NCBI RefSeq assembly: GCF_000423425.1
Contig: NZ_AUHY01000019.1
Span: forward strand, 1 to 45,486
Reading direction: 5' to 3'
DNA length: 45,486 nucleotides
Origin: Meiothermus rufus DSM 22234
Lineage (GTDB): Bacteria > Deinococcota > Deinococci > Deinococcales > Thermaceae
The notes below the pieces were generated by a model, which did no database searches, was not told the origin of the DNA, and saw nothing but the letters and a program-made list of their open reading frames with translations. Below, in pieces: positions 1-45,486 of this stretch. The position numbers and the translations under genes were made by a program. The number at the start of each line of letters is the position of its first letter. Position 1 is the stretch's first letter.

Positions 1-77
1 CCTGCTTTGGCCTCGGCCAGCCTCTGTGCTTGTCTAGCGCCTTGCCATATCTCTCGGCCAACGGTGGTAAACTGCAC
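1..77 (-). CDS. Transposase, N-terminal fragment cut by window edge
   Basis: The GTG start at 77 follows AAGGAGG by about eight bases. Only about 25 codons are present (MQFTTVGREIWQG...), identical in DNA to the start of the transposase at 45234. The family assignment rests on the longer right-hand copy, whose N-terminus is a helix-turn-helix of IS481-like type. Whether the full copy is intact cannot be seen. Confidence 0.75.
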   Translation of the reverse strand, partial: MQFTTVGREIWQGARQAQRLAEAKA

Positions 78-140
78 CTGGGGAACCTCCTTTCTTGGTT
101 GGTTCCCCTCTTTTTATCCCAGCTTAGAGTCTCACATGTG
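1..140 (-). mobile_element. End of an insertion sequence, inverted copy of the one at the right edge
   Basis: Reverse-complemented, these 140 bases are identical to 45171-45310. They contain the IS end, a short leader with a strong Shine-Dalgarno AAGGAGG, and the first codons of the transposase. The element runs off the left edge. The outermost shared bases read CACATGTGAGACTC. Weaker similarity continues about 14 bases further out. The IS end lies only about 30 bases beyond the trpA stop codon. Confidence 0.85.
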
Positions 141-171
141 TTTGTCCGGGTTCATCCCTACATTCATGACC

Positions 172-2171
<2,000 letters not shown>

Positions 2172-2224
2172 CGGGCTCCTCGTTTGGTATGGAACAAATC
2201 AAGGCCAAGTGTCGCTGCCAAAAG

Positions 2225-2250
2225 AAAAACTCGAGGACTCGACCTCGAGT
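2225..2250 (-). terminator. Attenuator terminator of the trpBA leader
   Basis: Read on the minus strand, ACTCGAGG and CCTCGAGT form a perfect 8-bp stem around a 6-base loop, followed at once by TTTTTCTTTT. This is a textbook intrinsic terminator, placed between the leader-peptide stop and trpB. It cannot end an upstream structural gene because none lies upstream on this strand. Confidence 0.85.
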
Positions 2251-2253
2251 ACA

Positions 2254-2312
2254 GGCTCAAGCGCTGCGGTTACAGCGCTCGAGCCGGGCTGCGCCACCAA
2301 CGCTGGTGGTGC
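2254..2312 (-). promoter_or_regulatory. Two leader hairpins of the trp attenuator
   Basis: Two hairpins precede the terminator on the minus strand. The first (2312-2291) pairs GCACCACCA with TGGTGGCGC, and its 3' arm contains the tandem Trp codons. The second (2285-2254) pairs 13 bases, with one G-U, around a loop that holds the leader-peptide stop codon. The 3' arm of the second contains CTTGAG, which can pair instead with CTCGAG in the 5' arm of the terminator. That gives a plausible antiterminator when a ribosome stalls at the Trp codons. The fold was drawn by eye. Confidence 0.7.
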
Positions 2313-2344
2313 CACTTGTAGCTGCGGGGGGTTCGCACGCGCAT
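2270..2344 (-). CDS. trpL: Trp operon leader peptide, 24 residues
   Basis: This short frame runs from ATG at 2344 to TAA at 2270. It contains KWHHQRWWRS, so Trp is residue 11 and residues 16-17. Three Trp in 24 residues, two adjacent, is the hallmark of a ribosome-sensed tryptophan leader. The start lies eight bases after a -10 box, so the mRNA would begin at or within two bases of the ATG, consistent with leaderless translation. The Trp codons sit in the arm of the first hairpin and the stop in the loop of the second. I know of no reason for such a peptide other than attenuation. It is too short to be found by ordinary gene callers. Confidence 0.85.
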   Translation of the reverse strand: MRVRTPRSYKWHHQRWWRSPARAL

Positions 2345-2352
2345 CTAGGGGC

Positions 2353-2382
2353 AGGGTAGCAAGCCCCGTTGCCTCTCGTCAA
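2353..2382 (-). promoter_or_regulatory. Promoter of trpL-trpBA
   Basis: On the minus strand, TTGACG (2382-2377) and TACCCT (2358-2353) are separated by 18 bases. Transcription would start near 2346, directly in front of the leader-peptide ATG at 2344. Confidence 0.6.
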
Positions 2383-2576
2383 GATTGGGTAGCCTGCCCC
2401 ACACAAAGAGCTATGCTTTCCCCTTTTTGCCCAAAACATGGTTAGGCTCCCCAAAAGCTTCGAAAGCCCTTTAGTGGCTTCCACGCGCCAAGCCGATAAA
2501 CGCTGGCCAAACACCGGGGTGAAGAGGCAAGGAAAAAGCCCTGTTGATCCAGTCATTATGGGTTAGAGTTTAGAGC
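2383..2576. other. Rest of the trp / aminopeptidase divergent region, no gene seen
   Basis: No convincing gene lies here. Open frames of 80-100 codons cross it on both strands but lack a start signal and resemble nothing known. The plus strand has a weak TTGATC (2544) and a TAGAGT (2564) seven bases before the aminopeptidase GTG, a possible leaderless promoter. Confidence 0.4.
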
Positions 2577-3806
2577 GTGAACAACACTGACTCCCTCCTC
2601 GACAAACTCGCCCAGGTAGCGGTGCACATCGGCCTGGGCCTTAGGGAAGGACAGGAGCTGATCCTGACGGCCCCCCTCGAGGCCGCCCCACTGGCCCGCA
2701 AGATCACCGAACAGGCCTACAAGGCCGGCAGCAGCTTGGTCACCCTGCTCTATGAAGATGACGAGGCCACCCTGCTGCGCTTCCAGCACGCCCACGAGGC
2801 CTCCTTCGACCAGGCCCCGCGCTGGCTCTTAGAGGGTATGGCCGATGCCTTCGAAGCAGGGGCCGCCCGACTGGCCATCGTGGGCAACGACCCTGCCCTC
2901 CTCAGCGGCCAGGACCCCCAGAAGGTCGCCCGAGCCAACCGGGCCCGCGCCCAGGCCTACCAACGGGCCTTGGAGCTCATTACCAGCCACCACATCAACT
3001 GGAGCATCGTGGCCTATGCCAGCCCGGCCTGGGCCCGTCAGGTCTTCCCCCACGACCCCGAGCCAGTCGCGGTAGAAAAGCTGTGGGAGGCTATTTTCAA
3101 GGCCTCGAGGCTGGATACCCCCGACCCGGTAAGTACCTGGAAGGCCCACAACCAGGCTTTGCAAAGCCGGGTAGACTACCTCAACCAAAAGCGCTACGCC
3201 GCTTTGCATTTCAAAGGCCCTGGTACCGACCTAGTGGTCGGCCTGGCTGAGGGCCACCGCTGGGGCGGAGGCAGCGTACAGGCCAAAAACGGGGTGGTCT
3301 TCAACCCCAATATCCCCACCGAAGAGGTCTTCACTGCCCCGCACAAAGACCGCGTCGAAGGGTATGTACGCAGCACCAAGCCGCTTTCCTACCAGGGCAG
3401 CCTCATAGAGGATATCGAGGTGCGCTTTGAAAAGGGGCGCGTGGTGGAGGCCAAAGCCCGGCGTGGGGCCGATGTGCTCAACCGGGCGCTGGAAACCGAC
3501 GAGGGAGCCCGCCGCTTGGGCGAGGTGGCCTTGGTGCCCCACTCCTCCCCCATCGCTCAGATGGGCCTCCTGTTCTACAACACCCTCTTCGACGAGAACG
3601 CCGCCAGCCACATCGCGTTTGGCCAGGCCTACCGCGAGTGCCTTCACGGCGGCGGCCAGCTCAGCTCCGAGGAGCTGGCTGCCAGGGGGGCCAACCAAAG
3701 CCTGATCCACATTGACTGGATGATCGGCTCAGAACACCTCGATGTAGACGGGCTTACCGCCGATGGGCGGGCCGAGCCGCTGATGCGGGGCGGGGCATGG
3801 GTGTGA
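2577..3806 (+). CDS. Aminopeptidase T, M29 metallopeptidase
   Basis: A 409-residue cytosolic exopeptidase of family M29, close in length and sequence to Thermus aminopeptidase T. It removes N-terminal residues from peptides using a two-metal site. Metal ligands are recognisable in order: Glu in NIPTEEVF, Glu in GEVALVPHSSP, His and Tyr in SHIAFGQAY, and His and Asp in IHIDWMIG near the C-terminus. The start is a GTG at 2577 with no Shine-Dalgarno, fitting a leaderless message. It converges on recX with a three-base gap. The product is well supported; substrate preference is not visible. Confidence 0.95.
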   Translation: MNNTDSLLDKLAQVAVHIGLGLREGQELILTAPLEAAPLARKITEQAYKAGSSLVTLLYEDDEATLLRFQHAHEASFDQAPRWLLEGMADAFEAGAARLAIVGNDPALLSGQDPQKVARANRARAQAYQRALELITSHHINWSIVAYASPAWARQVFPHDPEPVAVEKLWEAIFKASRLDTPDPVSTWKAHNQALQSRVDYLNQKRYAALHFKGPGTDLVVGLAEGHRWGGGSVQAKNGVVFNPNIPTEEVFTAPHKDRVEGYVRSTKPLSYQGSLIEDIEVRFEKGRVVEAKARRGADVLNRALETDEGARRLGEVALVPHSSPIAQMGLLFYNTLFDENAASHIAFGQAYRECLHGGGQLSSEELAARGANQSLIHIDWMIGSEHLDVDGLTADGRAEPLMRGGAWV

Positions 3807-3809
3807 AGC

Positions 3810-4256
3810 CTACGTGTCCCCCTCGGCGCAGTGGGCCTTCCAGGCCTCGAGGGCTTGCTCCAGGGTATAGCCCCGGTTGAGCAGAAAGCGAACCGCCCGG
3901 ACTCTATCGCCTTTGTGGCGGCTGGGGTAGCGCTTGAGCAAGGCCTGAGCCTCCCCTACGGGGTCGTGCTGGGCGGCTTGTTCGGCCAGCACCTCCTCCA
4001 CGATGGCGGAGGGAACCCCCTTCTCTCGCAAGGCTCGGCCTAGCCGGGCTGGCCCCCAGCGCCCCGCATGCAACCGGGCGTACCCTTGGGCATAGCTTCG
4101 GTCATCTAGGTAGCCCAAGCGCCGGAGCCGTCCTACCACCTCCTCCACCACCGGCGGGGGCCCGCGCCGGGCCAGCTTCTGCCGCAAGCCCCATTTGGTG
4201 TAAGCCCTAGCGCTTAAAAGACGCAGGGCATAGCGAAACAGGGCCTCGGCGTCCAT
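3810..4256 (-). CDS. recX: RecX, regulator of RecA
   Basis: This 148-residue protein is rich in basic helical repeats, as in RecX, which caps and destabilises RecA filaments. The opening ALRLLSARAYTKWGLRQKLARRG and the following RLRRLGYLDDRSYAQGY are the family's two most typical stretches. The length is normal. recA is not in the window. recX is transcribed away from the metallophosphoesterase gene (about 100-base divergent gap) and towards the aminopeptidase gene. Function in this organism is inferred from family membership. Confidence 0.93.
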   Translation of the reverse strand: MDAEALFRYALRLLSARAYTKWGLRQKLARRGPPPVVEEVVGRLRRLGYLDDRSYAQGYARLHAGRWGPARLGRALREKGVPSAIVEEVLAEQAAQHDPVGEAQALLKRYPSRHKGDRVRAVRFLLNRGYTLEQALEAWKAHCAEGDT

Positions 4257-4355
4257 GCCCCCATTCTGTCACAAAGCCCACCCCTTGACGCTTTCGGCCT
4301 AAGCCGAGACACTAGACACGGCTGCCCACCCCTTGCGGAAGCCCCAAGGAAGCCC

Positions 4356-5066
4356 ATGCGCGTTTTTGCCATTGCCGACATCCACCTATCCAAAGCCTTT
4401 CCCAAGCCTATGAACATCTTTGGGCCGGAATGGGAGGGGCATCCTGAGGCGGTATTTGAGGAATGGCGCCAAACCGTGGGTGAGGACGATCTGGTCATCG
4501 TGGCGGGGGACATCTCCTGGGCCATGAAGCTACCTGAGGCGCTGCTGGACCTAGCCGACCTGGCCCAGCTACCCGGCACCAAGGTGCTTTTGCGGGGCAA
4601 CCACGACTACTGGTGGCCTTCCATTTCCCGGCTGCGCCAGGCCTTGCCTCCCCGGATGCACGCCCTGCAACACGATTCCCTCCTAATAGGCAACCTGGCC
4701 ATCGCAGGCAGCCGAGGCTGGGACACCCCAGGCAGCTACGGCTTTACCCCCGCGGACGAAAAAATCTACAAGCGCGAGGTCGAACGCTTAGCCCTCTCCC
4801 TCAAGACCCTCGAGGGCCAGGACTACGAACACCTGGTGCTGGCCATGCACTACCCCCCTTACGGCCCTACCGGTGGCCCTACCGGTTTCACCGAACTTAT
4901 CGAACGCTACCGGCCTACCTGCGTGGTGTACGGCCACCTACACGGAGCCGACCCGCGAAAACTCCCCCAAAGCTGGAATGGCATTCCCCTGCACTTCGTC
5001 TCGGCGGACGTGGTGCGCTTCAAGCCCCAGCTCATCCTCGAGACGCCCCATCTCACTCACCTCTAA
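4356..5066 (+). CDS. Metallophosphoesterase, calcineurin-like
   Basis: A 236-residue soluble phosphohydrolase with the full set of di-metal motifs: DIHL near the N-terminus, GDISW, GNHDYWW, a central MHYPP and GHLHG near the C-terminus. These match the DxH, GDxxD/W, GNHD/E, H and GHxH blocks of the calcineurin fold. It belongs to the small bacterial group often annotated as serine/threonine phosphatase or phosphohydrolase; the substrate (phosphoprotein, nucleotide or other phosphoester) cannot be told. It stands alone, divergent from recX, and converges on gcvP. The ATG at 4356 is the start of the conserved core. Confidence 0.93.
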   Translation: MRVFAIADIHLSKAFPKPMNIFGPEWEGHPEAVFEEWRQTVGEDDLVIVAGDISWAMKLPEALLDLADLAQLPGTKVLLRGNHDYWWPSISRLRQALPPRMHALQHDSLLIGNLAIAGSRGWDTPGSYGFTPADEKIYKREVERLALSLKTLEGQDYEHLVLAMHYPPYGPTGGPTGFTELIERYRPTCVVYGHLHGADPRKLPQSWNGIPLHFVSADVVRFKPQLILETPHLTHL

Positions 5067-5094
5067 ACCCCACCCTCACAAAGTCAGGATGGGG
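5064..5094 (-). terminator. Terminator after gcvP
   Basis: On the minus strand, CCCCATCC and GGGTGGGG pair over 8 bp (one G-U) around an 11-base loop, followed by TTT. It lies 23 bases past the gcvP stop, between gcvP and the convergent metallophosphoesterase gene. The stem could act weakly in both directions. Confidence 0.55.
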
Positions 5095-5116
5095 CCAAAA
5101 TTCGGCGCGAAAGGCC

Positions 5117-7969
5117 TCAATCTGCCGCCTGGGCGTACTCCTCCAGCGGGGGGCAGGTGCAGACCAGATGGCGGTCGCCGTAGACGTTATCCACCCGGTT
5201 GACCGGGCTCCAGTACTTATCCAGAGGGCTCTGGCCCGCCGGGAAGCAGCCCTGGGCCCGGGTGTACTTGCGCGGCCAGTTCTCATCCGCCAGGTCGAGC
5301 ACGGTGTGCGGCGCGTGGTGCAGGGGGCTTTCCTCGGCTTTGAGCTGGCCCCGCTCTATCTGGGCGATCTCTTCCCGGATGGCGATCATGGCCGCAATAA
5401 AACGGTCGAGTTCGGCCTTCGACTCCGACTCGGTGGGCTCGATCATCAGGGTACCGGGCACCGGGAAGCTCATGGTAGGGGCGTGGAAGCCAAAGTCAAT
5501 GAGCCGCTTGGCCACGTCCTCGGCAGTGATGCCTATGGCCTTGAAGGGGCGCAGGTCGATGATGCATTCGTGGGCTACCCGCCCTCGAGCGTTCTTGTAA
5601 AGCACCGGGAAGTGGGGCTCGAGGCGGCAGGCGATGTAGTTGGCGTTCAAAATGGCCACCTGGCTGGCTTGCCTCAGCCCTTCGCTGCCCAAAAGCCGGA
5701 TATAGGCGTAGGAAATGGGCAGAATCGAGGCCGAGCCAAAAGGCGCCGCCGAGACCGGGCCTACCGGGGCAGTGCCCCCATCCAGAAAGGGGTGGCCGGG
5801 CAGGAAGGGGGCCAGGTGCTTCTTCACCCCGATCGGCCCCATACCAGGCCCGCCCCCCCCGTGGGGAATGGCGAAGGTCTTGTGCAGGTTGAGGTGCGAG
5901 ACATCGGCCCCATACTGGCCAGGCTTGGCCAGACCCACCTGGGCGTTGAGGTTGGCCCCATCCAGGTAAACCTGTCCCCCGTAGCGGTGCACAATCTCGC
6001 ACAGGGTGCCAATCTCCTCCTCAAAAACCCCGTGGGTGGAGGGGTAGGTGACCATCACCGCAGCCAGCCGGTCGGCATACTGCCGGGCCTTGGCCTCGAG
6101 GTCGGCCAGATCCACGTAGCCCCGGGCATCGCAGGCCACCACCACCACCTCCATCCCCGCCATCTGGGCCGAGGCGGGGTTGGTGCCGTGGGCCGAGGAG
6201 GGAATCAGGCAAACGTTGCGCTGGGCCTCCCCCCGGGCGCGGTGGTAGGCCCGGATGGCCAGAAGTCCGGCATACTCCCCCTGGGCGCCCGAGTTGGGCT
6301 GGAGCGAGACCGCGTCGTAGCCGGTTATCTCGGCCAGGTAGCGGCTGAGCTGGACAAAGAGTTTCTGGTAGCCCTGGGCCTGCTCGAGGGGGGCAAAAGG
6401 GTGCAGCTGGGCAAACTCGGGCCAGGTAATGGGCAGCATGGCCGCGGTGGGGTTGAGCTTCATGGTGCAGGAGCCCAGCGGGATCATGGCCCGGTCTAGC
6501 GCCAGGTCGCGGTCGGCCAAGCGGCGCAGGTAGCGCAGCAGCTCGGTCTCGGTGTGGTAACGGTTGAAGACCGGGTGGGTCAGGTAGCTCGAGGTCCGGC
6601 GCAAGGCCGTGGGTAGGTGCGCCTGGGGTGTGAATTCGGCAAAGGCCATGGCCCCGCCGAAAGCGGCCCAGACCGCCTCCACCACCTGAGGGGTGGTGGT
6701 CTCGTCCAAGGCGATGCCGATGTGCCCTTCGTCCACCTTGCGCAGGTTGATGTGGCGAGCCCGGGCCGCAGCCAGGATGGCCTCGGTCTTCGAGCCCGTG
6801 GGCACAGTCAGGGTGTCGAAGAAGTGGGGGTTGAGGGGGGCATACCCCAGCCGGGCCAGGCCCTGGGCCAACACGCTGGTCTTGCGGTGAATCTCCCAGG
6901 CAATGGCCCTGAGGCCCTGAGGCCCGTGGTAGACTGCATACATCGAGGCAATCACCGCGGGAAGCACCTGCGCGGTGCAGATGTTGGAGGTGGCCTTCTC
7001 GCGGCGGATATGCTGCTCGCGGGTCTGCAAGGCCAGGCGGTAGGCCCGGTTGCCCCGGGCGTCCAGCGAGACCCCCACCAGCCGCCCCGGCAAAGCCCGC
7101 TTGAGCTCCTCCCGCACCGCAATGTAGCCAGCGTGGGGGCCCCCATAGCCCATGGGAACCCCAAAGCGCTGGGTGGAGCCCACGGCGATATCGGCCCCCA
7201 GCTCGCCCGGCGGCGTGAGCAAGGTCAGGGCCAAAAGATCAGCCGCCACCACCACCAGGCCCCCTGCGGCTTTGACCCGCTGGATGGGGCCCCGCAGGTC
7301 GCGAATCTGGCCCAGGGTGTCGGGATACTGGAAGATGGCCCCAAACAGCCCCTCGACCTCGAGACTGGCCTCTGGGTCGCCCACCACCACCTCCCAGCCC
7401 AATGGCTCGGCCCGGGTCTGTAGTACCGCCAGGGTCTGGGGGTGAAGATGGCGGTCGGCGAAAAAGCGGGTGCGCGGGGCCTTACAACCGCGCTGGGCTA
7501 CGGCCATGCCCTCGGCAGCGGCAGTGGCTTCATCCAGCAAGGAGGCGTTGGCTACCGGCAAGCCGGTCAGGTCGGCCACCATGGTCTGAAAGTTGAGCAA
7601 GGCCTCGAGGCGGCCCTGGCTGATCTCAGGCTGGTAAGGGGTATAGGCGGTATACCAGGCTGGGTTTTCCAGGATGTTGCGCTGGATGACGGGGGGCAAA
7701 AAGGTGCCGTAGTAGCCTTGCCCGATGAGCGAGGTGTACACCTGGTTCTCCGCGGCCAAGGCCCGCAGGTGTTCCAGCACCTCCGCCTCGCTTAGGCCCG
7801 GGCCGATGGAAAGGGGCTCGCTCTGGCGGATGGAGGCCGGTAGGGTCTCCTCGATGAGGGCCTCGAGGGTAGGCACCCCCACCGCCTCCAGCATGGCTTG
7901 CCTCTCCTGGGGAGAGGGGCCAATGTGCCGAGGGGCAAAGTCCTGGGTCAACGGTTTTTCGCTAGACAT
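5117..7969 (-). CDS. gcvP: Glycine dehydrogenase (decarboxylating), fused P-protein
   Basis: The P-protein of the glycine cleavage system decarboxylates glycine and passes the aminomethyl group to lipoyl-GcvH. At 950 residues it is the fused form. Residues 1-440 hold the first aminotransferase-like lobe. The second lobe carries the PLP lysine, about Lys697 in [16 protein letters not shown]. Thermus thermophilus instead splits this protein into two subunits. The ATG at 7969 has a Shine-Dalgarno AGGAGG, and that Shine-Dalgarno is one arm of an 18-base palindrome. A further seven in-frame codons upstream would begin inside that hairpin, so the 7969 start is preferred. It is controlled by the tandem glycine riboswitch just upstream. 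Confidence 0.97.
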
Positions 7970-7970
7970 A

Positions 7971-7988
7971 GGGGCCTCCTGAGGCCCC
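7971..7988 (-). promoter_or_regulatory. Hairpin hiding the gcvP ribosome binding site
   Basis: GGGGCCTC and GAGGCCCC form a perfect palindrome directly after the second glycine aptamer. The 3' arm contains the gcvP Shine-Dalgarno AGGAGG. This is the expected expression platform of a translational switch: the hairpin blocks ribosome binding unless glycine-bound aptamer prevents it. There is no T-run, so termination is not the mechanism. Confidence 0.75.
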
Positions 7989-8136
7989 ATCTGTCCTTTT
8001 GCCTGAGAGTGTTATCCCTTCGGCGGGCCGGATGGCCTCTCTCCAGATTGCTCCGCCGAGGTCCTTTTGCCTGAGAGTTTCCGGGGCGGTTGCTCCTTCG
8101 GCGCTGGCCGGGCCAGTCTCTCCCTTCGGCGGCGCT
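7989..8136 (-). promoter_or_regulatory. Tandem glycine riboswitch
   Basis: Read on the minus strand there are two successive glycine aptamers. Aptamer 1 (about 8124-8061) has GGAGAGAC, then GCCGAAGGAGCAA, then ACTCTCAGGCAAAAGGAC. Aptamer 2 (about 8044-7991) repeats GGAGAGA, GCCGAAGGGATAA and ACTCTCAGGCAAAAGGAC. These are the signature blocks of the gcvT motif, and the short linker fits the cooperative tandem type. Glycine binding should switch on gcvP. It lies between gcvH and gcvP rather than ahead of gcvT. Confidence 0.95.
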
Positions 8137-8148
8137 CCTATTTTCTTC

Positions 8149-8154
8149 ATCATA
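8149..8154 (-). promoter_or_regulatory. Candidate -10 box for the glycine riboswitch transcript
   Basis: TATGAT on the minus strand would place a transcription start near 8142, a few bases before the first aptamer. No good -35 is seen. It suggests gcvP can be transcribed from its own promoter as well as by read-through from gcvTH. Confidence 0.4.
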
Positions 8155-8184
8155 GGGCAGGCCAGGCCCTAGGAAAAAGGGGGC

Positions 8185-8565
8185 CTAGGCGCTTTCCGCC
8201 AAGGCCTGGTACTCCGCTGCCGAAAGAAGGCTTGTGGTTGCCGCCGGATCGACCCGCAGCTTGAAAATCCAACCCTCCCCGTAGGGCGACTGGTTGATAA
8301 GCTCGGGTTTGTCGGCCAGAGCGGTGTTGACCTCGAGCACCTCCCCCGCCAAAGGTGCGTAGATGTCGGAAGCGGTTTTGACCGACTCCACCACCGCCAC
8401 CGCTGCCCCCGCCTCCACACGCCGGCCCACCTGGGGCAGCTCGACGAAGACCACGTCCCCCAAAGCGTCCTGGGCATAATCGGTGATGCCCACCACGGCC
8501 ATATCCCCTTCCAGCCGAACCCATTCGTGCGTTTTGCTGTACTTGAGCTCTGTCGGGTAGTTCAT
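8185..8565 (-). CDS. gcvH: Glycine cleavage system H protein
   Basis: GcvH (126 residues) is the lipoylated shuttle that carries the aminomethyl group from GcvP to GcvT and electrons to the L-protein. The lipoyl lysine is Lys63 in [14 protein letters not shown]. The opening KYSKTHEW is characteristic. The length is normal. It lies 51 bases after gcvT on the same strand, followed by a 48-base gap and the glycine riboswitch. Lipoylation genes and the L-protein are not in the window. Confidence 0.97.
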
Positions 8566-8616
8566 GGGGGCCAGTTTATCGCTAAAGGGCTTCCGCGCCC
8601 AGAGGCTTTCAGCCTT

Positions 8617-9678
8617 TTAGGCAGAGGAGCGGATAAAAGGCATCTCTACTACTTTAGCCTCCGTCCGCCGGCTGCGAATCTCCACCTCGAGCGAGGTGCC
8701 CAAGGTGGCTAGGCTCGAGTCCACATAGGCCATAGCAATCCCCTTCTTCAGCACCGGCGAGTGGGTACCCGAGGTCAGCACCCCCACTTCCCGCTCCCCC
8801 TGCCACACCCGGTAGCCCTCGCGCGGTACCCCTCCTTCGACCAGTAAACCCACCAAGCGGCGGGGACAGGGGGCTTCAAGCAAGGCCCCCTTGCCGTAAA
8901 AATCCTTTTGCGTCTTAACCACCCAGGCCAACGGGGTGCAAAGCGGGTTGGTCTGGTCGGTTAGCTCGTGCCCATACAGGGGGAAGCCCGCCTCCAGGCG
9001 CAGGGTATCCCGTGCCCCTAGGCCGCAAGGGGTCGCTCCCGCATCCAGCAGGGCCTGCCAAACCGCACCCACCTCGTCAGGGGCTACAAAAATCTCGTAG
9101 CCGTCCTCACCGGTGTAGCCAGTGCGGGCAAAACGCACCCATTTGCCCACCAGCCGGCCCATGAAGGTATCGTTCTTCTTGCGGTTTTCCAGCTCAACCT
9201 CGCAGAGCTTTTGCAGCGTAGCCACCGCCCGCGGCCCCTGCACGGCCAGCAGCGCGAAGAAGTCGGAGGCGTCCTCGAGGCTTACCCTAAAGCCCTCGGC
9301 CAGAGCCTGGAGGTGGGCCCAGTCCTTCTCGATGTTGGCAGCGTTGACCACCATCAGGTACTCCTCCTCGCCGGTACGGTAGAGGTAAATATCGTCCACC
9401 ACCCCTCCCTGGGCGTTGGGCAGCATGGAGTACTGGGCCCGACCCACCTTAAGCCGGGAAACGTCGTTGAGGGTGGCAAACTGCAAAAACGCCAGCGCCT
9501 GGGGCCCCCGGATCCAGAACTCCCCCATGTGGCTCACGTCAAACAAGCCCACCCACCCTCGTACCGCCAGGTGCTCGGAGGTAATGGAGGTGTACTGGAT
9601 AGGCATCTCAAAGCCAGCAAAAGGCCCCATCCGGGCCCCGAGGGCCAGGTGCGCTGGGTGAAGCGGTGTGGTTTTCAT
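8617..9678 (-). CDS. gcvT: Aminomethyltransferase, T-protein of glycine cleavage
   Basis: GcvT (353 residues) transfers the methylene group to tetrahydrofolate and releases ammonia. The N-terminus TPLHPAHLALGARMGPFAGFEMPIQY is the family's folate-binding start, with FDVSHMGE following and a normal C-terminal barrel domain. It is the first gcv gene in the direction of transcription, 33 bases after mglA, so it may be read from an upstream promoter shared with mglBA. No riboswitch stands in front of it, unlike in many bacteria. Confidence 0.96.
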   Translation of the reverse strand: MKTTPLHPAHLALGARMGPFAGFEMPIQYTSITSEHLAVRGWVGLFDVSHMGEFWIRGPQALAFLQFATLNDVSRLKVGRAQYSMLPNAQGGVVDDIYLYRTGEEEYLMVVNAANIEKDWAHLQALAEGFRVSLEDASDFFALLAVQGPRAVATLQKLCEVELENRKKNDTFMGRLVGKWVRFARTGYTGEDGYEIFVAPDEVGAVWQALLDAGATPCGLGARDTLRLEAGFPLYGHELTDQTNPLCTPLAWVVKTQKDFYGKGALLEAPCPRRLVGLLVEGGVPREGYRVWQGEREVGVLTSGTHSPVLKKGIAMAYVDSSLATLGTSLEVEIRSRRTEAKVVEMPFIRSSA

Positions 9679-9711
9679 AGCCCCCCTAGCATACCCAAGG
9701 AGGGCTGGCGG

Positions 9712-10302
9712 CTACCCCGCCGAGGCCACCCGGGAAAGCACCTCGCGGCTTACCGCCTTTAGAGTCTCGAAAACCCCCACCCCGGTGGTAGCCACCGCCT
9801 CGAAGATGGGCAGCCGTTTCTCGGGGTCTATAACCGCCTGAATCATCTCCACTGGCAAGGCCTCGGGGACGTCGCGCTTGTTGGCCTGCAACACGATGGG
9901 AATATCCTCGAGCTTGATGCCATACTCGGCCAAGTTCTCGCGCAGGTTGCGCATAGACTCGGCATTGGCCCTTAGGCGGTTGGGAGCCGAGTCGGCCACA
10001 AAGACAATGCCGTCCACCCCCCGCAAAATGAGCTTCCGACTGGCATTGTAGAAGACCTGTCCCGGCACAGTGTATAGGTGAAAACGGGTCTTAAAGCCTT
10101 TGACCTCGCCCAGGTCCACCGGAAGAAAATCGAAAAACAGGGTGCGCTCGTCCTCGGTAGCCAGCGAGACCATCTCCCCTTTGCGGTTTTCCGGCACCTG
10201 CTGAAAAACCCACTTGAGGTTGGTGGTCTTACCCGACATACCGGGCCCGTAGTAGACGATTTTGAAGTTGATCTCCCTGGCAGCAAAGTTGATCGTGCTC
10301 AT
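9712..10302 (-). CDS. mglA: MglA, Ras-like polarity GTPase
   Basis: A 196-residue small GTPase. The P-loop is GPGMSGKT at residues 19-26, switch II is TVPGQ at 78-82 and the guanine-specificity motif NKRD is at 141-144. MglA marks the leading pole in gliding bacteria and controls type IV pili; the Thermus protein is the structural model. Here it probably organises pili and twitching, but the target is inferred. It lies two bases after mglB, its GTPase-activating partner, so the pair is co-expressed. Confidence 0.95.
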
Positions 10303-10304
10303 AA

Positions 10305-10796
10305 TCAGTTACCGAATAGTTCATCCAGAAGGGCACTGGCCCCGTCGCGGTACTCGCTGTCGATGCCTACCTGGCCAGGGTTGACCACCGCGTCTTTGGT
10401 GATGGGCTCGAGGGCCTGGGCGGCCCGCTTGCCGTAAAGCTTAACCCGTCCCACCGGGGCAGTGTTGTCGAAGATAACCACCAGCAAAGCCAGCTCGCCC
10501 ACCTCTTCCACATATAGGCCAAAGGCGCTGCCCTGGTGCAATAGCTCGTTGAAGCGGGGTTCGCCTAACATCTTGGCCAGGGCCTGGGTTGCTGCCGCGT
10601 TGCCTGCGATCAGGGTGGCTAGGGAGTCCAAAGCCGGGGGCCGGGGGGCCCATAGGGCCTCCTTGTGGGCCAGCACAAACCCCTTCCGATCCAGCAGCAA
10701 GGCGTAGCGGGCCCCGCTCTCGCGCAAAAGTTCCTCGAGGACCCGCGAGGCCTCCTCGTAGGCCCCCCCAAAGAGGGCGACGGCAGGCTCAACCAT
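10305..10796 (-). CDS. mglB: MglB, roadblock/LC7 GTPase-activating partner of MglA
   Basis: This 163-residue protein has the roadblock/LC7 fold: a helical start ([31 protein letters not shown]), a central helix and a final strand segment [10 protein letters not shown]. MglB homodimers stimulate GTP hydrolysis by MglA. The immediate two-base spacing to mglA supports the call strongly. A minus-strand TAGACT lies shortly upstream of the ATG at 10796 and could be a -10 element; the 98-base gap to metX shows no terminator. Confidence 0.93.
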
Positions 10797-10894
10797 AACA
10801 GGCTCAGTCTAGCATGCAAACTTGACCTACCCCTGTGACGGATACAAGCCAGCCTGCCCAAAGCCATACCCATTCCAGCGGGGAAGGCCTGGGC

Positions 10895-12034
10895 CTAGAG
10901 GAAATCGCCCAGAATACGCTCGACCTGGTCGGTCTCAATGAGGAAGGCGTCGTGGCCGTGGGGGCTTTTAATTTCGCGGTAGATTCCCCCACTCAAAAGG
11001 GCCATCTCCCGCACCTCCTGTGCGGTGTAGAGCACGTCGGAGTCAATACCCACAAACATGCTGGGTAGGGCGCGCAGCCGGCGCAAGGCGGCCTCTACCC
11101 CTCCCCGGCCCCGCCCAACATCGTGGGTGTCCATGGCCTCGGAGAGCACCAGATAGGCATTGGCATCGAAGCGGCGGGCAAACTTCTCCCCCTGATACAG
11201 CACGTAGCTTTCCCCACGCTCAGGGTGTTGCTGCCAGCGTAGGCGAAAAGACTCGGGCGAGCGGAAGGAGAGCATGGCGATGGCCCGGGCCAACTGGAGG
11301 CCCAAAGGCTGCTGGGTATAGTGCCCTCCTTGGTAGGCTGGGTCAGCCAGCACCGCCTCGCGCGAGAGGCGGTTGAAGGCTCTGGCCCAGGGGCTGTGCA
11401 CCGCAGGGGCTGCCAGCACCACCAGCTTCTGCACCCGCTCGGGGAAGAGCAGGGCGAACTCCAGGGCCACCATTCCCCCCAGGCTACCCCCCAGCAGGGT
11501 CACCTTCTCGATGCCCAAGAAATCCAGGAGCTTGGCCTGGGCCCGGGCCAGATCGCGCACGGTGAGTTTGGGAAAGTCGGGGCCGTAGGGCCGCCCGGTC
11601 TCAGGGTTCAAGGAAAGGGGGCCCGTCGAGCCATAGCAGCTTCCGATGTGGTTGGCGCAGATGACGAAGTATTTGTCGGTATCCAACATCCGCCCCGGCC
11701 CGGCTAGCTCGTCCCACCAGCCGTCGGGCCCGAAGGCCTGGTCGAGCCGGGGCAGGCGGGAGAGGGTCTCGCGGGTGTAGGTGCCGGCCAGGTGGGCCGA
11801 GCCGGTCCAGGCGTGAAAGACCAGCACCGCGTTGCTGCGCTGCTGGTTCAGGTGGCCATAGGTCTCGTAGCGGAAGTGCAGCTCGGGCAGAACGCCGCCG
11901 TACTCCAGCCGGAACCCCCCCGCAACCAACGCCTGGGCCGGCACCGGCGGCGGCACCCGCCCCCGGCTCTTGGGCGGCTTGATCAACAGGGCTTCGTGGT
12001 CGCCCCAGGCTTCTTGAATCAGCACCTCAGACAT
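10895..12034 (-). CDS. metX: Homoserine O-acetyltransferase
   Basis: An alpha/beta hydrolase of 379 residues that activates homoserine for methionine synthesis. The nucleophile elbow GGSLGG carries Ser184; the acid is in GIDSDVLYT and the histidine in SPHGHDAF near the C-terminus. The start at 12034 (MSEVLIQEAW) follows a G-rich Shine-Dalgarno; the frame stays open further upstream inside metY but that part is not protein-like. It follows metY by 29 bases and should share its SAM riboswitch. Whether the acyl donor is acetyl- or succinyl-CoA cannot be fixed by eye; acetyl is the usual one for this group. Confidence 0.94.
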   Translation of the reverse strand: MSEVLIQEAWGDHEALLIKPPKSRGRVPPPVPAQALVAGGFRLEYGGVLPELHFRYETYGHLNQQRSNAVLVFHAWTGSAHLAGTYTRETLSRLPRLDQAFGPDGWWDELAGPGRMLDTDKYFVICANHIGSCYGSTGPLSLNPETGRPYGPDFPKLTVRDLARAQAKLLDFLGIEKVTLLGGSLGGMVALEFALLFPERVQKLVVLAAPAVHSPWARAFNRLSREAVLADPAYQGGHYTQQPLGLQLARAIAMLSFRSPESFRLRWQQHPERGESYVLYQGEKFARRFDANAYLVLSEAMDTHDVGRGRGGVEAALRRLRALPSMFVGIDSDVLYTAQEVREMALLSGGIYREIKSPHGHDAFLIETDQVERILGDFL

Positions 12035-12063
12035 GGTTGCCCCCTCTCGGGAGGAAAGCGGGC

Positions 12064-13365
<1,302 letters not shown>

Positions 13366-13439
13366 CTACCGCGAGGTCTGGGGCGCGAACGCAGCAGGCT
13401 TTGGGCCGGCCACGCGCTGGGTAGGAGTTTTACTAGCAA

Positions 13440-13482
13440 GTAAAACCCCCTACCAGACGTTCTTTTATGACTGGAAGGGGGT
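13440..13482 (-). terminator. SAM riboswitch terminator before metY
   Basis: On the minus strand, ACCCCCTTCCAG and CTGGTAGGGGGT pair (one mismatch) and are followed by TTTT. The 3' arm can also pair with a downstream GTAAAACTCCTAC, giving a third, mutually exclusive hairpin. It is the expression platform of the SAM riboswitch. Confidence 0.8.
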
Positions 13483-13500
13483 CACAATACGGAACCTATC

Positions 13501-13680
13501 CCTTCTCTTATCTTCCCCAGCAGCTAAACTATGCCAAGTCTCGAACGTCGTGTGCCTACAACGCTCAGCCGCCGGGCCGGAATTAGCACCTTCCAAAAAA
13601 CCCCTGGTGATGGGCAGAGGTTTCTTGTGGGTTGCTGCGGCTTCATAGGGCCGGTCCCTCCACCGCTCTGGATAAAAGAA
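13501..13680 (-). promoter_or_regulatory. SAM-I (S-box) riboswitch controlling metY-metX
   Basis: On the minus strand the S-box blocks appear in order: CTTTTATCCAGAG, GGTGGAGGGAC, GGCCCTATGAAGCC, GCAACC, GGTGCTAATTCC, and the closing GATAAGAG that pairs with the first block to form P1. SAM binding should stabilise P1 and free the downstream terminator, shutting off metY-metX when methionine is plentiful. It fills most of the 397-base gap before metY. Confidence 0.96.
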
Positions 13681-13720
13681 CGTTTCTGATTGTGGCCGCG
13701 CCCCGGCGCGGATAGTTGTG

Positions 13721-13749
13721 AGTGTAGAAAGGCTTTCACCTTTTGTCAA
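13721..13749 (-). promoter_or_regulatory. Promoter of the metY-metX riboswitch transcript
   Basis: TTGACA (13749-13744) and TACACT (13726-13721) are separated by exactly 17 bases on the minus strand, the best sigma-70-type promoter in the window. Transcription would start near 13714, followed by a GC-rich palindrome and then the riboswitch. Confidence 0.8.
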
Positions 13750-13753
13750 CCTT

Positions 13754-14650
13754 TTAGCTGTTCGTGGTCAGGGCCATGAGGACAGCCCGGCGCAACAGCC
13801 GCAGGTACTGAGCCGGGGTTCGCCCAGGCCCTCGCACCACCGCCACCACCCCACGGTAGGGCCGGGCTAGCTCGAGCCAGCGCGAAGCTCCCCCCGCGCC
13901 CGAAAGCAGCACCCCGGGGGCCAGCCAGGGAACCCTTTCGCTGGCCAGAAGGGGGTCTATCTCCCTAACCACCTCATCCAAAGGAGGGCGGTGCTTTGGA
14001 ATGGGGCGAAAAGGCTCCCGATCCCAGCCTTTGGCCCGGGCTAGGGTGCGATAGGCAGACCAGGTATCCACATCGGCAAACCAGGGCCCCGTCCCCCATT
14101 CCAGCAGCTCGACCTGGCTGCTCTGTGCCTGTAGGAGGGCTCTGGCCCCTTGGTCGCCGGCCAGTTGCTCGATCTGAGCAAACAGGCCCGCGGCCAGATA
14201 GACCGGTGGGCGCGGCTGGCCCAGCTCGGCCGGGGCTACGGCCAGGCTCGAGGGTCTTTTGGTGCGGATGGCCTCCCTTAGCTGCATGAGCCGCTCCTGA
14301 TCCAGACCCGGCATGTCGGCCAAAAAAACCAGCGCACCCGCCGAGCCCTCCAGAGCCCGCAGGCCTGCTTGGAGCGAGGTGCTCTGACCCTTGGCATAGT
14401 GTGGGTTTTCACAGAGGCGCACCCTGTCTCTGACACCCGGATTGCGGTCCAGCCAGCGCTCGACGGCCAACTGCGCCAACCCTGCCTCGTGCCCCACCAC
14501 GACCACCACCCGTCCATCCACCACCCATAAAGCCTGCGCCAGCGCCCGTGTGAGCAGTACCTCACCGGGCCCCGCGGGCAGTGCAAACTTGGGTACACCA
14601 AACCTCGAGGCCTTCCCGGCGGACAGCACAATGGCATCAATTCGATGCAT
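13754..14650 (-). CDS. MobA-like molybdenum cofactor cytidylyltransferase
   Basis: A 298-residue protein. The first 200 residues are a nucleotidyltransferase fold: IVLSAGKASRFGVPK (NTP-binding loop), ENPHYAKGQSTSLQAGL and VFLADMPGL (metal-binding Asp). This set marks MocA/CoxI-type enzymes that attach CMP to molybdopterin. A C-terminal extension of about 100 residues ends in RTPAQYLRLLRRAVLMAL and I do not recognise it. It is divergent from coxMSL, whose enzyme needs the cytosine dinucleotide cofactor, and this supports the call. A minus-strand TAGAAT (14667-14662) lies 11 bases before the ATG. Confidence 0.82.
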   Translation of the reverse strand: MHRIDAIVLSAGKASRFGVPKFALPAGPGEVLLTRALAQALWVVDGRVVVVVGHEAGLAQLAVERWLDRNPGVRDRVRLCENPHYAKGQSTSLQAGLRALEGSAGALVFLADMPGLDQERLMQLREAIRTKRPSSLAVAPAELGQPRPPVYLAAGLFAQIEQLAGDQGARALLQAQSSQVELLEWGTGPWFADVDTWSAYRTLARAKGWDREPFRPIPKHRPPLDEVVREIDPLLASERVPWLAPGVLLSGAGGASRWLELARPYRGVVAVVRGPGRTPAQYLRLLRRAVLMALTTNS

Positions 14651-14661
14651 AAATACACCAC

Positions 14662-14857
14662 ATTCTATCGTTTGCTTCGCGGCTCGAGGCCTACTTCAGC
14701 GCAACGGGAGTGCCCTTAGCTAAGAATCTGTCCAAATAAAATTATGCCGATGAGAACAGACTCTTGTAACGCTTAAAAATGTAATCTCCCATATACTTGC
14801 CGGCTACTCTAGCGAATAGATTGAGTTTCGTTTTTTAAAGCAAGGAGGAAGGACTGC
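14662..14857. promoter_or_regulatory. Divergent control region of the cox cluster
   Basis: This AT-rich stretch separates the cytidylyltransferase gene from coxM. On the plus strand there is a good -10, TATACT (14792-14797), without a -35 at the right distance. In its place are two direct TGTAA repeats at 14765 and 14780, 15 bases apart. That arrangement suggests an activator-dependent promoter. No regulator gene is nearby. The coxM Shine-Dalgarno AAGGAGG precedes the ATG at 14858. Confidence 0.4.
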
Positions 14858-15736
14858 ATGATACCCGCGGCCTTTGAATATAAACGCCCCATGTCCCTCG
14901 AGGAGGCCATCGATCACCTGGCCAAACATGGCTATGATGCCAGGGTGCTGGCGGGCGGCCAGAGTCTTATCCCGGCCATGCGATATCGATTGGCCCAGCC
15001 AGGCGTGCTGGTTGATATCAACAAACTACCCAACCTGAGTTATCTCAGCGAGGAAGGCGGCATGCTACGAATCGGCGCGCTGGTGCGTGACACCGACGTG
15101 GAGTTCAACAAAGACATCCAGCACAGATACCACCTAATCAGCGATGTGTCCATGGTGGTCGCCGATCCTATCGTGCGCTACCGGGGTACGGTGGTGGGTT
15201 CCCTCTGCCACAACGACCCCTCGGGTGACTGGGCCGCCGCTGCCATCGCTGCACGGGCTCAGATGGTCATCAAGGGCAAAAACGGGACTCGAGTCGAACC
15301 CATCGACCAGTTCTTGGTTGATAGCTTCGCCACCTCGCTGGGCGAGGGCGAACTGGCGGTAGAGGTGCGGTTTCCTACCCCAAACGCCCTCACTTCTGGG
15401 GCCTACGAGAAAATCGAGCGAAAGGTAGGCGACTATGCCACCGCGGCTGCTGCAGTACAGCTCGAGCTCAACCCCGACGGCACTATCAAGGAAGCTGGCA
15501 TCGGCATTACCGCAGTGGCTCACATGCCCCTACGGGTTGTGGAGGGCGAGAACCTCCTGAGGGGGCAAAAACCGAGCATGGAACTAATCCGGGCGGCAGC
15601 CGAGGAAGCCCGTAAAATTGCTGACCCCACCCCCGATGCCCGCGGCTCCGCTGAGTACAAAAAAGACATGGCCCGGGTGCTGGTCGGGCGCGGGTTACTC
15701 AAGGCCCTCAATCGTCTAGGTGTTGCGGTGGCCTGA
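14858..15736 (+). CDS. coxM: Aerobic CO dehydrogenase, medium FAD subunit
   Basis: CoxM (292 residues) holds FAD and passes electrons from the iron-sulfur subunit to the quinone pool. The FAD-binding AGGQS is at residues 32-36; the second FAD motif, [15 protein letters not shown] at 110-124, replaces the usual TIGGS form. The C-terminal CODH domain is complete. It begins the cluster, with AAGGAGG before the ATG. The order M-S-L is the one seen in form I CO dehydrogenases. Confidence 0.93.
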
Positions 15737-15756
15737 AGACGCTGGGAGAAAGCGCT

Positions 15757-16245
15757 ATGGAAATCACCCTCAACATCAACGGTACGGAAAAAAAGCTCAA
15801 CGTCGAGCCGCGCACCCTTCTGGTGCAGGCTATACGCGATGCTGGCCTGACCGGAACCCACATCGGCTGCGACAGCTCTTCCTGCGGGGTTTGTACGGTG
15901 GTCTTGGACGGGAAGACCGCGGTCAAGAGCTGCACCATGTTCGCTGTACAGGCTGAGGGTCACAGCATCACCACCATCGAGGGCCTGGCCCAGGGCGACA
16001 AGCTGCACCCCCTACAACAAGCCTTTCACGACCAGCACGGGCTTCAGTGCGGCTACTGTACCCCTGGGATGATTATGGCCGCCTACGTTCTTTTGCAACA
16101 CAACCCCAACCCTAGCGAGGAGGAAATCCGCTTTGGCCTATCGGGCAACCTGTGCCGTTGCACGGGTTACCAGAACATCGTCAAAGCTGTGCAGCAAGCC
16201 GCCCAGATGTTGCAACAACCCACCGGCGCGGCAGCCGACGACTAG
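15757..16245 (+). CDS. coxS: Aerobic CO dehydrogenase, small [2Fe-2S] subunit
   Basis: CoxS (162 residues) carries two [2Fe-2S] clusters. The plant-ferredoxin-like N-terminus has Cys38, Cys43, Cys46 and Cys59 ([10 protein letters not shown]). The helical C-terminal domain has Cys98, Cys101, Cys133 and Cys135 ([16 protein letters not shown]). It relays electrons from the Mo-Cu site of CoxL to FAD in CoxM. It lies 20 bases after coxM and 14 bases before coxL. The length is normal. Confidence 0.95.
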
Positions 16246-16259
16246 GCGAAAGGAGTGTC

Positions 16260-18659
16260 ATGTCCGTTCAAACCCCCAACCTCGAGCCCAAAGGCATCCA
16301 GGGACTGGGCAAACCCATCAAGCGCAAGGAAGATGCCCGCTTCATCGTGGGCAAGGGCACCTACCTCGACGACATCAACCTGCCCGGCATGCTCTACATG
16401 GCCCTGGTACACAGCCCCTACGCCCACGCCAAAATTCTGAATATAGACGCCTCTGAGGCGCTCAAGATTCCTGGGGTCAAAGCGGTGATCACCGCTAAAG
16501 ACCTAGCGGCCGCCGGCCTCTCCTGGATTCCCACCTTGGCTGGCGACAAGCAGATGGTGCTGGCCGATGGCAAGGTGCTCTACCAGTACCAGGAGGTGGC
16601 CGCAGTCTTCGCCGAAACCCGCCAGGCTGCGGCCGATGGGGCTGCTGCGGTACAGGTGGAGTACGAGCCCCTGCCGGTAGTAGTCGACCCCTACAAGGCC
16701 ACCGATCCCGATGCCCCGGTGCTACGCGAGGACATCAAGGACAAGATGGAGGGCGCCCACGGACCACGCCGGCATCACAACCACATCTGGAACTGGAGCG
16801 TGGGCTCTAAGGAGGAGACCGAGAAAGCCCTGGCCCAGTCCGAGGTGCGCATCAAGCAGCACATGGTCTACCCCCGCAGCCACCCGGCCCCCCTCGAGCC
16901 CTGTGGCTGCATCGGCGATATGAACAAGGCCACCGGCCGGCTCACGGTGTACATGACCACCCAGGCCCCCCACGCCATCCGCACGGTGCTCTCCTTGGTC
17001 ACCGGCATCCCGGAAAACAACATCCGGGTCATCTCGCCCGATATCGGCGGGGGCTTTGGCAACAAGGTGCCGGTGTACCCTGGCTATGTGTGCGCCATTG
17101 TAGGCAGCATCGTGCTGGGGGCCCCGGTCAAATGGGTCGAGACCCGCACCGAGAACCTCACCACCACCGGCTTTGCCCGCGACTTCCACATGGACATCGA
17201 GATCGGGGCCACCAAGGACGGCAAGGTCACGGCCATGAAGGTCTACACCCTGGCCGACCACGGGGCCTTCGACGCCGCTGCCGACCCCAGCAAGTACCCG
17301 GCAGGCCTCTTCTCCATCTGCACCGGCTCCTACGACTTCCAGAAAGCCTACGCCGAGGTGGACGCGGTCTACACCAACAAGGCTCCTGGTGGGGTGGCCT
17401 ACCGCTGTTCCTTCCGGGTGACCGAGGCCAGCTACCTGATTGAGCGCAGCATGGACGTGCTGGCTCATGAGCTGAAGATGGATCCGGCCGAGCTGCGGCT
17501 CAAGAATTTCATCCGCCCCGAGCAGTTCCCCTACCCCTCGGCCCTGGGCTGGACCTACGACTCCGGCGACTACGAGAAGACCCTGAAGGTCGCCCTCGAG
17601 CGCATCGGCTACTACGAACTGCGCAAAGAACAGGCCGAGAAGCGGGCCAGGGGCGAGCTCATGGGCATCGGTATCTCCACCTTTACCGAGATTGTGGGGG
17701 CTGGTCCCTCCAAAGACTTCGACATCCTAGGTATCAAAATGTTTGACGGGGCCGAGATTCGCGTACATCCCTCGGGCTCGGCCATCGTGCGGGCCGGCAC
17801 CCGTCACCAGGGCCAGGGCCATGAGACCACCTGGGCCCAGATCGTCTCGGAGGAGCTAGGCCTGGACGTGGACAAAATCATCGTGGAGGAGGGCGACACC
17901 GATACCGCCCCCTACGGCCTGGGTACCTACGCCAGCCGCAGCACTCCCACCGCTGGCGGGGCCATGGCCTTGGCTGCCCGGCGCATCCGCGAAAAGGCCA
18001 AAAAGATCGCCGCGCACCTTTTGGAGGTGAGCGAGAACGACGTGGAGTGGGTGGACAAGAAGTTCGTGGTCAAGGGAGTACCCAGCAAAAGCGTGACCAT
18101 GAACGAGGTGGCCTTCGCCGCCTACACCAATCCGCCCCCAGGACTGGAACCCGGCCTCGAGACCACCTACTACTACGACCCCCCTAACCTGACCTTCCCC
18201 CACGGGGCGTATGTGTGCGTGGTGGACATTGACAAAGGCACCGGCGAGGTCAAGGTACGGCGCTTTGTGGCTATCGACGACTGTGGCACCATCATCAACC
18301 CCATGATCGTGGAGGGACAGGTACACGGGGGCCTGACCGAGGGCTTTGCCATCGCCTTCATGCAAGAGATCGCCTTCGACGAGCAGGGCAACCATTTGGC
18401 CTCCAATTTCACCGATTACCTGCTGCCCACTGCCCTCGAGACCCCCCGCTGGGAGACCGGCCACACCGTTACCCCCAGCCCCCACCACCCCCTCGGGGCC
18501 AAGGGGGTGGGTGAGTCGCCCACCGTAGGAAGCCCGGCTGCTTTTGTAAATGCGGTGGTGGATGCTCTGGCCCACCTAGGCGTGCGCCACATCGACATGC
18601 CCATCACCCGGGAAAAGGTCTGGCGCATCCTGCGCCAATCGGGCATCGACTCGTTCTAA
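16260..18659 (+). CDS. coxL: Aerobic CO dehydrogenase, large molybdenum-copper subunit, form I
   Basis: CoxL (799 residues) oxidises CO with water to CO2 at a Mo-S-Cu centre. Residues 380-386 read AYRCSFR; Cys383 corresponds to the copper-binding Cys388 of the Oligotropha enzyme. This loop defines form I, the proven CO dehydrogenases, against AYxGAGR in form II. The Mo-site glutamate is Glu752 in GAKGVGES. The glycine-rich GGGFGNK lies in the middle. The ATG at 16260 has AAAGGAG upstream; frame-open sequence before it lies inside coxS. The maturation genes coxD, E and F follow, so the cluster looks complete. Confidence 0.96.
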   Translation: MSVQTPNLEPKGIQGLGKPIKRKEDARFIVGKGTYLDDINLPGMLYMALVHSPYAHAKILNIDASEALKIPGVKAVITAKDLAAAGLSWIPTLAGDKQMVLADGKVLYQYQEVAAVFAETRQAAADGAAAVQVEYEPLPVVVDPYKATDPDAPVLREDIKDKMEGAHGPRRHHNHIWNWSVGSKEETEKALAQSEVRIKQHMVYPRSHPAPLEPCGCIGDMNKATGRLTVYMTTQAPHAIRTVLSLVTGIPENNIRVISPDIGGGFGNKVPVYPGYVCAIVGSIVLGAPVKWVETRTENLTTTGFARDFHMDIEIGATKDGKVTAMKVYTLADHGAFDAAADPSKYPAGLFSICTGSYDFQKAYAEVDAVYTNKAPGGVAYRCSFRVTEASYLIERSMDVLAHELKMDPAELRLKNFIRPEQFPYPSALGWTYDSGDYEKTLKVALERIGYYELRKEQAEKRARGELMGIGISTFTEIVGAGPSKDFDILGIKMFDGAEIRVHPSGSAIVRAGTRHQGQGHETTWAQIVSEELGLDVDKIIVEEGDTDTAPYGLGTYASRSTPTAGGAMALAARRIREKAKKIAAHLLEVSENDVEWVDKKFVVKGVPSKSVTMNEVAFAAYTNPPPGLEPGLETTYYYDPPNLTFPHGAYVCVVDIDKGTGEVKVRRFVAIDDCGTIINPMIVEGQVHGGLTEGFAIAFMQEIAFDEQGNHLASNFTDYLLPTALETPRWETGHTVTPSPHHPLGAKGVGESPTVGSPAAFVNAVVDALAHLGVRHIDMPITREKVWRILRQSGIDSF

Positions 18660-18673
18660 AAGGCCACCGGCCT

Positions 18674-18716
18674 GTAGCCGTTGGCCGGCTCCATCGGGTC
18701 AGCGGCTACGGGTTTT
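18674..18716 (+). terminator. Hairpin between coxL and coxG, possible partial terminator
   Basis: GTAGCCGTTG and CAGCGGCTAC pair over ten bases with one G-U, enclosing a GC-rich loop, followed by GGGTTTT. It sits in the 72-base gap after coxL. It could reduce read-through so that the catalytic subunits are made in excess over the accessory proteins, or protect the coxMSL message. Confidence 0.5.
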
Positions 18717-18731
18717 CTGTGAGGTTTAAAC

Positions 18732-19181
18732 ATGAAGCTAGAGTATAGCGGACAAGAAAAAGTTCAGGCCGAACCAGAGAAAGTCTGGCGCTTCGTGCAG
18801 GACCCCCACAAGGTAGCCTCCTGCCTCCCCGATCTAAAAGCAGTGGAAATCAAGGACGAAAAAAACCTGGTGGCCACCGTAGGGGTGGCGGTAGGCCCGG
18901 TGCGCGGTACCTTCAAGTTCAACATCGAGCTTGACCCTCGGCCCGAGGAGAACAAGATGCTGGTGCGCCTGCGCGGTGGTGGTTTAGGCAGCGCAGTAGA
19001 CCTGACCGCCAGCGCCAACATCATCGGCCAGGACGATCAGACCACCTTGCTCGACTGGAGCGGCGTGGCCAATGTGAGCGGCCCGGCGGCCACGGTGGGC
19101 GGACGGGTGCTGGATGCCCAGGCTAAACGCCTAATCGAAACCGTGTTTGCCAACATGGGGCAGAAGATGGCCGAGGTATAA
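18732..19181 (+). CDS. coxG: CoxG, CO dehydrogenase accessory SRPBCC protein
   Basis: A 149-residue START/SRPBCC-fold protein starting MKLEYSGQEKV, with the typical VWRFVQDPHKVASCLPDLK and a final amphipathic helix. CoxG family members help dock CO dehydrogenase at the membrane or link it to quinone; the exact role is inferred. The length is about the core domain alone, without the long C-terminal membrane tail seen in some CoxG proteins. It is placed between coxL and coxF. Confidence 0.9.
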   Translation: MKLEYSGQEKVQAEPEKVWRFVQDPHKVASCLPDLKAVEIKDEKNLVATVGVAVGPVRGTFKFNIELDPRPEENKMLVRLRGGGLGSAVDLTASANIIGQDDQTTLLDWSGVANVSGPAATVGGRVLDAQAKRLIETVFANMGQKMAEV

Positions 19182-19241
19182 CTTGTCGTACAAGGCGCAT
19201 TTTTTGTGAGCGGGAGGGGTTTGTCCCCAGGTTGTTCGGCC

Positions 19242-19247
19242 TACAAT
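19242..19247 (+). promoter_or_regulatory. Candidate -10 box before coxF
   Basis: TACAAT lies 12 bases before the coxF ATG, with TTGTCC 15 bases upstream. No Shine-Dalgarno precedes coxF. A second, short-leader promoter for coxF-D-E is possible but the spacing is poor. Confidence 0.25.
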
Positions 19248-19259
19248 GGCAGTATACCT

Positions 19260-20288
19260 ATGGACATCTACAGCAGGATTGCTGAGTTAAAACGCCAGGG
19301 CACCTCTTTTGCCCTAGCCACGGTGGTCTCGCGCCAGGCCCCGGTCTCCTCTCATCTAGGGGACAAGGCCCTGATTTTCGAGGATGGACGCCTCGAGGGC
19401 TACATCGGTGGGGCCTGCTCTCGCGAAGTTGTGCGCAAGCAGGCCCTCGAGGCCTTGCGCCTAGGTAGGCCACGGCTGGTTCGGATCACCCCGCAAGCCG
19501 CCGCCAAGATGGTGCTGGAACAGGCCGAGCAGGTGGTGATTCCCATGACCTGTGCCAGCGAGGGCGCGGTGGACGTGTATATCGAGCCCATGGTAGGGCG
19601 GGCCGACCTGTTGGTGGTGGGAGGGTCGCAGATTGCCCTCACCACCGCCCAGATTGCTGCGCGAATGAACTACCGGGTTAGCCTGGCCTGTGATAGGCCG
19701 GAGCTGGCCGGGGTTGACCTCGAGGCCGAGATAGAGGTGCTGGACTGGCGAGAAATCGGCCCCTGGCTCGAGGGGCGTAACCCGGAAAAAACCCACATCG
19801 TCATCGCCTCCCAAGGCCACTACGACGAGGACACCTTGGCTCTCATCGCGCGCTATATGCCCCATCCGGCCTACCTGGGCCTGGTAGCCAGCCGGAAGCG
19901 CGGGGCCAGCGTGCTGGACAACCTGGAAATCCTGGGGGTACCGCGCGGTACCTTCCCCAACCTTAAATACCCCGCCGGGCTCGACCTAGGCGGGCGCGAG
20001 CGCGACGAAGTGGCCATCTCCATCCTGGCCGAGATTGTCCAGTTAAAGGCCAACAAGCCTCTGTCTTCCCCAGCCCTGGTGTTGCAGGCCGCCGCCCAGG
20101 TTCCCCAGACTAGTCCCCCGCCAACCTTGGGCCCTGGCCTGGCCATTGACCCCACCAGCGGGGAGGTGCTGGAGATCGCCAAAGCAGTTAGCGCCGAATA
20201 TCAGGGCCAGACCTACTACTTCAGCTGCCCCAATTGCCGGGCCAAGTTTCTTAAGAACCCAGAAAAATACCTCAAGGGCAAGGCATGA
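19260..20288 (+). CDS. coxF: CoxF/XdhC-family maturation protein with C-terminal YHS domain
   Basis: This protein of 342 residues has the XdhC N-terminal domain (VVSRQAPVSSHLGDKALIFEDG, YIGGACSRE), a Rossmann-like centre (LLVVGGSQIALTTAQIA) and the C-terminal XdhC block (GLVASRKRGASVLDNLEILG). XdhC/CoxF proteins deliver or sulfurate the molybdenum cofactor. Residues about 290-340 (EYQGQTYYFSCPNCRAKFL) form an added YHS domain, a small metal-binding module, which might handle copper for the Mo-Cu site. The start at 19260 is chosen over an in-frame GTG 18 codons upstream because conserved sequence begins there. The stop overlaps coxD by four bases. Confidence 0.88.
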   Translation: MDIYSRIAELKRQGTSFALATVVSRQAPVSSHLGDKALIFEDGRLEGYIGGACSREVVRKQALEALRLGRPRLVRITPQAAAKMVLEQAEQVVIPMTCASEGAVDVYIEPMVGRADLLVVGGSQIALTTAQIAARMNYRVSLACDRPELAGVDLEAEIEVLDWREIGPWLEGRNPEKTHIVIASQGHYDEDTLALIARYMPHPAYLGLVASRKRGASVLDNLEILGVPRGTFPNLKYPAGLDLGGRERDEVAISILAEIVQLKANKPLSSPALVLQAAAQVPQTSPPPTLGPGLAIDPTSGEVLEIAKAVSAEYQGQTYYFSCPNCRAKFLKNPEKYLKGKA

Positions 20289-21181
20289 GTCAGGCCAGCA
20301 TCCCGCCCCAGCTCGAGTCCGTCGAGGGCATCCAGGCCGTTTTGCGCCAGCACAACTACATCGCCGACCTTCCCATGGCCACCGCTCTGCGCTTGGTCTT
20401 GGCTCTCAAAAAGCCTTTGCTGGTTGAAGGCCCCGCCGGGGTAGGCAAAACCCAGATTGCCAAAACCTTGGCCGAGGTGCTCGACACGCGGTTGATCCGC
20501 TTGCAGTGCTACGAGGGCCTGGACACCGCTCAGGCCCTTTACGAGTGGAACTACCCCAAGCAGATGCTGCACATTCGCCTTACTGAAAACCTCGGCGAGA
20601 GCGTGGAAAAGCGTGAGGCGGAAATCTTCAGCGAGGGCTACCTGCTGCGCCGCCCGCTGCTAGAGGCCATCCTGCAGGACAAGCCCCCGGTCTTGCTGAT
20701 CGACGAGATCGACCGCACCGACGAGGAGTTCGAGGCCTTCTTGCTCGAGCTTTTGGCCGAGTTTCAGATCACCATCCCCGAGCTCGGAACCATCCGGGCC
20801 AGACACCGCCCCTACGTGATTCTCACCTCCAACCGCAGCCGCGAGCTTTCCGATGCCCTAAGGCGACGCTGCTTGTACCTTTGGCAGAACTACCCCAGCT
20901 TCGAAAAAGAGGTGGAGATTATCGAGGCTAGGCTGCCCGGCATCAACCCCCGGCTGGCCCAGAAGATAGCCCGCGTGATGGCCCACCTCCGGGAGCTGCC
21001 CCTCAACAAAGCCCCCGGGGTAGCCGAGAGCCTGGACTGGGCCCAGGCTTTGGTGAGCTTACACAAAGAAGCGCTGGATTTGCAGGTGCTGGAGCAAACC
21101 TGGGGCGTCATTCTCAAAGACCGCGACGACCTAGCCTTGGTAGAAGCCCACAAGCAGCGGCTGGCTGAGCTGGTTCTTTAG
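20285..21181 (+). CDS. coxD: CoxD, MoxR-type AAA+ ATPase for CO dehydrogenase maturation
   Basis: A 298-residue MoxR-family ATPase. Walker A is GPAGVGKT at residues 49-56 and Walker B is LLIDEID at 137-143, with sensor-1 TSNRSRELSDALRRRC further on. In Oligotropha, CoxD is needed to build the sulfur-copper part of the CoxL active site. It is coupled to coxF by a four-base overlap, and coxE, its VWA partner, starts three bases after its stop. MoxR/VWA pairs act as metallochaperone machines. Confidence 0.94.
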   Translation: MSQASIPPQLESVEGIQAVLRQHNYIADLPMATALRLVLALKKPLLVEGPAGVGKTQIAKTLAEVLDTRLIRLQCYEGLDTAQALYEWNYPKQMLHIRLTENLGESVEKREAEIFSEGYLLRRPLLEAILQDKPPVLLIDEIDRTDEEFEAFLLELLAEFQITIPELGTIRARHRPYVILTSNRSRELSDALRRRCLYLWQNYPSFEKEVEIIEARLPGINPRLAQKIARVMAHLRELPLNKAPGVAESLDWAQALVSLHKEALDLQVLEQTWGVILKDRDDLALVEAHKQRLAELVL

Positions 21182-21184
21182 CCC

Positions 21185-22405
21185 ATGGTTCCAGATGCTA
21201 TCGCCACCCCAGCCCTCGAGGGGCCCTTTCACGGCACCTGGTGCAAAAACCTGGTGGCTTTTGCCGATTTTCTGCGCCACACCCCCCAGCGCTTTAGCCT
21301 GGGGCCCCAGGAGATCGCCGAGGGCTTACAAGCTCTCGAAGCCGTTGACCTAGGCTGCTTACAGGAAGTCCGCCAGGCCCTTAAGCTGGTGCTGTGCAGC
21401 AACCTCGAGCAGGAGCGGGCCTTCGACGACCTGTTTTTCCAGTTCTTTCTGCCCAGCCGCAGGCGTCCCCACCTGGGCCAGGCTCGCCCCGGCGGCGAGG
21501 GGGAAAGCGGTGAGCAAGGCCCAGCTCCTCAGCAAAACCCCAGCCATCTGGCCCTCGAGGGCCCGGGGCCTGGAGGAAAAAGCACCCCGCATAGCTATCA
21601 AAACCTGAACACCGAGGACTGGGCCGCCCCCTTGCGAAGAGCCATGTTCAGCCGCAACGCGGGCCGCGAAGCCGACGAGGTAGAAATACCCCAGCAAGAC
21701 CTAGACGAGATGCTGCAGGCAGCCACACGACTGGTCAACCAGGTTCGGTTGGGGCGCAGCCGGCGCTGGGCGCTAGCCCCCCGGGGAGTCCGCCTGCACT
21801 TTCGCCGCACCCTGCGCAAGGCTCTCCATACCGGAGGAGACCCCATCCACCCAGCCTGGCTGCAGCACCCCAAACGACAACCCCGCTTCGTATTTGTGCT
21901 GGACGGCAGCCGTTCAATGCATAGCTATGCTGACCGCCTGCTACAATTTGCCTTCGCCCTACGCATGCGTTGCAACCGGGTAGAAGTCTTCGTTTTTTCC
22001 ACGCAGCTGAAGCGGATTACCCGCCAGCTCGAGCAAGCCAAAAGCCTGGCCGAGCGCCCCCGGCTGGAGCGGCTAGGCCTGGCCTGGGGCGGAGGCACCC
22101 AGATTGGGGAAAGCCTCTTGGCGCTGGAGCGAACACATGCGGGTCTTATCCGGGGCGACGCCATTGTCATCATCGCCAGCGATGGCCTGGATACGGGCGC
22201 GCCTCAAGTTTTGCAACAGGCCCTGCGTCAGCTTTATCTGCGTAGCGCCGCTTTGATCTGGCTCAATCCCTTGCTCCATAGCCAAGGCTACGACCCCCAG
22301 GCCACCGGCATGAGGGCTGCCCTCCCCTACCTAGACCGCTTTTGCGCAGCCAACACCCCTCCGGAGTTGGCGCTGCTAACCCACCGGCTTCGGCTGCGGA
22401 AGTAG
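21185..22405 (+). CDS. coxE: CoxE, VWA-domain protein for CO dehydrogenase maturation
   Basis: A 406-residue protein. The N-terminal half is helical with a low-complexity, Gly/Pro-rich linker (about residues 95-140). The C-terminal half is a von Willebrand A domain whose metal site DGSRS is at residues 240-244 (FVFVLDGSRSMHSY). It works with CoxD to insert copper into CoxL in known systems. It has no good Shine-Dalgarno and begins three bases after coxD, so translation is probably coupled. It ends the cox run and converges on the aldehyde dehydrogenase gene with a nine-base gap. Confidence 0.92.
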   Translation: MVPDAIATPALEGPFHGTWCKNLVAFADFLRHTPQRFSLGPQEIAEGLQALEAVDLGCLQEVRQALKLVLCSNLEQERAFDDLFFQFFLPSRRRPHLGQARPGGEGESGEQGPAPQQNPSHLALEGPGPGGKSTPHSYQNLNTEDWAAPLRRAMFSRNAGREADEVEIPQQDLDEMLQAATRLVNQVRLGRSRRWALAPRGVRLHFRRTLRKALHTGGDPIHPAWLQHPKRQPRFVFVLDGSRSMHSYADRLLQFAFALRMRCNRVEVFVFSTQLKRITRQLEQAKSLAERPRLERLGLAWGGGTQIGESLLALERTHAGLIRGDAIVIIASDGLDTGAPQVLQQALRQLYLRSAALIWLNPLLHSQGYDPQATGMRAALPYLDRFCAANTPPELALLTHRLRLRK

Positions 22406-22414
22406 TCCTTGCCG

Positions 22415-24016
22415 TTACGAAGAGTCGCCCAGCACGCGAGCCCAGTCGGTAGGGGCCTTGGGCTGAGCGTAACCGGTATCCATCTGGGCGAGCTGGAGCC
22501 GGCCCGAGTACTCCTCGTTGACCGCCTGCCAGTAGGTGTACTCCTCGATGACCCAGATGCCGCTTTCCCGCGCCCCGTTACCGCTAGCCCGCACGCCACC
22601 AAAGGGCAGGTGGGCCTCGGCCCCCACGGTGGAGTTGTTGATGCTGGTCATGCCAGCTTTGATCTCGTTTTTGAAGCGGTAGGCCCAGTCCCGCCGGTTG
22701 GTATAGACCGCACTCGAAAGCCCGTAGGGATGCGCGTTAGCCACCTGGATGGCCTCGTCCAGCCCCTCCACCCGCACCAGGTTGATGGTGGGCCCGAAAA
22801 TCTCCTGCTCGAACTGGCGCATGCCGGGCCGGGCTTCCCAGACCGTGGGCCAGCCGAACAGGCCCACTTCCGGATCGCCCTTGAACCGGGGATAGGGGTT
22901 GGCGGCGGTGATGCGGCCTTGTCCGAAGAGCAACGTGGCCCCATCCTCGCGGCCCCAGGTGTAGTGCTCGAGCCAGCGTTCAAAGAGGCGCTGGTTCATA
23001 AAGGGGCCATAGGTGAGGCCGGTGGGGTGCTCAATGGGGTTGCCCACCACGGTAGCCTCTGTCCTCTCCAGGAAGCGCTTTTTGAAAGCCTCGTAGATGG
23101 GGGCTTCCACGATGATGTTGCCCGCGCTGGTACAGCGTTGACCACCGGTGGCAAAAGCGCTCCACCAGGCTCCCTCTACCGCCAGCTCGAGGTCGGCATC
23201 GCGCAACACCACCAGGGGATTTTTGCCCCCTAGCTCGAGGGTGGGCCGCAGCAGGTTACGCCCAGCGACCTCACCAATCCAACGGCCTACCGCAGTGCTC
23301 CCAGTAAAGGCAAATTTCTGCAAAAGGCCCTCATCCATCAGCTCAACCAGCCACTGGCCGGTGGCGTTCTTCCCACCCCCATGAACCAGGTTGATCACGC
23401 CTGGGGGCAGGCCTGCCTCCTCAAACAGCTTGACAAAAAGGTAGGCCAGCGCGGAGGCATCCTCAGAGGGCTTCCAGACCACGGTGTTGCCCGCGAGCAC
23501 CGCCGGGATCAGCTTCCAGGAGGGCACGGCAATGGGGAAGTTACCCGCCGTAATCATCCCCACCACGCCCAAGGGGCGGCGGAAGGTGAAGAGCTCTTTG
23601 TTCTTCATCTCGCTGGGCACGGTCTGACCGTAGAGCCTTCGCCCTTCGGAAGCGAAGAAAATGGCCGTATCAATGGCTTCCTGTACGTCTCCCCCAGCTT
23701 CTTTGAAGGTCTTGCCTACCTCGCGCACCATCAGCCGCACCAGGGTACTTTTCTCCCGCAGGAGCACCTGGGCCAGGTTCGCTAGCACGCCACCCCGCAC
23801 CGGCGCGGGGGTACGCGACCATTCCTGGAAGGCTTTTTGCGCCACCTGAGCCGCTTTGCGTAAGGTTTCCTTGGAGCCTTGGGGAAAGCGGGCTACCAGG
23901 TCGGCAACATCGGCAGGGTTTCGGCGCTCGAGTAAGCTACCTTCAAAAATCTCCTCGCCGCCAATCAGGTGTCCGATCTCCAAGGCATGGCCATATTTGC
24001 TAGGGTAGGTCTGCAT
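22415..24016 (-). CDS. NAD(P)-dependent aldehyde dehydrogenase
   Basis: A 533-residue aldehyde dehydrogenase. The catalytic pair is Glu261 in LELGGKNP and Cys295 in TGGQRCTSAGN; the cofactor segment GMITAGNFPIAVPSWK precedes them. The length, with a C-terminal tail past the catalytic domain, fits the 525-530 residue Thermus-type enzymes whose substrate is uncertain. The ATG at 24016 lies one base after the coaD stop; a TTG four codons earlier is possible but would overlap coaD. It converges on coxE; nothing links it functionally to CO oxidation. Confidence 0.9.
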   Translation of the reverse strand: MQTYPSKYGHALEIGHLIGGEEIFEGSLLERRNPADVADLVARFPQGSKETLRKAAQVAQKAFQEWSRTPAPVRGGVLANLAQVLLREKSTLVRLMVREVGKTFKEAGGDVQEAIDTAIFFASEGRRLYGQTVPSEMKNKELFTFRRPLGVVGMITAGNFPIAVPSWKLIPAVLAGNTVVWKPSEDASALAYLFVKLFEEAGLPPGVINLVHGGGKNATGQWLVELMDEGLLQKFAFTGSTAVGRWIGEVAGRNLLRPTLELGGKNPLVVLRDADLELAVEGAWWSAFATGGQRCTSAGNIIVEAPIYEAFKKRFLERTEATVVGNPIEHPTGLTYGPFMNQRLFERWLEHYTWGREDGATLLFGQGRITAANPYPRFKGDPEVGLFGWPTVWEARPGMRQFEQEIFGPTINLVRVEGLDEAIQVANAHPYGLSSAVYTNRRDWAYRFKNEIKAGMTSINNSTVGAEAHLPFGGVRASGNGARESGIWVIEEYTYWQAVNEEYSGRLQLAQMDTGYAQPKAPTDWARVLGDSS

Positions 24017-24017
24017 A

Positions 24018-25087
<1,070 letters not shown>

Positions 25088-25094
25088 AGCCTCC

Positions 25095-25493
25095 CTACTG
25101 TCCAGGAACCAAGGTGGGAATCTGCAGCGCATCCGGGCTTCGGAACCATATCTGGCAACGCACCCCTTGGCTCCGGGTGGGCTTGACCTGCACTTCAAAG
25201 CGGCTTTGGGCCCCATTAGGCAAGGTGCGCAGGGCAATTGGGGCTGAGTTGGTTCCGTAAACCTTGCGGTTGGGCACCCCATTGACCACCGTAACCTGGC
25301 TATCCACCACCCGCAAGTTGACCCGCAAATTGTTCAGGGTGCGGCCCGATTGGTTCACCACTGTGCCTTGGGCCACCACTACTCCGCCTGCATGAGGCGC
25401 ACAGCGCCACTCACTGACCCGTAGTTTGTATATGGTGTCTTGGGCCAATGCCAGACCTGCTAATCCAACCAGGCATACCAGTATGGGCTTCAT
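25095..25493 (-). CDS. Small exported protein, FxLYD-like, tandem paralogue 1
   Basis: A 132-residue protein with a signal peptide (MKPILVCLVGLAGLALAQ). The mature part is a single beta-rich domain: VVVAQGTVVNQSGRTLNNLRVNLRVVD, then PNGAQSRFEVQV. This resembles FxLYD/DUF3426-type domains found in exported proteins. Two cysteines, in SEWRC and GVRCQIWFR, are shared with the neighbouring paralogue and may form a disulfide. The function is unknown. It lies seven bases upstream of rsmD in the same direction. Confidence 0.75.
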   Translation of the reverse strand: MKPILVCLVGLAGLALAQDTIYKLRVSEWRCAPHAGGVVVAQGTVVNQSGRTLNNLRVNLRVVDSQVTVVNGVPNRKVYGTNSAPIALRTLPNGAQSRFEVQVKPTRSQGVRCQIWFRSPDALQIPTLVPGQ

Positions 25494-25518
25494 AAAAGCG
25501 ATGCTACCAGAAAGGCCA

Positions 25519-25893
25519 TTAACGAGGGGCCGGTACCAAGGTGGCAATCTGCACTACTCTGGGGTTGCGAAACCAAAGCTCGCAGCGGTTAACTGTATCG
25601 AAGTTAGCACGGACGCGAACCTCGAAATAGGCTGTCTTCCCTGGAGCCAGGTTATGATTCAGTAGAGGGGCCGAGTTGCTGGCCATACGCAGGCCCGGCC
25701 CAATGACCCGCACATTGGCCCGTAGATCGGCAATAGCCCGTGAACTGATATTTTTGACCGTGCCTTGCACCAGCACACCCCGGGCATAGGCTTTGCAACT
25801 CCAGGAAAGCACCCGCAAGCGGTAGGCGCTGGACTGGCCTAGAGCCATACCTCCTAGGAGGAGGGTCAAAAACAAAAGCAGTAGGTGCTTCAT
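25519..25893 (-). CDS. Small exported protein, FxLYD-like, tandem paralogue 2
   Basis: A 124-residue protein with a signal peptide ending MALGQS. It aligns end to end with the next gene: YRLRVLSWSCKAYARGVLVQGTVKNIS against YKLRVSEWRCAPHAGGVVVAQGTVVNQ, and RCELWFRNPRVVQIATLVP against RCQIWFRSPDALQIPTLVP. The two are an old tandem duplication, with a deletion in the middle of this copy. The role is unknown; both should act outside the cytoplasmic membrane. It lies 26 bases ahead of paralogue 1. Confidence 0.75.
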   Translation of the reverse strand: MKHLLLLFLTLLLGGMALGQSSAYRLRVLSWSCKAYARGVLVQGTVKNISSRAIADLRANVRVIGPGLRMASNSAPLLNHNLAPGKTAYFEVRVRANFDTVNRCELWFRNPRVVQIATLVPAPR

Positions 25894-26013
25894 GGCGGTA
25901 GGCTTTCTGCGGACTTTACACCGCAACAGCGGGGATCTACCAACAGCAGTTTACCGTCAACCCGAGTTTGGCAAAGCGTTATTTGAAGCCTGTGAGAAAG
26001 GCGCTCTTAATTG

Positions 26014-26040
26014 CGAAAACCCCACCCTAGGTGGGGTTAT
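26014..26040 (-). terminator. Terminator after tRNA-Pro
   Basis: On the minus strand, AACCCCACC and GGTGGGGTT form a 9-bp stem with a tight loop, followed by TTC. It begins two bases past the CCA end of the tRNA. Confidence 0.75.
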
Positions 26041-26041
26041 C

Positions 26042-26118
26042 TGGTCGAGGAGACTGGATTCGAACCAGCGACCCCCTGCTCCCGAAGCAGGTGCGCTACC
26101 AGGCTGCGCTACTCCTCG
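26042..26118 (-). tRNA. tRNA-Pro (anticodon CGG)
   Basis: The 77-base cloverleaf on the minus strand has acceptor arms CGAGGAG and CTCCTCG, D-arm GCGCAGCCTGGTAGCGC, anticodon stem CCTGC/GCAGG around TTCGGGA (anticodon CGG), and TTCGAAT in the T loop. The 3' ACCA is encoded. It reads CCG proline codons. Confidence 0.97.
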
Positions 26119-26236
26119 GCAGCGAGATGAGTATAGTGCGGACTCGAGGCTTTGTCTAGGCGGTGCAGTTCGTGAAGCCCGCCTTAATCCTGGACAAATG
26201 AGGCCCCGGAAGGTCTCTTTGGTATTCTAGAGATTA

Positions 26237-28783
26237 ATGGGTTTGCCTGTAAAGGAAATTTGGCTACTGCTAGTCCTGTTAGTCAGCGCCTGTTCAATGC
26301 AGGATGCTCCTGGGCCCAGCCGCTGGGGGGTGTGGTCCGACCCCCGCATCTGGCCCAACCAACGGGTGCCCCGCGAGGGCGAGGTGGTCACCATTCCTGC
26401 CGACCTAGGGGTAATTTTGGACGTAAGCCCACCCCCACTCAAAGGCCTCACCATCAACGGCGCGCTGCGCTTTGGCGACAAAGACCTAGAACTAAAGGCC
26501 GACTGGGTCATGGTGCATGGAAGACTCGAGGTGGGTACGCCCAGCCGGCCCTTCCGCCACCGAGCCGTCATTACCCTCACCGGCAACAACCCTGGCGAAG
26601 ACATCATGGGCATGGGCACCAAAGTCATCGGGGTAATGATGGGAGGGGTGCTGGAGCTGCACGGGGAGCCACGCCAAGGCTGGACCAAGCTGAGCCAGAG
26701 CGCAGCCGCAGGTTCCCGCCAGATCACCGTGCTCGAGGCCCGCGATTGGCGGGTAGGCGACCGCATCGTGCTGGCCTCCACCGACTTCAACCCCGGCCAG
26801 GCTGAGGTGCGCACCATCACTGCCGTCTCGGGCAATACCCTCACCCTCGACCAACCCCTCAAATACCCCCATTTCGGCGAAATTACCTTTGGGGTGGACC
26901 AGCGGGGTGAGGTAGGCCTTTTGAGCCGCAACGTGCTGGTCCAAGGGGACGAAAACTCGGAACAAGCCGGATTTGGGGGACACATCATGGCCATGGTGGG
27001 TAGCGCCATGCGCATCTCCGGGGTGGAGCTTTACCGCATGGGTCAGCGCAACACTCTGGCCCGCTACCCGGTGCACTGGCACCTGGTGGGCGATGCCTCT
27101 GGCCAGTTCATCCGGCAGTCCTCCATCCACCAAAGCTTCAACCGCTGTGTCACGGTGCACGGCACCAACCAGGTTGAGGTAGTGGGCAACGTAGCCTACA
27201 ACGTCCTGGGCCATTGCTACTTCCTCGAGGATGGGGCTGAGCGCAAGAACCGCCTCGAGGGCAACCTGGGCATTCTGACCCGCCGCCCCAACCCCCAGCG
27301 GGGAGAGACCGGGGTCATTCCCACCGACAAAACCCCGGCCACCTTCTGGATCACTCATCCCGACAACATCGTGCGGGGCAATGTGGCGGCTGGCTCAGAG
27401 GCCATTGGCTTCTGGTATGCCTTGCCGGAAAACCCCACCGGCCCTTCCTACACCACCACCATCTGGCCTCGCCGCACCCCTCTGGGGGAGTTTTCTGGCA
27501 ACGTAGCCCACTCCAACTGGGATGGGCTGATGGTAGACCGAGGCCCCAACCAGAACACCCTCGAGGCCGAGACCACCGTCTACAATCCCCGTACCTACCC
27601 TGCCGATAGGCAAAACCAGTACAACGACACAGCCAACCCACCGGTGGTAGCGGTGTTCAGAGACTTCACCGCCTACAAAAACCGGGGCAACGCCATCTGG
27701 CTACGGGGCCTCAACCATAAGGTGGTGGGGGCCAGGCTGGCCGACAACGCCATCGGGGTTACCTTTGCCTCGCGCGAAACCACCCTGGAAGACGCCTTAA
27801 TCGTGGGTGATAGTGACAACAAAGGCTATCCGGAAAACTGGGAGTTTCGCGGAGCCGACGGGCGCAGCCTGCCTAGGCCCTGGGCCTCCAGCAGCGGCGC
27901 TATCCAGGACAACTTCCCCATCCGCGGCTTCGAGTTCTACGACGGCAAGATTGGCTTTCGCAATGTGGAGTTCGTGAACTTCCAGCCCTTGGACATACAC
28001 AACGCTCAGGGTGGTCAGAACGCTACCCGCGAGGCCGGGGCTCTAAGCTACCTGCGCTTTACCTCCTTCAACATCGATAGCCGTAACTTTGCTCAGGGGG
28101 CCCGCTTCCGCAATGCCAAGGAGGTTTACCTTCCCCCCCGCGAAGAGCCCACTGCAGAAGAAATTGCCAACGACAAAACCGCTGACGGCTACCGGGGTGG
28201 GGTGTTTATCGACCTGGACGGCTCGGTGAGCGGCAGGGTAGGGCAAGCCGTGGTCTTCAACCACCCCTTCCTGCTCGACTCCGGCTGCATCCTGCGGGCC
28301 GAGTGGAACGCCGCAACCTGCCCCTACAGCTACGGGCGGCTACACCTCTACAACGAAAGTGGGGGCAACATCGCTCCGGTCTCCCTCACCCGCAACGACG
28401 GCAGCCACCCCATCTTCCGCATGTGGGGCACCCCTAAAAGCGGCGATAACACCCATTTTGGGGCCACTGTGCTCAAGGGTCGCCGCTACACCCTGGGCCT
28501 CTCGGGGGCCATGCCCACCAAACTCCGGCTGCGCTTCGACAACAGCAACCCCGGCGACTTCCTGGTGTTGGCCCTACCCTATTCGGGTGAGCCTTTTATC
28601 TACCGCGACTACTGGATCGACAACCGCAACCAGCTTCCTAAAGCCGCTTCCAGGGCCGAGTTCGACAGCAGCAGCGGGGAACGCTACTGGAGTGAGGGGG
28701 GCACCCTATGGTTGAAGCTAGTAGTACGCGAGGGGCGCGACTGGGCCGTGCTGGACCTCTGCCAAAACGACCTGTGCCGCTAA
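26237..28783 (+). CDS. G8-domain lipoprotein resembling CEMIP/TMEM2 hyaluronidases
   Basis: An 848-residue lipoprotein. The signal peptide ends LLVSAC, lipidated at Cys19. Residues about 30-125 form a G8 domain (WSDPRIWPNQRVPREGEVVTIP ending at LEVGTPSRPF). A long right-handed beta-helix follows, with RYPVHWHLVGD, NRCVTVHGTN, GHCYFLEDGAE, ATFWITHPDN, AAGSEAIGFWY, AHSNWDGLMVDRG and AIWLRG. By memory these match, in order, conserved blocks of animal CEMIP and TMEM2, which bind and cleave hyaluronan. A secreted polysaccharide-acting role is inferred; enzymatic activity is not proven. A TATTCT box lies eight bases before the ATG, with no Shine-Dalgarno. The stop codon overlaps that of the convergent protease gene. 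Confidence 0.88.
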   Translation: MGLPVKEIWLLLVLLVSACSMQDAPGPSRWGVWSDPRIWPNQRVPREGEVVTIPADLGVILDVSPPPLKGLTINGALRFGDKDLELKADWVMVHGRLEVGTPSRPFRHRAVITLTGNNPGEDIMGMGTKVIGVMMGGVLELHGEPRQGWTKLSQSAAAGSRQITVLEARDWRVGDRIVLASTDFNPGQAEVRTITAVSGNTLTLDQPLKYPHFGEITFGVDQRGEVGLLSRNVLVQGDENSEQAGFGGHIMAMVGSAMRISGVELYRMGQRNTLARYPVHWHLVGDASGQFIRQSSIHQSFNRCVTVHGTNQVEVVGNVAYNVLGHCYFLEDGAERKNRLEGNLGILTRRPNPQRGETGVIPTDKTPATFWITHPDNIVRGNVAAGSEAIGFWYALPENPTGPSYTTTIWPRRTPLGEFSGNVAHSNWDGLMVDRGPNQNTLEAETTVYNPRTYPADRQNQYNDTANPPVVAVFRDFTAYKNRGNAIWLRGLNHKVVGARLADNAIGVTFASRETTLEDALIVGDSDNKGYPENWEFRGADGRSLPRPWASSSGAIQDNFPIRGFEFYDGKIGFRNVEFVNFQPLDIHNAQGGQNATREAGALSYLRFTSFNIDSRNFAQGARFRNAKEVYLPPREEPTAEEIANDKTADGYRGGVFIDLDGSVSGRVGQAVVFNHPFLLDSGCILRAEWNAATCPYSYGRLHLYNESGGNIAPVSLTRNDGSHPIFRMWGTPKSGDNTHFGATVLKGRRYTLGLSGAMPTKLRLRFDNSNPGDFLVLALPYSGEPFIYRDYWIDNRNQLPKAASRAEFDSSSGERYWSEGGTLWLKLVVREGRDWAVLDLCQNDLCR

Positions 28784-30672
28784 GGCTCCACAAACAGGGT
28801 GCCTAGGTCGAAGGTACCCTGGCCCCTTACCTGTATCTGGCGCTGTATACGGGGCTCCCCACTATCGCAAAGGCGGTTGCCCGAGTCGTCGCGGCAGACC
28901 ACCAGGGTATAGGTGCCGGGAATCAGATAGGTTTCGAAGGAACCCTCACGCACGGGAAGCCACCTCGAGCTTGGCCCCTGGAAGCCGACCAGGAAATCGC
29001 CCAGGGGCAGGCTCCAGCCGAAAGCGCCCGGCAGGTTGAGTAACCCATGCCCGTAGGCGTCGTCGCGGCCCGGGGGGCCCAGATCGGTCACGCTGGAACG
29101 AATCAGGTTCCAGGCTTGCCCGGCATCGGAGGCGGCGCCTGCGGACAGCACCATGGCCAGCGCTGCTGCAACCTGCGGCGTGGCCTGGGAAGTGCCGGTA
29201 TAAAAGGTGTAGTTGGGCTGGTTGGCGATATAGTTCCAAGTAGTTGAAAGAATGCCACCGCCCGGCTGGACATTGCTGCCCCCCGGAGCAGCAATGTCCA
29301 CTTCGCTGTTTTGCTGGCTGTAGTAGGTGACCTGATTATTCCGGTCGGTGGCCGCGACCGAGATGGCCCCGGGGCATGAAGCTGGATAGAACATCGCACC
29401 GGGGTTGCGGTCTTGGTAATTGCCAGCAGCAGCCACCACCAGCACACCCTGGGCCACCGCGTCGGCCACCGCCTCGCACATCGCATGGGAAAACAGGGTT
29501 GAGCCCAGGGAAAGGTTGATAACTTGAGCTGGCTGGGGGTTTACCAGAAGCCGGCCCGCCTTTTCTACCGGCAGCCCCGCCGCATAGCGGATGGCTAGGG
29601 CCACATCCTCAAAGGTGCCGGCGCCCTGGGGGCCTAACACCCGCAAGGGCAGCACCTTGACGGGGGCGTTGTAGGCCATACCCACAATGCCCGAGTCGGT
29701 ACAGGTGGGGCAGGGAGGAGCAAAAGTATCCGCATTGGCTACAATGATTCCAGTCACGTGGGTTCCGTGGCTGCCGCTCGTGGAGGTAAACGAATCACAG
29801 GGGTCGGTAGGGTCGGGATCGCCAGGGCTGCCCGGCAGGGGGTCGCCGCAAGGGTCGCTGGGGTGATCCCCCACAAAATCGTAGGCCCCCTCGCCGGGCC
29901 CCCACAGCCGGCCCGCCAGGTCGGGGTGGTCGTAGCGCACCCCAGTATCCACAACGGCCACGGTAATGGGGCGGCTATAGGTTTGCAGATAGGTGAAGCG
30001 GGCTCCGGTGGTTCGCAGATACCACTGCAGGGGGTAGTGCTGGTCGGTGGGTTCGCCCTGGGCCTGTACCCTCCCATTGAGTTCAGCCCACGCCACCGTG
30101 GGATCGAGGCGCAGCCGCTCCAAGAGCGCTTGGGGCCTCGAGGTGCGCAGTTTGGTGAGGCGGTTTACCCGGTCGTGCGAGACCACCTGGCTGCCCTGGG
30201 GCAGCACCACCGCCCGCAGGTCGGTGCGGTACTTGACCAGTACCTCGTCGGTGGGGGGGGGCGGCTCGGCTGGGCGCAACCCCGAGGGGGCCCCCACCCC
30301 GCTGGGCGCTGCTTCGGCTACCTGGCCCACCACCCGCACCAACGGCAGCACCACGGCAATCTCGGCCTGCACATCCCCCAACAGGCGCAGGTGGGCGGTA
30401 TAGGCGGGCTGATCCCCCATCTCCTCGGTGAACGCTGCCCGCAAGCGCACCACCCCAGGGCCCACCCCCTGCGTGGGCGTGGCCGTAAGCCAGGCGCTGT
30501 AGACCTCGAGCCGCCAGGCCACTCGGGAGCCCACCCGTAGGGCCAGGCTGCCCTCGAGGCCCTCCATCACCACCTCTTGGGGGACAACGTGGGCCGGAGC
30601 GGGCAACCAGGCCTCCTGCGAGGCACACCCTGCCATAGCTAAAAGCAGCGCAATCCAAAAAAGCCGCATCAT
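28780..30672 (-). CDS. Subtilisin-family (S8) serine protease, lipoprotein
   Basis: A 630-residue extracytoplasmic protease. The lipobox AMAGC gives lipidation at Cys16. Residues about 20-220 are an N-terminal domain and propeptide-like region with a proline-rich linker. The catalytic triad is Asp242 (VVDTGVRYDHPDL), His302 (GSHGTHVTG) and Ser495 (GTSQATP, where most subtilases have GTSMATP). A short beta domain follows the catalytic part. Several added cysteines (DPCGDP, PPCPTCTD) suggest disulfides. The start MMRLFW at 30672 precedes the signal peptide; the frame stays open upstream without homology. It faces the G8 lipoprotein gene. Confidence 0.93.
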   Translation of the reverse strand: MMRLFWIALLLAMAGCASQEAWLPAPAHVVPQEVVMEGLEGSLALRVGSRVAWRLEVYSAWLTATPTQGVGPGVVRLRAAFTEEMGDQPAYTAHLRLLGDVQAEIAVVLPLVRVVGQVAEAAPSGVGAPSGLRPAEPPPPTDEVLVKYRTDLRAVVLPQGSQVVSHDRVNRLTKLRTSRPQALLERLRLDPTVAWAELNGRVQAQGEPTDQHYPLQWYLRTTGARFTYLQTYSRPITVAVVDTGVRYDHPDLAGRLWGPGEGAYDFVGDHPSDPCGDPLPGSPGDPDPTDPCDSFTSTSGSHGTHVTGIIVANADTFAPPCPTCTDSGIVGMAYNAPVKVLPLRVLGPQGAGTFEDVALAIRYAAGLPVEKAGRLLVNPQPAQVINLSLGSTLFSHAMCEAVADAVAQGVLVVAAAGNYQDRNPGAMFYPASCPGAISVAATDRNNQVTYYSQQNSEVDIAAPGGSNVQPGGGILSTTWNYIANQPNYTFYTGTSQATPQVAAALAMVLSAGAASDAGQAWNLIRSSVTDLGPPGRDDAYGHGLLNLPGAFGWSLPLGDFLVGFQGPSSRWLPVREGSFETYLIPGTYTLVVCRDDSGNRLCDSGEPRIQRQIQVRGQGTFDLGTLFVEP

Positions 30673-30772
30673 GCTCACACTAACCCACGGCAACGCAAAG
30701 TCAAGCCGATTTAGCCCTCCCATCTGCCCCTGGTTCGCCATGCAGTAAAATGCTTTGCACAGGAGGCATGCC

Positions 30773-33034
30773 GTGGGGCTCAAAGCGGTCAAAAAGGGGT
30801 GGAGCCCCCAGACCTGGGTAAGCCTACGACCTTTTGGTCTGGGTCTGCAAAAACCCAACAACTTCGCCGAGGTTTTCCGCGCCCTGTGGGAAAATGCCGA
30901 TAACCTGGCGTATGCCTGGCGCATCCTGCGCGACGGGGTCTGCGACGGCTGCGCCTTGGGCACCTATGGGCTGCGGGACTGGACCATCCAGGGCCTGCAC
31001 CTGTGCAACATCCGCCTGCGGCTGCTGCGGCTCAACACCATGGGCCCTTTAGACGTAGGGCTGCTGGCCGACGTGGCCCAACTCCAGGGCAAAAGCAGCG
31101 CCGAGTTGCGCGGGCTGGGCCGTCTGCCCTACCCCATGTACCGCCGCAAAGGAGAGGCTGGCTTTACCCGCATCAGCTGGGACGAGGCCCTCGACCGCAT
31201 CGGCCTTAGGCTCTGCCAGACCCACCCCAAACGCATGGGCTTCTACCTGACCAGCCGGGGCCTGCCCAACGAAACCTACTACGTGGTGCAAAAAGCGGTG
31301 CGGGCTTTGGGCAGCAACAACATCGACAATGCCGCCCGCATCTGCCACAGCCCCAGCACCGTGGCCCTTAGGGATTCGCTGGGGGTAGCCGCCACCACCT
31401 GTAGCTACCGCGACCTCATCGGTACCGACCTGGTGGTCTTCCTTGGGGCCAACCCAGCGGTCAACCAGCCGGTATTGATGAAGTACCTCTACTACGCCAA
31501 AAAAGCCGGCACCCAGGTGGTCGTGGTCAACCCCTACCGAGAACCAGCTATGGCACACTACTGGGTGCCCTCCGACCCGGAAAGCGCCCTGTTTGGCACC
31601 CGCATCACCGATCGTTTCTTTTTGGTAGAGCCTGGGGGCGATGTAGCCTTCCTCAACGGCACCCTCAAGCACCTCATCGAGCAGGGGTGGCTCAACAGCG
31701 CCTTCATTGAGCAGCACACCCAGGGCTTCGATGCCCTGAAAGAAGCCCTAGAGGCCCAACCCTGGGAGGCCCTCGAGCAAGCCTCGGGGCTGAACCGCCG
31801 AGAAATGCTGGAGTTCGCCCTTCTGCTGGCCAAGGCCGAACGGGCCGTGCTGGTCTGGAGCATGGGCATCACCCAGCACACCTTCGGCGAGGATGCGGTG
31901 CAGAGCATCCTCAACCTGGGCCTGGCCCGGGGGTACCTGGGGCGGGAGGGCTGTGGCCTGATGCCCATCCGCGGCCACTCTGGCGTACAGGGCGGGGCAG
32001 AGATGGGGGCCTACGCTACCGCCTTTCCCGGGGGGCTGCCCATCACCCCAGAAAACGCCCAGCGGCTGGCCGAGGTGTGGGGGTTTACCGTGCCGGATTG
32101 GCCCGGCCTGAGTGCCCCGGAGATGCTCGAGGCTGACCTCGAGGTGTTGTGGAGCCTGGGGGGCAACTTCCTCGAAACCCTGCCCAGCCCGGCCCAGGCC
32201 AGAGCCCGGCTGGCCCAGGTGCCTATGCGGGTTCACCAAGACATCGTCCTGACCCCGCAGATGCTGGTAGAGCCCGGGGAGGAGGTCTTCTTACTCCCCG
32301 CCACCACCCGCTACGAGATTCCCGGCGGCTGCTGCGAGACCACCACCGAACGGCGGGTCATCTTCAGCCCCGAGATTCCCGGCCCCCGCATCGGTGAGGC
32401 CCGCTGGGAAGGAGAGGTCTTCCAGGAATTACTGGCCCGGGTCTGTAAGCCTGAGCTAGCCCAAAAGGTACGCTTTGCCGACACCGCCGCGGTGCGGGCC
32501 GAGATTGCCCGGGTGGTGCCCCTTTACCAGGGCATCCAGCACCTAAAAGCCAAAGGTGACGCCTTTCAGTACGGCGGGCCCCACCTGTGCGAGGGTGGGG
32601 TCTGCCCCACCCCCGACGGGCGGGCCCGCTTCCGCCCGGTCGCTTTGCCGCCGAACCCCGTACCGCCGGGGGCCTTCCGCCTGGTCACCCGGCGGGGCAA
32701 ACAGTTCAACAGCATGGTGCACGAAGAGACCGACCCCATCAACGGCGCCCCGCGCGATGCGGTACTCATCCACCCCACCGACCTGAATAGGCTGGGTCTG
32801 GTTGCGGGCCAGGTGGTCTGGCTCTCCAATGCCTTTGGTACCCTGCGGGTGCGGGTCTTCCCCGCCGAGGTCAAGCCGGGTAGCCTGCAGGTACACTGGC
32901 CCGAGGGCAACGTGCTGCTCGACCCTAAGAAGCGCTCGAGCCGGGCGGGCATCCCCGCTTACAAAGAGGCTTATGTCTACCTCCACCTCCAAGCGCCCCA
33001 AGGCCAAGACCCAAACCACCCTGTGGCGGGTTGA
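30773..33034 (+). CDS. FdhF/YdeP-family molybdopterin oxidoreductase
   Basis: A 753-residue bis-MGD enzyme of the DMSO-reductase superfamily, close to the FdhF/YdeP group. The molybdenum ligand is probably Cys191 in RICHSPSTVAL, where formate dehydrogenase H has selenocysteine. Near the N-terminus there is only CDGC (residues 57-60) rather than a full four-cysteine cluster motif. The C-terminal cofactor domain includes RRGKQFNSM and DAVLIHPTD. No Tat or Sec signal is seen, so it is cytoplasmic. The GTG at 30773 is preferred because AGGAGG lies six bases before it. fdhD follows with a 62-base overlap. The substrate may be formate, but YdeP relatives are uncertain. Confidence 0.86.
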   Translation: MGLKAVKKGWSPQTWVSLRPFGLGLQKPNNFAEVFRALWENADNLAYAWRILRDGVCDGCALGTYGLRDWTIQGLHLCNIRLRLLRLNTMGPLDVGLLADVAQLQGKSSAELRGLGRLPYPMYRRKGEAGFTRISWDEALDRIGLRLCQTHPKRMGFYLTSRGLPNETYYVVQKAVRALGSNNIDNAARICHSPSTVALRDSLGVAATTCSYRDLIGTDLVVFLGANPAVNQPVLMKYLYYAKKAGTQVVVVNPYREPAMAHYWVPSDPESALFGTRITDRFFLVEPGGDVAFLNGTLKHLIEQGWLNSAFIEQHTQGFDALKEALEAQPWEALEQASGLNRREMLEFALLLAKAERAVLVWSMGITQHTFGEDAVQSILNLGLARGYLGREGCGLMPIRGHSGVQGGAEMGAYATAFPGGLPITPENAQRLAEVWGFTVPDWPGLSAPEMLEADLEVLWSLGGNFLETLPSPAQARARLAQVPMRVHQDIVLTPQMLVEPGEEVFLLPATTRYEIPGGCCETTTERRVIFSPEIPGPRIGEARWEGEVFQELLARVCKPELAQKVRFADTAAVRAEIARVVPLYQGIQHLKAKGDAFQYGGPHLCEGGVCPTPDGRARFRPVALPPNPVPPGAFRLVTRRGKQFNSMVHEETDPINGAPRDAVLIHPTDLNRLGLVAGQVVWLSNAFGTLRVRVFPAEVKPGSLQVHWPEGNVLLDPKKRSSRAGIPAYKEAYVYLHLQAPQGQDPNHPVAG

Positions 33035-33821
33035 AAAGGGGCGGGCCACCCCCCGCACCGACCTGCTGGCCACCGAGGAACCCCTGGAAATTCGCCTAGC
33101 GGCAGGGGGAGAACCCCGTCCTCTGGCGGTGGTGATGCGCACCCCCGGCCACGACTTCGAGCTAGCTGCAGGGTTTTTGTTCGCCGAGGGCCTAATCAAA
33201 CGCCGCGAGGACATCCGGCAGATGCGCTACTGCCCCCCACCGGGCGAACCCCAGCAGTACAACAGCCTCGAGGTACGGCTAAACCTTCCTGCTCTACCCA
33301 GTCTAGCCCCTTTGGAACGCGCTTTCTACACCAGTGCAGCCTGTGGGGTGTGCGGCAAAGCTACCCTGGAAAACCTCGAGCGGCACTACCCCCGGCTCAA
33401 GGCCGGCTGGCAGGTTCCCGCCAGCACCATAGCCCAGCTCCCCCAAAAGCTATTGGCCCAGCAGGGGCTTTTTGCCCAGACTGGAGGGTTACACGCCGCA
33501 GCTTTGTTCGACCCCGAAGGCCGTCTGCTGGCCCTGCGGGAGGATGTGGGCCGGCACAACGCCCTGGACAAACTGATCGGCTGGGCCCTGTTGGAAGGCC
33601 GGCTACCCCTCTCCCAGGCTTTGGCCCTGGTAAGCGGGCGGGCCAGCTACGAGCTGGTGCAAAAGACCCTGGCTGCTGGCATTCCCCTCCTGGCGGCCAT
33701 CTCTGCCCCCAGCAGCCTAGCGGTAGCCCTGGCCCAGCGCTTCGGCCTGACGCTGGTCGGTTTTCTGCGCGGCAGCTTCAACATCTATACCCACCCCGAG
33801 CGCATCCAGATCGACGCGTAG
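32973..33821 (+). CDS. fdhD: FdhD, sulfurtransferase for the molybdenum cofactor
   Basis: FdhD (282 residues) moves sulfur from a cysteine desulfurase to the bis-MGD cofactor of formate dehydrogenases. The working cysteines are Cys124 and Cys127 in ACGVCGKA. GRHNALDKLIG and GRASYELVQK are the other family blocks. It begins 62 bases before the end of the oxidoreductase gene, with AGAGG upstream of the ATG; longer versions would read far into that gene. The tight pair argues that this molybdoenzyme is a true FdhD client. Confidence 0.95.
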   Translation: MSTSTSKRPKAKTQTTLWRVEKGRATPRTDLLATEEPLEIRLAAGGEPRPLAVVMRTPGHDFELAAGFLFAEGLIKRREDIRQMRYCPPPGEPQQYNSLEVRLNLPALPSLAPLERAFYTSAACGVCGKATLENLERHYPRLKAGWQVPASTIAQLPQKLLAQQGLFAQTGGLHAAALFDPEGRLLALREDVGRHNALDKLIGWALLEGRLPLSQALALVSGRASYELVQKTLAAGIPLLAAISAPSSLAVALAQRFGLTLVGFLRGSFNIYTHPERIQIDA

Positions 33822-33846
33822 GCCCAGGCTGTGGCACAATCGGGAC

Positions 33847-34173
33847 ATGAAAGCCTATCTGGGCCTGTACACTGCGCGGCTGGAGATGCCCTGGGTACGC
33901 AGCCTCAAGGAGAAGCGGGCCCTGGTCAAGCCCACCCTCGAGCGCCTGCGGGCCCGCTTCCCGGTCTCGGCTGCTCGGCTGGCCGGCCAGGACGACCACG
34001 ACTGGGAGGTGGTCGGGTTTAGCCTCCTCGGCCACGACGGGGTATGGGTCGAGACCGTATTGCGCGAGGCGGCTCTGTTCATCGCAGCCCAGGCCGAGTA
34101 CCGGGTAGTGGACTCGAGCTGGAGCGTAGAGGAGGTCAGCCTGGAAGGCCTGGTGCCGCACTGGGCCCGCTAG
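33847..34173 (+). CDS. DUF503 family protein (YlxP-like)
   Basis: A 108-residue protein with the DUF503 opening KAYLGLYTARLEMPWVRSLKEKRALVKP and the core RLRARFPVSAARLAGQDDHDWEVVGFSLLG. Members are small, often near translation genes, and no activity is agreed. It follows fdhD by 25 bases and converges on the thiolase gene so tightly that the two stop codons share the sequence CTAG. Confidence 0.9.
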   Translation: MKAYLGLYTARLEMPWVRSLKEKRALVKPTLERLRARFPVSAARLAGQDDHDWEVVGFSLLGHDGVWVETVLREAALFIAAQAEYRVVDSSWSVEEVSLEGLVPHWAR

Positions 34174-35363
34174 CCTACCGCCTCCACCGCCAGGGCCAGC
34201 GAGCCCCCGGTGCCGTGGCAGATAGCCGCCAAGCCCCGCTCTTTTTGATGGGTGTGCAGGGCGTGGATTAGGGTCACCAGGATGCGGGCCCCCGAGGCCC
34301 CGATGGGGTGGCCCAGGGCCACCGCCCCTCCGTGCACATTGAGCTGCTCCATGGGTACCCCCAGCAGGCGGTGGAAGAGGATGTTGTTGAGGGCGAAAGC
34401 CTCGTTGTTCTCGAAGAGCTGGAAGTCGGAAATCCCCATCCTAAGCCGCTCTAAAAGCTTTTGCGCCGCGGGCACCGGAGCCTCGGGGAAGCGCCAAGGC
34501 TCACCAGCAGCCCAGCTATGGCCCAGAATCCGGGCCAAAGGCTTCAGGCCGTGCTTCGCCACCGCCTGGGGGCTGGCCAGCACCAGGGCCGCGGCCCCAT
34601 CGGAAATCTGTGAGGCATTGCCCGCAGTCAGTACCCCGTCCTTACGGAAAGCCGGGCGTAGCGCAGCCAGCGACTCCAGGGTGGTCTCGGGACGTACCCC
34701 TTCATCCCGCTCAATTTTTTCCACCCCTTTGCGGGTCTGCACCTCGAGGGGCACCATCTCCCGGCTGAAGTGGCAGGCCTCCTGGGCCCGGGCCGCCCGC
34801 TGGTGGGATTCCAAAGCCACTTGGTCTAGCTCGGCCCGGCCCACACCGAACGCAGCAGCCAGCCGCTCCGCCTGCTCGCCCATGGCTTCGCCGGTAAAGG
34901 GGTCGGAAAGCCCATCCCGCTGCAGGATGTCCTGGAGCTGCTCCGGAGCCCCGGCCAGGTACTTGTAGCCCCAGCGGGCTCGGTGGGAAAGGTAGAACCC
35001 AGCCTGGGTCATGCTTTCCATGCCCCCCACCAGCACCACCTCGGCCTGCCCCCCCTGGATGGCCAAGGCCCCGTTAGCCACCGCCTGCATGCCTGAGGCG
35101 CAGACCATGTCCACCGCATAGCCGTCCACCGTGTGGGGAATCCCTGCTTTGAAGGCAGCCTGCCGGGGCGGAAGCTGCCCGTGGCCGGCCCGGAGCACCT
35201 GGCCAAAGATGAATAGGTCTAGCGCCGCCCCAGACAAACCCGCCCGCTCGAGGGCGGCCTTCATGGCCTGGGCCCCCAGATCGATGGGCGAAAAATCCTT
35301 CAGCGCACCGCCAAACCGACCAATAGGCGTGCGCACCGCTGAAACCACATACACCTCGCGCAT
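34170..35363 (-). CDS. Thiolase, acetyl-CoA acetyltransferase type
   Basis: A 397-residue thiolase. The acyl-accepting cysteine is Cys88 in DMVCASGMQAV, the active-site histidine is in GGAVALGHPIGASGARI and the second cysteine is in AICHGTGGS near the C-terminus (the usual CIGGGQG loop is altered to CHGTGGS). It could condense acetyl-CoA or cleave 3-ketoacyl-CoA; no fatty-acid genes are nearby to decide. The ATG at 35363 starts MREVYVVSAVRTPIG, the usual thiolase beginning. Confidence 0.93.
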   Translation of the reverse strand: MREVYVVSAVRTPIGRFGGALKDFSPIDLGAQAMKAALERAGLSGAALDLFIFGQVLRAGHGQLPPRQAAFKAGIPHTVDGYAVDMVCASGMQAVANGALAIQGGQAEVVLVGGMESMTQAGFYLSHRARWGYKYLAGAPEQLQDILQRDGLSDPFTGEAMGEQAERLAAAFGVGRAELDQVALESHQRAARAQEACHFSREMVPLEVQTRKGVEKIERDEGVRPETTLESLAALRPAFRKDGVLTAGNASQISDGAAALVLASPQAVAKHGLKPLARILGHSWAAGEPWRFPEAPVPAAQKLLERLRMGISDFQLFENNEAFALNNILFHRLLGVPMEQLNVHGGAVALGHPIGASGARILVTLIHALHTHQKERGLAAICHGTGGSLALAVEAVG

Positions 35364-35387
35364 ACTGCCTCCTGGCGCCATGCTACC

Positions 35388-36410
35388 TCAAAGCACGTCC
35401 CGGGTGGTGCCCCGCATGCGGTAGTTAATCCAGCTCTTGCGCCAGCGCAAGGCCCGCTTGACCGCCCCGTACAGGGGGGAAAGGGGCTGATCGTAGGCAG
35501 GGAAGCGCACCCGTGTACCCCCAAAGCCCTCCTTAAATGCATCGATCCCCGCTGCATGGCTGCCTTCGGCCTGGCGGGGTACCCCCCACAGGTCGTAGAT
35601 GCGGTAGCCGTGGGCTATTCCCCAGGTGATGGCCCCCCAGTGCATGCCGTTGGGGGCCTTGGCATGGCTGTTTTCTCGGCTGCTACCGCCGTAGAGATAG
35701 GCCACCTTACCGGCAAAGGCCACGAACATTCCTGCCGCCAGGGCTTTACCCTCCTGGCGGGCAATAGCGATAAACGCCTGCCCCAAAGGCTGGTTCATCT
35801 CCCGCAGCACAGCCTGGTAGTAGGCCTTGGCATGCTGTAACAGCCGTGCCCGGCGGTTGGTCTCCTCAAAAAGCGGCCAGAACTCCTCGAAAGCTTCCTC
35901 TTTCTCAATGGTGGTCACCACCCGCTTGAGGGCCAGCCGGGTGTTCCGCCGGTGCATGTTGTCCATCCGGGCCAACACACCTTCGGCCCCCAGGCTGAGG
36001 TCGAGCCAGATGGAGTACTCTGGCTGAATGGTTTCTGCCTGGCAAAGCGAGGAGAAAAGTGGGGTGGCCGCCTCTGCGGGCTGGCCGGTCTCGGGCTCGA
36101 GCTTGAGGTAGACTGCCCCCCCCGCCCGTGTGCGCAGGAGTTCAGCGACCTTAGGCAGATCCTCCAAGCGGCGCAAGGCCGGACCCCGGGGCGCGTACAA
36201 CATAGCCAGGGGGCCGGCTAGCCTGCGGCGGAATAGCTGCACCGCGGCGACCAGTTCCGAACCCTGGTAGACCGCTACACGCTCGGGCTGCCAGCCCGAC
36301 AGCCTCTTGACCTCTCCCCAGCCCCAGGACTGCAAGGCGCTGCTAATGGGTAGTGAGGCCACCATCTGGTTCCAGCGCGCCCCTTCGCGTACCTCCTCCA
36401 GTCTCCACAC
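35388..36410 (-). CDS. FemAB-family peptidoglycan bridge peptidyltransferase
   Basis: A 340-residue protein with two tandem GNAT-like lobes, as in FemX/FemAB. Recognisable segments are ALQSWGWGEVKRLSGW, LDLSLGAEGVLARMDNMHRRNTRLALKR and the C-terminal YDLWGVP followed by GIDAFKEGFGG. Family members use aminoacyl-tRNA to add the first bridge amino acids to lipid II. Thermaceae peptidoglycan has glycine bridges, so glycine is the expected substrate. The start is GTG at 36410, 53 bases from the divergent pheA. It could also act on other aminoacyl acceptors. Confidence 0.88.
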   Translation of the reverse strand: MWRLEEVREGARWNQMVASLPISSALQSWGWGEVKRLSGWQPERVAVYQGSELVAAVQLFRRRLAGPLAMLYAPRGPALRRLEDLPKVAELLRTRAGGAVYLKLEPETGQPAEAATPLFSSLCQAETIQPEYSIWLDLSLGAEGVLARMDNMHRRNTRLALKRVVTTIEKEEAFEEFWPLFEETNRRARLLQHAKAYYQAVLREMNQPLGQAFIAIARQEGKALAAGMFVAFAGKVAYLYGGSSRENSHAKAPNGMHWGAITWGIAHGYRIYDLWGVPRQAEGSHAAGIDAFKEGFGGTRVRFPAYDQPLSPLYGAVKRALRWRKSWINYRMRGTTRDVL

Positions 36411-36448
36411 GGCTTTCCATTATGCCTCATGGGTCGGGCCACATGCTC

Positions 36449-36454
36449 TATACT
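36449..36454 (+). promoter_or_regulatory. -10 box of pheA, short-leader promoter
   Basis: TATACT lies nine bases before the pheA ATG (six before an in-frame GTG). No Shine-Dalgarno precedes pheA, so a near-leaderless message is likely. The -35 is weak. Confidence 0.45.
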
Positions 36455-36463
36455 GGCCCCGTG

Positions 36464-37306
36464 ATGCGGGTTGCTTTCCAAGGAACCGAAGGCGCCTACA
36501 GCGAAGAGGTAGCCCTACGGGCCTTCCCTGAGGCTCAGACCATCGGCCTGCCCACCTTCCACCAGGTGTTCGCCGCCGTGGCCAACGGCGAGGTGGATCG
36601 AGGGGTGGTGCCGGTGGAAAACACCACTGCCGGAATTATCAACCAGACCTACGACCTGCTACTCGAGACCGACCTACACGTGGTAGGCGAGCTGGTGCTA
36701 AAGATAGACCACTGCTTGCTAGCCCCACCAGGCACCCGCCTGGAGGACATCCGCAAGGTTCGGAGCCACCCCCAGGGCCTGATTCAGTGCGACGGCTTTA
36801 TCGCCCGCTACAAGCTCGAGGCCGAGCCGGTCTACGACACTGCCGGAGCCGCGCGCGAGCTGGCCGAACACCCTCAGCCAGGGCTGGCCGCCATTGCCAG
36901 CCGCCGGGCCGCCGAACGCTATGGCCTAGCCATCCTAGCCGAGGGCATCCAAGACTTTATAGGCAACTACACCCGCTTCTTCGTGCTGGCGCGGGAAGAC
37001 CTTCCCCGCCAGGCAGGCCCTTACAAGACCTCGGTGGTCTTCACTACCCGCCACCGCCCCGGCGAACTTTTGGCCGCGCTGAAGGCTTTTGCCGACCAGG
37101 GCATCAACCTCACCAAGCTCGAGTCACGCCCCCGGCGCGACCCCGAACGGCCCTTCTCGCCCATCTTCTATGCCGATTTCGAAGGCCACGCCGAGGACCC
37201 CGGCCCCTCCCAGGCCCTCCTGACCCTGCTGCGCCGGGCTTCGTTTGTTAAGGTGCTGGGCTCCTACCCTGCCGTAACCAGCTGGGGTTTTATCAAGGAG
37301 CCCTAG
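36464..37306 (+). CDS. pheA: Prephenate dehydratase
   Basis: PheA (280 residues) converts prephenate to phenylpyruvate in phenylalanine synthesis. The N-terminal catalytic domain has FQGTEGAYSEEVA, VPVENTTAGIINQTYDLL and the key NYTRFFVL. The C-terminal ACT domain, which binds phenylalanine for feedback, has GELLAALKAFADQGINLTKLESRP. There is no fused chorismate mutase. The start is ATG at 36464 or the adjacent GTG. Its stop codon overlaps that of the next gene in CTAG. Confidence 0.96.
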   Translation: MRVAFQGTEGAYSEEVALRAFPEAQTIGLPTFHQVFAAVANGEVDRGVVPVENTTAGIINQTYDLLLETDLHVVGELVLKIDHCLLAPPGTRLEDIRKVRSHPQGLIQCDGFIARYKLEAEPVYDTAGAARELAEHPQPGLAAIASRRAAERYGLAILAEGIQDFIGNYTRFFVLAREDLPRQAGPYKTSVVFTTRHRPGELLAALKAFADQGINLTKLESRPRRDPERPFSPIFYADFEGHAEDPGPSQALLTLLRRASFVKVLGSYPAVTSWGFIKEP

Positions 37307-37740
37307 CGGAAACTCGCTCCGAAAATCACCCGCCCATAGGAGCCCCCGTTGAAAGGGAAGACGCTCTGTCCGCCTAAAAACAGGCCGGTGCTGGGGTCGA
37401 GACTAAACTCCAGGCCAGCGCCCAGGGTTAGGGCGAAGTTGGCGCTGGGCAGGCCCACCGCCAGCCCCCCGCCGAAATAGGGCTTGATGCCGCGCAGGTC
37501 GCGGTCGAACTGGCCCAGATCGGGTTTGAACTGCACCTCGCCTCCTAGGAGGAAGGCCGGCCCCCTGAAGATCACATCCCCGTAAATCAGGGCTACCAGG
37601 TTGCGCTGAAGGGTGGCCTCGAGGCCAAAGCCCAGGCTGGGCTCGGGTACGGCAATGCGCAGTTGAAAGGCCCGCTGGGCCAGGCCGGTCGAAGCGAAGG
37701 CTAGCAAAAGTAGGAAAAGAACCACAGGTAGACGTTTCAT
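37303..37740 (-). CDS. Small exported barrel-like protein, function unknown
   Basis: A 145-residue protein with a signal peptide (MKRLPVVLFLLLLAFASTGLAQ). The mature part alternates glycine and hydrophobic residues (LRIAVPEPSLGFGLEATLQRNLVALIYGDV, PYFGGGLAVGLPSANFALTLGAGLEF) and ends FGASFR, with the terminal aromatic-basic pattern of outer-membrane strands. It is probably a small outer-membrane barrel of about eight strands. I do not recognise the family. The stop codon lies inside that of pheA. Confidence 0.7.
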   Translation of the reverse strand: MKRLPVVLFLLLLAFASTGLAQRAFQLRIAVPEPSLGFGLEATLQRNLVALIYGDVIFRGPAFLLGGEVQFKPDLGQFDRDLRGIKPYFGGGLAVGLPSANFALTLGAGLEFSLDPSTGLFLGGQSVFPFNGGSYGRVIFGASFR

Positions 37741-37863
37741 GGCTTGCACCTCTTCCTGGGGGGCACAACCCCCGCAGGCGATACCATAGCCTAGATGGCC
37801 CTAAACCACCAGTGGCCTTGCTCTCACCCTATGCTAAGGGCTGGCCCTTACAGTGCGGGGCGT

Positions 37864-38355
37864 ATGAAGCCTTTTGCCCTATTCGGGCCTGCCCTGGCGC
37901 TCTTGCTGCTCAGCGGGCTGTTGGTGGCACAAAACCAGCCTACCCCGAGCAAGATCGGCTATCTGAACGCGCGTGCGTTGGTAGAAGCCCATCCCCAGTT
38001 CGCCCAGGTGAAGGCGGTACAAGCCCAGGCCGAGGCCGAACTCAAGCCCCTGCGCGACCAGCTTCAGGCCCTCGAGGCCAAAATCCGCGCCGGCAACGCC
38101 AGCGCCAAAGAGCAGCAGGACTACCGCGTGCTGGCCCAGAGCCTGCAGGAGGCCGGGCGCAAGTGGACCGAGCGCAGCAATGCGGTCCTCAAACCCATCA
38201 CCGAGGAGATCGACCAGGTGATCGCCCGGGTGGCCAAAGCGCAAGGCTTTGCCATGGTGCTCGACCAAGAAGTAGCCGCCAGTAGCGGCCTAGTAGTCTA
38301 CGCCGCCGAGGAGCTAAACCTGACCCAGGCCGTTTTGCAGGCCTTACCTAAGTAG
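37864..38355 (+). CDS. OmpH/Skp-family periplasmic protein, copy 1
   Basis: A 163-residue exported protein (signal MKPFALFGPALALLLLSGLLVAQ) with a long coiled coil in the middle and KIGYLNARALVEAHPQ at the start, as in OmpH/Skp chaperones that escort outer-membrane proteins. The next gene is a second copy. The central 195 bases are almost identical between the two genes while both ends differ. AAGGGC/GCCCTT forms a small palindrome 16 bases upstream, which might be an operator. Confidence 0.88.
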   Translation: MKPFALFGPALALLLLSGLLVAQNQPTPSKIGYLNARALVEAHPQFAQVKAVQAQAEAELKPLRDQLQALEAKIRAGNASAKEQQDYRVLAQSLQEAGRKWTERSNAVLKPITEEIDQVIARVAKAQGFAMVLDQEVAASSGLVVYAAEELNLTQAVLQALPK

Positions 38356-38365
38356 GAGCAAGGAA

Positions 38366-38857
38366 ATGAACAAGAACAGCCTGTTTATCGCCCTAATCGC
38401 CGTCTTGCTGCTGGGGGGCTCGCTGGTCGCCCAGAACCGCCCCACCCCTACCCGCATCGGCTACATCGATGCGGAAAAGGTGGTGCAAGCCCACAAGGAT
38501 TTCAAAAAGGTACAGGATGTGCGCAATCAGGCCGAGCGTGAGCTCAAGCCCCTGCGCGACCAGCTTCAGGCCCTCGAGGCCAAAATACGCGCCGGCAACG
38601 CCAGCGCCAAAGAGCAGCAGGACTACCGCGTGCTGGCCCAGAGCCTGCAGGAGGCCGGGCGCAAGTGGACCGAGCGCAGCAATGCGGTTCTCAAACCCAT
38701 CACCGAGGAGATCGACCAGGTGATCGCCCGGGTGGCCCAGCAGCAGGGCTTCGCCATGATTTTGGATAAGAAAATCGCCGCCAGCAGCGGCCTGGTAGTC
38801 TACGCCGCCGAGGAGCTCGAGGTCACCGAGGCGGTCATCCGGGCTCTGCCCAAATAG
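38366..38857 (+). CDS. OmpH/Skp-family periplasmic protein, copy 2
   Basis: A 163-residue paralogue of the preceding gene, ten bases downstream, with AGGAG before the ATG. The signal peptide differs (MNKNSLFIALIAVLLLGGSLVAQ) and so does the C-terminal tail, but residues about 60-124 are the same. Together the two may form mixed trimers. Two copies in tandem are, as I recall, also usual in Thermus. A strong terminator follows. Confidence 0.88.
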   Translation: MNKNSLFIALIAVLLLGGSLVAQNRPTPTRIGYIDAEKVVQAHKDFKKVQDVRNQAERELKPLRDQLQALEAKIRAGNASAKEQQDYRVLAQSLQEAGRKWTERSNAVLKPITEEIDQVIARVAQQQGFAMILDKKIAASSGLVVYAAEELEVTEAVIRALPK

Positions 38858-38869
38858 CCGAGCCCATAT

Positions 38870-38910
38870 GCGCAGGGCTTCGACCATCTCGGGCGGGCCC
38901 TGCGCTTTTG
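38870..38910 (+). terminator. Terminator after the ompH pair
   Basis: GCGCAGGGC and GCCCTGCGC form a perfect 9-bp stem around an 18-base loop, followed by TTTTG. It ends the two-gene OmpH unit before the ftsK promoter. Confidence 0.8.
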
Positions 38911-38946
38911 CTTTGCTGTTTAGAACGGTCGAATTGCCATCTATGT

Positions 38947-38952
38947 TAGAAT
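38947..38952 (+). promoter_or_regulatory. -10 box of ftsK, leaderless promoter
   Basis: TAGAAT lies eight bases before the ftsK ATG, which has no Shine-Dalgarno. Confidence 0.45.
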
Positions 38953-38960
38953 CGTAAGCG

Positions 38961-43713
<4,753 letters not shown>

Positions 43714-43795
43714 GCCATGAACCAGGCCGAATGCACAACGGCTCTGGACTAGGCTTCCCCTGGGTCTTCAGAACAACCCACCTCACCACAACCAC

Positions 43796-45030
43796 CCCCG
43801 GAAGCCCCTGCCTTTAGACATGGGGAGGAAGGGGGTGGCGAGCGAAGCTCGCTGAATGGTCGAAAGCGTGATAAACTGAGTCAAGGTATGTCCCTCCTGT
43901 CCGTGCGTTGCAAACTGATACCCGATGCGAGTACAGCCGATAAGCTTTCCCGCACGGTAGACCAGTTTGCCAACGCTTGTAACTATGCCTTGGCGGTGGC
44001 GCGGCGGGAGAATGCCTGGAACAAGTTCGCCCTGCAAAGACTGGTCTATCGGGAGATTCGGGAGCGCTTCGGCCTCAGCGCCAACCTCGCCGTTCGCGCC
44101 ATCGCCCGCGTGGGCAAGCGCAAGGGGCACAAGGTGGGCGGGTTCAAGGCCACCTCGGTGGACTACGACCAGCGTATCCTCTCGCTGAACATTGCGGACG
44201 AGGTGGTCAGCCTCTCCACGGTGGAGGGGCGGGTGAAGGTGCCCATGCGCATCGCCGGGTATCAGCGCCACCTTTTGCGAACCGCCAAGAGCATCCAGGG
44301 CGGGCAGTTGGTCAGAGGGCGGGACTCCTCCTGGTACATCCACCTGTGGTGCGAGTACGATGACCCGCCTGTCCTTGACCCCCAAGGGATATTGGGGGTT
44401 GACCTGGGCATCGTGAACATCGCCACCGATTCGGACGGGGAGACCTACTCCGGCTCCCACCTCAACTCGGTTCGCCACCGCCACCGCCGTCTTCGTAAGA
44501 AGTTGCAGAAGAAAGGCACCAAGGGGGCCAAGCGTCGCCTGAAGAAGCTTTCGGGGAAAGAACGGAGGTTTGCCAACCATACCAACCACGCGCTCAGCAA
44601 GCGCATTGTCGCCAAGGCCCAACGCACCGGACGCGGCATCGCCATCGAGGCCTTGGGTGGCATCCGCGACCGGGTACGGCTCAGACGGCCTCAACGGGCG
44701 GCCTTGCATAGCTGGGCGTTCTTCGACCTGGGCCAGAAGCTTCGGTACAAGGCTGAACGGGCGGGAGTCGTTCTGGTCCAGGTTGACCCCCGCAACACTT
44801 CCCGCACCTGCCCGGCCTGCGGGCACTGCGAGAAGCTCAACCGCGTTTCGCAGGCACAGTTCGTCTGTCGGTCGTGCGGCCTCGTTGGGCACGCAGACCA
44901 CTTCGCGGCCGTGAACATTGCCGTTCGCGGCTGGGCTGCCGTAAACCAGCCGTACCTGGGGGAAGCGGAGAGTGCTATCCGGCATAATCCTGTCCCTGGA
45001 AGCCCCCGGCTTTAGCCGTGGGGTGGTTTA
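43796..45030 (+). mobile_element. IS200/IS605-type element carrying only tnpB
   Basis: The element contains tnpB but no tnpA transposase. It is bounded by two similar imperfect hairpins in the same orientation: GAAGCCCCTGCCTTTAGAC (from 43801) and GAAGCCCCCGGCTTTAGCC (from 44999), both ending in GGGG. The exact ends are uncertain by 10-20 bases. Without TnpA it depends on a helper elsewhere or is immobile. It contains no CTCGAG, unlike the surrounding chromosome. Confidence 0.7.
43888..45015 (+). CDS. tnpB: TnpB, RNA-guided nuclease of IS605-type element
   Basis: This 375-residue TnpB appears intact. The RuvC residues are Asp172 (GVDLGI), Glu254 (AIEALGG) and Asp337 (GHADHFAAVNI, with Phe where most have Asn). 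The zinc ribbon is CPACG...CRSCG. N-terminal wedge sequence starts LLSVRCKLIP. TnpB proteins cut DNA guided by an RNA made from the element's right end, helping keep the element at its site. The stop codon lies inside the right-end hairpin, so the final residues are encoded by it. Confidence 0.9.
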   Translation: MSLLSVRCKLIPDASTADKLSRTVDQFANACNYALAVARRENAWNKFALQRLVYREIRERFGLSANLAVRAIARVGKRKGHKVGGFKATSVDYDQRILSLNIADEVVSLSTVEGRVKVPMRIAGYQRHLLRTAKSIQGGQLVRGRDSSWYIHLWCEYDDPPVLDPQGILGVDLGIVNIATDSDGETYSGSHLNSVRHRHRRLRKKLQKKGTKGAKRRLKKLSGKERRFANHTNHALSKRIVAKAQRTGRGIAIEALGGIRDRVRLRRPQRAALHSWAFFDLGQKLRYKAERAGVVLVQVDPRNTSRTCPACGHCEKLNRVSQAQFVCRSCGLVGHADHFAAVNIAVRGWAAVNQPYLGEAESAIRHNPVPGSPRL

Positions 45031-45040
45031 CCCAAAGCAA
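44890..45040 (+). ncRNA. Predicted omega RNA (TnpB guide RNA)
   Basis: In IS605-type elements the guide RNA overlaps the 3' end of tnpB, ends in the right-end hairpin and continues into flanking DNA as the guide. Here that hairpin is 44999-45023, followed by TGGTTTACCC. The 5' boundary is a guess from family knowledge. The guide would start within about ten bases after 45023. Confidence 0.4.
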
Positions 45041-45170
45041 CCAAAGTAGAACACCCAAGGGTCTGCCGCAAAGTCCAGTCAATCTCCCTCGAAACGCAGG
45101 GGGTGCCCAGCGCTACAGACCCGGATATCTTTGTACCTTTGGATACACCACCCTTCTGAACCTGGACGGA

Positions 45171-45486
45171 CACATGTGAGACTCTAAGCTGGGATAAAAA
45201 GAGGGGAACCAACCAAGAAAGGAGGTTCCCCAGGTGCAGTTTACCACCGTTGGCCGAGAGATATGGCAAGGCGCTAGACAAGCACAGAGGCTGGCCGAGG
45301 CCAAAGCAGGCGACCCAGAGGTCAAGGAACGTCTGCGCAAGCTCCGACTGGTCAAAGCCCTGCGTGAAAGTAAAAAGAGCTGGAAGGAGATCCAGGACCT
45401 GGTCGGGATCAGCCGGGCCACCTACCACCGCTGGAAAAAAGCCCTAAAAGAAAAGGGCCTGGCCGGTCTCAAACCCCGCTCCCGCC
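45171..45486 (+). mobile_element. Insertion sequence, left part, runs off right edge
   Basis: This is the same IS as at 1-140, in the opposite orientation. The first 140 bases are identical to it. The end reads CACATGTGAGACTC, followed by a leader and the transposase gene. About 140 bases separate it from the TnpB element, so mobile elements have gathered here between ligA and whatever follows. Confidence 0.85.
45234..45486 (+). CDS. Transposase with N-terminal helix-turn-helix, IS481-like, partial
   Basis: GTG start at 45234 with AAGGAGG eight bases before it. The 84 visible residues include ALRESKKSWKEIQDLVGISR followed by ATYHRWKKALKEKGLAGL, a helix-turn-helix of the kind at the N-terminus of IS481-type (DDE integrase-fold) transposases. 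The catalytic domain lies beyond the edge, so the family call is provisional. Confidence 0.75.
   Translation, partial: MQFTTVGREIWQGARQAQRLAEAKAGDPEVKERLRKLRLVKALRESKKSWKEIQDLVGISRATYHRWKKALKEKGLAGLKPRSR

Follow-up and report, generated by a model that had tools for sequence, protein, structure and literature searches.

In the 45,486-nt stretch of Meiothermus rufus DSM 22234 DNA analysed here (the window), the tryptophan synthase genes trpB and trpA lie on the minus strand behind a short leader. The features of this locus are as follows.

2353..2382, minus strand: whole promoter, from the sequence, with its boxes kept at the equivalent place in Meiothermus
2382-2377, minus strand: promoter -35 box, TTGACG
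2358-2353, minus strand: promoter -10 box, TACCCT, after an 18-nt spacer from TTGACG
2270..2344, minus strand: leader peptide ORF, MRVRTPRSYKWHHQRWWRSPARAL, 24 codons plus stop, without a Shine-Dalgarno sequence
2309-2294, minus strand: predicted hairpin H1, in which CCACCA (codons HHQ) pairs with TGGTGG (codons WW)
2285-2254, minus strand: predicted hairpin H2, starting 8 nt after the W17 codon, with the stop codon at its loop
2250-2229, minus strand: predicted intrinsic terminator (T), ACTCGAGG..CCTCGAGT followed by TTTTTCTTTT
957..2171, minus strand: trpB, tryptophan synthase beta, with TrpB orthologues 89-94% identical across the genus
172..960, minus strand: trpA, tryptophan synthase alpha (PF00290, E 2.4e-81), overlapping the trpB stop

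The leader ATG is at 2344-2342, eight bases past TACCCT, and its stop codon is at 2272-2270 (both on the minus strand); about 57 nt separate T from the trpB ATG (2171). A sequence-only reading of this DNA had described a promoter, a near-leaderless 24-codon ORF, three hairpins and a terminator ahead of trpBA, and we found all of these in the sequence and the predicted fold, on the minus strand. Its placement of the Trp codons in the first hairpin and of the stop codon at the H2 loop also agrees with the predicted fold. The leader fold was better than all of 200 dinucleotide shuffles (z -4.7), and an HMM of the peptide matched the M. rufus site at E 1.7e-13, with comparable sites genus-wide. 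Since this match is joined by a promoter, hairpins and a terminator that are conserved in the genus, the leader ORF is not a chance reading frame. Two riboswitches lie elsewhere on the minus strand of the window: a SAM riboswitch (RF00162) at 13562-13678, and a glycine riboswitch (RF00504) at 8049-8136, directly ahead of an ORF that resembles glycine dehydrogenase (gcvP, 7990-5117).

The peptide profile was searched in 111 Deinococcota genomes, and matches were counted at E 0.002 or better. The results showed that about 82 of the 111 genomes carry the trpB leader peptide, usually in one copy each, and that the carriers belong to Thermaceae, a sister family (f4) and Trueperaceae. The same profile search found no peptide in two further families (f2, f3) or in a T. 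thermophilus-like group (L039, L048, L042, L219). T. parvatiensis, a relative of T. thermophilus HB27, is also without it. Wherever the contig reaches trpB, the peptide ORF lies upstream of it, usually with a gap of 37-220 nt. The exception in spacing is L167 (G096), where trpB is 959 nt from the peptide; an apparent DMT/EamA-type transporter gene, judged by eye from its translation, lies between them. There is one strong match per genome, except for one MAG with two near-identical contigs. Near-identical peptide copies occur at two loci of one Trueperaceae MAG (L161/L162), where an inverted repeat, TAGACAA..TTGTCTA, overlaps the peptide promoter. All Meiothermus congeners with a readable trpB upstream region encode the form M-[RH]-x-R-T-P-R-[SG]-Y-K-[WR]-[HR]-H-Q-[RK]-W-W, behind TTGACG-17/18-TACCCT-like boxes and an ATG 6-9 nt further on, with the hairpins and T where these were checked. 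One region (L017) ends before the peptide, which is present on another contig of the same genome (L209).

We then compared the 76 distinct leader peptide sequences. R4, T5 and P6 were invariant (76/76), R2 was present in 75 and K10 in 73, and the invariant residues were encoded by six codons for R4, four for T5 and three for P6. Conservation is centred on roughly 15 residues, R-x-R-T-P-R-[SA]-[YF]-K-x-x-H-Q-R-W; this block stays constant while the flanking residues vary and the N-terminal extension and C-terminal tail differ in length. The pN/pS ratio for codons 4-10 was 0.03 in Meiothermus, 0.08 in the sister genera, 0.24 in Thermus, 0.16 in f4 and 0.18 in Trueperaceae. These ratios, together with the freely changing codons at invariant residues, indicate that the constraint acts on the peptide; by this comparison of sequences, the amino-acid sequence of the trpB leader is under selection at the level of the nascent chain. 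The Trp codons behave differently from lineage to lineage. In Meiothermus, W16 and W17 were present in 15/15 leaders and W11 in 14/15, and over the 76 sequences W11 is missing from about half and W17 is variable. W16 is kept in Meiothermus, the sister genera and Trueperaceae and is Tyr in all 17 Thermus sequences; two of four sister-genus copies have the tandem WW, nine Trueperaceae peptides end directly after W16, and many Thermus peptides have no Trp at all (e.g. MRKRTPFAFKRRHGRYRA). The sequence-only reading had expected conserved Trp codons with drifting flanks, and the reverse was found: the RTP core is invariant and Trp codons are lost in whole lineages. The main finding is a conserved peptide family rather than an attenuator.

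The start of the leader was examined in the same 76 sequences. In 71 of them a gap of 5-9 nt (6 nt in 46) separates the end of a TANNNT motif from the ATG, compared with a background of 4% of ATGs so preceded in the same loci, and in 76/76 the ATG follows the end of a -10-like box by 5-10 nt, with start sites predicted from sequence. SD-like motifs were seen in only 5 of the 76. These results suggest that the trpB leader RNA probably starts at or within a few nucleotides of the ATG, in keeping with the apparently leaderless peptide described before. Deinococcus deserti has many leaderless genes, up to 60% (PMC9031893), so that a leaderless start is ordinary for the phylum. The combination of leaderless initiation with attenuation had been called unusual; it has a precedent in the rnTrpL RNA of Sinorhizobium meliloti, which begins with the trpL ATG (PMC7298713), so a leaderless trp attenuator is not unprecedented.

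Hairpin covariation was assessed in a 14-sequence Meiothermus alignment. All six pairs of H1 are kept and nearly invariant, and covariation is impossible there because TGG is fixed. H2 showed compensatory changes on both sides in five of nine pairs, and the stem of T is kept and nearly invariant. In 13/15 Meiothermus leaders, H2 begins 7-8 nt past the W17 codon and its end is separated from T by 2-4 nt, despite an H2 length of 26-40 nt and a stop codon at nt 58-73; the outliers in geometry are L007, L018 and both sister-genus leaders. Since the W17-H2 spacing is constant while the stop codon moves, H2 is positioned relative to the Trp codons and not to the stop codon. In this model, H2 is flush with the expected leading edge of a ribosome holding W17 in its A site. 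H2 as a phylum-wide element was rejected, as a strong hairpin is missing from this position in most other groups. An intrinsic terminator between the peptide and trpB is present in Meiothermus and two sister-genus genomes; Trueperaceae and the sister family showed none. In three Meiothermus leaders (L007, L009, L014) the trpB ribosome binding site directly follows T, leaving no room for a promoter, and T must therefore be read through there. Short degenerate repeats of the type ATAGTCCATAGTCGATAG lie between the terminator and trpB in L010-L016. In several Thermus loci (L038, L040, L043, L168-L177), a promoter-like TTGGCC-17-TAGRAT lies past the peptide stop and ahead of trpB; next comes a GC hairpin with a run of T, overlapping the trpB ribosome binding site (e.g. 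GGGCGCTTGGCGCCTTTTTTGGAG).

To look for a classical switch, leaders were folded with a ribosome whose A site held W11, W16, W17 or the stop codon, with footprints of +12, +14 and +16, in two versions: with downstream RNA only, and with upstream RNA also allowed. With upstream RNA allowed, the probability of the terminator, P(T), was 0.88-1.0 at every ribosome position in 15/15 Meiothermus trpB leaders. With downstream RNA only, L004 alone dropped P(T) at the stop codon, which is the wrong direction for repression by Trp. The sister-genus leader L035 gave P(T) of 0.90-1.0 throughout. The other of the two sister-genus leaders folded, L032 (G019), showed a partial conventional switch (0.16/0.59/0.59/0.96 at W11/W16/W17/stop) and was the only trpB leader tested to do so. 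The masked folding, in both versions, revealed no conserved antiterminator competing with T in Meiothermus. A pairing of CTTGAG in H2 with CTCGAG in the terminator had been pointed out; it is possible in M. rufus but missing in the congeners L003, L008, L015 and L016, and a classical antiterminator at the trpB leader was rejected. The earlier description as a classical Trp attenuator thus stands for its parts, a leader peptide that includes Trp codons and, after it, an intrinsic terminator before trpBA, but not for the classical switch, as T is predicted to form at all ribosome positions.

The trpE gene of Meiothermus served as a control. It has its own leader peptide, M..GWWWPG (e.g. MVRTAQVKGWWWPG), with a near-leaderless start, in 17 genomes (L224-L240), including M. 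rufus itself (L238, contig C39). In most of the 17, the terminator probability was about 0 with a ribosome on the first Trp codon and rose to about 1 with the ribosome at the stop codon; weaker switches were seen in L231, L232, L233, L236 and L237. The pN/pS of the seven codons before WWW was 0.84, compared with 0.03 for codons 4-10 of the Meiothermus trpB leader. By this modelling, trpE of Meiothermus is preceded by a textbook attenuator, in which antiterminator and terminator are mutually exclusive and the flanks drift. As trpE passes and trpB fails both the switch test and the drifting-flank test, the trpB leader misses two defining tests of a classical attenuator. An attenuator-like leader was reportedly described at trpE of Thermus thermophilus in 1988.

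Searches outside the family were also performed. Neither Pfam nor NCBIfam matched the trpB leader peptide, and the leader RNA had no Rfam match at threshold: Trp_leader (RF00513) scored 20 bits, below its cut-off of 41. The 40 genomes searched from other phyla yielded only chance-level peptide scores; the best, E 0.001 (L245), was not at trpB. Plasmid and phage records gave no peptide match, in a search with low sensitivity for short queries, and the literature searches performed turned up no account of a trpB leader from Thermaceae. No TrpR scored over its cut-off in the 111 genomes of the phylum, and TrpR control of trpBA was rejected on this ground. In f2 and f3, which have no peptide, CTAGAC..GTCTAG-like inverted repeats lie near the trpB promoter (L215-L218, L220-L223; e.g. 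CTAGACAATCGGTCTAAG in L220), as if a repressor had replaced the peptide, though with no TrpR over cut-off in the phylum.

Taken from these comparisons, the reading that we prefer, with a probability of roughly 0.5, is that trpBA is preceded by a cis-acting regulatory leader peptide (the "RTPR peptide") whose nascent chain matters to the ribosome. The RTPR peptide would be translated from a leaderless or nearly leaderless start, and its block of about 15 residues, lying in the exit tunnel, would make the ribosome pause or arrest around codons 16-17. Where the ribosome pauses would decide trpBA expression, and the pause itself would depend on Trp-tRNA, a Trp-related metabolite or both. In Meiothermus, where the block ends in the tandem Trp codons, H2 would sit against the front of a ribosome at W17 and T, just beyond it, would have to be read through; the folded H2 might speculatively bring the paused ribosome near the RNA polymerase at the terminator. 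As Trueperaceae and the sister family have no intrinsic terminator, the output step there must differ (Rho, translation coupling or RNA stability). The evidence that favors a cis-acting leader peptide is the peptide-level conservation, the position at the head of the operon, the promoter spacing, the end lengths that vary around a constant block, the W17-H2-T geometry, the H2 covariation, the necessary read-through of T in L007, L009 and L014, and the lack of both a conserved antiterminator and a TrpR over cut-off in the 111 genomes. On the other side, the Trp-less peptides and the promoter-like TTGGCC-17-TAGRAT before trpB weaken a purely cis role in Thermus, base pairing does not explain how a paused ribosome would relieve T, which is predicted in all states, and a small trans-acting peptide would likewise show peptide-level selection.

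That last point leads to the rival in which the operon begins with the gene of a small basic peptide that acts in trans; its target would be TrpAB, RNA or ribosomes. Because of the terminator there would then be a separate small leaderless mRNA, as has been proposed for rnTrpL/peTrpL of Sinorhizobium. The peptide-level conservation in Thermus copies lacking Trp codons and the separate promoter-like sequence before trpB in Thermus would fit this, and a trans-acting leader peptide has a precedent (PMC7298713); but no copy away from trpB was confirmed, and the ends vary freely in length on either side of a block whose roughly 15 residues are what the exit tunnel would be expected to hold. Both points speak against it, and we consider it unlikely. 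Conservation at the RNA level, with the transcript 5' end kept for structure or for leaderless initiation, is very improbable. Nucleotide conservation of the ORF is indeed high within Meiothermus, and H1 explains the constant HHQ, but codons 4-10 vary synonymously in every group (six codons for R4, four for T5), and we rejected this explanation as largely refuted by pN/pS and the synonymous variation.

The remaining rival keeps ribosome-sensed attenuation at the Trp codons and gives it an unusual geometry: a ribosome at WW with H2 ahead of it would near the RNA polymerase and hinder T without a base-paired antiterminator, and the conserved flanks would be a secondary refinement. It would account for the fixed W16 and W17 (15/15) and the nearly fixed W11 (14/15) of Meiothermus, the constant W17-H2-T spacing, the necessary read-through of T in L007, L009 and L014, and the partial switch of L032. 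However, no antiterminator is conserved in Meiothermus, RTPRSYK is kept amid synonymous drift, many Thermus copies have no Trp codons, T is absent outside Meiothermus and two sister-genus genomes, and the same organisms have a textbook attenuator at trpE. We judge this explanation to be rather doubtful. Extending the cis-acting RTPR peptide to the whole phylum gives a broader proposal, which we put forward only tentatively: from within the exit tunnel, leaderless arrest peptides may sense a Trp-related signal and thereby control a biosynthetic operon. The sensor would be kept and the output device swapped between lineages (terminator and hairpin in Meiothermus, a device lacking a terminator in Trueperaceae), beside a textbook trpE attenuator in the same cell.

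The usual view of leader peptides in amino-acid operons is that they count codons and that their other residues are irrelevant. Meiothermus combines such a codon counter, at trpE, with a residue-conserved peptide at trpB, and the latter is kept over the phylum even without Trp codons. If sensing is done by the chain itself, the trpB leader would be an arrest peptide of the Trp pathway that controls biosynthesis and is translated by ribosomes starting without a leader. The hosts are related to Thermus, whose ribosomes are favourites of structural biology, and about 76 natural variants with a built-in trpE control are available for experiments.

Compared with known systems, the Meiothermus trpB leader resembles E. 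coli trpL (RF00513) and the trp attenuators of Corynebacterium and Streptomyces (PMC1262725) in having a short ORF with tandem Trp codons, hairpins and a terminator before a trp gene. Unlike in those attenuators, there is no conserved antiterminator, residues outside the Trp codons are conserved, the Trp codons and the terminator are dispensable over the family, and the Rfam score is below the cut-off. The trpE leader of the same genus likewise has a Trp leader peptide, an ATG near the promoter and a terminator before a trp gene, but its flanks drift and its antiterminator and terminator cannot form together. As in rnTrpL/peTrpL of S. meliloti, for which a trans-acting peptide is reported, the trp leader peptide probably has its ATG at the RNA 5' end (PMC7298713); peTrpL, however, has 14 residues and lies before trpE(G) in a functioning attenuator.

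The trpB leader peptide also resembles metabolite-sensing arrest peptides (TnaC, PMC8429421, PMC10941005; SpeFL) in its length of about 20-30 residues and in conserved residues roughly 8-14 before the presumed stall site. In TnaC, too, conserved sensor and stalling residues are found (PMC8429421, PMC10941005), and a Trp-related gene follows the leader peptide. A block of about 15 residues with free ends is what arrest peptides such as TnaC can look like; the trpB leader has no family match, and its stall and ligand are presumptive. TnaC belongs to a degradative operon and acts at its own stop codon via Rho, whereas the stop codon position of the trpB leader varies. Compared by eye, the two peptides presumably have only a KW pair in common. 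The leader peptides before actinobacterial cys operons (PMC1262725) are similar in being conserved ORFs without an intrinsic terminator before biosynthetic genes, as in Trueperaceae, but they contain cysteine codons and occur in Actinobacteria. Against these systems, the trpB leader is probably a regulatory leader peptide of another sort than the textbook trpE attenuator.
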